Positions 1 to 36,697 of a DNA stretch of 36,697 nt are shown piece after piece. Position numbers and translations under genes: made by a program. Every line of letters starts with the position of its first letter. Within the stretch, counting starts at the first letter, position 1. Where the stretch lies: the NCBI GenBank assembly GCA_013138865.1, contig WTBY01000067.1:1-36697 (forward strand), read 5' to 3'. The notes below the pieces were generated by a model that had not been told where the DNA came from, made no database searches, and was given only the letters and a program-made list of their open reading frames with translations. Source of the stretch: Helicobacteraceae bacterium. GTDB taxonomy: Bacteria; Campylobacterota; Campylobacteria; Campylobacterales; Sulfurimonadaceae.

Positions 1-11
1 AACCACCTAAG

Positions 12-818
12 TTACTTTACTCCTTTTCCTAATTTTTTGCTCTCAAACTTAAATAAGTCTTGCTCTATTAAACCTGATTCTTTTTTCTCTTTTAACCTAT
101 ATGAATCACCTAAAATATTAATGATACAACTATGATGTAATAACCTATCTAAGATTGCAGTAGTGATAACTTTATCATTAGCAAATATACCTGACCATTG
201 AGAGAATACTAAGTTGGAAGTTATGATCGTAGATCCACGTTCATAACGTTTAGATATTACTTGAAAGAAGTGATTAGCATCCTCTTTACTCATTGGGAAG
301 TAACCTATCTCATCTATCACTAGTAGTGATGGAGCCATAATAGCCTGTTTAATAAATGAGTCATATCTCTTCTCACGTTTTGCAATGTGCATCTGTAATA
401 TAAGATCAGAGATCGTAGTAAAGCGTGCTTTGATTCTACTTTGAGTAGCTTTGTATGCTAGTGCTATAGCTAAGTGAGTTTTACCAACACCTGATTGACC
501 GAGAAGTATAATGTTCTCTTTACGTTTTATAAACTCTAAACTTGAAAGTTCTTCTATCTGACGTCTGTTGACTCCAATAGTAAATTCAAAGTCAAAATCT
601 TCTATAGTTTTTATCGTTGGGAAGCCTGCCATCTTTGTTAAGGTATTACGAGAGCGTTCAGCTCTGCTAGTAGCTTCAGCTTTTAAAACCTCATAAAGAT
701 ACTCATTATACTTCCATCCCTCTTTAGCTGCTCTATTTGATAGCTGATGATACTCTTCATAAACTTTTGGAAGTTGTAACTCTTTACAGTACAGCTCTAT
801 TTTACTACCTAACTCCAT
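12..818 (-). CDS. istB: IS21-family helper ATPase IstB
   Basis: This is the AAA+ ATP-binding helper that assists IstA in target choice and strand transfer. Walker A GQSGVGKT is at residues 107-114 and Walker B LLVIDE ends at residue 170. The length, 268 aa, is usual for IstB. The ATG at 818 is preceded by a strong Shine-Dalgarno (GGGAGGAAT), and the start overlaps the istA stop by 10 bases, as expected for coupled expression of the pair. The domain is related to DnaC/DnaA-like ATPases, but the pairing with istA makes the transposition role clear. Confidence 0.95.
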   Translation of the reverse strand: MELGSKIELYCKELQLPKVYEEYHQLSNRAAKEGWKYNEYLYEVLKAEATSRAERSRNTLTKMAGFPTIKTIEDFDFEFTIGVNRRQIEELSSLEFIKRKENIILLGQSGVGKTHLAIALAYKATQSRIKARFTTISDLILQMHIAKREKRYDSFIKQAIMAPSLLVIDEIGYFPMSKEDANHFFQVISKRYERGSTIITSNLVFSQWSGIFANDKVITTAILDRLLHHSCIINILGDSYRLKEKKESGLIEQDLFKFESKKLGKGVK

Positions 819-1945
819 GCTATTCCTCCCATATTCACTGAAGAGAGTAAACTAAGTGCTACAAGAGGTATTAAATTATCATAGGCTTGCATATCCCTAT
901 TAGGTATATTAAATGTATCATATGTACTTTCTAATTCTGGTTGTGCTAAACTCTGTGCTGTAACTTTTAATGGATGAATGCCTTTATAAGTTTTTGGTAG
1001 AGGTAGCAAGTGAGGTTGTTCCTCTTCTAGTAGATCAAAAGGTACTTTTAGTGTTGTTTTATGTATACGTGCATTAGCATCATAAGTTAACCAATCCATC
1101 ACTTCTGCATTTGCATTTTCTAAATTGATTTTATAACCCATCATAGCAAGTCTTACTTTTAGTACATTATGAAAACTATATCTGAGGAAGTGGTTAAAAC
1201 GTTCTACTTTACCTTTAGTCTGTGCACGATATGGCTTATACCCCAAGGGCACTTTGTCGCTTTGCTCGGGCGCAACTTTCAACTCCATACCACAGTGTTT
1301 AGCAAAGTCACGAAACTGTTCATTAAACTTATGTTTACCAGCTCCATATACATTACGCTTAATGATTACTGTTTTCATATTGTCATAAAGTCCCTCTTTA
1401 GGAACACCACCAAAGTAGTTAAATGCATTTATATGACACTTAATTAGAGTATCAACTCTCTCATCTGTTACATACTCAACATATGAAACTCTTGAGTACC
1501 CCATAGTAGCTACAAAAGCAGACAAACCATCTTTTCTAAACTCTACCCAGTCAACTTGCATTTGATGAGCTCTATCAGTCTCAAAGCGAATAAGAGTCTC
1601 TTCCTCTTTTACTCGTTCTCGAAGTTTATGACGACGTGTAATCTCATGTACTCTACGAAGACCTCCACTATAGCCTAGCTTTTTAATCTCTTTATATATG
1701 GCTGACACAGGAATATGGATATCCATTTTATTAGCTTCTTCTAACATACGAGCTATATCTGGGAGATATGGATCTACTATTGTGATCGCAGGTGCTCTTT
1801 TAATAGTTGGAAGATAACCTTCTGGTAGTTTTGAATATTTTATTACTGTATTTCTATTAATACCTAATTTACGTGCAACTTCACTTTTACTAAGTCCAGT
1901 TAATAGCATTTTATGAATCATTTTTACTTCACCTTTTTTTAACAC
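809..1945 (-). CDS. istA: IS21-family transposase IstA
   Basis: This is a DDE-type integrase/transposase. An N-terminal helix-turn-helix spans about residues 10-35 (GLSKSEVARKLGINRNTVIK). A retroviral-integrase-like core follows, with candidate catalytic residues Asp132 (QVDWVEF), Asp188 (GLYDNM) and Glu248 (GKVERF). At 378 aa it is close to the shorter IstA proteins of the family. The C-terminus runs into the ribosome-binding site of istB, and the stop overlaps the istB start. No frameshift or internal stop is present. Confidence 0.95.
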   Translation of the reverse strand: MLKKGEVKMIHKMLLTGLSKSEVARKLGINRNTVIKYSKLPEGYLPTIKRAPAITIVDPYLPDIARMLEEANKMDIHIPVSAIYKEIKKLGYSGGLRRVHEITRRHKLRERVKEEETLIRFETDRAHQMQVDWVEFRKDGLSAFVATMGYSRVSYVEYVTDERVDTLIKCHINAFNYFGGVPKEGLYDNMKTVIIKRNVYGAGKHKFNEQFRDFAKHCGMELKVAPEQSDKVPLGYKPYRAQTKGKVERFNHFLRYSFHNVLKVRLAMMGYKINLENANAEVMDWLTYDANARIHKTTLKVPFDLLEEEQPHLLPLPKTYKGIHPLKVTAQSLAQPELESTYDTFNIPNRDMQAYDNLIPLVALSLLSSVNMGGIAWS

Positions 1946-2034
1946 TTAACTCCCTCTTTTTATCTAAAAAGAGAGTTTAACAAACTAATTTGTTTTTTTA
2001 AGGTTTAAGATTTTTGTATGAAGTTTTTTTTACT

Positions 2035-2337
2035 TCCTACCTGCTTATTTTAACTGATCGCTTGACAAGAGAGAGTGATACTGTTTCAAGATGGGGAGGA
2101 GAAGAGTTTCTTATAGTTGTAGAAAATATTACTAAAGAGAGCATTTTTTTGTTGGCAGAAAAATTGAGAACTACCATAGAAACACATAAGTTTTTTAAAA
2201 TAGAACATAAAACAGCAAGTCTTGGTATAACAATTTACAATGAAAATGATACAATCACAACACTGATTTCAAGAGTAGACAAAGCTTTATATGAGGCAAA
2301 AAATAGTGGAAGAAATAGAACTATTTTTGCACAATAA
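2035..2337 (+). pseudogene. 5'-truncated diguanylate cyclase (GGDEF) remnant
   Basis: The readable part begins near LLILTDRLTRESDTVSRW, continues through the signature GGEEF (about 2095-2109), and ends with a typical GGDEF C-terminus (SRVDKALYEAKNSGRNR). Everything before the middle of the domain is missing, including the DxLTGLxNRR and DxDxFKxxND segments, so it cannot be an active cyclase. The frame stays open back to about 2002, but 2002-2034 does not resemble a GGDEF domain. A TTG at 2014 gives a 107-codon ORF that I do not believe is a real start. The break lies about 50 bases from the inferred IS21 end, so IS-associated deletion is a likely cause. Confidence 0.8.
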
Positions 2338-2360
2338 CTTACTGCTTTTTTAGCTAAGTT
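2336..2360. terminator. weak bidirectional hairpin between convergent genes
   Basis: AACTTA (2336-2341) and TAAGTT (2355-2360) form a 6-bp inverted repeat around a 13-nt loop that contains a run of six T. It overlaps both convergent stop codons, of the GGDEF remnant and the tonB-like gene. The stem is short, so a terminator role is only a suggestion. Confidence 0.3.
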
Positions 2361-3054
2361 TAAACTCTAGTTGTAGACTTACATTAAGAGGAAAAATATT
2401 TAACTCTTTTGGTACTACTAATGGAAAACTTTTATAAATAGCTTTTGATACTGATTTTTTTAGTATGTTATATCTTGAAGAGAGTAGTACATTAGAAACT
2501 TTTCCATCTGCTAAAACTACAAAGTTAACTTTAACTTCACCCTCTATTCCACGATCTCTTGCACGTCTAGGGTAGTGCTTATTTTTATTTATTTTTTCTC
2601 TTAATGATGTTAAAAAGAGTCTCTTTTTTTCATTTAAAATATTTTTAGATCTACTTGTAGCGACAACAGTGTCACTATTTTTACTCTTGAGAGTTTTAAG
2701 CTTTTTGGTAGAACTTTTTTTAACTATTTTTTCTTCTTTCTTTTCTACCTTAGTTACAGCAGGTTTTGGTGCTACTTTTTTAACTATTTTTTTAACTTTT
2801 GCAAGTTTCTTTTTAATAATTTTTGGCTCAATTTTTTTAACTACTTTTTTTACTACCTTCTTAACATTTTTCTCATTAACTATACTATGTCTAGAAGCAG
2901 ATGAAAGAAGAGTAAACTTTATAAGTCTTTCGCTATTTTTAACTATTTTAGTATCACTTGAATCATCTTTTAATTCTAGTATATAAACTACGGATAAAAT
3001 TAAGATAGCGTAAATGCTAAAAGTTATAAAAAAAGACGAAAGGTATCTTTTCAT
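2350..3054 (-). CDS. TonB-like energy transducer
   Basis: TonB proteins span the periplasm and pass proton-motive energy to outer-membrane receptors. One N-terminal transmembrane segment is at about residues 5-26. A long lysine/valine-rich linker follows (about 60-130, with repeats such as KVVKK and KKIVKK) in place of the usual proline-rich rod. A C-terminal TonB domain is at about 145-234 (YPRRARDRGIEGEVKVNF). It is the last gene of the receptor operon and its start overlaps the upstream stop by one base, so it is probably dedicated to that receptor. No exbB or exbD is next to it, so it would need those proteins from elsewhere. Confidence 0.85.
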   Translation of the reverse strand: MKRYLSSFFITFSIYAILILSVVYILELKDDSSDTKIVKNSERLIKFTLLSSASRHSIVNEKNVKKVVKKVVKKIEPKIIKKKLAKVKKIVKKVAPKPAVTKVEKKEEKIVKKSSTKKLKTLKSKNSDTVVATSRSKNILNEKKRLFLTSLREKINKNKHYPRRARDRGIEGEVKVNFVVLADGKVSNVLLSSRYNILKKSVSKAIYKSFPLVVPKELNIFPLNVSLQLEFKLS

Positions 3055-3701
3055 TATAGACTAATCCAACCATTAAGAGTAGAGATACCAACAACTATAA
3101 GCATAGCTCCAGCTAACTTTTCTATAACTGTTTTATATTTTGAAAACTCTTCTGCAACACCTTTTGCCATTTTGGAGAGAATTACTCCAAATATTAAAAA
3201 TGAAGCACTTACCGCACCCAGACCAAAAGTTAAACCAAAAGTTGCAGAGTTAAAAACAGAAGTTGCATTCAAGCTAAGAGAGACAAGCGTCATAACTGGG
3301 ACACAAGGGTTAAGTGAGATCGCAAAACCTATAAGGAAATAACCAACTACACTTGAGCTATTTTGAGTGTTTACAGAACTACATGAACTACTTCTATAGC
3401 TTTTAAAAATAATGTAAGAACCAATAGCGATCGTAACAGTTCCTAGAAGTGTTTGTGAGATCTGCTCATTGTTAATGATGCTTTTAATCCAAACAGCACT
3501 ATAAAAAGATGCGATCGCAATAGATGTATACGCTACAACTCTACCTACACTAAATGGTATGAGAACTCTCATGCTCTGTGCGATCGTGTTTGAGTTAGTT
3601 AAAATAAGTGGACTTAAAAAGGGCATGCAAGTAAACATACAAGCAGTTGAACCATAACTAAGACCTAAAAGAAATAGTGAAACTACACTAGCAAACTCCA
3701 A
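3054..3701 (-). CDS. DsbD/SafE-like polytopic membrane protein
   Basis: This is a 215-aa protein with about six predicted membrane segments. The first helix holds a Cys pair, Cys21 and Cys25 (TACMFTCMPF), and a later helix has Cys133 in LNPCVPV. This is reminiscent of the DsbD/CcdA transmembrane domain, which moves reducing equivalents across the membrane, and of the sulfite-exporter TauE/SafE-like proteins often annotated near copper and cytochrome-oxidase assembly genes. It abuts the polyferredoxin gene with no gap. I infer a role in thiol/disulfide supply or metal movement for this operon. The substrate cannot be assigned from sequence. Confidence 0.65.
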   Translation of the reverse strand: MEFASVVSLFLLGLSYGSTACMFTCMPFLSPLILTNSNTIAQSMRVLIPFSVGRVVAYTSIAIASFYSAVWIKSIINNEQISQTLLGTVTIAIGSYIIFKSYRSSSCSSVNTQNSSSVVGYFLIGFAISLNPCVPVMTLVSLSLNATSVFNSATFGLTFGLGAVSASFLIFGVILSKMAKGVAEEFSKYKTVIEKLAGAMLIVVGISTLNGWISL

Positions 3702-4703
3702 CTACTTTTTCCACCACTTGTCTATTTTTACTCTCTTTTTGAAGTAATCTTTTGAAGAGGTAAAGGCATTTAGAGGACCATACTTTAGACTCAATACATC
3801 ATCATGTGGACAGAACTCAACACACCTTCCACAAAGTGTACAGTCTGCAAATGTTATATTCTTATTCTCGACACTATGTTGTATTTCATAAATATCCATA
3901 GGACAAGACTTAACACAGCTTGAGCAACCATCACATTTACTAGAGCCATTCTTAACAAGTCTAAATAGTCCAAACTTCTTAAATACGCTCTGCATTGGAA
4001 GCATAGGACAAATTCTACAAAAAGGCTGTTTTACAAAAAGTGCAAATGCGATCATAAGACCAAAAAGAAGGTCTGCTATGATCGAGAGAGTCATATAGCC
4101 CCATGTTGAGTTGTCAACATATAGTTGTGAAGTATCACCAGTTGCTAAGGTTGTCAAAATTCTACTTGGACAAATTTTACAAAAAGGATCACCTAACTCA
4201 TGCCCTACGAAGCCTAAACCCGTAAGAATAGGAAATATAAATATTAAAAAAGCAAAGAGTATCCACTTGATAGGTCGTATTTTTTTTACGCTTTCAAGTG
4301 AGAGTGAGGTGACTTGTTTAATTCTAAGCTTGGTTCCGATCATATTCACAACTTCTTGAAAGAAGCCTAAAGGACAAGTCCAGCCACAAAAGCCCTTGTT
4401 TAAAATGACTATTAGAATGAAAAAAGTAACTAAAGTTATAACTGTTCCCATAAGTCCAGCCATAGCTCCAATAGAGCCATCGATCACACCTGAAACTCTA
4501 TGATCCATCTGATGTTGAAGAGGGATTAAGACACAGTAATCACCTCCAACTTTGTCGTAAGCACAAGAGAGAGAGGGTAGGGCTTGTGTGAGTTTGTCAT
4601 TTGAGTAGAATGTAGTTAAAAAGAGTGAACCATAAACTAAAATAACAAAAAAGAATAGTTGTGAGATGCGTCTTAAAACGCTCAGAGTTAGAAGCTTATC
4701 CAT
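3702..4703 (-). CDS. NosR/NapH-like membrane polyferredoxin
   Basis: This 333-aa membrane iron-sulfur protein has about four or five membrane helices. It carries the NosR/NapH-type motif CGWTCP (Cys106, Cys110), further pairs CKIC (175, 178) and CRIC (229, 232), and two cytoplasmic 4Fe-4S ferredoxin motifs (Cys257/260/263/267 and Cys288/291/294/298). Two extra cysteines, Cys47 and Cys57, lie in the first probable periplasmic loop. Relatives carry electrons between the quinone pool and periplasmic reductases, and the related CcoG is reported to reduce cupric ion. There are no nap or nos genes beside it. It sits in a TonB-receptor operon and overlaps the gene upstream by 8 bases, so metal reduction during uptake is an attractive inference. 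Confidence 0.85.
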   Translation of the reverse strand: MDKLLTLSVLRRISQLFFFVILVYGSLFLTTFYSNDKLTQALPSLSCAYDKVGGDYCVLIPLQHQMDHRVSGVIDGSIGAMAGLMGTVITLVTFFILIVILNKGFCGWTCPLGFFQEVVNMIGTKLRIKQVTSLSLESVKKIRPIKWILFAFLIFIFPILTGLGFVGHELGDPFCKICPSRILTTLATGDTSQLYVDNSTWGYMTLSIIADLLFGLMIAFALFVKQPFCRICPMLPMQSVFKKFGLFRLVKNGSSKCDGCSSCVKSCPMDIYEIQHSVENKNITFADCTLCGRCVEFCPHDDVLSLKYGPLNAFTSSKDYFKKRVKIDKWWKK

Positions 4704-5499
4704 TTTTTCTCTTTCTGTATATAAATATACCTATTATAAAACCTGCGATCGCAGTTATAAGACCTAAACTTACTGACTGCCAGTAGTTAGTTGGGTTTAC
4801 ACTATAAGGTGCGCTCAGTGTTGTGAAGTACTCTTTGTTATTTTTGGTAGTTTTTGTACTTAAAATAAAGTGAGAAGCTTTGTTCGCTCGCCTTATATGC
4901 TTAACATTTTTAAAGTCATTTGGAAGCGTGAGTTTTAAAACTCCATTAGCATCACTTTTATAGATCTTTTTCGTACCATTAAGTGTTTGAAACTCAACTT
5001 CAATCTCTTGAGGTTTTGAGTCTAGTGTAACTAAAAAGCTATACTCTTTTGAACCACTATAGCGATCGTGCTCTCTTGGAAGTGGGTTAGGTTTGATCTC
5101 AAACTCAACTTTTTGTAATGATGTCAGTTTTGTTGGAGATGTTTGTGATGGCTTACCATGTTTGTAAATATAGTAAATTGCACTATATACTCTGTTGTCT
5201 TCACTCACTTCAGCTATTAGTGCATGGTAGTTGTTTACTCCACTTTTTGGAAGTGTCGCTGTATTTGGAGCTAACTCTATACTCTTTTTCTCAAGTGTAG
5301 AGAAAATATAGCTCACTTTTGCATTTTGAGATGGTGTGAAATTAATAAGTTCATACATAGAAACTTTGCCACCACCATGGTGTGAACCACCAGAACTCGA
5401 AGCACTACAACCATGAGGTAGCCAGTGAATTGTCTCAGAACTTGGCGTAGTAGCAAAACTTAGAGCAAAAAGAAGAGTCAAAAATGCTAGGAAGTTCAT
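4696..5499 (-). CDS. histidine-rich membrane-anchored periplasmic protein, possible metal binder
   Basis: The 267-aa product has an N-terminal signal peptide (about residues 1-17) and a C-terminal membrane anchor followed by RKRKNG (about 243-267), so the body should lie in the periplasm. Just after the signal is a cluster of possible metal ligands: His25, His29, Cys31, His40 and His41, in a Gly/Ser-rich stretch. The rest looks beta-rich and recalls DUF4198/NikK-like periplasmic domains found near metal transporters, but I cannot confirm the family. It starts 3 bases after the receptor gene ends. I infer that it receives the metal or metal complex imported by the receptor. Confidence 0.6.
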   Translation of the reverse strand: MNFLAFLTLLFALSFATTPSSETIHWLPHGCSASSSGGSHHGGGKVSMYELINFTPSQNAKVSYIFSTLEKKSIELAPNTATLPKSGVNNYHALIAEVSEDNRVYSAIYYIYKHGKPSQTSPTKLTSLQKVEFEIKPNPLPREHDRYSGSKEYSFLVTLDSKPQEIEVEFQTLNGTKKIYKSDANGVLKLTLPNDFKNVKHIRRANKASHFILSTKTTKNNKEYFTTLSAPYSVNPTNYWQSVSLGLITAIAGFIIGIFIYRKRKNG

Positions 5500-5502
5500 C
5501 TG

Positions 5503-7704
5503 TTAAAACTTTACACTTAAACCAGCACTTACAACTCTACCTGGTGCTACTGTGATAGATAGATCTTCATCATTAAAAAAGCCATCTTCATTGCGATCAC
5601 TACTTGTTCTTGCTGATTGATAGTATTTTTTGTCAAATGCGTTATTAACTCTTGCAAAAAAATTACAATCATACTCTTTGATCTTAATTTTATATGATCC
5701 AACTAGGTTTAGTGTGGCGTAACCTGGGATCTCTATTTGGTTAAGATCGTCTGCAAAGTAGCTAGACTTTGCGTTAACTTCTGTACTCATCTTTATCTCT
5801 TTGCTAGCTTGATAATCGAGAATAACATTTACAGTATGCTCTGATGTTCTAGGTATTCTATTTCCTGTTACATCATAAACCTGTACTGCTGCGGGAGAAT
5901 CCCATGTTCCTCTACCTAACGCCATACCGTAGTTAGTATAATCAGTATACTTAGCATCTAAATATGTATATGCAACATTCAGGTTAAGCTTTTCTACTAT
6001 GTCAGAATTAGCAGATAGCTCTAATCCTCTATTTGTTGCACCACCTATGTTGTCCCACATATCAACTGTATCCGTATCACCATAGTTTCCAGATGTTTTC
6101 ATAATAAAATTATTGCGATCAAGTTGAAAAATAGAGCTCTCAAAAGTAATATTCTCAACTTTACCTCTAATACCTATCTCGTAGTTCTGTGATTGTTCAG
6201 GTTTAAGATCTGGGTTATTTTGTGTTGATCCATAAGTGCTAACACTTCCAGCGTAAAGTTGATTAATTGTTGGAGCTCTAAAACCTGTTGATACATTTAG
6301 AAAAATTGTAGATGCGTCTGAAAGTTGGTAATCAGATCCAACTCTATAAGAGTAAACACTAAAGTCTTTTTTAAACTCATTACTTGTTGAGTCCAAATAG
6401 TCAAGTTTAATTAAGTCATTTCTTAAGTTGGCAGTAGCACTTATTTTCTCATTAAAAGCGTATTTATACTCACCATAAAGTGCGTAAACTTGTTCGTTAG
6501 TTTTGTTGTTACTTTTGTCTTCACCTATACTGTACACACCCACGTTTGTCTTAACACCTCTAGGGTAAGCATACTTTGCTTGTTCAACTCTATATGTAAC
6601 TTTATTTTTGTACTCATTGTTTCGTATATCAACTCCTATAAGTGCAGCAGAAGAGCCAAAAGAGTCTCTATACTCACTTTTCAGACCTCTTTGGATCTGA
6701 TCGTAGTTGTTATCGTAAAGATAATCATCATCACTATAGCTAGACTGTCTTGTGTCAGTAGCATCTTTTGTTTGCGGCGCTGACATGTATGTAGTTGTAT
6801 CAGTATATATATAAGCATTAAATAGTAAGTTTGCACTACCTTCAAGATCTTTAGAATATGTTGTAAATAGTTTAAATAGATCAACATCGTAGTTTCTCGT
6901 ATAGTCACGACTTGCTTGAACACCATTATAAATACTTTGAGGATTGTTCTCAGCCTCTGTTGCTCCACCTACCGTTCCGTGTGAATCTTTTTTACGTTTT
7001 GAATACTCTGTACCAAAGGTAAGATCACTAGTATCATCTATGTAATATTGGAGTTTACCATTTAGGTATTTAGTGTTATAGTCTGCCTTATCATGGTAAC
7101 CATCTCCTTTTCTCTGGCTAGCTTGTAAATGGAAATTCATATCTTTATTTGCATGACCTGCTCTTGCTACAAGTTTTCTATAGCCATGAGATCCAAGCTC
7201 AACTGAGCCAAAAGGTCTTGCATACTTAGCACCTTTTTTAGTTGTAATAATTACAGCACCAGCTAAAGCATCATCACCAAAAAGAAAACTCGCGCCACCT
7301 TTTATAACTTTAATGCTCTCTATGTTATCCATATCGATATTAACTCTACCAGTTCTTTCAAAAACAGGAACACCATCTATTACGATCGCAACACCTGGTT
7401 TTTCACCCATATACATTTGATTTTCAACACCACGAATGTGGATCTTTAAACTATCACCCGTAGTTGACTCTGTTGTAATACCTGGGATCTGTTGAAGTAT
7501 TTGTTGAATGTTTTCAGCATGAAGCTCATCAATTTTTTCAGCACTTATAGTTGCAGTGCTAGAGACTTCACTCCTTTTAGAGTCAAACCTATCATCGATC
7601 GTAGATGACTCAACACTTATAGTACCTAAGTTCTCGGCAGAAGCAGTTGTTAAGGCTAAACTTAAAAGTGAAGCTAATAGAATGGAGTTTTTACTTGTTC
7701 TCAT
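5503..7704 (-). CDS. TonB-dependent outer-membrane receptor
   Basis: The 733-aa protein has a signal peptide (about residues 1-23, ending TASA) and then a TonB-box-like stretch, GTISVESS. A plug domain follows (about 45-155, with IQQILQQIPGI and VIDGVPVF), then a long beta-barrel with the usual late motif GFRAPTINQLY and a C-terminal Phe needed for outer-membrane assembly. The ligand is not evident; candidates are iron, copper, nickel/cobalt or an organic complex. It heads a five-gene operon with TonB, a polyferredoxin and two membrane/periplasmic proteins, which points to a metal. A perfect inverted repeat lies 17 bases upstream of the start. Confidence 0.93.
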   Translation of the reverse strand: MRTSKNSILLASLLSLALTTASAENLGTISVESSTIDDRFDSKRSEVSSTATISAEKIDELHAENIQQILQQIPGITTESTTGDSLKIHIRGVENQMYMGEKPGVAIVIDGVPVFERTGRVNIDMDNIESIKVIKGGASFLFGDDALAGAVIITTKKGAKYARPFGSVELGSHGYRKLVARAGHANKDMNFHLQASQRKGDGYHDKADYNTKYLNGKLQYYIDDTSDLTFGTEYSKRKKDSHGTVGGATEAENNPQSIYNGVQASRDYTRNYDVDLFKLFTTYSKDLEGSANLLFNAYIYTDTTTYMSAPQTKDATDTRQSSYSDDDYLYDNNYDQIQRGLKSEYRDSFGSSAALIGVDIRNNEYKNKVTYRVEQAKYAYPRGVKTNVGVYSIGEDKSNNKTNEQVYALYGEYKYAFNEKISATANLRNDLIKLDYLDSTSNEFKKDFSVYSYRVGSDYQLSDASTIFLNVSTGFRAPTINQLYAGSVSTYGSTQNNPDLKPEQSQNYEIGIRGKVENITFESSIFQLDRNNFIMKTSGNYGDTDTVDMWDNIGGATNRGLELSANSDIVEKLNLNVAYTYLDAKYTDYTNYGMALGRGTWDSPAAVQVYDVTGNRIPRTSEHTVNVILDYQASKEIKMSTEVNAKSSYFADDLNQIEIPGYATLNLVGSYKIKIKEYDCNFFARVNNAFDKKYYQSARTSSDRNEDGFFNDEDLSITVAPGRVVSAGLSVKF

Positions 7705-7720
7705 ATAATAATACCTAATA

Positions 7721-7743
7721 TTGAAATTACCGTATTATTTCAA
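7721..7743. promoter_or_regulatory. perfect inverted repeat, candidate operator of the receptor operon
   Basis: TTGAAAT (7721-7727) and ATTTCAA (7737-7743) are a perfect 7-bp inverted repeat with a 9-bp spacer. They lie between the receptor start codon at 7704 and a minus-strand TATAAT (7759-7754). A repressor bound here would cover the transcription start. It does not match the Fur or NikR consensus sequences I know, so the binding protein is unknown. Confidence 0.5.
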
Positions 7744-7753
7744 ATAAGTGTTA

Positions 7754-7759
7754 ATTATA
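7754..7759 (-). promoter_or_regulatory. -10 box for the receptor operon
   Basis: A perfect TATAAT reads on the minus strand about 50 bases upstream of the receptor ATG. No good -35 is visible, which is common in Campylobacterota promoters. Confidence 0.45.
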
Positions 7760-7806
7760 TGTTAATACAATAGAAAAAGGTAATGCTAAATATTATTAAA
7801 TAGTAG

Positions 7807-7812
7807 TATAAT
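7807..7812 (+). promoter_or_regulatory. -10 box for the 7846 gene
   Basis: TATAAT lies 33 bases before the ATG at 7846, giving a short leader. No clear -35 is seen. This would be the only promoter needed for the three-gene plus-strand run 7846-9225. Confidence 0.45.
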
Positions 7813-7845
7813 TATAAAATTAATTAAATATACAAAGAGTTTAAT

Positions 7846-8280
7846 ATGAATGAAGAACAGTTTAATATAAGTGGAAGTGCTATGAAGCTTAGCTATATGA
7901 TGAGTGCAGTGGGCTTTAAAGATGAGGATACAACTGAACAAGAGAGAGAATCTTTAACAGTTAATTTAAATATGATGAGTAAATTTCTATATGATGAAGC
8001 TCTTAAAAATGATCAGGAGCGTAGTGAAAGTACTGTTACTCTTATGAAAGTAATTTTAAATATCTCTAAACTTATTAAGAGTGAAGATATGTCAGCAAAA
8101 GTTATGAGTTGGATGATTGCTAATGAATTAGGAAATGATATAACTAGCCAAAATATATTTGATCTTGAGATGAAAGAGTTAAAAAAGAGTTTAGTGCAGA
8201 TGGGACAAACTATGGGAATCAACTTTAGTGAAGCCTACAAAGAGCTTGATATGTTAGAACCACAGTTCGCTAAAGCTTAA
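7846..8280 (+). CDS. hypothetical protein, mostly helical, 144 aa
   Basis: I do not recognise this family. The product is soluble, acidic and predicted to be largely alpha-helical, methionine-rich, with no signal peptide or membrane segment. It is followed after 4 bases by a HIT-family gene and then, with overlapping stop and start, by another small unknown, so the three are probably co-transcribed. The start is the first ATG after a modest AAAGAG ribosome-binding site. It diverges from the receptor operon across a 141-bp intergenic region. Confidence 0.8.
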   Translation: MNEEQFNISGSAMKLSYMMSAVGFKDEDTTEQERESLTVNLNMMSKFLYDEALKNDQERSESTVTLMKVILNISKLIKSEDMSAKVMSWMIANELGNDITSQNIFDLEMKELKKSLVQMGQTMGINFSEAYKELDMLEPQFAKA

Positions 8281-8284
8281 AGTT

Positions 8285-8785
8285 ATGGAAAATATTTTAT
8301 ATGCACCTTGGCGAGATGAATATGTAAATGATAAAAGAGTTAAGGGTTGTGTATTTTGTCATGCTAGCAAACATAGTGATAGAGATGATGAGTTAGAAGT
8401 TCTATATAGAGATGATAAATGTTTTGTAGTTATGAATAAATATCCATATACTCCTGGGCACTTTATGATCATACCTCATACTCATACAGATAAACTAGAA
8501 GATCTAGACCCATCTGTATGGTTACATATGTCTAAACTTGCTCAACAAAGTGTAAAAATGCTTAAAGAGACTCTACATGCACAAGGAGTAAACATAGGTA
8601 TGAACTTAGGAAAGGCAGGTGGTGCTGGAATAGCAGAACATATTCATATGCACCTTGTTCCTAGATGGGAAAGAGACACTAACTTTATGACTTCCGTAGC
8701 AGATAGTAGAGTTTATTCTTCTGATTTTAAGCAAATATTTCAAAAATTAAGAGATAATGTGCATACTTATTTCAAAGGTGCATAA
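8285..8785 (+). CDS. HIT-family nucleotide hydrolase/phosphorylase (Ap4A type)
   Basis: The histidine-triad signature HIHMHLV is at residues 119-125, with His121 or His123 the likely nucleophile. The protein starts YAPWR and has a CVFC pair (Cys22, Cys25), both features of the HIT branch related to diadenosine-tetraphosphate phosphorylases. It probably acts on dinucleoside polyphosphates or nucleoside phosphoramidates in the cytoplasm. At 166 aa it is of normal length. Its TAA overlaps the next gene's ATG (TAATG). Confidence 0.88.
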   Translation: MENILYAPWRDEYVNDKRVKGCVFCHASKHSDRDDELEVLYRDDKCFVVMNKYPYTPGHFMIIPHTHTDKLEDLDPSVWLHMSKLAQQSVKMLKETLHAQGVNIGMNLGKAGGAGIAEHIHMHLVPRWERDTNFMTSVADSRVYSSDFKQIFQKLRDNVHTYFKGA

Positions 8786-9225
8786 TGTCTAAAAATATTC
8801 AAAAGTCTCAAAAAAAATTTACTTCAGAGTTAGTTGACTTTGTAACTGAGTTTAATCATCGTTATGCAAGATATGACCTAAACTACTCTTTGACTCTTAT
8901 CTACTCTAGAGATGAAGTTGATTTTAACTCTTTTGAATCTGAAATAAGAAAGACAGATCGCTTTTTACTTTTAGAAGATAATTTATGTGCTCTTCTTTTT
9001 GACAATACAGCCGGAAGCGGTGCTATAAAAGCTGCTGATAACATGCTTACTAAGTATGAAGCAAAACATTTTGGAAAGCCTGTATATGCAGCTTCTGTAT
9101 CTATAAATGACTACAATACATCTACAGAGATGATCTCGAAATTATTTTACATATTAAGAAATGCAATTGATCTAAATATAGAAAATAAAGTTGTTGACAA
9201 AGAAGATATTGAAAGTGCGTATTAA
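8785..9225 (+). CDS. hypothetical protein, possible degenerate cyclase-fold domain
   Basis: This 146-aa soluble protein is of unknown function. The stretch from about residue 60 to 105 (KTDRFLLLEDNLCALLFDN, then a helix, then YAASVSI) has the pattern of strands and helix seen around the GGDEF site of nucleotide cyclases. It has no GGDEF signature and no metal-binding aspartates, so it would be a catalytically dead relative at best. The start shares bases with the stop of the HIT gene, implying translational coupling. The fold assignment is an impression from sequence pattern only. Confidence 0.75.
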   Translation: MSKNIQKSQKKFTSELVDFVTEFNHRYARYDLNYSLTLIYSRDEVDFNSFESEIRKTDRFLLLEDNLCALLFDNTAGSGAIKAADNMLTKYEAKHFGKPVYAASVSINDYNTSTEMISKLFYILRNAIDLNIENKVVDKEDIESAY

Positions 9226-9267
9226 ACTACTGCTTAAAAATCTATTTTAAAATTATTTATAACTCAT

Positions 9268-10809
9268 TTACTCTTTTAGGCTCATAACTCCTGAGTAATA
9301 TACACCTGAAAGTAATGCCATCTCTCTATGCCAAGTTGATAAATCGTTATTATTAAATTTGCTTAAATTATTATGACCACAAGCACGTGCCATAACTTGC
9401 ATTAGTTCGACTGATGCATCAAAAAAGGTATATAGCTGCTTTGAGGATTGTTCAATATTTAATTTCTCACGTAAATCTTTCTTTTGTGTAGCAATACCTG
9501 ATGGACAGTTATTTGTATTACATATTCTTGCCCCCACGCAACCAATTGCTTGAATAGCACTATTTGAAATAGCAACACCATCTGCTCCAAGTGCTAATGC
9601 TTTAACAAAATCGATAGGTACACGTAATCCACCAGTAATGATGAGTGTGACACGCCCACTTGCACCCTGTTTTTCTAAGTAACTTCTTGCTCGTGCAAGA
9701 GCTGGAATGGTCGGTACGCTAATATGGTCTCTAAACATCTCAGGTGCAGCGCCTGTAGAACCACCACGTCCATCTAATATGATGTAGTCAGCACTTGCAT
9801 CTAGTGCAAACTGAATATCTTTTTCAATATGATTTGCACTAAGTTTAAAACCAATTGGAATACCACCCGTAACTTCTCTAATATGGTCTGCAAACTCTTT
9901 AAAATCTTTAGCCGAGGAAAGATTTTTAAAAGTTGTTGGAGAAATAGCAGGTTGCCCTTCAGGTATACCTCTAACTAGAGAAATTTTACCTATGTTTTTA
10001 CTACCGGGGAGATGACCACCAGTACCAGTTTTAGCAGCTTGTCCACCTTTGAAATGGAAGGCTTGTACTTTATGTAAGTCATCTTCATTATAACCAAAGC
10101 CAGCACTAGCATATTCATAAAAATAGCGTTCATTTGCTTCTTGCTCTTCAGGCAACATACCACCTTCACCTGAACAGATACCAGTACCTGCAAGGTTTGC
10201 ACCTTTAGCTAAGGCTATTTTTGCTTCTTCAGATAACGCACCAAAGCTCATGTCAGAAACAAATAAAGGAATTTTTAGTACCAATGGTTTTTTAGCCTCA
10301 GGACCAATAATCAGTTCAGTACCAACATTTACCTCTTCAAGTAATGGTTTGGTATCCATCTGTGCTGTCATTATTTGTAAATCATCCCAACGCGGTAATT
10401 CATTACGTGGAACACCCATAGCGGTCATTTGACCATGATGTCCCATTTTAGACAAGCCTTCACGAGAGAGTTGATGTATAAATTCTAAAGTAGGTTCTTC
10501 TAGTGTTGGTGTAGGTGATTCAGAAAGTTGTGATCTTTTTATCGATCTTTCTTTACCTATGTCTTCTGCACTAAAGTTTTGATGTGTACCATCGCAAAAA
10601 GGTGCATTAGAAGTATGTTTACATGCACAAAAATAAGCTTCTTCGTCTTTATCAGTATCAATAACTTTAGGAGTAAATGAAGTACCTACATGTGAACCAT
10701 CACAAAATGGTTGTTGTTTAGATCTACCACATGTACAAAAATAATATTCCTCACCTTTAGATAGAGTTACCTGAACTGGTTTGTTATCTGCAACTATTGG
10801 ATTTGCCAT
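9268..10809 (-). CDS. double-CDGSH / glutamate-synthase-domain fusion protein
   Basis: The N-terminus carries two CDGSH-type iron-sulfur motifs (Cys25, Cys27, Cys36, His40 and Cys61, Cys63, Cys72, His76). It is joined to an FMN-binding GltB-type alpha/beta-barrel domain. That domain includes GGRGGSTGAAP and a 3Fe-4S motif, CVGARICNTNNC. The glutaminase domain of true glutamate synthase is absent, so it is a glutamate-synthase-like oxidoreductase of unknown substrate. I chose the ATG at 10809 (513 aa): it has AAAGGA at proper spacing and begins MANPIV, while an upstream ATG at 10866 lies inside the preceding gene. It stands 43 bases after the ydcF-like gene. Confidence 0.88.
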   Translation of the reverse strand: MANPIVADNKPVQVTLSKGEEYYFCTCGRSKQQPFCDGSHVGTSFTPKVIDTDKDEEAYFCACKHTSNAPFCDGTHQNFSAEDIGKERSIKRSQLSESPTPTLEEPTLEFIHQLSREGLSKMGHHGQMTAMGVPRNELPRWDDLQIMTAQMDTKPLLEEVNVGTELIIGPEAKKPLVLKIPLFVSDMSFGALSEEAKIALAKGANLAGTGICSGEGGMLPEEQEANERYFYEYASAGFGYNEDDLHKVQAFHFKGGQAAKTGTGGHLPGSKNIGKISLVRGIPEGQPAISPTTFKNLSSAKDFKEFADHIREVTGGIPIGFKLSANHIEKDIQFALDASADYIILDGRGGSTGAAPEMFRDHISVPTIPALARARSYLEKQGASGRVTLIITGGLRVPIDFVKALALGADGVAISNSAIQAIGCVGARICNTNNCPSGIATQKKDLREKLNIEQSSKQLYTFFDASVELMQVMARACGHNNLSKFNNNDLSTWHREMALLSGVYYSGVMSLKE

Positions 10810-10852
10810 ATTATTCCTTTTGTTATATACAGAGTCTAAATATAAATTTTTA

Positions 10853-11503
10853 TTAACGCTCTTCAACTATTGTAGCATTAGAAGAGTTAAAGAAGTAAAA
10901 TATAAACTTTAAAGGCTCCATTATATAAGAAGAGAGACCAGCTTCAGTTTTGTACCAATTGCTCTCATTAAAAATTTCATTTGGTGCTGCTGCCATCTCT
11001 ATTTTAAGATCTTTGATATTGTTAAGTTCCATTATTTTATTAAAAGCATATTTAGATCTTGCGGTATGAAAAGAGTCAGTTACTATTATAACATGCTTCA
11101 TAGGGTGGGTTTTAAGAAATTCTACTAGATCTATTGCTTCATCAAAAGTACTTGTAGCTCCACCTTTTGTGCTCGGGATAATAGTAGCTGTTACACCATT
11201 ACTTTTTAATACCTCTAAATAACGTTCTTGTTCACTCTTTAAAATACCATTTAGTTGAGTTCTATACTGTTTAGGTGATGTTAAGATGATCTCTTTTGCA
11301 TAGTTCTCTTTAATAAGTTTAGAAGCGTAAGATGGACGGGTTTTGTCATTTCCACCTAAAATAATGATCGCATCAGCGCCTTTTGTAGCACTGTTCACTC
11401 TAAACATATTAGCGTAACCAGTGAGTAATTCTTGAGTAAAGAATGTGAAGAGCAGGGCGTACCCTACTAAAATAAAGAAAGGGTACTTAATTAGTGGGTT
11501 CAT
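10853..11503 (-). CDS. YdcF/SanA-like DUF218 protein
   Basis: The 216-aa product has an N-terminal membrane segment (about residues 8-28) and a DUF218 domain with DAIIILGG near residue 45, a GGATSTFDEA loop and VTDSFHTARSKYAF. Proteins of this family (YdcF, SanA, ElyC) are linked to envelope biogenesis, but the reaction is not established. The start overlaps the end of pepA by 17 bases, so it is the last gene of the long housekeeping operon. Confidence 0.85.
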   Translation of the reverse strand: MNPLIKYPFFILVGYALLFTFFTQELLTGYANMFRVNSATKGADAIIILGGNDKTRPSYASKLIKENYAKEIILTSPKQYRTQLNGILKSEQERYLEVLKSNGVTATIIPSTKGGATSTFDEAIDLVEFLKTHPMKHVIIVTDSFHTARSKYAFNKIMELNNIKDLKIEMAAAPNEIFNESNWYKTEAGLSSYIMEPLKFIFYFFNSSNATIVEER

Positions 11504-12932
11504 TAAGTTGTTGACGCATCCACTCTATTGTGAGTCTAACTCCTGCTCCTGTTGCACCGTAGTTGTTACAATCCCAAGAAGACTCACTGTAAGCACTTCC
11601 TGCTATATCAAAGTGAAGCCACTTATCTTTCATATTTTCATCTATAAAGCTCTCTAAAAATAGAGCAGCAGTAATCGCACCACCGTAAGGTTTAGAAGCT
11701 ACGTTACAGATGTCAGCAATTTCACTTTTTATAAGCTTTTTAAGATGTCTGTTAAATGGTAGTGAAGCTACTAATTCTCCACTATCTACCGAAGCTTGAA
11801 AAAATTGATGTTTAAGTCTATGTGAATGACCCATAACACCGGTTGTATATTGTCCAAGTGCAACCATACAAGCACCAGTTAGTGTTGCAAAGTCAAAAAT
11901 ATAGTCAGACTTTATTTTCTCTTGAGTATAAGTTAGAACATCAGCAAGAACCAGACGTCCCTCTGCATCAGTGTTGCGTACCTCAATAGTTTTACCATTT
12001 TTAGAAGTTAAAACATCATCAGGTTTATAAGCGTTACCATTAACCATGTTCTCTGCTGCACCGATAAGTCCATGAACTTCGATCGGAAGTTTTAGTTCAC
12101 TTACGGCTTTCATCATTCCAAGAACGGCGCACGCACCAGCTTTATCCATTTTCATAGTTACCATAGAAGTAGCCGGTTTAAGACTCATTCCTCCGCTATC
12201 ATACGTTAAACCTTTTCCAACAAGTGAAAGAGTGAACTGAGGATTATGTGGTTTGTAAGTTAGGTGAATAAGACGAGGTTTATGAACAGAAGCACGACCT
12301 ACTGCTAACATAGCATTCATATTTTCTTGTTCAAGAGCATGCTCATCCAAAATAGTACACTCTAGGTTATTCTCATCAGCCAAGTCACGTGCTACTACAG
12401 CTAAGGCTTGAGGTGTCATATCGTTAGGGATCGTATTTACCAGATCTCTTGTAAAGTTTGTTGCTTTTGCGATCACTAATGCAGAGTTATAATCTTCTAG
12501 TAGTCTCTTTTGATCTAACTCCTCAGCATTGAAGTTATCGTTTGATAAGTAGATGTTTTTTAGTTCTGATTTTTTAGGATCTGATTTATAATCATTAAAG
12601 CTATACTCACCTAAAAGAATACCCTCAACTAAAGCAAAAGTGTTTTCTTGGTTGTATTGAAAAAGTTTCGCACTTTTATAGCTATAAGCTTTTATAGCTT
12701 TAATCATAGTTGCTGTTGCACTTCTAATAGTGTCCGCTTCAAAGTTATCTATCCCAACTACTACAAGTGAGTGCGCATGAAGTGCGCATATAGAGTCACT
12801 CTCTGCTTTAAAACCTGCACGAGATAGTACCTCTTTGTGTGGGTGAGTCTCTAAAAGATCAGGTGTTAAAAATGTTACTAGAAGTTCTGCTTCTATCTCT
12901 GTTAGTGGTTGTTGTTTTAATTCTAATTGCAT
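11487..12932 (-). CDS. pepA: leucyl aminopeptidase (M17, PepA)
   Basis: This cytosolic two-metal aminopeptidase removes N-terminal residues from peptides. The C-terminal half has the M17 signatures VGKGLTYDSGG, MKMDKAGAC and NTDAEGRL, which supply the Lys, Asp and Glu that bind the two metals and the bicarbonate-site Arg. The length of 481 aa is normal. Its ATG overlaps the dedA stop by one base. Confidence 0.96.
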   Translation of the reverse strand: MQLELKQQPLTEIEAELLVTFLTPDLLETHPHKEVLSRAGFKAESDSICALHAHSLVVVGIDNFEADTIRSATATMIKAIKAYSYKSAKLFQYNQENTFALVEGILLGEYSFNDYKSDPKKSELKNIYLSNDNFNAEELDQKRLLEDYNSALVIAKATNFTRDLVNTIPNDMTPQALAVVARDLADENNLECTILDEHALEQENMNAMLAVGRASVHKPRLIHLTYKPHNPQFTLSLVGKGLTYDSGGMSLKPATSMVTMKMDKAGACAVLGMMKAVSELKLPIEVHGLIGAAENMVNGNAYKPDDVLTSKNGKTIEVRNTDAEGRLVLADVLTYTQEKIKSDYIFDFATLTGACMVALGQYTTGVMGHSHRLKHQFFQASVDSGELVASLPFNRHLKKLIKSEIADICNVASKPYGGAITAALFLESFIDENMKDKWLHFDIAGSAYSESSWDCNNYGATGAGVRLTIEWMRQQLNEPTN

Positions 12933-13642
12933 TAATTTCCTTTTTTTGATTCCGTACGTTTAGTTTTTTTTTCTAACAGGTTTTTTTCCATATTGTTAAA
13001 AAATTTAAATATAGCAAATATAAATAGAGCAGCAAATGGAAGTGCCACGTACCAATGCTCTTTTGCAACTGCAAGTAAATCTAGGATCTGCTCACCTAAT
13101 AAGTAAGCAGGAATGATAGTTATAGCAGCCCATGCCCATGCACTTATAAGATTTATAAAAGCAAACTTTAGTGCAGAGTACTTTGTTAAACCTATAGAGA
13201 TAGGTATAACGGTACGAAGACCGTACATGTAGCGCTGAACAAAAATTATAGGCCAACCATACTTTTTAAGTAAAAGATGTGCAATCGCAAATTTTCTTCG
13301 TTGAGAGTGTAGTTTGCTCATAATAGCACCCTTGTTAAAGCGTCCTATATAAAAGTAGATCTGATCACCTGCAAAACCACCAAGTCCAGCTATGAAAATA
13401 GCTAAGTAGAGGTTCATATCACCTGTGTGACATAAAATACCACCCATAATGAGACCCATTTCACCCTCTAAAATGCTCCATGCAAAAAGAATAATATAAC
13501 CAAACTCTTTAAGTAGGTATATTAATTTTTCAGTAAAGCCATCAACTGGTGCGTGGTATAGGTTGTAACCCAAATATGAAAAAAAGCTGACAACTACGAT
13601 CGCTAATATTTTACCAGCATGTTTTTGTAAAAAACTAGTCAA
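12932..13642 (-). CDS. DedA-family membrane protein
   Basis: The 236-aa protein has several hydrophobic segments and the DedA/SNARE-associated motifs [14 protein letters not shown] and [12 protein letters not shown]. DedA proteins act in lipid flipping, including undecaprenyl-phosphate recycling, and in membrane homeostasis. The C-terminus is very basic ([12 protein letters not shown]). The start overlaps trpB by 8 bases. Confidence 0.92.
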
Positions 13643-14834
13643 AACTAAGTAGCTCTTTGGCTTGGATCATATCTTTATCACCACGACCAGATATATTTAC
13701 GATCACTAGTTTGTCTTTAATATTTGGTAATTTTTTTAGATATGCGATCGCATGAGAACTTTCAAAAGCAGGTATAATCCCCTCTTTACGGCTTAACCAT
13801 ACAAAAGCATCAAGTGCTTCCTTGTCTGTTATGTGATCGTAGCTTATAGTTCCATTATCTTTATGAAAAGCGTGTTCAGGCCCAATGCCAGGGTAGTCAA
13901 GCCCAGCTGAGATAGAGTGAGCCTCTAAAACTTGACCATCATCATCTTGAAGTAAGTAACTCATTTGACCATGAAGAACTCCAGGGCGACCTTTTTCTAA
14001 AGAACAGCCATGCTTGTCTGTATCTACCCCAAGTCCACCAGCTTCGATCCCTATGCACTCAACTTCTTCATCATCTATAAAGTGTTGAAACATTCCGATC
14101 GCATTACTTCCACCACCAATACAAGCAATAACATGATCAGGTAAACGATTCTCTTTTTTTAAGATTTGTTCTCTTGCCTCACAGCCTATGATCGCTTGAA
14201 AGTCACGAACCATTAGAGGGTAGGGGTGAGGACCTGCAACTGTTCCTATAATGTAAAAAGTATCACGTGCATTTGTAACCCAGTGTCTGATAGCTTCATT
14301 CATAGCGTCTTTAAGTGTACGTGAGCCACTCTCAACTGAGTGAACTTTAGCACCAAGAAGTTGCATTCTAAAAACATTTAGTGATTGGCGTTGAACATCT
14401 TTTGCACCCATGAATACTTCACACTCAAGACCTAATAGCGCACATATAGTAGCAGTTGCTACGCCATGTTGACCAGCGCCAGTTTCTGCGATCACTTTTT
14501 TCTTTCCTAAACGCTTAGCCATAAGACCTTGTGCGATCACATTATTTACTTTATGTGCACCTGTATGGTTAAGATCTTCACGTTTAAAGTATACTTTTGC
14601 ATCTAACTCTTTTGAGATATTTTCAGCGTAGTACAAAGGAGAAGGACGACCTACATAGTCAACTAAATAGTTGTCAACTTCAGCCCAAAAATCCTTGTCA
14701 AAACGAATTTTTTTATACTCTTTCTCTAACTCTAAAAGCGTTGGCATGAGTGTTTCGGGAACGTAACGTCCACCAAATATACCAAAGTGCCCATTCTCAT
14801 CAGCATCATATTTAAAAGGTGAGGGGATATACAT
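13635..14834 (-). CDS. trpB: tryptophan synthase beta chain
   Basis: It joins indole and serine to make tryptophan with PLP. The cofactor lysine is Lys95 in [10 protein letters not shown], and the phosphate-binding loop is [11 protein letters not shown]. The length of 399 aa and the start [15 protein letters not shown] are typical of trpB1. No trpA or other trp gene is in the window, so it has been separated from its pathway and sits between apt and dedA. It follows apt with no intervening base. Confidence 0.97.
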
Positions 14835-15383
14835 CTAGTTAATGCCTAAAATTCTATAAACAGGTGTTATCTTTTCTAGATTTGCTTTACCATCTAAAAA
14901 GTCAAGACCCAAGATAAAACATGATTCAACACACTCTGCCTCAAGCTTATTAATAAGCTTAGCCGCTGCGATCGCTGTTCCACCAGTTGCTATTAAGTCA
15001 TCGATCATAAGTACACGTGCACCTTTTTTGTTATGAAAAGCATCTATATGGATCTCAACTTCATCTGTTCCATACTCTAGTGAGTACTCTTCACCGATAG
15101 TTTCAAATGGAAGTTTTCCTTTTTTACGAATAGGAACAAAACCTACATTTAGCATCTGTGCTAAAGCAGCACCAAAAATAAAGCCACGAGCATCTATTCC
15201 TGCTATATAGTCTAGTTCATAACCTTTATATCGATCATGTAGATGCGTCATAAGCGTAGAATATGCCTCTTTATTATTTAAAAGTGTTGTAATATCTTTA
15301 AACATAATTCCAGGTTTTGGAAAGTCTGGTATATCTCTGATTGAATCGTTAATAACTTTTAGTTGTATTTCATTTAATTCCAT
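14835..15383 (-). CDS. apt: adenine phosphoribosyltransferase
   Basis: It salvages adenine to AMP using PRPP. The PRPP-binding motif [12 protein letters not shown] and the family N-terminus [18 protein letters not shown] are both present. The length of 182 aa is usual for Apt. A ribosome-binding site (AAAGGGAAATT) precedes the ATG. Confidence 0.97.
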
Positions 15384-15394
15384 AATTTCCCTTT

Positions 15395-15727
15395 TTATAG
15401 TAGTGCATCTATACGAGACTCTAAGTCTCTAATTTTTTGGTTTAGTCTCTCAGACTCCATTCTATATTTAGAGTTTCTCTGCTTAAGACCTTTTATCTCT
15501 CCACGTACTTTTGTGAGTTCTTCTGTTACAATATCTATATTACCTATGGTACGTTGTAGTTGTATCTGGTATTTTCTAACTAGTAATTCAGCTTCGCGTA
15601 GTGTTATTTTCATCATGTCATTACCACGTTGTTCTTTAATAGTAATACTCTTAAAATAGAAGAGTTTTACAAATAAGTAGAACGCGATAAGTGATATGAT
15701 CGTTAAAACACCCCATTCTGTAAACAT
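15395..15727 (-). CDS. small membrane-anchored coiled-coil protein
   Basis: The function is unknown. The 110-aa product has one N-terminal membrane helix (about residues 8-26) and then a long heptad-rich, charged region (about 40-108) that should form a coiled coil, facing the cytoplasm if the anchor is oriented N-out. It lies between rpiB (1-base gap) and apt (11-base gap), so it is expressed with the operon. Confidence 0.8.
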
Positions 15728-15728
15728 C

Positions 15729-16169
15729 TTATTTACCTTTAATAGCTTCTATTTTTTCAACTCTACCACAGTGACGTCCACCTTCAAAAGATGAATTACA
15801 CCATGAGTCTATGATCGAAGTTGCAACACCTTGACCAACTATACGCTCACCAAAACATAATATATTTGCATCATTATGCGCGCGAGCTACACTTGCTGTA
15901 AAAGCATCATGACAAAGAGCTGCTCTTATACCACTAAAGCGGTTTGCAGCCATACTCATCCCAATACCGCTACCACATATTAATACACCAAAGCTTCCTT
16001 TGTCTTCTAAAACATTTTCACACACTTTAACTGCGTAGTCTGGGTAATCAACTCTATCTTTATTAAATGGCCCTAGATCTTCAACTTCATAACCTTTAGC
16101 TTTTAGGTACTCAACTGTAAAGTCTTTCATATCAATTCCAGCGTGATCCGTTGCAACATAAAATTTCAT
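15729..16169 (-). CDS. rpiB: ribose-5-phosphate isomerase B
   Basis: It interconverts ribose-5-phosphate and ribulose-5-phosphate. RpiB hallmarks are ATDHAG at the N-terminus, the catalytic Cys65 in ICGSGIGMSMAANR, and HDAFTASVARAHNDANIL. The length of 146 aa matches the family. The product feeds PRPP for apt, which is two genes downstream. Confidence 0.96.
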   Translation of the reverse strand: MKFYVATDHAGIDMKDFTVEYLKAKGYEVEDLGPFNKDRVDYPDYAVKVCENVLEDKGSFGVLICGSGIGMSMAANRFSGIRAALCHDAFTASVARAHNDANILCFGERIVGQGVATSIIDSWCNSSFEGGRHCGRVEKIEAIKGK

Positions 16170-16179
16170 CTATTTCCTT

Positions 16180-16857
16180 TTAAGATAGTAATGCTTTTAA
16201 AAGCATCTGTATAGGCATAAAAAGTACATATTCTTTAATAGGTGTTATTAGTATAACTAAAACAATAATCATACCATAAGGCTCAGCTTTCATAAAAAAC
16301 TCTGCAATAGGGTTGATTTTTAGTTTCAAACTCAAGTGAATAAGAAAGTTTGCACCATCAAATTGTGGTATAGGCAGTATGTTGAAAACTGCTAAAACCA
16401 CATTTATAAGTAGTAGTTGAGTTATAAAAATATATAGAAATATATAGCTTAAAGAGTCAGCACTAGTAGGTGAACTCATACTCATAATAGCTATTGAAGC
16501 TACTGTTGCTACTACTAAGTTGTAAAAAATACCTGCTAAGTCAACTTGCATAGCTGCGTTATAACCACCACTATTTATGACCGTTCGCATATTAACAGGT
16601 ACTGGTTTTGCCCAACCAAATAGAAGTCCACTCTCAGCACCAAGAAGCATAGGTATAAAGTACATCATAGAAGGTACGATAATAGATCCGAAAAGATCAA
16701 TATGTACGATCGGGTTAATACTTAAACGTCCTGCATCTTTAGCTGTTATATCGCCATATTTATAAGCAATAAGACCATGCATGATCTCATGTCCTATAAT
16801 AGCAACTAAAAGTGCTAAAATAGCACCTACAATCTTAAAAAGATCAATAGATTCCAT
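16180..16857 (-). CDS. site-2-protease-like M50 membrane metalloprotease
   Basis: This 225-aa intramembrane zinc protease has HEIMH (His23, Glu24, His27) in the first membrane segment and a third ligand, Asp167, in ILPIPQFDG. It belongs to the short, PDZ-less S2P group common in bacteria, and its substrate is unknown. It overlaps lepB by 14 bases, so two membrane proteases are encoded side by side. Confidence 0.93.
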   Translation of the reverse strand: MESIDLFKIVGAILALLVAIIGHEIMHGLIAYKYGDITAKDAGRLSINPIVHIDLFGSIIVPSMMYFIPMLLGAESGLLFGWAKPVPVNMRTVINSGGYNAAMQVDLAGIFYNLVVATVASIAIMSMSSPTSADSLSYIFLYIFITQLLLINVVLAVFNILPIPQFDGANFLIHLSLKLKINPIAEFFMKAEPYGMIIVLVILITPIKEYVLFMPIQMLLKALLS

Positions 16858-17662
16858 GGTCTGCTTTGTCTATATCTTTATACTCAAATCTTGCTTTTTT
16901 AATTAGCTCTGGATCATCTAGCCCTTGCATACTTTTACCTATACGATCCCATCTTACATTCCAGTTATCGTCCATACTAAAATATACAAACCAAGGAGTT
17001 CCCTCAACTAAACCATAAGGAACACTTCCCCAAAAACGGCTATCGTTTGAGTGATCACGGTTGTCACCCATCATAAAGTACTCATCTTCAGGTACTTTTA
17101 TAGGGGCAAAGTTAAATAGTTCTTCTGGGTAACGACCATCATTTATAATTTTAGGATCGTTATTAATACCTGGGTGCTCAGCTCTGTAAGGATTTTTAAC
17201 CCACAGTTCACCATTAAATATTTTTGTTTCAGCTTCTGGATAGTTCTCTTTTATAAAATCATCACCCTCGTGTGGTCTCAGATATAACTCTTTTTTGAAA
17301 AGAAATAGCTTATCTCCGCCAGTTGCAACACACCTTTTTACATAATGGATCTTAGTGTTACCAGGGTAGCGAAAAATAACTATATCTCCACGCATAGGCT
17401 TATCCCCATTGTAAATATGTCCATCAGTTCCAGGAACTAGAGGAAACTCTAAAAAAGGTAGGTGTGGAGTAGGGATCCCGTATGCAAATTTTTTAGCAAA
17501 TACATGATCTCCTATTAAAAGAGTGTATTTCATACTTCCACTAGGAATTCTAAAAGCTTGTGCTATAAAAAATATTATGAAAAGAACTATTATAACAGTT
17601 CCTGTCCACGAGTTTGAAAAGTGGTAAACTTTTCCTAAAAATTTAAAAGTTTTTTCTTTCAT
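16844..17662 (-). CDS. lepB: signal peptidase I
   Basis: It cleaves signal peptides from exported proteins at the outer face of the inner membrane. One N-terminal helix (about residues 20-37) is followed by the catalytic Ser43 (IPSGSM). The general base is Lys109 (HYVKRCVATGGD), and the conserved box GDNRDHSNDSRFWG is present. The length of 272 aa is usual. The start overlaps folD by 4 bases (ATGA). Confidence 0.97.
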   Translation of the reverse strand: MKEKTFKFLGKVYHFSNSWTGTVIIVLFIIFFIAQAFRIPSGSMKYTLLIGDHVFAKKFAYGIPTPHLPFLEFPLVPGTDGHIYNGDKPMRGDIVIFRYPGNTKIHYVKRCVATGGDKLFLFKKELYLRPHEGDDFIKENYPEAETKIFNGELWVKNPYRAEHPGINNDPKIINDGRYPEELFNFAPIKVPEDEYFMMGDNRDHSNDSRFWGSVPYGLVEGTPWFVYFSMDDNWNVRWDRIGKSMQGLDDPELIKKARFEYKDIDKADHGIY

Positions 17663-18507
17663 TTAGTGTTTTCCTTAGCAGCTTTTAGTGTATTACTTAG
17701 TAACATAGCGATAGTCATTGGACCAACTCCGCCAGGAACAGGTGTTATATATGAGCATTTTTTACTAACTCCATCAAAGTCAACATCTCCAACAAGTTTA
17801 CCACTTTCAGCTCTGTTAATCCCGATGTCTATAATAATAGCACCCTCTTTGACCATATCTTCTTTTATTAGGTTAATTACACCAACACCGACTAAAACAA
17901 TGTCAGCGTTAAGAGTGTGCTTTTTAAGATCATCTGTAAAGATATGACAAATTTCAACTGTTGCATCTGCATTTAGTAGAAGTGAAGCCATAGGTTTACC
18001 AACTATGTTAGAAGCTCCAACTACAACTGCATTTTTACCTTTAACATCTATGCTATACTCTTTTAAAAGCTCCATAACACCAAGTGGAGTACATGGAACA
18101 AAGCCATCTAAGCCAGTAGTTAAGCGACCAACATTAAAAGGGTGGAAACCATCTACATCTTTATTTGGTGCTACTAGTTCTAAAAGTTTAGTAGTGTCTA
18201 TTTGTGCCGGAAGTGGAAGTTGAATTAAAATCCCATCTAAGGATGGGTTGTTGTTCATCATAGTAATAGTATTTTCTATAGTCTCTTGAGATATATCTTC
18301 AGGCATTTCATGTGTAACTGAGTAAAAACCAGCACGATCACAAGCCTTTTTTTTCATTCCAACGTAAGCTTGTGATGCAGGATCGTGTCCTACAAGCACA
18401 ACTGCAAGTCCAGGAACACGACCTGTTTTCTCTTTTAAAACTTTTACACCATTTGTAACTTTTAACTCGATCTTTTTAGCTAATGCTTTTCCATCTAATA
18501 TTTGCAT
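17659..18507 (-). CDS. folD: bifunctional methylenetetrahydrofolate dehydrogenase/cyclohydrolase
   Basis: It converts 5,10-methylene-THF to 10-formyl-THF. Signatures present are ASQAYVGMKKKAC with the catalytic lysine, ILIQLPLPAQ, VVGASNIVGKPMA (NADP site) and PVPGGVGPMTIAMLL. The length is 282 aa. It is the first gene of the ten-gene minus-strand operon ending at 10853; its promoter should lie in 18508-18578, shared with the divergent cytochrome gene. Confidence 0.97.
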   Translation of the reverse strand: MQILDGKALAKKIELKVTNGVKVLKEKTGRVPGLAVVLVGHDPASQAYVGMKKKACDRAGFYSVTHEMPEDISQETIENTITMMNNNPSLDGILIQLPLPAQIDTTKLLELVAPNKDVDGFHPFNVGRLTTGLDGFVPCTPLGVMELLKEYSIDVKGKNAVVVGASNIVGKPMASLLLNADATVEICHIFTDDLKKHTLNADIVLVGVGVINLIKEDMVKEGAIIIDIGINRAESGKLVGDVDFDGVSKKCSYITPVPGGVGPMTIAMLLSNTLKAAKENTK

Positions 18508-18578
18508 ATTTTTTAAATTAGTCCTAGTTATAATTTTATTTTTGTTAATATATCGTTATTTACTTTATAGGTCCATTA

Positions 18579-18926
18579 ATGAAATTTTTTTATTCTCTTA
18601 TTTTACTTACTTCATCTCTTTTTTCAGGTGACTCTTTTATAACTCAAGAGGAGTATGCGGAGTATCTCTATCATGAGCCAAGAGGGATTGGTTGTCAAAA
18701 GTGTCATGGAGAGAAGGGTGAGGGTAGGTTGATCGCAGAGTACCAACATAAAAAGCAAAATAGAGAGTTTCGTGGAAGCTCTATACGTAGTGTTAAATAT
18801 AAAGATTTTGAAAAATCTTTAAATAAACGTATAAAAGGTATGCCACGCTATTTTTTAACTAAAAATGAGATCAAAATGCTTTTTTTATATCTGCACCCAA
18901 AAAAAGTTAAAACTGATGCAAAATAA
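18579..18926 (+). CDS. small monohaem cytochrome c
   Basis: The 115-aa product has an N-terminal signal peptide (about residues 1-17) and one haem-binding motif, CQKCH, at 39-43. It ends with a basic tail. It is probably periplasmic and carries electrons; the partner is unknown. Its stop lies 11 bases inside the next gene, so the two are likely co-expressed. Confidence 0.85.
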   Translation: MKFFYSLILLTSSLFSGDSFITQEEYAEYLYHEPRGIGCQKCHGEKGEGRLIAEYQHKKQNREFRGSSIRSVKYKDFEKSLNKRIKGMPRYFLTKNEIKMLFLYLHPKKVKTDAK

Positions 18927-19749
18927 AAACTTTAGAAGTGCGCTTATGCTCTCATGTCATAATGAGAAACATCTAAATAAAATACCTTCTCTTGATGCTG
19001 ATTGTATTATGTTAAATCTAGAAGATGGTGTAAGTGAAGAGAAAAAACCATTAGCGCTTAAGTTATGTTGTGAAGCACTTGAAAAGTATACTAATGTTGA
19101 GAAGCTTTTAGTTGTACGTGTGAACTCCCTTGATGAGGGTGGAGTTGAAGAGATAGAGAAATTAAATAGTTATAAACCAGATGCGTTCAGAGTTCCTAAA
19201 ATAAGAACAGTAGAAGATGTTGAGCTAGCTTTAGAACTTATTGATGACTCGATCGGGCTTCACCTCTCTATTGAGACAAAAGAGGCTTGGCTTAATTTAA
19301 AAGAGTTGGCTAAAAATAAGAGAGTAACTACACTCTACTTGGGTATTTTAGATCTGTTAGCTGATCTGAAACTTCCTCACTCTTTAATTGAGATCTCTAA
19401 TCCTACTATAGAGTATATACTTACTCATTTTTTAATAACTTCTCACGCTATTGGTGTTAAACCTGTCTCTTTTGTTTTTCAAGAGTATAAAAATGAGTCT
19501 AAATTTGCTGAGTGGTTAGAGCTAGAAAGTAGAATAGGCTTTAGTGCTAAGGGGTGTATATCCCCTTCACAAGTGATTATGGTTAATAAAGCTTTTGGAA
19601 TAAGTAAAACTGAACTACGTAGAGCAGAAGAGATTGTAAAAGCTTTTGAGTTAAATTCAAAGAATGGTATTACTGGTTTTGTGCATGAGAAGTATGGTTT
19701 TATAGATGAACCTATCTACAAAGGTGCTCTTAATCAAATTAAGAGATAG
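18916..19749 (+). CDS. HpcH/HpaI (CitE-like) CoA-ester lyase family protein
   Basis: This TIM-barrel family includes citrate-lyase beta subunit and malyl/citramalyl-CoA lyases. Visible family marks are LNLEDGV with its acidic metal ligand, RVNSLD with the CoA-phosphate-binding Arg, FRVPKIRT, LGILDLLADL and CISPSQVIMVN. I chose the ATG at 18916 (277 aa, MQNKNFRSAL) because the family starts there; an upstream ATG at 18865 would add 17 out-of-place residues inside the cytochrome gene. No citrate-lyase partners are nearby, so the substrate is open. Confidence 0.85.
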   Translation: MQNKNFRSALMLSCHNEKHLNKIPSLDADCIMLNLEDGVSEEKKPLALKLCCEALEKYTNVEKLLVVRVNSLDEGGVEEIEKLNSYKPDAFRVPKIRTVEDVELALELIDDSIGLHLSIETKEAWLNLKELAKNKRVTTLYLGILDLLADLKLPHSLIEISNPTIEYILTHFLITSHAIGVKPVSFVFQEYKNESKFAEWLELESRIGFSAKGCISPSQVIMVNKAFGISKTELRRAEEIVKAFELNSKNGITGFVHEKYGFIDEPIYKGALNQIKR

Positions 19750-19755
19750 AGTTAT

Positions 19756-21093
19756 TTAGTTTGAAAAAAACTGAAAGTTATTTTTACCTGCATCTTTAGC
19801 TTTATACATGGCTTTGTCTGCATATATAAGAAGTTTATCTATATCTGTACTGTCTTTAGGATAGAAACTTATACCAATACTACTTGTAACATTAAGCCTA
19901 TGCTCATTAATAAGCATAGGCTCTTTTAAAATGTCTACAATTTTTTGAGCCAATACCTCGGCATCTTTCTCTTTTTGTATATCTTCCATAATGATAGTAA
20001 ACTCATCACCACCTAAGCGAGCTAAAGTATCTACATCTCTTAAAATATTTTTTATTTTTTTAGATACTTCTTGAAGAACAATATCTCCAACTTTATGACC
20101 TAAAGTGTCATTAATCGTTTTAAAATGATCCAGATCAATAAAAAATAGTGCAATTTTTCGATCATGACGTAGTGCTTTTTTTGTTGATTGTGCTAACCTG
20201 TCATTAAAAAGGGCACGGTTTGGTAGACCTGTTAGATTATCATGGTGTGCTCTATAAGCTAAAATATTTTTCTGTTCTCTTAGCTCATCTTCAGCCATTT
20301 TTCTTATAGTTATATCTTGAGAGAGTGCAATAAAACCTATTTTAGATTCTGTTTCATCTTTCATAATTGAAAGAGTAGTGGATACATATACTTTCTCTTT
20401 TGATTTTGTAACCAAATAAGCTTCCAAACTAATTGAGCTTTCACTCAAAAACTCGTTGCAATAGATATTATTTTGTTCTATATCTTCTTTTGTATGAATT
20501 ATAGACATATGTTTACCAATAATTTCACTCTCGCTATAACCTAGCATTTTTTCAGAGCCTAAGTTCCAACTAACTATCTTACCATCAAGGTCCATAGTAA
20601 TAACACTATCATGAATTTGGTCTATTATTTGTGCTTGTTGAGATAGTTTTAGCTCTTGCGCTTTTTGCTTAGTTATATCAGTATGTGTACCAATCATACG
20701 AATAGCTTTTCCACTTTCATCATACTGAACTTTTGCACGATCACGTATCCAAATCCATTTTTTATTTTTATGTTGAAGACGATGAATACCCTCATATGAG
20801 CTAGTTTCACCTTTTATATTTTTGTTGATTCCTGCCATAGTCTTTTCAAAATCATCTTCATGAACAAGGTCTACCCAAGTAAAAAATTCATTTTGAAGTT
20901 CACTATCACTATACCCTAGCATCTCTTTCCACCTAGGTGAAAAATAGATACTGTTGTCAAGAAGATTCCAATCCCAAATACCATCAGTACTACCAATAAG
21001 TGCTAATTCTAAACGCTCTTTTTCTTCTTTTAAAGTTCTGATTTCTAAGGTACTGTTTTGAAGTTGGATGTTTAAGTCTTCTATATTTTTAAT
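19756..21093 (-). CDS. PAS-PAS-GGDEF diguanylate cyclase with non-standard start
   Basis: The C-terminal GGDEF domain is complete: DNLTGLPNRALF, FFIDLDHFKTINDTLGH and LARLGGDEF, so c-di-GMP synthesis is likely. Two PAS domains precede it. The first PAS begins LELALIGSTDGIWDWNLL, upstream of the first ATG (20922), so that ATG cannot be the real start. The frame is open to a stop at 21117-21115 and contains no ATG, GTG or TTG. The best candidate is ATT at 21093, with AAAGG seven bases upstream, giving 445 aa that begin with a short coiled coil. Alternatively the gene has lost its 5' end. No membrane segment is seen. Confidence 0.8.
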   Translation of the reverse strand: MKNIEDLNIQLQNSTLEIRTLKEEKERLELALIGSTDGIWDWNLLDNSIYFSPRWKEMLGYSDSELQNEFFTWVDLVHEDDFEKTMAGINKNIKGETSSYEGIHRLQHKNKKWIWIRDRAKVQYDESGKAIRMIGTHTDITKQKAQELKLSQQAQIIDQIHDSVITMDLDGKIVSWNLGSEKMLGYSESEIIGKHMSIIHTKEDIEQNNIYCNEFLSESSISLEAYLVTKSKEKVYVSTTLSIMKDETESKIGFIALSQDITIRKMAEDELREQKNILAYRAHHDNLTGLPNRALFNDRLAQSTKKALRHDRKIALFFIDLDHFKTINDTLGHKVGDIVLQEVSKKIKNILRDVDTLARLGGDEFTIIMEDIQKEKDAEVLAQKIVDILKEPMLINEHRLNVTSSIGISFYPKDSTDIDKLLIYADKAMYKAKDAGKNNFQFFSN

Positions 21094-21234
21094 GAAATAG
21101 CCTTTAATAAATAGTTATTAAGAATAATTGTTTAAAATAAAGTATATCTAAAAATATGTAAGGAGTAGCTAGTTATTTAATAAATTTAGAATTTCATTTA
21201 ATGATAGTTAAGTGTGTGAAATTAATATTTGAAG

Positions 21235-21309
21235 TGGTGACCCCACGGAGACTTGAACTCCGGTAACATGGATGAAAACCATGGATCCTAACCACTAGAC
21301 GATGGGGCC
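21235..21309 (-). tRNA. tRNA-Glu (anticodon TTC)
   Basis: A full cloverleaf of 75 nt with encoded CCA is present. The acceptor stem is GGCCCCA/TGGGGTC, the anticodon loop is TTTTCAT with TTC, and the T-arm is CGGAG-TTCAAGT-CTCCG. A TATAAT with a GCGC discriminator lies upstream on the same strand (21354-21349). Confidence 0.96.
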
Positions 21310-21319
21310 ACTAAAGAAA

Positions 21320-21344
21320 GCAACATAGCATAAATGCTTGTTGC
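21320..21344 (-). terminator. hairpin between terC and tRNA-Glu
   Basis: GCAACA (21320-21325) pairs with TGTTGC (21339-21344), and inside it GCAT pairs with ATGC. On the minus strand it is followed by TTTCTTTAG. It could end terC transcription, or form a hairpin in the tRNA leader, because the tRNA's TATAAT lies upstream of it. Confidence 0.45.
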
Positions 21345-21348
21345 GCGA

Positions 21349-21354
21349 ATTATA
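21349..21354 (-). promoter_or_regulatory. -10 box for tRNA-Glu
   Basis: A perfect TATAAT on the minus strand is followed by TCGCGC, a G+C-rich discriminator typical of stable-RNA promoters. The spacing places the start roughly 33 bases before the tRNA. Confidence 0.55.
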
Positions 21355-21377
21355 GTAATAAAAGACTTAAAAAATGT

Positions 21378-22106
21378 TTAATTGTTTTCTATTATAGCTC
21401 TTTTTTTTCTAAACATTATATTTAAACTTTCAACTGCAAGCGAAAATGCCATTGCTGAGTAAATATACCCTTTAGGTACATGAACACCGAAACCATCAGC
21501 TACTAATACGAAACCAACAAGTATTAAAAATGAGAGAGCTAATACTTTTATTGTGTGGTTATTATCAACAAAATCTGAGATACTTTTAGATGCAAACATC
21601 ATTATAATGACAGCGACAACTACTGCTATAATCATAATCTCGACATTATTAACCATTCCTACGGCTGTTATAACAGAGTCGAGGGAAAATATAATGTCTA
21701 AAAGTGCTATCTGAACTAATGTTCCAATAAAACTAATAGTTTTATTGTCTTCTCGATCTTCTTCTGTAATTCCTTCTATATCATCATGTATTTCAGTTGT
21801 TGATTTGGCTATAAGAAAGAGTCCACCAAGTATTAGTATGAGATCTCGTCCTGATATTTCGTTGCTAAAAATTTCAAACAGAGGAGTTGTAAGCTTCATA
21901 ATCCAAAATAGTGAAAGAAGTAGTAAAATACGCATAATCATAGCAAGACCTAAGCCTATAATTCTTGCTTTTTCTCTTTTTTCACTTGGTAGTTTATTTA
22001 CTAAAATGGCTATAAAAATTATATTGTCAATTCCTAAAACTATCTCTAATGCTGTAAGTGTTAAAAGCGCAATCCATGCACTTGGATCTTGTATCCATTC
22101 AAACAT
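21378..22106 (-). CDS. TerC-family integral membrane protein
   Basis: The product has about seven membrane segments with the TerC signatures LEIVLGIDNIIFI and LLDIIFSLDSVITAVG, whose acidic residues lie in the membrane. The family includes proteins linked to tellurite resistance and manganese export. I chose the ATG at 22106 (242 aa, MFEWIQ) with GAGGAA five bases upstream. The ATG at 22118 has no ribosome-binding site. Confidence 0.9.
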   Translation of the reverse strand: MFEWIQDPSAWIALLTLTALEIVLGIDNIIFIAILVNKLPSEKREKARIIGLGLAMIMRILLLLSLFWIMKLTTPLFEIFSNEISGRDLILILGGLFLIAKSTTEIHDDIEGITEEDREDNKTISFIGTLVQIALLDIIFSLDSVITAVGMVNNVEIMIIAVVVAVIIMMFASKSISDFVDNNHTIKVLALSFLILVGFVLVADGFGVHVPKGYIYSAMAFSLAVESLNIMFRKKRAIIENN

Positions 22107-22196
22107 ATGTTTCCTCATTAATTATATTTGTGGAAATATAGCAGATGAATAATTAAAGTTTAGTAATTATGAAATATTTTAAAATAAGGAGGAGGT

Positions 22197-22216
22197 ATCA
22201 GAGCTTACGCTCTGAT
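22197..22216 (-). terminator. GNRA-tetraloop hairpin at the end of the motility gene
   Basis: ATCAGAGC-GTAA-GCTCTGAT is a perfect 8-bp stem with a GTAA (GNRA) loop. The stop codon of the 62-aa gene lies inside the loop. The RNA continues ACCTCCTCCTTATTTT, so a terminator is possible, although the T-run is short. Confidence 0.5.
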
Positions 22217-22393
22217 GTCCAAAGATGAACCAACACCAGTAAGTGCTGCGATCATTTGGTTTTGTGCTTGGTTTTGAGGTTCAACTTTAGTGCTTTCTAG
22301 AATTTTGTCTAGATTTTGCTCTTTAGTATCTTCTGCCATTTTCATAGCAGTCATCTCTAAACCAGTAGCCGGTCCTTGTCCAATAGGATTCAT
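22205..22393 (-). CDS. putative motility protein, YjfB-like
   Basis: This 62-aa protein begins MNPIGQGPATG and ends LTGVGSSLDIRA. Size, an amphipathic middle with TAMKMAEDT, and the terminal G-x-x-LDIR-type motif recall the small YjfB 'putative motility protein' family. The ATG at 22393 has AAAGGAG at good spacing; a GTG 24 bases further upstream is less likely. A sigma-28-type promoter lies upstream, which supports a flagellar regulon member. The function of this family is not established. Confidence 0.7.
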   Translation of the reverse strand: MNPIGQGPATGLEMTAMKMAEDTKEQNLDKILESTKVEPQNQAQNQMIAALTGVGSSLDIRA

Positions 22394-22485
22394 GATGTCT
22401 CCTTTGTTTAAACTCACTCTTTAACCAAAGGTTACGAGTAGAGTTTTAGTACTTCTAATTCAAAAAGAATTATGAAGTCACATTA

Positions 22486-22525
22486 GACCGAGCCGGAACA
22501 GACAAGTAATAGTTCCTTCAAGGTC
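22486..22525 (-). other. nested hairpin in the 5' leader of the motility gene
   Basis: GGAAC (22495-22499) pairs with GTTCC (22512-22516), enclosed by GACC (22486-22489) and GGTC (22522-22525). If transcription starts from the CGATAT box, this structure lies close to the 5' end of a leader of about 140 nt. Confidence 0.35.
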
Positions 22526-22541
22526 ACAAATGCTCAAATTT

Positions 22542-22568
22542 ATATCGACCTAATAAAAATTATTTAAA
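22542..22568 (-). promoter_or_regulatory. sigma-28 (FliA)-type promoter
   Basis: On the minus strand TTTAA (22568-22564) and CGATAT (22547-22542) are 16 bases apart. This matches the flagellar sigma-28 pattern of Campylobacterota. It drives towards the 62-aa putative motility protein and overlaps the end of the upstream cytochrome gene. Confidence 0.55.
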
Positions 22569-23015
22569 GCTTACCCCATCATAACGATCATAGATCCACT
22601 CTGCAACAGCTTGTTTTTCCTCATTTGTAAGTTTACCTTTTTGAGAAGGCATAACTCCAAATTTTTCTAATGCCATAACTTCACACATACTATAATCTAA
22701 TTTAGGGTTGTCTATATACTCTTTTATAAAAGCGATCACAACTTGACGGTGAACATCTTCTTCATCGTCTTTAATGATTATATTTTCTTTTAGTCTTGCT
22801 GAGACTTCAACCATTGGGGGTGCTTTCATATACTCTTTTTCATGTGTCTTTACTCCAGCTTCTTTATCTGCTTTCATAAGTGCAAATTTTTTCATTACAT
22901 CTGCTTTAGATATGCTCTCTATATGACACTGTTGACACTTATTTTTAAATACTTCATAACCATCAGCTGCATAAACACCTGCAACTGCTAAAACTGTTAA
23001 AAGTAACTTTTTCAT
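22560..23015 (-). CDS. periplasmic monohaem cytochrome c
   Basis: This 151-aa protein has a signal peptide (about residues 1-16), one haem motif CQQCH at 27-31 and a late FGVMPSQKGKLT segment whose Met is the likely axial ligand. An inserted charged stretch lies between. It is probably a soluble electron carrier or a small subunit of a respiratory enzyme. It stands alone, 58 bases downstream of the ppsA ATG's opposite-facing region, with its own ATG and AAGGATAT ribosome-binding site. Confidence 0.85.
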   Translation of the reverse strand: MKKLLLTVLAVAGVYAADGYEVFKNKCQQCHIESISKADVMKKFALMKADKEAGVKTHEKEYMKAPPMVEVSARLKENIIIKDDEEDVHRQVVIAFIKEYIDNPKLDYSMCEVMALEKFGVMPSQKGKLTNEEKQAVAEWIYDRYDGVSFK

Positions 23016-23073
23016 TTATATCCTTGTATAATTAATTTGTGAGATTATAACTTTTTTACCTTGATAATTGATT

Positions 23074-25485
23074 TTATTTAGAAATAGATCGTTCAATATT
23101 AACAATATTTTTAATTGTTTTAAGTACGCTATCTGGAGTTAAGCTAATGGAGTCAACTCCTCGTCTAACTAAAAATTCTGCAACTTCAGGATAATCTGAA
23201 GGAGCCTGCCCACAAATTCCAATATGTCGGTTATTTCGTTTTGCCCCAGATATAGCCATTTCTATCATCTTCATTACACCTTTATCTCGTTCATCATAAT
23301 CAAAAGCAACAATTTGCGAATCACGATCTACACCTAATGTAAGTTGAGTTAAATCATTACTACCTACACTAAAACCATCAAATATCTCACTAAACTCATC
23401 AATTAATATAATATTATTTGGTATTTCACACATCACATAAATTTTTAAACCATTTTCGCCACGTTTTAGACCATATTTAGACATAGCTTCAATTACTTTT
23501 TTGCCCTCATCAACACGCCTACAAAATGGAATCATTAAAATAACATTATCAAACCCCATCTCCTCACGTACTCTCTTCATAGCTGCGCACTCTAAGGCAA
23601 ATCCTTCCTTGTAGTTATCATGTGTATAACGCGCAGCACCTCTAAAACCTATCATTGGATTTTCTTCTTGTAGTTCGAAAGTGCTTCCACCAAGTAAGCT
23701 TGCATATTCATTACTTTTAAAATCACTCATACGCACAACACATGGTTTTGGATAAACAGAAGATGCAATAGTTGCCACCCCCTCAGAAAGTGTTTTAATA
23801 AAAAAGTCACTATTATCTTTATATGCTATTGTTAACTCTTCTATTTTCTTCTGTGTTGGTTTATTTAGTTTTTCAGGATGAATAAGAGCCATAGGGTGGG
23901 CTTTAATGTAGTTATTTATAACAAATTCCATACGAGCAAGTCCAACTCCATCTACAGGTAAAGATGAAAGAGAAAAAGCGAGATCAGGGTTACCAAGGTT
24001 CATCATAATCTCTGTTTTTGTTTTTGGTAATTTTTCAAGGTCAGTTTTTTCAATTTTATAGGCTAAATTCCCTTTATGTACATAACCTATCTCTCCTTGT
24101 GCACAACTGACCGTCACCTCAGTACCATTTTCTAAAATATTAGTTGCATTTTCAGCCCCAATAACAGCAGGTATGCCTAGTTCTCTACTTAAAATTGCAG
24201 CATGGCAGGTACGTCCACCACGGCTTGTTACTATGGCTGATGCAATCTTCATAATTGGTTCCCAATCAGGAGTTGTCATCTCTGCAAGAAGAACTTCACC
24301 TTCTGCGAAACTACTTAAATCTTTAGCATCTTTAATATAATGCAACTTTCCACTACCTATTTTAGTTCCAACAGCTTGTCCTTCACATAGGAGTTTGCCC
24401 TTATCTAAAAGGTGATACAACTCAAAAATAGAGCCTTTTTTCTGAGACTCTACTGTTTCAGGACGTGCTTGGACCATGTAAATATGCCCATCCAAACCAT
24501 CTTTAGCCCATTCCATATCCATTGGTTTGTGAAAACCTGCCTCTTGAGAATAATAATTTTCCACCTTAATAGCATAATCAGCTAAGACCATAACATCTTC
24601 ATCATTTACACAAAACTTCTCTTTTGCTTGTGAAGTGGTTGGTATATTTTTTGTATATTCAAGAGATATGTTCCCCTCATTTAACTTATCATTCAATACC
24701 ATGGTAAGTTCTTTTTTCCCTAAACGACGTTTTAGTACGCTTTTATGACCTTTAATAAAGGTAGGTTTATGTACATAAAAACTATCCGGTTCAATACTGC
24801 CTTGGACAATATTTTCACCCAGTCCATAGCTACCATTAATAAAAACCACATCTTTAAAGCCAGTTTCAGTATCAATACTAAACATCACACCACTTACACT
24901 TATGTCTGAGCGAACCATCTTCATTACCACTACACAAAGATGTACATCTAGATATTCAAAATTATTATCATATTTGTAATGAATTGACCTATCCGTAAAA
25001 TTAGAAGCTACACAACGCTTGTAAGCATCTAACAGCGCCTCTTCACCACTGATATTTAGATAGGTATCATTTTGTCCTGCAAAAGAGGCTTCAGGTGAAT
25101 CTTCTGCTGTCGCTGATGAGCGTACAGCTAAACATAGGTCATCACCATATTCCTGCTTAAGATGGTTGTATTCACTAAGTATTGTCTCTTTTAAATCTTC
25201 TGGAATATCACACTCATGAATTATCTCGCGGCAAGCTTTCCCTCTTTCTTGAAGTTCACTCATATTATCAGGATCGATACTATCCAGTAAGGCATGCAGT
25301 TTATCCCAAGCAGAATTTACTTCTAGAAGATATTTATATGAAGTTGTTGTTATTGCGAAGCCATTGGGAACACGTATCCCTTGAGAACTTAGGTTCTGAT
25401 ACATTTCTCCTAAAGAGGCATTTTTACCACCCACTTCAAAAATATCTTCCATTCCAATTTCACTAAAGCGCTTTACATAACTCAT
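23074..25485 (-). CDS. ppsA: phosphoenolpyruvate synthase
   Basis: It makes PEP from pyruvate and ATP, with AMP and phosphate as products, at the entry to gluconeogenesis. The N-terminal ATP-grasp domain has GGKNASLGEM (residues 19-28) and LAVRSSATAEDSPEASFAGQ. The phosphohistidine is His428 in GGRTCHAAILSRELG. The C-terminal PEP-utilising barrel has NPMIGFRGAARY, FSVGSNDLTQ and GICGQAPSD. The length of 803 aa is normal. It reads from the divergent region 25486-25547 shared with yebC. Confidence 0.97.
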   Translation of the reverse strand: MSYVKRFSEIGMEDIFEVGGKNASLGEMYQNLSSQGIRVPNGFAITTTSYKYLLEVNSAWDKLHALLDSIDPDNMSELQERGKACREIIHECDIPEDLKETILSEYNHLKQEYGDDLCLAVRSSATAEDSPEASFAGQNDTYLNISGEEALLDAYKRCVASNFTDRSIHYKYDNNFEYLDVHLCVVVMKMVRSDISVSGVMFSIDTETGFKDVVFINGSYGLGENIVQGSIEPDSFYVHKPTFIKGHKSVLKRRLGKKELTMVLNDKLNEGNISLEYTKNIPTTSQAKEKFCVNDEDVMVLADYAIKVENYYSQEAGFHKPMDMEWAKDGLDGHIYMVQARPETVESQKKGSIFELYHLLDKGKLLCEGQAVGTKIGSGKLHYIKDAKDLSSFAEGEVLLAEMTTPDWEPIMKIASAIVTSRGGRTCHAAILSRELGIPAVIGAENATNILENGTEVTVSCAQGEIGYVHKGNLAYKIEKTDLEKLPKTKTEIMMNLGNPDLAFSLSSLPVDGVGLARMEFVINNYIKAHPMALIHPEKLNKPTQKKIEELTIAYKDNSDFFIKTLSEGVATIASSVYPKPCVVRMSDFKSNEYASLLGGSTFELQEENPMIGFRGAARYTHDNYKEGFALECAAMKRVREEMGFDNVILMIPFCRRVDEGKKVIEAMSKYGLKRGENGLKIYVMCEIPNNIILIDEFSEIFDGFSVGSNDLTQLTLGVDRDSQIVAFDYDERDKGVMKMIEMAISGAKRNNRHIGICGQAPSDYPEVAEFLVRRGVDSISLTPDSVLKTIKNIVNIERSISK

Positions 25486-25547
25486 ATTTTATCCTTAGAA
25501 GTAATATATGAGATATAATACCATTAATAATTTTAAGGACTATAACT

Positions 25548-26258
25548 ATGGGTAGAGCGTTTGAGTATCGTAAAGCATCAAAATTAAAGCGTTGGGGAAA
25601 TATGTCAAGACTATTTCCAAAACTAGGTAAAGTGATTCAAATGGCAGCAAAAGAGGGTGGGGGCGATCCTGATATGAACCCTAAGCTTCGTACTGCTATT
25701 TTAAATGCTAAATCTGAAAATATGCCTAAAGATAACATCGAAGCGGCTATAAAAAGAGCAACTGCTAAAGATTCTAAAGATATGTCAGAGATCAATTATG
25801 AGGGTAAAGGTCCTCATGGTGTACTCGTATTTGTTGAATCAGCAACAGATAACAACACTAGAACAGTTGCAAATGTGAAAAGTTATTTCTCAAAAACAGG
25901 TGGTGAAATGCTTTCTACTGGCTCATTAGAGTTTATGTTCGATCGTAAAGCTATTTTTGAGTTCAAAAAAACTGAAAATATGGACATAGAAGAGCTGGAG
26001 ATGGAACTAATAGACTGTGGTCTTGAAGAGATCGAAGAGGAAGAGGGCATAGTCCTAGTTACTGGTGATTATAAAGATTTTGGAAATTTAACTAAAGGCT
26101 TAGAGAGGCTTAAAATAGAGCTTTCAAAAGCAGAGTTAAAACGAATTTCTAATAACCCTACAGAGTTTAGCGAAGAGCAACTTGAAGATATTAATAAGTT
26201 AATGGAAAAACTAGATGATGATGAAGATGTTCAAAACATCTTTACAAATATAGCTTAA
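25548..26258 (+). CDS. yebC: YebC/PmpR-family protein
   Basis: This is a cytoplasmic protein of the TACO1/YebC family, which has been described both as a transcription regulator and as an aid to translation of proline-rich stretches. It has the signatures [41 protein letters not shown] and YEGKGPHGV, and an acidic C-terminus. The length of 236 aa is normal. A TATAAT (25514-25519) lies in the divergent region. Confidence 0.95.
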
Positions 26259-26285
26259 AAGCTATATGTTACAGTTTTAGCTTTT
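26257..26285. terminator. bidirectional terminator between convergent genes
   Basis: AAAAGCTA (26257-26264) and TAGCTTTT (26278-26285) form a perfect 8-bp inverted repeat with a 13-nt loop. It covers the space between the yebC stop and the opposing gene's stop, with T-runs on both strands. Confidence 0.6.
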
Positions 26286-27392
26286 CAATAGTTGAATGAT
26301 TTCATTCATCTGTTGAATATTAATTGATTCAGATTCATTCATACTTTTTCTAATATGAAGAACTTCATTTACACTTATTCCGTAAGGATCTTTTTTCTCA
26401 ACTTTTGTTTTATCATTTTTAAAAGTAACCATATCAAGGTTTTTTCTTGAGTATTGTAAAAAGTAGAGTACTCTAAAATTACCAGTATGCTCTTTTTCTA
26501 CACATATAACAGCCTCAGTGGCATTTTTAGTATTTACGTCACTAAACATCTCTTTAAACTTAGCTATAGGCATATAGCCTATATATATTTTAGTAAATAA
26601 CTCATGGTAACGCACAACATCTTCACGAAGTAAGAACTCCATATCAAGAGTTTTTTTAGGGTTAGAACGTGATTTTTTAAGTATCCAAGCTAAAGTATTA
26701 TAGTACCTGAAAGGGTAGATGTCTAAAACATCAGTACCAACTACTTTTTCATCTTTTATAATTTCAAATGGTTTTAACTTTCTCTTTTTAGTTGAAGCTA
26801 TATAGTCTAAAGTAGGTGTAGCGTCAAATGGCTTTATAATCCACGTTGTTGCGTGAGCAGGGAGGGCATTCACTCCAACAACACCTTCAGTTAAAATTAG
26901 AAGAGCTTTTACTTCTAGTTTTGGAAAGTAGGCTTCTAAAAGAGCTTTTTTCTTTCTTAGACGTTTACGAAGAGAAGAGACTGATTTTGTAAGGGTCATT
27001 TCTACAAAATATAGCTCATTTTGTTTTGTAAATATAAGAGCGTCAAACTCTCCGATCTCATTTCTATTTGTACGACAGACTATACTGCCTTTTTCATCTA
27101 ATGAGATCGTATTAGGAAGAGCATATGTTTTTTTAGTTCTATGAGGCCCTTTAACAATAAAATATTTTATATCATCATTTTCAACAGCATAGCGAAGTAG
27201 TTTTTCGTATACGAAGTTTTCAAATACTTGTCCTGAAAAAGATTGAAAATGCACTAAGAACTCAGGTGATTCACGATCAATACCATTACGTATCATCTTT
27301 AATATATGTTTTACACCATAATAATAGTATAGAACATTGTCGCCTATGTCGTCACTCGTTGAGTTTTTAATTGATTGCGTTATTTTTAACAT
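26277..27392 (-). CDS. hypothetical protein with PD-(D/E)XK-nuclease-like core
   Basis: I do not recognise the full family. Residues 53-135 have the layout of the PD-(D/E)XK nuclease fold: Glu58 in SGQVFENFVYEKLL, then GEFDALIF with Asp117, then LYFVEMTLT with Glu131-x-Thr133. The last position is Thr where Lys is usual. A very basic helix follows (LRKRLRKKKA, 141-150). The arrangement recalls the nuclease half of Card1/DUF1887 proteins. The C-terminal 200 residues are unassigned. The gene is a single unit between yebC and the M23 gene and shows no toxin-antitoxin or CRISPR neighbours. Confidence 0.7.
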   Translation of the reverse strand: MLKITQSIKNSTSDDIGDNVLYYYYGVKHILKMIRNGIDRESPEFLVHFQSFSGQVFENFVYEKLLRYAVENDDIKYFIVKGPHRTKKTYALPNTISLDEKGSIVCRTNRNEIGEFDALIFTKQNELYFVEMTLTKSVSSLRKRLRKKKALLEAYFPKLEVKALLILTEGVVGVNALPAHATTWIIKPFDATPTLDYIASTKKRKLKPFEIIKDEKVVGTDVLDIYPFRYYNTLAWILKKSRSNPKKTLDMEFLLREDVVRYHELFTKIYIGYMPIAKFKEMFSDVNTKNATEAVICVEKEHTGNFRVLYFLQYSRKNLDMVTFKNDKTKVEKKDPYGISVNEVLHIRKSMNESESINIQQMNEIIQLLKS

Positions 27393-27413
27393 GAATGTAT
27401 TCTACCTTAATAT

Positions 27414-28220
27414 TTAGTTGAAAAAAAGTCTTGGGTCAACCATATTTCCATTTAGTGAAACTCCCCAGTGTAAATGGGGACCTGTAACACGACCTGTTTT
27501 GCCGACCAGTCCAAAAATTTCACCCTTTTTAACTCTGTCACCTTTTTTCTTTTTAAACTTACTTAAATGACAATACATAGTTACTAAGCCTTCGCCATGA
27601 TCTATAAAAACCACATTTCCATTAAAGAAAAAGTTACCTTGTTCTATGATCACTCCATTTAGTGGAGCCATCATAGGTGTTCCCTCTTTTGCACTTAGAT
27701 CAATTCCACTATGTGGTTTCTTTGGTTTTTTATTAAAGTAACGTCTTTTTCCAAAATCATCTGAAAACTTTACATTCAGAGGTTTGATCATTTCCAAATC
27801 TTTAAATTTTTGAGTTGTAAAACTATTCAGTGCTGTTGTTGATCTCTTTTTTTCACCGTAGTGACGATCAAGATTTGTTTTACTAAGCGTGACATGCTTA
27901 TTTGTTTTTAATGTAATGTACTGTTTTTGATACTCTTTATTTTTTATATTGATAGCTACACTACTCTCTAGTTCTCCATCAAGAACTCTGATCTCGTATG
28001 GTTTATTAAGGTCATAACCAAGTGGAATACCTGCGATCACTCTGTATGTACCTTTGCTAGATGTTTCTAAAACCATTAACTCTTGTTTTTCATGAAACGC
28101 TTTAGGTTTAGAAGAAGCGGTTACACTTAAAGCTACAACACCACCAGGTACAGCATGTTTTTTTGGAAAAGTTGATGCATATAGTGCTGAACAAAATAGT
28201 GCAAGAAGAAAAAATTTCAT
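27414..28220 (-). CDS. M23-family metallopeptidase (LytM domain)
   Basis: This 268-aa exported protein has a signal peptide at about residues 1-15. The C-terminal LytM domain has its zinc ligands His170 and Asp174 (KKPHSGIDLS) and His251 in HLHW, with catalytic His218 and His249. It would cleave peptidoglycan cross-bridges or stem peptides in the periplasm. The N-terminal half is an unassigned beta-rich region. It is divergent from the UDG-like gene. Confidence 0.93.
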   Translation of the reverse strand: MKFFLLALFCSALYASTFPKKHAVPGGVVALSVTASSKPKAFHEKQELMVLETSSKGTYRVIAGIPLGYDLNKPYEIRVLDGELESSVAINIKNKEYQKQYITLKTNKHVTLSKTNLDRHYGEKKRSTTALNSFTTQKFKDLEMIKPLNVKFSDDFGKRRYFNKKPKKPHSGIDLSAKEGTPMMAPLNGVIIEQGNFFFNGNVVFIDHGEGLVTMYCHLSKFKKKKGDRVKKGEIFGLVGKTGRVTGPHLHWGVSLNGNMVDPRLFFN

Positions 28221-28263
28221 TAAATAAACTACCCTTTAACTCTTTTTATATATACTCATATTT

Positions 28264-28920
28264 ATGAAATCATATCAGAACCTATCTCTACTGCAAAACT
28301 TGTATCGTATGAAGATGGCAGGTTTCGAATATATTGATCCTATAGTCATAAATAAGGCGAATATTAACCTCTCATTTGAGAATATGTTAGAACTCTCAAC
28401 TGCAGTTAGTAAGTGCCATTTATGTGATCTAAGCAAATCCCGTTCTCAAAGTATGAGTGGCGAAGGAAATATTTACGCTGATGTTATGATCGTAGATGCT
28501 AGCGTATCAGATATACAAAATGATAGAAATAGTTATTTTGTTGGTAAAAGCGGTGAAATACTAGAAAAAATGGTTGAGAATGTTTTAGGCTTAAAAACTT
28601 CAGACATATATATAACACATATAGCAAAGTGTAAACCATTGGGAGCGAATAAAGTTTCAAGTTCTGAGTATAACAGTTGCAAACCATATTTACTTAGGCA
28701 AATAGAGCTAATTAATCCAACTATAATTATAGTTCTTGGTGATGAAGCTTATAGAGTTTTGAGTGAAGATACAACACCATTTGAAAATATAAGAGGACAA
28801 AAAATAAAATTTATGAATAAAAATTTAGTTACAATACACCATCCACAACACTTATTACGTAACCCATCTCTAAAAAAAGAGACGTTGTACGATCTACAAA
28901 TGATAAAGAGCTTTTTATGA
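28264..28920 (+). CDS. uracil-DNA-glycosylase-like iron-sulfur protein with altered active site
   Basis: The four cysteines Cys51, Cys54, Cys123 and Cys139 match the spacing of the 4Fe-4S cluster in family 4 uracil-DNA glycosylases. Other family segments, SYFVGKSGEIL and HHPQHLLRNP, are present. The catalytic motif A (normally GEAPG) reads DASVS, and the usual Asn in YITN is His119. It may be inactive, or act on a different substrate. The N-terminus (about 40 aa) is longer than the core needs. The stop overlaps the next gene's ATG by 4 bases. Confidence 0.85.
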   Translation: MKSYQNLSLLQNLYRMKMAGFEYIDPIVINKANINLSFENMLELSTAVSKCHLCDLSKSRSQSMSGEGNIYADVMIVDASVSDIQNDRNSYFVGKSGEILEKMVENVLGLKTSDIYITHIAKCKPLGANKVSSSEYNSCKPYLLRQIELINPTIIIVLGDEAYRVLSEDTTPFENIRGQKIKFMNKNLVTIHHPQHLLRNPSLKKETLYDLQMIKSFL

Positions 28921-30191
28921 GAATATTACTACTTTTACTGCCACTACTTCTTTTTGCACAGAGTTATAAGGTCTCTAATATTCCTTTACCTAAGCTCTCT
29001 ATTGAAAATTTAAATATTGCAGAGTGTAACCAAGAGTGCTTAGAACAACTTCTTGAAGATGAACAAATTTTTTCATTTTTAGCTCGTATAACTTCTAATT
29101 CATCAACACAAGAGTTAAAAGAGCAATTTTTTATATATAGCTCACTTTTAAACATTGCACATAAAAATGGTATTAATCAAGAGTTTAAAGTAGCACTACT
29201 TCTACCTTATAAAGTTATTGGTAGGTATGCTTCTATGACTACTAAAACAACATTTGCATATATGCTTGCAAGAAATACAGCTTTTGAGATAAAGAGTTAT
29301 CAAGTAGAAGATGAAAGTGCTAAAGAGTTTCAAAAAGCCATAGAGCTTATAAAGCAAGATGGTTTTAACTATGTGATCGCACCACTTACACTAAAAGGTG
29401 TTGTAAATATAGCTACACTTAACACAAATTCTTTAGAGTTATATTTTCCTACAATTCATAAAAGTTCTCTGCAAGGGTACCGTTCTAACTTCTTTTTTGG
29501 TGGTATTGATTATAAAAAGCAGTTAAGTGAACTTATGAAAAATAGTGTCTCTCCATTAGCCCTTTTTTATGATAGCTCAGACTTGGCAAATAGGTTGAAT
29601 AACTACACAAAAGAGATCTACGCTGAAAGTAATACTACATATAAAAAAGAGTTAGTTAGTTTTAAAATCAAAAGACATGATTCTAATTTGAAAAAAGAGT
29701 TAAAAGGTAATAGGAAAATTCAGCGCTCTTCTGTATTTTTAAATACTCCGATCGTAAAAAGTGCTATGATTATGTCACAACTTACACTATATGATGCAAA
29801 TGTTACAAACATACTTTCCACGCAGATAAACTACGATCCTATACTACTTTCTATGACACAGTATGATGATCGTAGAACTATGATTATAGCTAACTCTATA
29901 GGACTAAACAATAAGGTAATTATAGAAGCCAACTCTCTTTTAGAAAATGATATTAACTATGATTGGATTAACTATGCTACGACTATTGGTGTTGATTATT
30001 TTCATCATAAGATAACAACAGCTGATCGAGAGTATCCACAAGAAATGATTGAAAATCAGATAGAGTACGACATAACACTTTTAAAGCCAACTTTTTCAAG
30101 ATTTGTTAAGTATGTAACACCAGAAGATAAAAATATTAATACAGATGACTTAAATATTATTCCTAGACTATTTTCAAAAAAGACGTTCTAG
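28917..30191 (+). CDS. exported type 1 periplasmic-binding-fold (LpoA-like) protein
   Basis: The 424-aa product has a strong signal peptide (residues 1-14, LLLLLPLLLFAQS) with no lipobox. From about residue 95 the pattern of alternating strands and helices (KVALLLPYKVIGRYASM, NYVIAPLTLKGVVN, LALFYDSSDLANRL) resembles the type 1 periplasmic-binding fold, as in the LpoA activator of penicillin-binding protein 1A. This is pattern-based inference. It starts inside the UDG-like gene (ATGA overlap) and ends 18 bases inside the convergent thioesterase gene. Confidence 0.7.
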   Translation: MRILLLLLPLLLFAQSYKVSNIPLPKLSIENLNIAECNQECLEQLLEDEQIFSFLARITSNSSTQELKEQFFIYSSLLNIAHKNGINQEFKVALLLPYKVIGRYASMTTKTTFAYMLARNTAFEIKSYQVEDESAKEFQKAIELIKQDGFNYVIAPLTLKGVVNIATLNTNSLELYFPTIHKSSLQGYRSNFFFGGIDYKKQLSELMKNSVSPLALFYDSSDLANRLNNYTKEIYAESNTTYKKELVSFKIKRHDSNLKKELKGNRKIQRSSVFLNTPIVKSAMIMSQLTLYDANVTNILSTQINYDPILLSMTQYDDRRTMIIANSIGLNNKVIIEANSLLENDINYDWINYATTIGVDYFHHKITTADREYPQEMIENQIEYDITLLKPTFSRFVKYVTPEDKNINTDDLNIIPRLFSKKTF

Positions 30192-30548
30192 CAACTCTTT
30201 TGCTTCCGAACTAAAACGTGAGACTCTGTTCTCATGATCTAAAAAAACAAGCTTAATGTTCATACTAAATACTTTCTCACTACCACGATATATAATTTGT
30301 TCTAATGTAAAAGATGCACTTTTGGCCTGAAGTAAGGTTGTTTTAACTTCAAGCATTTCACCAATTGTAGAAGACTTTATAAACTTAGCTTCGAGAGAAG
30401 AAGCAACAAAGTGACCACTTTCTAAAATAGGTGAGCTCCCAATATTAAAAAAAAGCTCACTACGAGCACGTTCACAAAACTTTAAATAGTTAGCATGATA
30501 AACAATACCACCTATATCTGTATCTTCGTAATAGACCCTTATCTTCAT
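30174..30548 (-). CDS. ybgC: YbgC-family acyl-CoA thioesterase
   Basis: The hot-dog-fold signature YYEDTDIGGIVYHANYLKF carries the catalytic Asp. Family members hydrolyse short- or long-chain acyl-CoA and are often linked to the Tol-Pal region, which is not seen here. I chose the ATG at 30548 (124 aa, MKIRVY) with GAGGAG eight bases upstream; an upstream ATG at 30602 has no such site and adds residues unlike the family. Confidence 0.92.
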   Translation of the reverse strand: MKIRVYYEDTDIGGIVYHANYLKFCERARSELFFNIGSSPILESGHFVASSLEAKFIKSSTIGEMLEVKTTLLQAKSASFTLEQIIYRGSEKVFSMNIKLVFLDHENRVSRFSSEAKELLERLF

Positions 30549-30775
30549 GCTAAACTCCTCTGTATAGGGGTTTTCGAGCCCTCTAAAATAAAACGGTACC
30601 AAAATTTTTGAAACTTAAAGCTCTTCTTGTTTATATTTTTTTGTATTGTACAGCAAACAAGCAACAATTGACTTAATTAAATAGTGTCTAGGGTAGGGGG
30701 GTATTCAAATATTATAATGCCCAAAAAAGTCAAGACAACTTTTTCAGAAATCTAATTCCTCTTTAACCTGTTACC

Positions 30776-30880
30776 CTAAGACACAATCACCTCTATTTTT
30801 TGATAAGCCTCATCGTTGAGTTGTAAACTTTCACAATAAACATTCATAGGCTTTTTATATTGAAGTGTTTGATGAAATCT
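30776..30880 (-). pseudogene. IS3 OrfB C-terminal fragment
   Basis: The fragment reads RFHQTLQYKKPMNVYCES and ends EVIVS before TAG. RFHQxLxYKxPxxVY is the usual end of IS3-family integrase (OrfB). The catalytic DDE core is absent. Confidence 0.8.
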
Positions 30881-31038
30881 TTTCTTTAACAAGTTTAGCT
30901 GGCTCCATTGCCATCTCTGCATTTTCTAAAAATATTATGCTCACTTGCAATCTCATTTAGTGTTCGATCACCTTTTAAAAGCTCTAGCACTAACTTAGTT
31001 TTTAACTCTGTTGAATATTTTGTTATTATTCTACTCAT
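30881..31038 (-). pseudogene. IS3 OrfA fragment with internal deletion
   Basis: It starts MSRIITKYSTELKTKLVLEL, the usual helix-turn-helix start of IS3 OrfA, and runs to ASEHNI. It then shifts frame into a later OrfA segment (FLENAEMAMEPAKLVKEK, about 30877-30931), which is joined to the OrfB end. The frame first read stops at 30895. Two separate deletions are therefore needed to explain the relic. Confidence 0.75.
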
Positions 31039-31325
31039 AATCTACCCTTTAAGAATTTTATTTTACCTTTTTGGGAATTAGTTCTTGATTTTTGTTGTAC
31101 TAATTTCTTGGGGCATTATACATATTTAATGGAACTTTTTATGTGCTATATCTTAAATATTTCAGATCAACAGTATAGCTAAATCCTTGGCCCTGTTTTT
31201 AAACCTTAAGTAGACTTTTTTAGCACTTCTTAAAATATTAAACCTGTCAATTTAAAATATGAAAGGCATTATATATAGAATAAATGGATAATATTAGTAA
31301 ATTTTTTTAATATAGAAAGCATTTA

Positions 31326-31904
31326 ATGAATATAACAACGAGCGATTCGAAAAAACTGTTAGTACTCAATAAGCCTAAGGGTTATGTGGTCACACGATCT
31401 GACGAACTTGGTCGAAAAACAGTTTATAACCTTTTACCAGATTGGGTTTTTGATGATGGATGGATGCCTATTGGACGCCTTGATCTAGAATCAAAAGGGC
31501 TTCTACTATTTACAACTAACGGTAAGATAGGCGATGCGTTAACTAGACCTGGGAATTGCGTTAAAGTATACGAGATCTGGGTCAGGGGACATGTTACAGA
31601 TGAACATATTGCAGAGGCCTTAAAAGGAGTGAAAAGTAAGAATGAATTACTAAAAGCTCTTGTTGTCGAAAAAATAGGTATTGGTGGAGCAAAAACAAAA
31701 CTTAGAATACAAATTGATGAGGGTAAAAATCGTCATATAAGACGGCTTTTTGGGGCGTTAAAAGACCCGAAATTTGGAACACCATTAAAGGTCTTGAACT
31801 TGAGCCGAATCAGCATTGGGAATTTTAAACTCAACATCGAAAGTGGTAAGTGGCGTTACCTTTCATTAGAAGAGGAGAAAATGTTAATTAAAAATATTGA
31901 TTAA
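31326..31904 (+). CDS. RsuA/RluE-type pseudouridine synthase
   Basis: The 192-aa enzyme has the catalytic Asp53 in PIGRLDLESKGLLLFT and the family end EGKNRHIRRLFGAL. It has no N-terminal S4 domain, like the RluE group that modifies 23S rRNA, so RluE is the likely type. Its target base cannot be fixed from sequence. It is a single gene, with the ATG at 31326 after a weak GAAAGC site. Confidence 0.9.
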   Translation: MNITTSDSKKLLVLNKPKGYVVTRSDELGRKTVYNLLPDWVFDDGWMPIGRLDLESKGLLLFTTNGKIGDALTRPGNCVKVYEIWVRGHVTDEHIAEALKGVKSKNELLKALVVEKIGIGGAKTKLRIQIDEGKNRHIRRLFGALKDPKFGTPLKVLNLSRISIGNFKLNIESGKWRYLSLEEEKMLIKNID

Positions 31905-31943
31905 CATGGAAAGGCTACTTTATATAGATAATCATAAATTTTA

Positions 31944-31971
31944 TTTTGTAGTATAGATATTGACTACAAAA
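31944..31971. promoter_or_regulatory. perfect inverted repeat over the ATPase promoter
   Basis: TTTTGTAGT (31944-31952) and ACTACAAAA (31963-31971) are a perfect 9-bp inverted repeat with a 10-bp spacer, and the right arm overlaps the -35 box. A third copy of the half-site, GACTACAAA, is at 32004-32012, 42 bases on, which is four DNA turns. This looks like a repressor-type operator. Confidence 0.6.
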
Positions 31972-31988
31972 AGATAGTGTGATATACT
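31960..31988 (+). promoter_or_regulatory. sigma-70 promoter for the AAA+ ATPase gene
   Basis: TTGACT (31960-31965) and TATACT (31983-31988) are separated by an ideal 17 bases. The start would leave a leader of about 67 nt before the ATG at 32062. Confidence 0.65.
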
Positions 31989-32061
31989 TGTACTTCTATT
32001 TAAGACTACAAATAAGTAAATTTCATATCAGTAGTTTAATGTTACAGTACAAAGGAAAAGT

Positions 32062-33198
32062 ATGATTAAATTTCAAACTGGTAAGATTGCTAAAGCAGCA
32101 TCTTTTTTAGGTAGAGAGGATATAGTTAAAGAGGTAGAGACCTACCTTAGTATGGGTCAATCAGTAGTACTTATTGCACCTAGAAGATTTGGTAAGAGTT
32201 CGATAATAAATAAAATTTTAGAAGATAATAAAAATCGTTATAAAATACTATCTATTGATCTAATGGGAATATACTCTAAAAGGGATTTTGCGGAGCATAT
32301 AATAAATAATATTTATGCATCTATAGGAATTTATGGAATTATTGCAAAATTAAAAGATATCAGTATTGAGTTTTTTAAAGATATTACAAATCATTTAACA
32401 TCACTAAAGCTATCCATAGAAGACATATCCATAGAGACAACAGGAAAGTTTCTTAAGCAGACTGATGAGGATAAACTATTATCTTATGCGTTAGAGTTGC
32501 CTGAGCAGATAGCAGTTAAGTTAAAACATAAGTATCTATTTGTAATTGATGAGCTTGGAGAAATTGATAAATTTCAGTCTAAAAATGAACTACTAGAGAA
32601 AATGCGCACAATCTTTCAAAATCAAGAAAATATAGTTTTTTTATTTGCTGGTTCACAGTATGCATTGATGACAAAAATATTCACTCATAAATCATCTGCA
32701 TTCTATAAGTTTGCAGTGCCAATTGATGTGCCCACTATGAAGGCAAGTGATTTTCAAGAGTTATTTAAAAGTGTTTTTTACAGCAACAATATATCAATAC
32801 CAAAAGATTTTGCAAAAGACATAGAGAAAATAAGCCAAGGAATACCTTATTACATGGTTAGAATAGCTCAACAAGTATTAATAGATGCAAAACTGAAAGA
32901 TCAAATAAATACATATTGCTACTCAATAAGAGCTGCTTCTTTGAAAGTATATACCAAAGAAGTAAGTTATTTTGCATCAGAACTGAGTAAGCTAAGAGGA
33001 AGAAAATATGATTTTACTATACTTAAAGCGTTGTCACAAAATATAAATCATACAAAAGCATTAGCTGAATTAGGTGTTTCAAGACAAAATGCAAATACTA
33101 TAATTAATTCTCTTATATCTATTGGGTTAGTTCAAAAGAGAGAAAGATATAGAATAATTGATCCATTTATGCAAAGGTATATTAAAAAGTTAGTTTAA
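32062..33198 (+). CDS. AAA+ ATPase with C-terminal winged helix (archaeal-ATPase type)
   Basis: Walker A PRRFGKSS is at residues 40-47 and Walker B YLFVIDELGEID at about 158-169, followed by a sensor-like LFAGSQYAL. The C-terminal 70 residues look like a winged helix (LAELGVSRQNANTIINSL). This matches the Orc/Cdc6-related 'archaeal ATPase' group found scattered in bacteria, whose role is mostly unknown. The length is 378 aa. The ATG at 32062 follows AAAGGAAAAG. The gene has its own promoter and operator and is followed 62 bases later by the sensor kinase. Confidence 0.85.
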   Translation: MIKFQTGKIAKAASFLGREDIVKEVETYLSMGQSVVLIAPRRFGKSSIINKILEDNKNRYKILSIDLMGIYSKRDFAEHIINNIYASIGIYGIIAKLKDISIEFFKDITNHLTSLKLSIEDISIETTGKFLKQTDEDKLLSYALELPEQIAVKLKHKYLFVIDELGEIDKFQSKNELLEKMRTIFQNQENIVFLFAGSQYALMTKIFTHKSSAFYKFAVPIDVPTMKASDFQELFKSVFYSNNISIPKDFAKDIEKISQGIPYYMVRIAQQVLIDAKLKDQINTYCYSIRAASLKVYTKEVSYFASELSKLRGRKYDFTILKALSQNINHTKALAELGVSRQNANTIINSLISIGLVQKRERYRIIDPFMQRYIKKLV

Positions 33199-33260
33199 TA
33201 TACTCTCACTATCGATAGATGTCAGGCTAGTAAATAGGAATAAAAATTTTAAGGAAAAAA

Positions 33261-35663
33261 ATGAATATATTTAGCTTATTAATTAACATACTTATCTTCT
33301 TAAGCATTAGCATAGAAGCCAAATCATTACACTTAGAAAAAGATAATATAGAACAAGAAGTTAAAAATTCTATGTATATTAGTTTAACAAATAAAGAAAA
33401 AGAGTTTATAAAAAAACATCAAAACATTGTACTAGGAATCAATAAAGATTGGGAACCAAGTGTAATTGTTAATAAAGATGGAACATATTCTGGTATTGAC
33501 ATTGAAGTATTAAATCTTATTAACAAAATAAGTGGAGCTAACTTTGTTTTAGAAGCTTCTCAGTGGCATGAAATACTAAAAAAAGCAAAAAATAAAGAGA
33601 TTGATGGCTTAACGATGAGTGCTATTTTTAAAGAAAGAGAAAAGTATTTTAATTTTTCACAACCTTATATAAGTATACAAAAATTAATTATTACAACGAA
33701 AGAAAATCCATCAAATATTCAAAAAATAGAAGATCTTGAGGGTAAAACTATTGGTGTGCATGAAAGTAACTTGCTAGACAATAGTGTAGCAAGTAAATTT
33801 ACAAAAAGTAAAATTTTAAAACTTAAAACTTATGAAGATCTTATTATGAGTGTTGTAACTGGGCAAACAGATGCAATTATTGGGAATATTGCTATTTACT
33901 ACAAAGCAAATAAAATGGATTTACCATACCTTCAGGCTTCATTAGGATTAAATGAAATAAGACATCTTGTTTTTAGTGTTAGGAAGGATTGGCCAGAAGC
34001 AGTTAGTATAATAAATAAGGCATTAGCATATATAGGTGAAAAAAAATTATTAGAAATTAAAAATAAGTGGTACTTGAATAATACTATGGGGATACATAGA
34101 AAAAAAACCAACTTACTGCTAAGCTATGAAGAAGATAATTATCTTTTAAATAAAAAATCTATCTCTATGTGTATTAATCCAAATATAATGCCTCTTGATA
34201 GTATTAAAAATAGAAAACAAATAGGTATTAATAAAAACTTTGTAAATATTGTAGAAAATTTAATTGGCACAAAGATGAAGCTAGTAGTCACAAAAAATAT
34301 AGCAGAATCTTTAGAGTTTGTTAAAAGTGCTAAATGTGATGTATTAGCTTTAGCAGCTTCTTCTAAAGATAGAAAAAAATATCTTAATTTTACTACTCCC
34401 TACTTAGAACTAAATATAGGAGTTATGACTCATATTGATACGCCTACACTTGTTGATATAAAGTATTTAACTAATGCGACTATTGCTGTTGTTAAAGGCT
34501 GCACATATATAGATATTCTTAAAGATAAATATCCAAATTTAAAAATAATAGAAGTTAATAGTATAGATGATGGCATAAGAAAAGTGCTTTCAAAAGAGAT
34601 ATATGGTGTAGTTGATACGATAGCAACCATAGGATATCAACTTCAAAAATCTGATAATAAAAATCTTAAGATTAATTGGTCTTTTAATGAGCATATTAAA
34701 TTTGGATTTGGGGTTAGAGATGATAATCAGGTTCTGCTAATAATTTTACAAAAAGCAGTTAAGAGCATTAAGCCTGAAGATAAAGAAAGAATACTAAACC
34801 AATGGTTTTCTATAGAGTATAATAAACAAGTCAACTTTGATCTTTTATGGAAAGTACTTTTAGTTGTTGGAGTAATTATTATATTAGTAATTTTTAGACA
34901 AAATGATCTGAAAAAATATAATAAACTTTTAAAAGAGCAAGTAGATAAAAAAGTAGCTGAAGTTAATAGTAAGAATAAGATGTTGTTAAATCAACACAAA
35001 CTGGCTTCTATGGGTGAAATGCTTGCAAACATAGCACACCAATGGAGACAACCACTCTCAACTTTAAATGGAATATACATAAATATGGAAAATGATTACG
35101 AAGAGAAAAAACTAGATGAAAGAGCATTTAACAGTTACTTAAATAAACTAGAAAGTATTACTGAGTATATGTCAACAACTATCAAAGATTTTACTACCTT
35201 CTTTAGACCAGATAAAGTAAAAGAAGAGTTTGATGTTAAAGATATATTGATAAAATCAAAAGAGATGTTTGAATCATATTTAAAAGATAGTAAAGTTCAG
35301 ATATATTTAGACCTTAAAGAAAATATTATTCTTAATTCATACCCAACTGAGTTAATGCAAGTTGTTTTTACTTTGGTTTACAATGCTAAAGATGCATTTA
35401 ATATAAATCAAACAAATAGATATATTAAGATATCACTTTATAAACAAAATGATAAAGTGTCTATAAAAGTAAAAGATAATGCAGGTGGTGTCAAAAAAGA
35501 AAATATAGATAAAATATTTGATCCATATTTTACTACTAAACATAATTCTAAAGGAACAGGTCTTGGTTTATACATATCTAAAATAGTTGTAGAGAAAAGT
35601 ATGGGTGGTATTTTAAGTGTTCAAAATGACACAGATGGTGCTGTTTTTACGATTGAAATTTAA
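33261..35663 (+). CDS. sensor histidine kinase with two periplasmic solute-binding domains
   Basis: The 800-aa protein has a signal/anchor (residues 1-20) and then two tandem SBP_bac_3-type domains (about 53-275 and 298-518; NKDWEPSVI and KYFNFSQPYIS in the first, KYLNFTTPYLE in the second). One membrane helix (528-546) and a short coiled coil lead into the kinase. The acceptor is His593 in AHQWRQPLS. The ATPase domain has YNAKDAFN, DNAGGV and GTGLGLYISK. It likely senses a small solute, perhaps an amino acid. AAGGA lies before the ATG, and it is paired with the regulator gene 66 bases downstream. Confidence 0.93.
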   Translation: MNIFSLLINILIFLSISIEAKSLHLEKDNIEQEVKNSMYISLTNKEKEFIKKHQNIVLGINKDWEPSVIVNKDGTYSGIDIEVLNLINKISGANFVLEASQWHEILKKAKNKEIDGLTMSAIFKEREKYFNFSQPYISIQKLIITTKENPSNIQKIEDLEGKTIGVHESNLLDNSVASKFTKSKILKLKTYEDLIMSVVTGQTDAIIGNIAIYYKANKMDLPYLQASLGLNEIRHLVFSVRKDWPEAVSIINKALAYIGEKKLLEIKNKWYLNNTMGIHRKKTNLLLSYEEDNYLLNKKSISMCINPNIMPLDSIKNRKQIGINKNFVNIVENLIGTKMKLVVTKNIAESLEFVKSAKCDVLALAASSKDRKKYLNFTTPYLELNIGVMTHIDTPTLVDIKYLTNATIAVVKGCTYIDILKDKYPNLKIIEVNSIDDGIRKVLSKEIYGVVDTIATIGYQLQKSDNKNLKINWSFNEHIKFGFGVRDDNQVLLIILQKAVKSIKPEDKERILNQWFSIEYNKQVNFDLLWKVLLVVGVIIILVIFRQNDLKKYNKLLKEQVDKKVAEVNSKNKMLLNQHKLASMGEMLANIAHQWRQPLSTLNGIYINMENDYEEKKLDERAFNSYLNKLESITEYMSTTIKDFTTFFRPDKVKEEFDVKDILIKSKEMFESYLKDSKVQIYLDLKENIILNSYPTELMQVVFTLVYNAKDAFNINQTNRYIKISLYKQNDKVSIKVKDNAGGVKKENIDKIFDPYFTTKHNSKGTGLGLYISKIVVEKSMGGILSVQNDTDGAVFTIEI

Positions 35664-35666
35664 AAA

Positions 35667-35687
35667 ACTCTCTTTTTCCTTACTTTT
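35667..35687 (+). promoter_or_regulatory. tandem 11-bp direct repeats upstream of the regulator gene
   Basis: ACTCTCTTTTTCCTTACTTTT holds two copies of a CTnnCTTTT unit starting 11 bases apart, the spacing used by OmpR-family regulators. A similar pair precedes the lipoprotein leader at 36429-36449. A TATACT lies 15 bases downstream (35702-35707). Confidence 0.5.
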
Positions 35688-35729
35688 ATCTCTTAAAATC
35701 ATATACTTGATTTATTGTAGGTACTAAAA

Positions 35730-36410
35730 ATGAATGATTTAAAAAAGATGAAACTTTTATATGTTGAGGATGAGCTAGAAGTCTCAGCACAATACCTTAG
35801 ATATTTTCAAACAAAATTTGAGTCTGTTTATACAGCAGAAGATGGAAAAAAAGCTATAGAACTGTATGAAGATTTGAAACCAGATGTTGTAATTTTAGAT
35901 ATTGATATCCCTTTGATAAACGGACTTGATGTTGCAAAAAAAATACGACTTAATGATAATACAACTCAACTAATTTTACTAACAGCAAAATCTGATAAGC
36001 AAAGCTTATTGAAAGCTATTGAACTTGGACTTATTACTTATCTTGAAAAACCTGTATCAAGGGAAGTATTAAAAGAAGCTCTTTTGAAATTATGTGAAAC
36101 TGATAAAAGAATACTGTGTAAATTTGATGATAAAGAATATCTTTGGAATATACAAAAAGCTGAATTAAATTACAACGATGAGGTTATTAAATTAACAAAA
36201 AATGAGGCAAAATTGTTTCAGCTTTTTGTTAATAAAAAAAGCGACAATGTATCTTATCAAGAGGTTTATGAAGAGATATCCTTTGGTGATAATGGTAAAA
36301 AATACAGTGAACAGGCGATAAAAGCACTTATCAAAGCTTTGCGTTCAAAACTACCTAAAAATGCTGTTAAAAATATATATGGTGTTGGATATTTTATAGA
36401 TTTTAAATAA
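35730..36410 (+). CDS. OmpR-type response regulator
   Basis: The receiver domain (about residues 7-120) has the phospho-acceptor Asp57 (VVILDIDIP) and the conserved Thr85 and Lys107 (LEKP). A winged-helix DNA-binding domain follows (about 140-226; LTKNEAKLFQLFV and VKNIYGVGYFIDFK). At 226 aa it is normal for OmpR/PhoB relatives. It is the partner of the upstream kinase. Confidence 0.95.
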   Translation: MNDLKKMKLLYVEDELEVSAQYLRYFQTKFESVYTAEDGKKAIELYEDLKPDVVILDIDIPLINGLDVAKKIRLNDNTTQLILLTAKSDKQSLLKAIELGLITYLEKPVSREVLKEALLKLCETDKRILCKFDDKEYLWNIQKAELNYNDEVIKLTKNEAKLFQLFVNKKSDNVSYQEVYEEISFGDNGKKYSEQAIKALIKALRSKLPKNAVKNIYGVGYFIDFK

Positions 36411-36428
36411 TTATTTCTTATATTAAAA

Positions 36429-36449
36429 ACTCCCTTTTTTCTCCCTTTT
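36429..36449 (+). promoter_or_regulatory. tandem 11-bp direct repeats upstream of the lipoprotein leader
   Basis: ACTCCCTTTTTTCTCCCTTTT matches the repeat pair at 35667-35687 at 17 of 21 positions with the same 11-bp period. A TATAAA follows at about 36464-36469. It is the candidate second binding site of the response regulator. Confidence 0.5.
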
Positions 36450-36524
36450 TATTTGTACAATAGTATAAAGCAGTTCTGTGTATTGCATTTTGCACCTCCG
36501 AACTAAAAATTAAAGGATTATATA

Positions 36525-36581
36525 ATGTTTACTCCACAAATAAGCAAAATCACAAAATCAATACAAAAGAAAAAAATATGA
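36525..36581 (+). CDS. 18-codon leader ORF
   Basis: ATG at 36525 with a good AAAGGA seven bases upstream encodes MFTPQISKITKSIQKKKI. Its TGA overlaps the ATG of the lipoprotein gene (ATGA). The lipoprotein start has only a weak ribosome-binding site of its own, so translational coupling is likely. A basic peptide of this size could also have no function of its own. Confidence 0.45.
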   Translation: MFTPQISKITKSIQKKKI

Positions 36582-36697
36582 AACTAAACAAAAAACTAAT
36601 AGCACTAAGTACAGCAGTTGCGATCGCACTAAGCGGTTGTGGTGGCAGTGGAGAGTTCAGTGACACTGATCCCTCAGCTGGTTTAGTAACAGGACAA
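36578..36697 (+). CDS. lipoprotein, 5' part only
   Basis: The gene runs off the window after 40 codons. It begins MKLNKKLIALSTAVAIALSG, with a lipobox LSGC at residues 18-21 and then a Gly/Ser/Asp-rich stretch (GGSGEFSDTDPSAG), so the mature protein is a lipid-anchored envelope protein. The signal contains the GCGATCGC octamer. Its family cannot be told from this piece. Confidence 0.75.
   Translation, partial: MKLNKKLIALSTAVAIALSGCGGSGEFSDTDPSAGLVTGQ

Follow-up and report, generated by a model that had tools for sequence, protein, structure and literature searches.

How Gram-negative bacteria acquire copper across two membranes is still largely an open question. In Bordetella pertussis, the CrtA-CrpH system combines a copper-regulated TonB receptor with a membrane protein that was proposed to act as a periplasmic copper reductase (PMC12914433, PMC13038864). 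This system, described in 2026, is the sole receptor-plus-reductase pair that we found in the literature. CcoG has been reported to be a cupric reductase (Marckmann 2019, as cited in PMC8267372), and DUF4198 proteins have been tied to iron or nickel in other systems (PMC3751524, PMC7190382, PMC12537917). The operon presented here is of interest since little is known about how bacteria import copper, and a version based on a polyferredoxin is undescribed in the literature we found.

The operon was analysed in a window of 36,697 nucleotides, the whole stretch of DNA examined, from a Helicobacteraceae bacterium. As the first-pass annotation had described, five open reading frames overlap or abut in a single run on the minus strand. 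We consider it likely, judging from sequence comparisons, that they form a system that acquires copper for respiratory copper enzymes. The features are as follows:

7747-7765, minus strand: direct repeat TTAACA-TATAA-TTAACACT, putative response-regulator site with an 11-bp period
5503-7704, minus strand: TonB-dependent outer-membrane receptor, 733 aa
4696-5499, minus strand: 267-aa periplasmic protein (P267), putative metal-binding chaperone
3702-4703, minus strand: NapH/CcoG-like membrane polyferredoxin, 333 aa, overlapping the P267 gene by 8 nt
3054-3701, minus strand: SafE/DsbD_2-like (PF13386) polytopic membrane protein, 215 aa, TTG start, abutting the polyferredoxin gene
2350-3054, minus strand: TonB, dedicated energy coupler, 234 aa, 1-nt overlap with the SafE-like gene

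Conservation of the operon

Gene order was assessed in 80 named relatives from Campylobacterota, Gammaproteobacteria and Zetaproteobacteria. The P267 gene was located directly upstream of the polyferredoxin gene in 76/76 testable loci, and the SafE-like gene downstream of it in 77/77. Of the loci testable for each feature, 59/64 have a TonB receptor gene upstream, and 34/40 have TonB or ExbB genes in the vicinity. Since the order P267-polyferredoxin-SafE is retained in every testable relative, it has not arisen by chance; the five genes form a genuine, strongly conserved operon. The receptor was paired with this same module throughout and not with unrelated genes, even though the module uses two receptor subfamilies, which are roughly 48% and roughly 22% identical to the window receptor. 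In many relatives, ExbB and ExbD are encoded inside the operon, which is not the case in the source genome. A second form of the operon, form B, adds genes for a double-cubane reductase and its activase, and neither is present in the source genome.

The absence of nap and nos genes, noted previously, is correct for the window but not for the genome, which carries a nap-type cluster elsewhere (G000:C50, locus L037; a NapA-sized protein of 943 aa, a 16-Cys NapG-like and a NapH-like protein); nosZ is absent genome-wide. Copper supply for NosZ was considered as a function and rejected, as nosZ occurs in 0/6 form A genomes of the source order. Overall, 79/200 genomes carry nosZ.

Properties of the encoded proteins

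The receptor matches TonB_dep_Rec (1.7e-48) and Plug (2.5e-21), and the TonB protein matches TonB_C (2e-11). TIGR01778 (OprC/NosA) is absent among the 21 NCBIfam matches of the window receptor, and its sequence lacks the CPNRM copper motif. CrtA receptors were defined by conserved Y130, W265, E337, Q356, H358 and R395; matches to 9rvq (1.2e-10 for the window receptor, 4e-17 for that of Sedimenticola locus L081) cover plug and barrel parts in alignments that do not contain H358.

P267 consists of a signal-like N-terminus, a His-rich segment, a DUF4198 fold and a C-terminal membrane anchor. Its first histidine is H24, followed by the His-rich segment near H40. The earlier label 'His/Cys-rich' is appropriate for the His-rich N-terminus but too strong for cysteine, because the protein has a single one (C31). 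Although the window protein gave zero Pfam matches, its predicted structure (pLDDT 90) has the DUF4198 fold: the model aligned with 9mhm (Zcp-Cu) at Z 18.6 and with 9gcb (Ni-DUF4198) at Z 16.0 in VIA-align, whereas the next, unrelated structure reached 8.2. PF10670 (DUF4198) was detected at E ≤ 0.01 in 26/48 form A relatives of P267, the window protein itself staying below the gathering cut-off, and a form B homologue exceeds the cut-off (35.0 vs 34). H144, R142, Y232 and W240 are invariant among relatives. A sequence search for Zcp/DUF4198 chains, aimed at mapping metal ligands, found none. In the literature we found nothing on 'Zcp' in the copper/zinc-binding sense and no paper joining DUF4198 with copper and ferredoxin.

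The polyferredoxin matches Fer4_5 (2.6e-9) and Fer4_10 (2.7e-9). Across relatives, 16 cysteines and His64 are invariant. Among them, C106/C110 (CX3CP), C229/C232 (CX2CP) and eight ferredoxin cysteines align with the NapH-like and CcoG-like proteins of the same genome. By the CX3CP and CX2CP motifs together with two 4Fe-4S ferredoxin motifs, its sequence places it in the NapH/NosR/CcoG superfamily; it scores under the NapH cut-offs of TIGR02163 and PRK09477 (61.4 of 213 and 63.6 of 234 bits). C47, C57, H64, C175 and C178 are special to the operon polyferredoxins; neither the NapH-like nor the CcoG-like proteins of the source genome have them. Cys47 and Cys57 had been suggested as a metal site. 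Since the likewise invariant Cys175 and Cys178 are predicted on the same, periplasm-facing side of the membrane, a fourth iron-sulfur cluster held by these four residues appears no less likely than a copper site. The predicted structure has a mean pLDDT of 75, and the Cys47/Cys57 loop, with a value below 50, is too low for judging cluster geometry; a Foldseek search with this model gave no match.

The SafE-like protein matches PF13386 (DsbD_2) over residues 9-206 (7e-18; 65.7 vs a cut-off of 24.9). Its invariant cysteines, C21 and C25 of a CxxxC motif and a third in an NPC motif (alignment position 133), can be aligned with the cysteines of the ccoN-neighbouring PF13386 protein. The SafE-like protein is a candidate for the inner-membrane step, which the first-pass annotation had regarded as unusual.

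Promoter sites and the identity of the metal

A direct repeat, TTAACA-N5-TTAACAC, was identified in upstream regions of relatives both by de novo motif discovery and by eye, and then used for an exact genome-wide search. All Campylobacterota operon copies tested (26/26) have it some 60 bp upstream; in the source operon, it occupies the stretch 43-61 bp before the start of the receptor. At a threshold of at least 11/13, the repeat was detected in 17/17 form A and 9/9 form B Campylobacterota operons, compared to 0.38 and 0.18 in shuffles and 4/49 in controls. At 12/13 or better, 0/49 control upstream regions matched. The exact repeat occurs at 20 sites in 11 genomes, and the reversed pattern at none. 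Outside the operon, these sites are located in front of PCuAC-x-Sco1, NosL, two receptors that score best with the NCBIfam model TonB-copper, PF13386-ccoN (twice), ExbB-ExbD (twice) and a gene for a CopD-like protein, an assignment that is weak. Three of the 20 precede unrelated genes. In the source genome, the two exact sites belong to the receptor operon and to PF13386-ccoN, and a one-mismatch copy lies upstream of an OprC-type receptor that carries CPNRMDPP. The regulon marked by the repeat could be one of 'respiration' instead of 'copper'. A scan of operon upstream regions for the CueR consensus stayed at chance level.

Gammaproteobacterial promoters carry a different motif, a palindrome around GTGATATCAC whose log-likelihood of 183 compares with 65-71 in shuffles, and strict matches to it outside the operon in gammaproteobacterial genomes lead to no copper gene. 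FNR-like sites are slightly, and weakly, enriched there (7/46 vs 10/215, p 0.016). Several gammaproteobacterial operons are flanked by copper genes: a TIGR01778 copper receptor gene directly after SafE (L104; 618 bits, cut-off 472), a PCuAC gene after TonB (L114), Sco genes (L077, L087) and a COX1 gene (L061).

These neighbours in other phyla, the promoter repeat common to copper genes and the lack of Fur boxes narrow the earlier choice of copper, iron or nickel to copper; the proposal of metal uptake with its own membrane electron-transfer protein is supported. On the sequence evidence, copper is the best explanation for the metal handled by the operon, and its acquisition is well supported. 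As nosZ is absent from the source genome, the enzyme served there is probably the cbb3 oxidase.

Other substrates have to be weighed against copper. Fur boxes at 15/19 or better were present in 0/58 operon upstream regions, mostly gammaproteobacterial, but in 9/25 feoA controls from operon-carrying genomes. Together with the shared copper repeat, this makes reductive uptake of ferric chelates improbable, in spite of the Fur-regulated or iron-responsive receptor/DUF4198/PepSY clusters of Caulobacter and Alteromonas (PMC3751524, PMC7190382) and a top score of the window receptor with TonB-siderophor, which is below the cut-off. Uptake of nickel, cobalt or zinc seems very improbable. It is true that Ni(II), but not Cu(II), stabilised IsDUF4198 in a thermal shift assay (PMC12537917), and the fold of P267 resembles that of Zcp with Zn, Cu and Co. 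On the other hand, consensus scans for NikR and Zur in operon upstream regions stayed at chance level, the promoter repeat is shared with copper genes, and the operon has copper-enzyme neighbours. It is most improbable that the substrate is an organic redox compound, for example PQQ, which becomes reduced as it arrives. The solved structures nearest to the window receptor are YncD/PqqU (4e-27), a PQQ transporter, which had been a concern for the metal hypothesis. Because this match is remote and below the family cut-off (150 bits, cut-off 1200), it does not refute metal uptake; moreover, one module is used with two receptor subfamilies, and a protein of metal-binding fold is present in every case.

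Proposed mechanism and comparison with known systems

We propose that the dedicated TonB would energise the receptor, which would import a copper species, either a chelate or the ion, through the outer membrane. The anchored DUF4198-type protein would keep copper at the inner membrane via His ligands. The polyferredoxin, a putative Cu(II) reductase or electron wire to the periplasm, would move electrons from the quinol pool or cytoplasmic ferredoxin over the membrane and reduce Cu(II) to Cu(I). Next, the PF13386 protein, which has CxxxC and PC cysteines in the membrane, may take or hand on Cu(I), although it could instead handle thiols. In form B, electrons would come from the ATP-driven double-cubane reductase of the same operon.

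It is also possible, albeit unlikely, that the system handles copper without Cu(II) reduction by the polyferredoxin, whose electrons would go to thiols of the PF13386 protein or of periplasmic copper chaperones, or to an organic chelate. PF13386/DsbD relatives shuttle thiol electrons, the SafE-like protein has invariant cysteines, and in Sedimenticola (L081) the TonB gene is followed by one for a thioredoxin-like protein (AhpC-TSA/Redoxin). Such genes are rare near the operon, however (4 loci), and DUF4198, a membrane electron-transfer protein and a receptor recur together in other metal-reduction modules (PMC8238504). Additionally, the double-cubane donor bears on this alternative. We found no paper in which double-cubane proteins appear together with TonB. 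Since Cu(II) is easily reduced, this form B donor has far more reducing power than the step requires, a point in favour of the thiol or chelate alternative. Returning to Cu(II) reduction, we tentatively suggest, as a possibility with less than even chances, that in form B metal acquisition is driven by low-potential electrons powered by ATP: the double-cubane reductase and activase would feed them into two NapH-like wires, and these would lead to the DUF4198 domain in the periplasm where copper delivered by the TonB receptor is bound, form A being the quinol- or ferredoxin-driven counterpart with a fourth periplasm-facing cluster (C47, C57, C175, C178). If true, form B would provide a physiological role for the double-cubane family.

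Like CrtA-CrpH, the operon combines a receptor with a proposed reductase, is tied to heme-copper oxidases and lacks a Fur site, and in some operons ExbBD-TonB and PCuAC/Sco genes are included. The CrtA-CrpH reductase is a heme PepSY_TM protein whose gene follows the receptor, whereas here a DUF4198-fold protein and then an unrelated iron-sulfur polyferredoxin follow, and DUF4198-fold and PF13386 proteins are always present. With CcoG, NapH and NosR the polyferredoxin shares CX3CP, CX2CP and two ferredoxin clusters, but it has no FMN domain and carries the extra invariant residues C47, C57, H64, C175 and C178, for which a periplasmic orientation is predicted; for CcoG, action on the cytoplasmic side has been described. 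PepSY-DUF2271-DUF4198 iron modules (PMC8238504, PMC3751524) likewise combine DUF4198, a membrane electron-transfer protein and a TonB receptor, but are Fur-regulated and flavin/PepSY based, with no PF13386 protein mentioned. OprC/NosA (TIGR01778) import copper via a TonB receptor and have the promoter repeat in common with the operon in Campylobacterota; the window receptor differs in having neither the CPNRM motif nor a TIGR01778 match. The double-cubane protein and activase (PDB 6eno family) are both encoded in form B operons, a variant that would link orphan double-cubane enzymes to a concrete pathway. A short promoter site predicts co-regulated genes, and the operon, found in three classes with strict gene order and a named metal, would represent an independent solution that is non-homologous to CrtA-CrpH.

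The operon and its two architectures

All five open reading frames proposed by the first-pass annotation are present, in a single tight run, and a promoter repeat precedes them:

5503-7704, minus strand, TonB-dependent receptor
4696-5499, minus strand, P267, a 267-aa periplasmic protein
3702-4703, minus strand, NapH/NosR-like polyferredoxin
3054-3701, minus strand, SafE, a PF13386 (DsbD_2) membrane protein
2350-3054, minus strand, TonB
7747-7765, direct repeat TTAACA-N5-TTAACAC (motif search and inspection)

Pfam and NCBIfam support the proposed identities of the receptor, polyferredoxin, PF13386 protein and TonB. The polyferredoxin scores below the curated NapH cut-offs of NCBIfam, and P267 has no match in Pfam. 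The reported absence of nap genes holds within the window and fails genome-wide, since a nap-type cluster with NapA-sized, NapG-like and NapH-like proteins was found at G000:C50 (locus L037) of the same genome. Directly past the 3′ side of the operon is an IS21-type element with istB- and istA-like genes (12-1945) and, after these, a GGDEF fragment (2014-2337).

To survey architectures, P267 was used as query against 200 genomes of the order, and two forms were observed. Form A, to which the window belongs, has the order receptor-P267-polyferredoxin-SafE-(ExbB-ExbD)-TonB. Form B has the order receptor-SafE-fusion protein-NapH-like polyferredoxin-double-cubane reductase-activase. The fusion protein (~770 aa) joins a NapH-like half, membrane helices and a DUF4198 domain with a membrane helix at its end, and its C-terminal part is the region matched by P267. 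The form B NapH-like polyferredoxin is ~34% identical to that of the window, and the reductase matches PDB 6eno at 3e-59. Among 15 genomes tested, the double-cubane gene was confined to those with form B; it was found in none of the 10 form A-only genomes, including that of the window. Form B operons (L027-L035, e.g. L032:2067-10497) pair a TonB receptor with a double-cubane reductase and a BadF-type activase. At L030 (G077, 9962-12143) the receptor gene is broken into two ORFs (366 aa and 167 aa), with the remaining operon intact. Two Sulfuricurvum genomes have form A with a form B-like cluster next to it in divergent orientation.

Scanning genome contigs with a polyferredoxin alignment yielded 397 relatives, of which 80 were kept, including Sulfuricurvum, Sulfurimonas, Sulfurovum, Arcobacter, Sedimenticola, Ca. 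Thiodiazotropha, Neptuniibacter, Halothiobacillus, Methylophaga and Mariprofundus. The order P267-polyferredoxin-SafE is conserved: at testable loci the P267 gene lies immediately 5′ of the polyferredoxin gene (76/76) and the SafE gene 3′ of it (77/77). A TonB receptor gene is upstream at 59/64 and a TonB or ExbB gene nearby at 34/40. Because the receptors fall into two groups, ~48% and ~22% identical to that of the window, the module is independent of any single receptor. In Neptuniibacter (L092, L115, L116) P267-polyferredoxin-SafE-ExbB-ExbD-TonB has no receptor directly upstream; one is encoded downstream on the opposite strand. Mariprofundus-type operons (L108:8653-9189; also L084, L102) carry an extra gene between receptor and P267, encoding a Cys-rich periplasmic LTXXQ protein (Spy/CpxP-like, score below cut-off).

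Promoter context and copper genes

The direct repeat, with an 11-bp period, occurs upstream of the Campylobacterota operons, usually 52-67 bp ahead of the start. With at least 11/13 matches it was found at every form A (17/17) and every form B (9/9) operon tested, compared to 0.38 and 0.18 in shuffled sequences and 4/49 control genes. In 11 genomes the exact repeat gave 20 sites and the reversed pattern none. Six precede the operon itself, two ExbB-ExbD(-TonB), and six clear copper genes: PCuAC-x-Sco1, NosL, two TonB-copper-type receptors and PF13386-ccoN (twice). Both receptors carry CPNRMDPP and have TonB-copper as best model, with scores under the TIGR01778 cut-off; both are fragments, as the loci end inside them. 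The remaining sites precede a weak CopD match (one), a membrane protein without assigned kind (two) and unrelated genes (three). The genome of the window has only two exact sites, before this operon and PF13386-ccoN, and a one-mismatch site before an OprC-type receptor. A further gene behind the copper-type repeat in Sulfuricurvum (L176, L177) encodes a 406-aa membrane protein with no Pfam match; those of its relatives that adjoin the operon in L058 (504-3220) carry a C-terminal cytochrome c domain, and a copper-free respiratory complex is possible.

Independent support beyond Campylobacterota comes from copper-gene neighbours: SafE is immediately followed by a complete copper receptor (TIGR01778, 618 bits) in one Chromatiales genome (L104), and TonB by PCuAC in L114; Sco (L077, L087) and COX1 (L061) occur in the neighbourhood. 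Many gammaproteobacterial operons (L106, L078, L097, L060 and others) have the palindrome TTnnGTGATATCACnnAA upstream of the receptor (log-likelihood 183 vs 65-71 shuffled); no copper genes were found at its other strict genome matches. No Fur box was detected upstream of 58 operons, with the same scan finding one upstream of 9/25 feoA genes from carrier genomes. The first-pass reading of reductive uptake of copper, iron or possibly nickel is partly supported, and repeat and neighbours narrow the metal to copper. The six form A genomes of the order sample all lack nosZ, which 79/200 carry overall, so NosZ is ruled out as the client, and the copper user is likely the cbb3 oxidase.

Protein features and a possible mechanism

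The P267 model (pLDDT 90) has a predicted metal-protein fold, matching Zcp with copper, zinc or cobalt bound (Z 18.0-18.6) and nickel-bound Ideonella DUF4198 (Z 16.0); the following match has Z 8.2. H144, R142, Y232 and W240 are invariant, and a His-rich segment lies near the N-terminus (at least three His within the first 90 residues in 68/72). Since DUF4198 proteins have been linked to nickel binding (PMC12537917) or, alongside TonB receptors and PepSY proteins, to iron/Fur regulation (PMC3751524, PMC7190382, PMC8238504), the fold indicates a metal without telling which one.

The polyferredoxin is a redox protein in which all 16 Cys, His64 and His68 are invariant among 77 aligned form A sequences; His68 is absent in form B. 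The NapH-like and CcoG-like proteins encoded elsewhere in this genome share its CX3CP and CX2CP pairs and eight ferredoxin Cys and have no counterparts of C47, C57, H64, C175 and C178. Hydropathy places C47/C57 and C175/C178 in two loops on one membrane side, opposite C106/C110, C229/C232 and the ferredoxin domain. This pattern suggests that there are four cluster sites and that the fourth faces the periplasm. Alternatively, the extra residues may form a metal site; the predicted model does not discriminate between the two because residues 26-60, around C47/C57, have pLDDT < 50. In SafE, C21, C25 and the Cys of an NPC motif are invariant; they line up with the cysteines in HCxGMCGG and PCG of the PF13386 protein whose gene precedes ccoN.

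In the mechanism we propose, the receptor would import a copper chelate or ion, P267 would capture the copper, the polyferredoxin would reduce Cu(II) and the PF13386 protein would handle Cu(I). Reduction is the weakest step, because Cu(II) is readily reduced and the ATP-driven donor of form B seems more than needed. This leaves room for polyferredoxin electrons serving thiols or a very stable chelate instead.

Comparison with known systems

No description of this operon was found in the literature searched, which covers few subscription journals. The greater novelty lies in the double-cubane form. The closest known system is CrtA-CrpH of Bordetella pertussis, in which a receptor regulated by copper is paired with a PepSY_TM protein, the proposed copper reductase (PMC12914433, PMC13038864). 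The overall plan is shared, whereas the PepSY_TM protein is unrelated to the polyferredoxin, and these papers do not mention the DUF4198 and PF13386 partners that belong to this operon. The closest polyferredoxin with reported cupric reductase activity is CcoG (cited in PMC8267372), which is described as acting on the cytoplasmic side; the polyferredoxin here has extra Cys predicted to face the periplasm.
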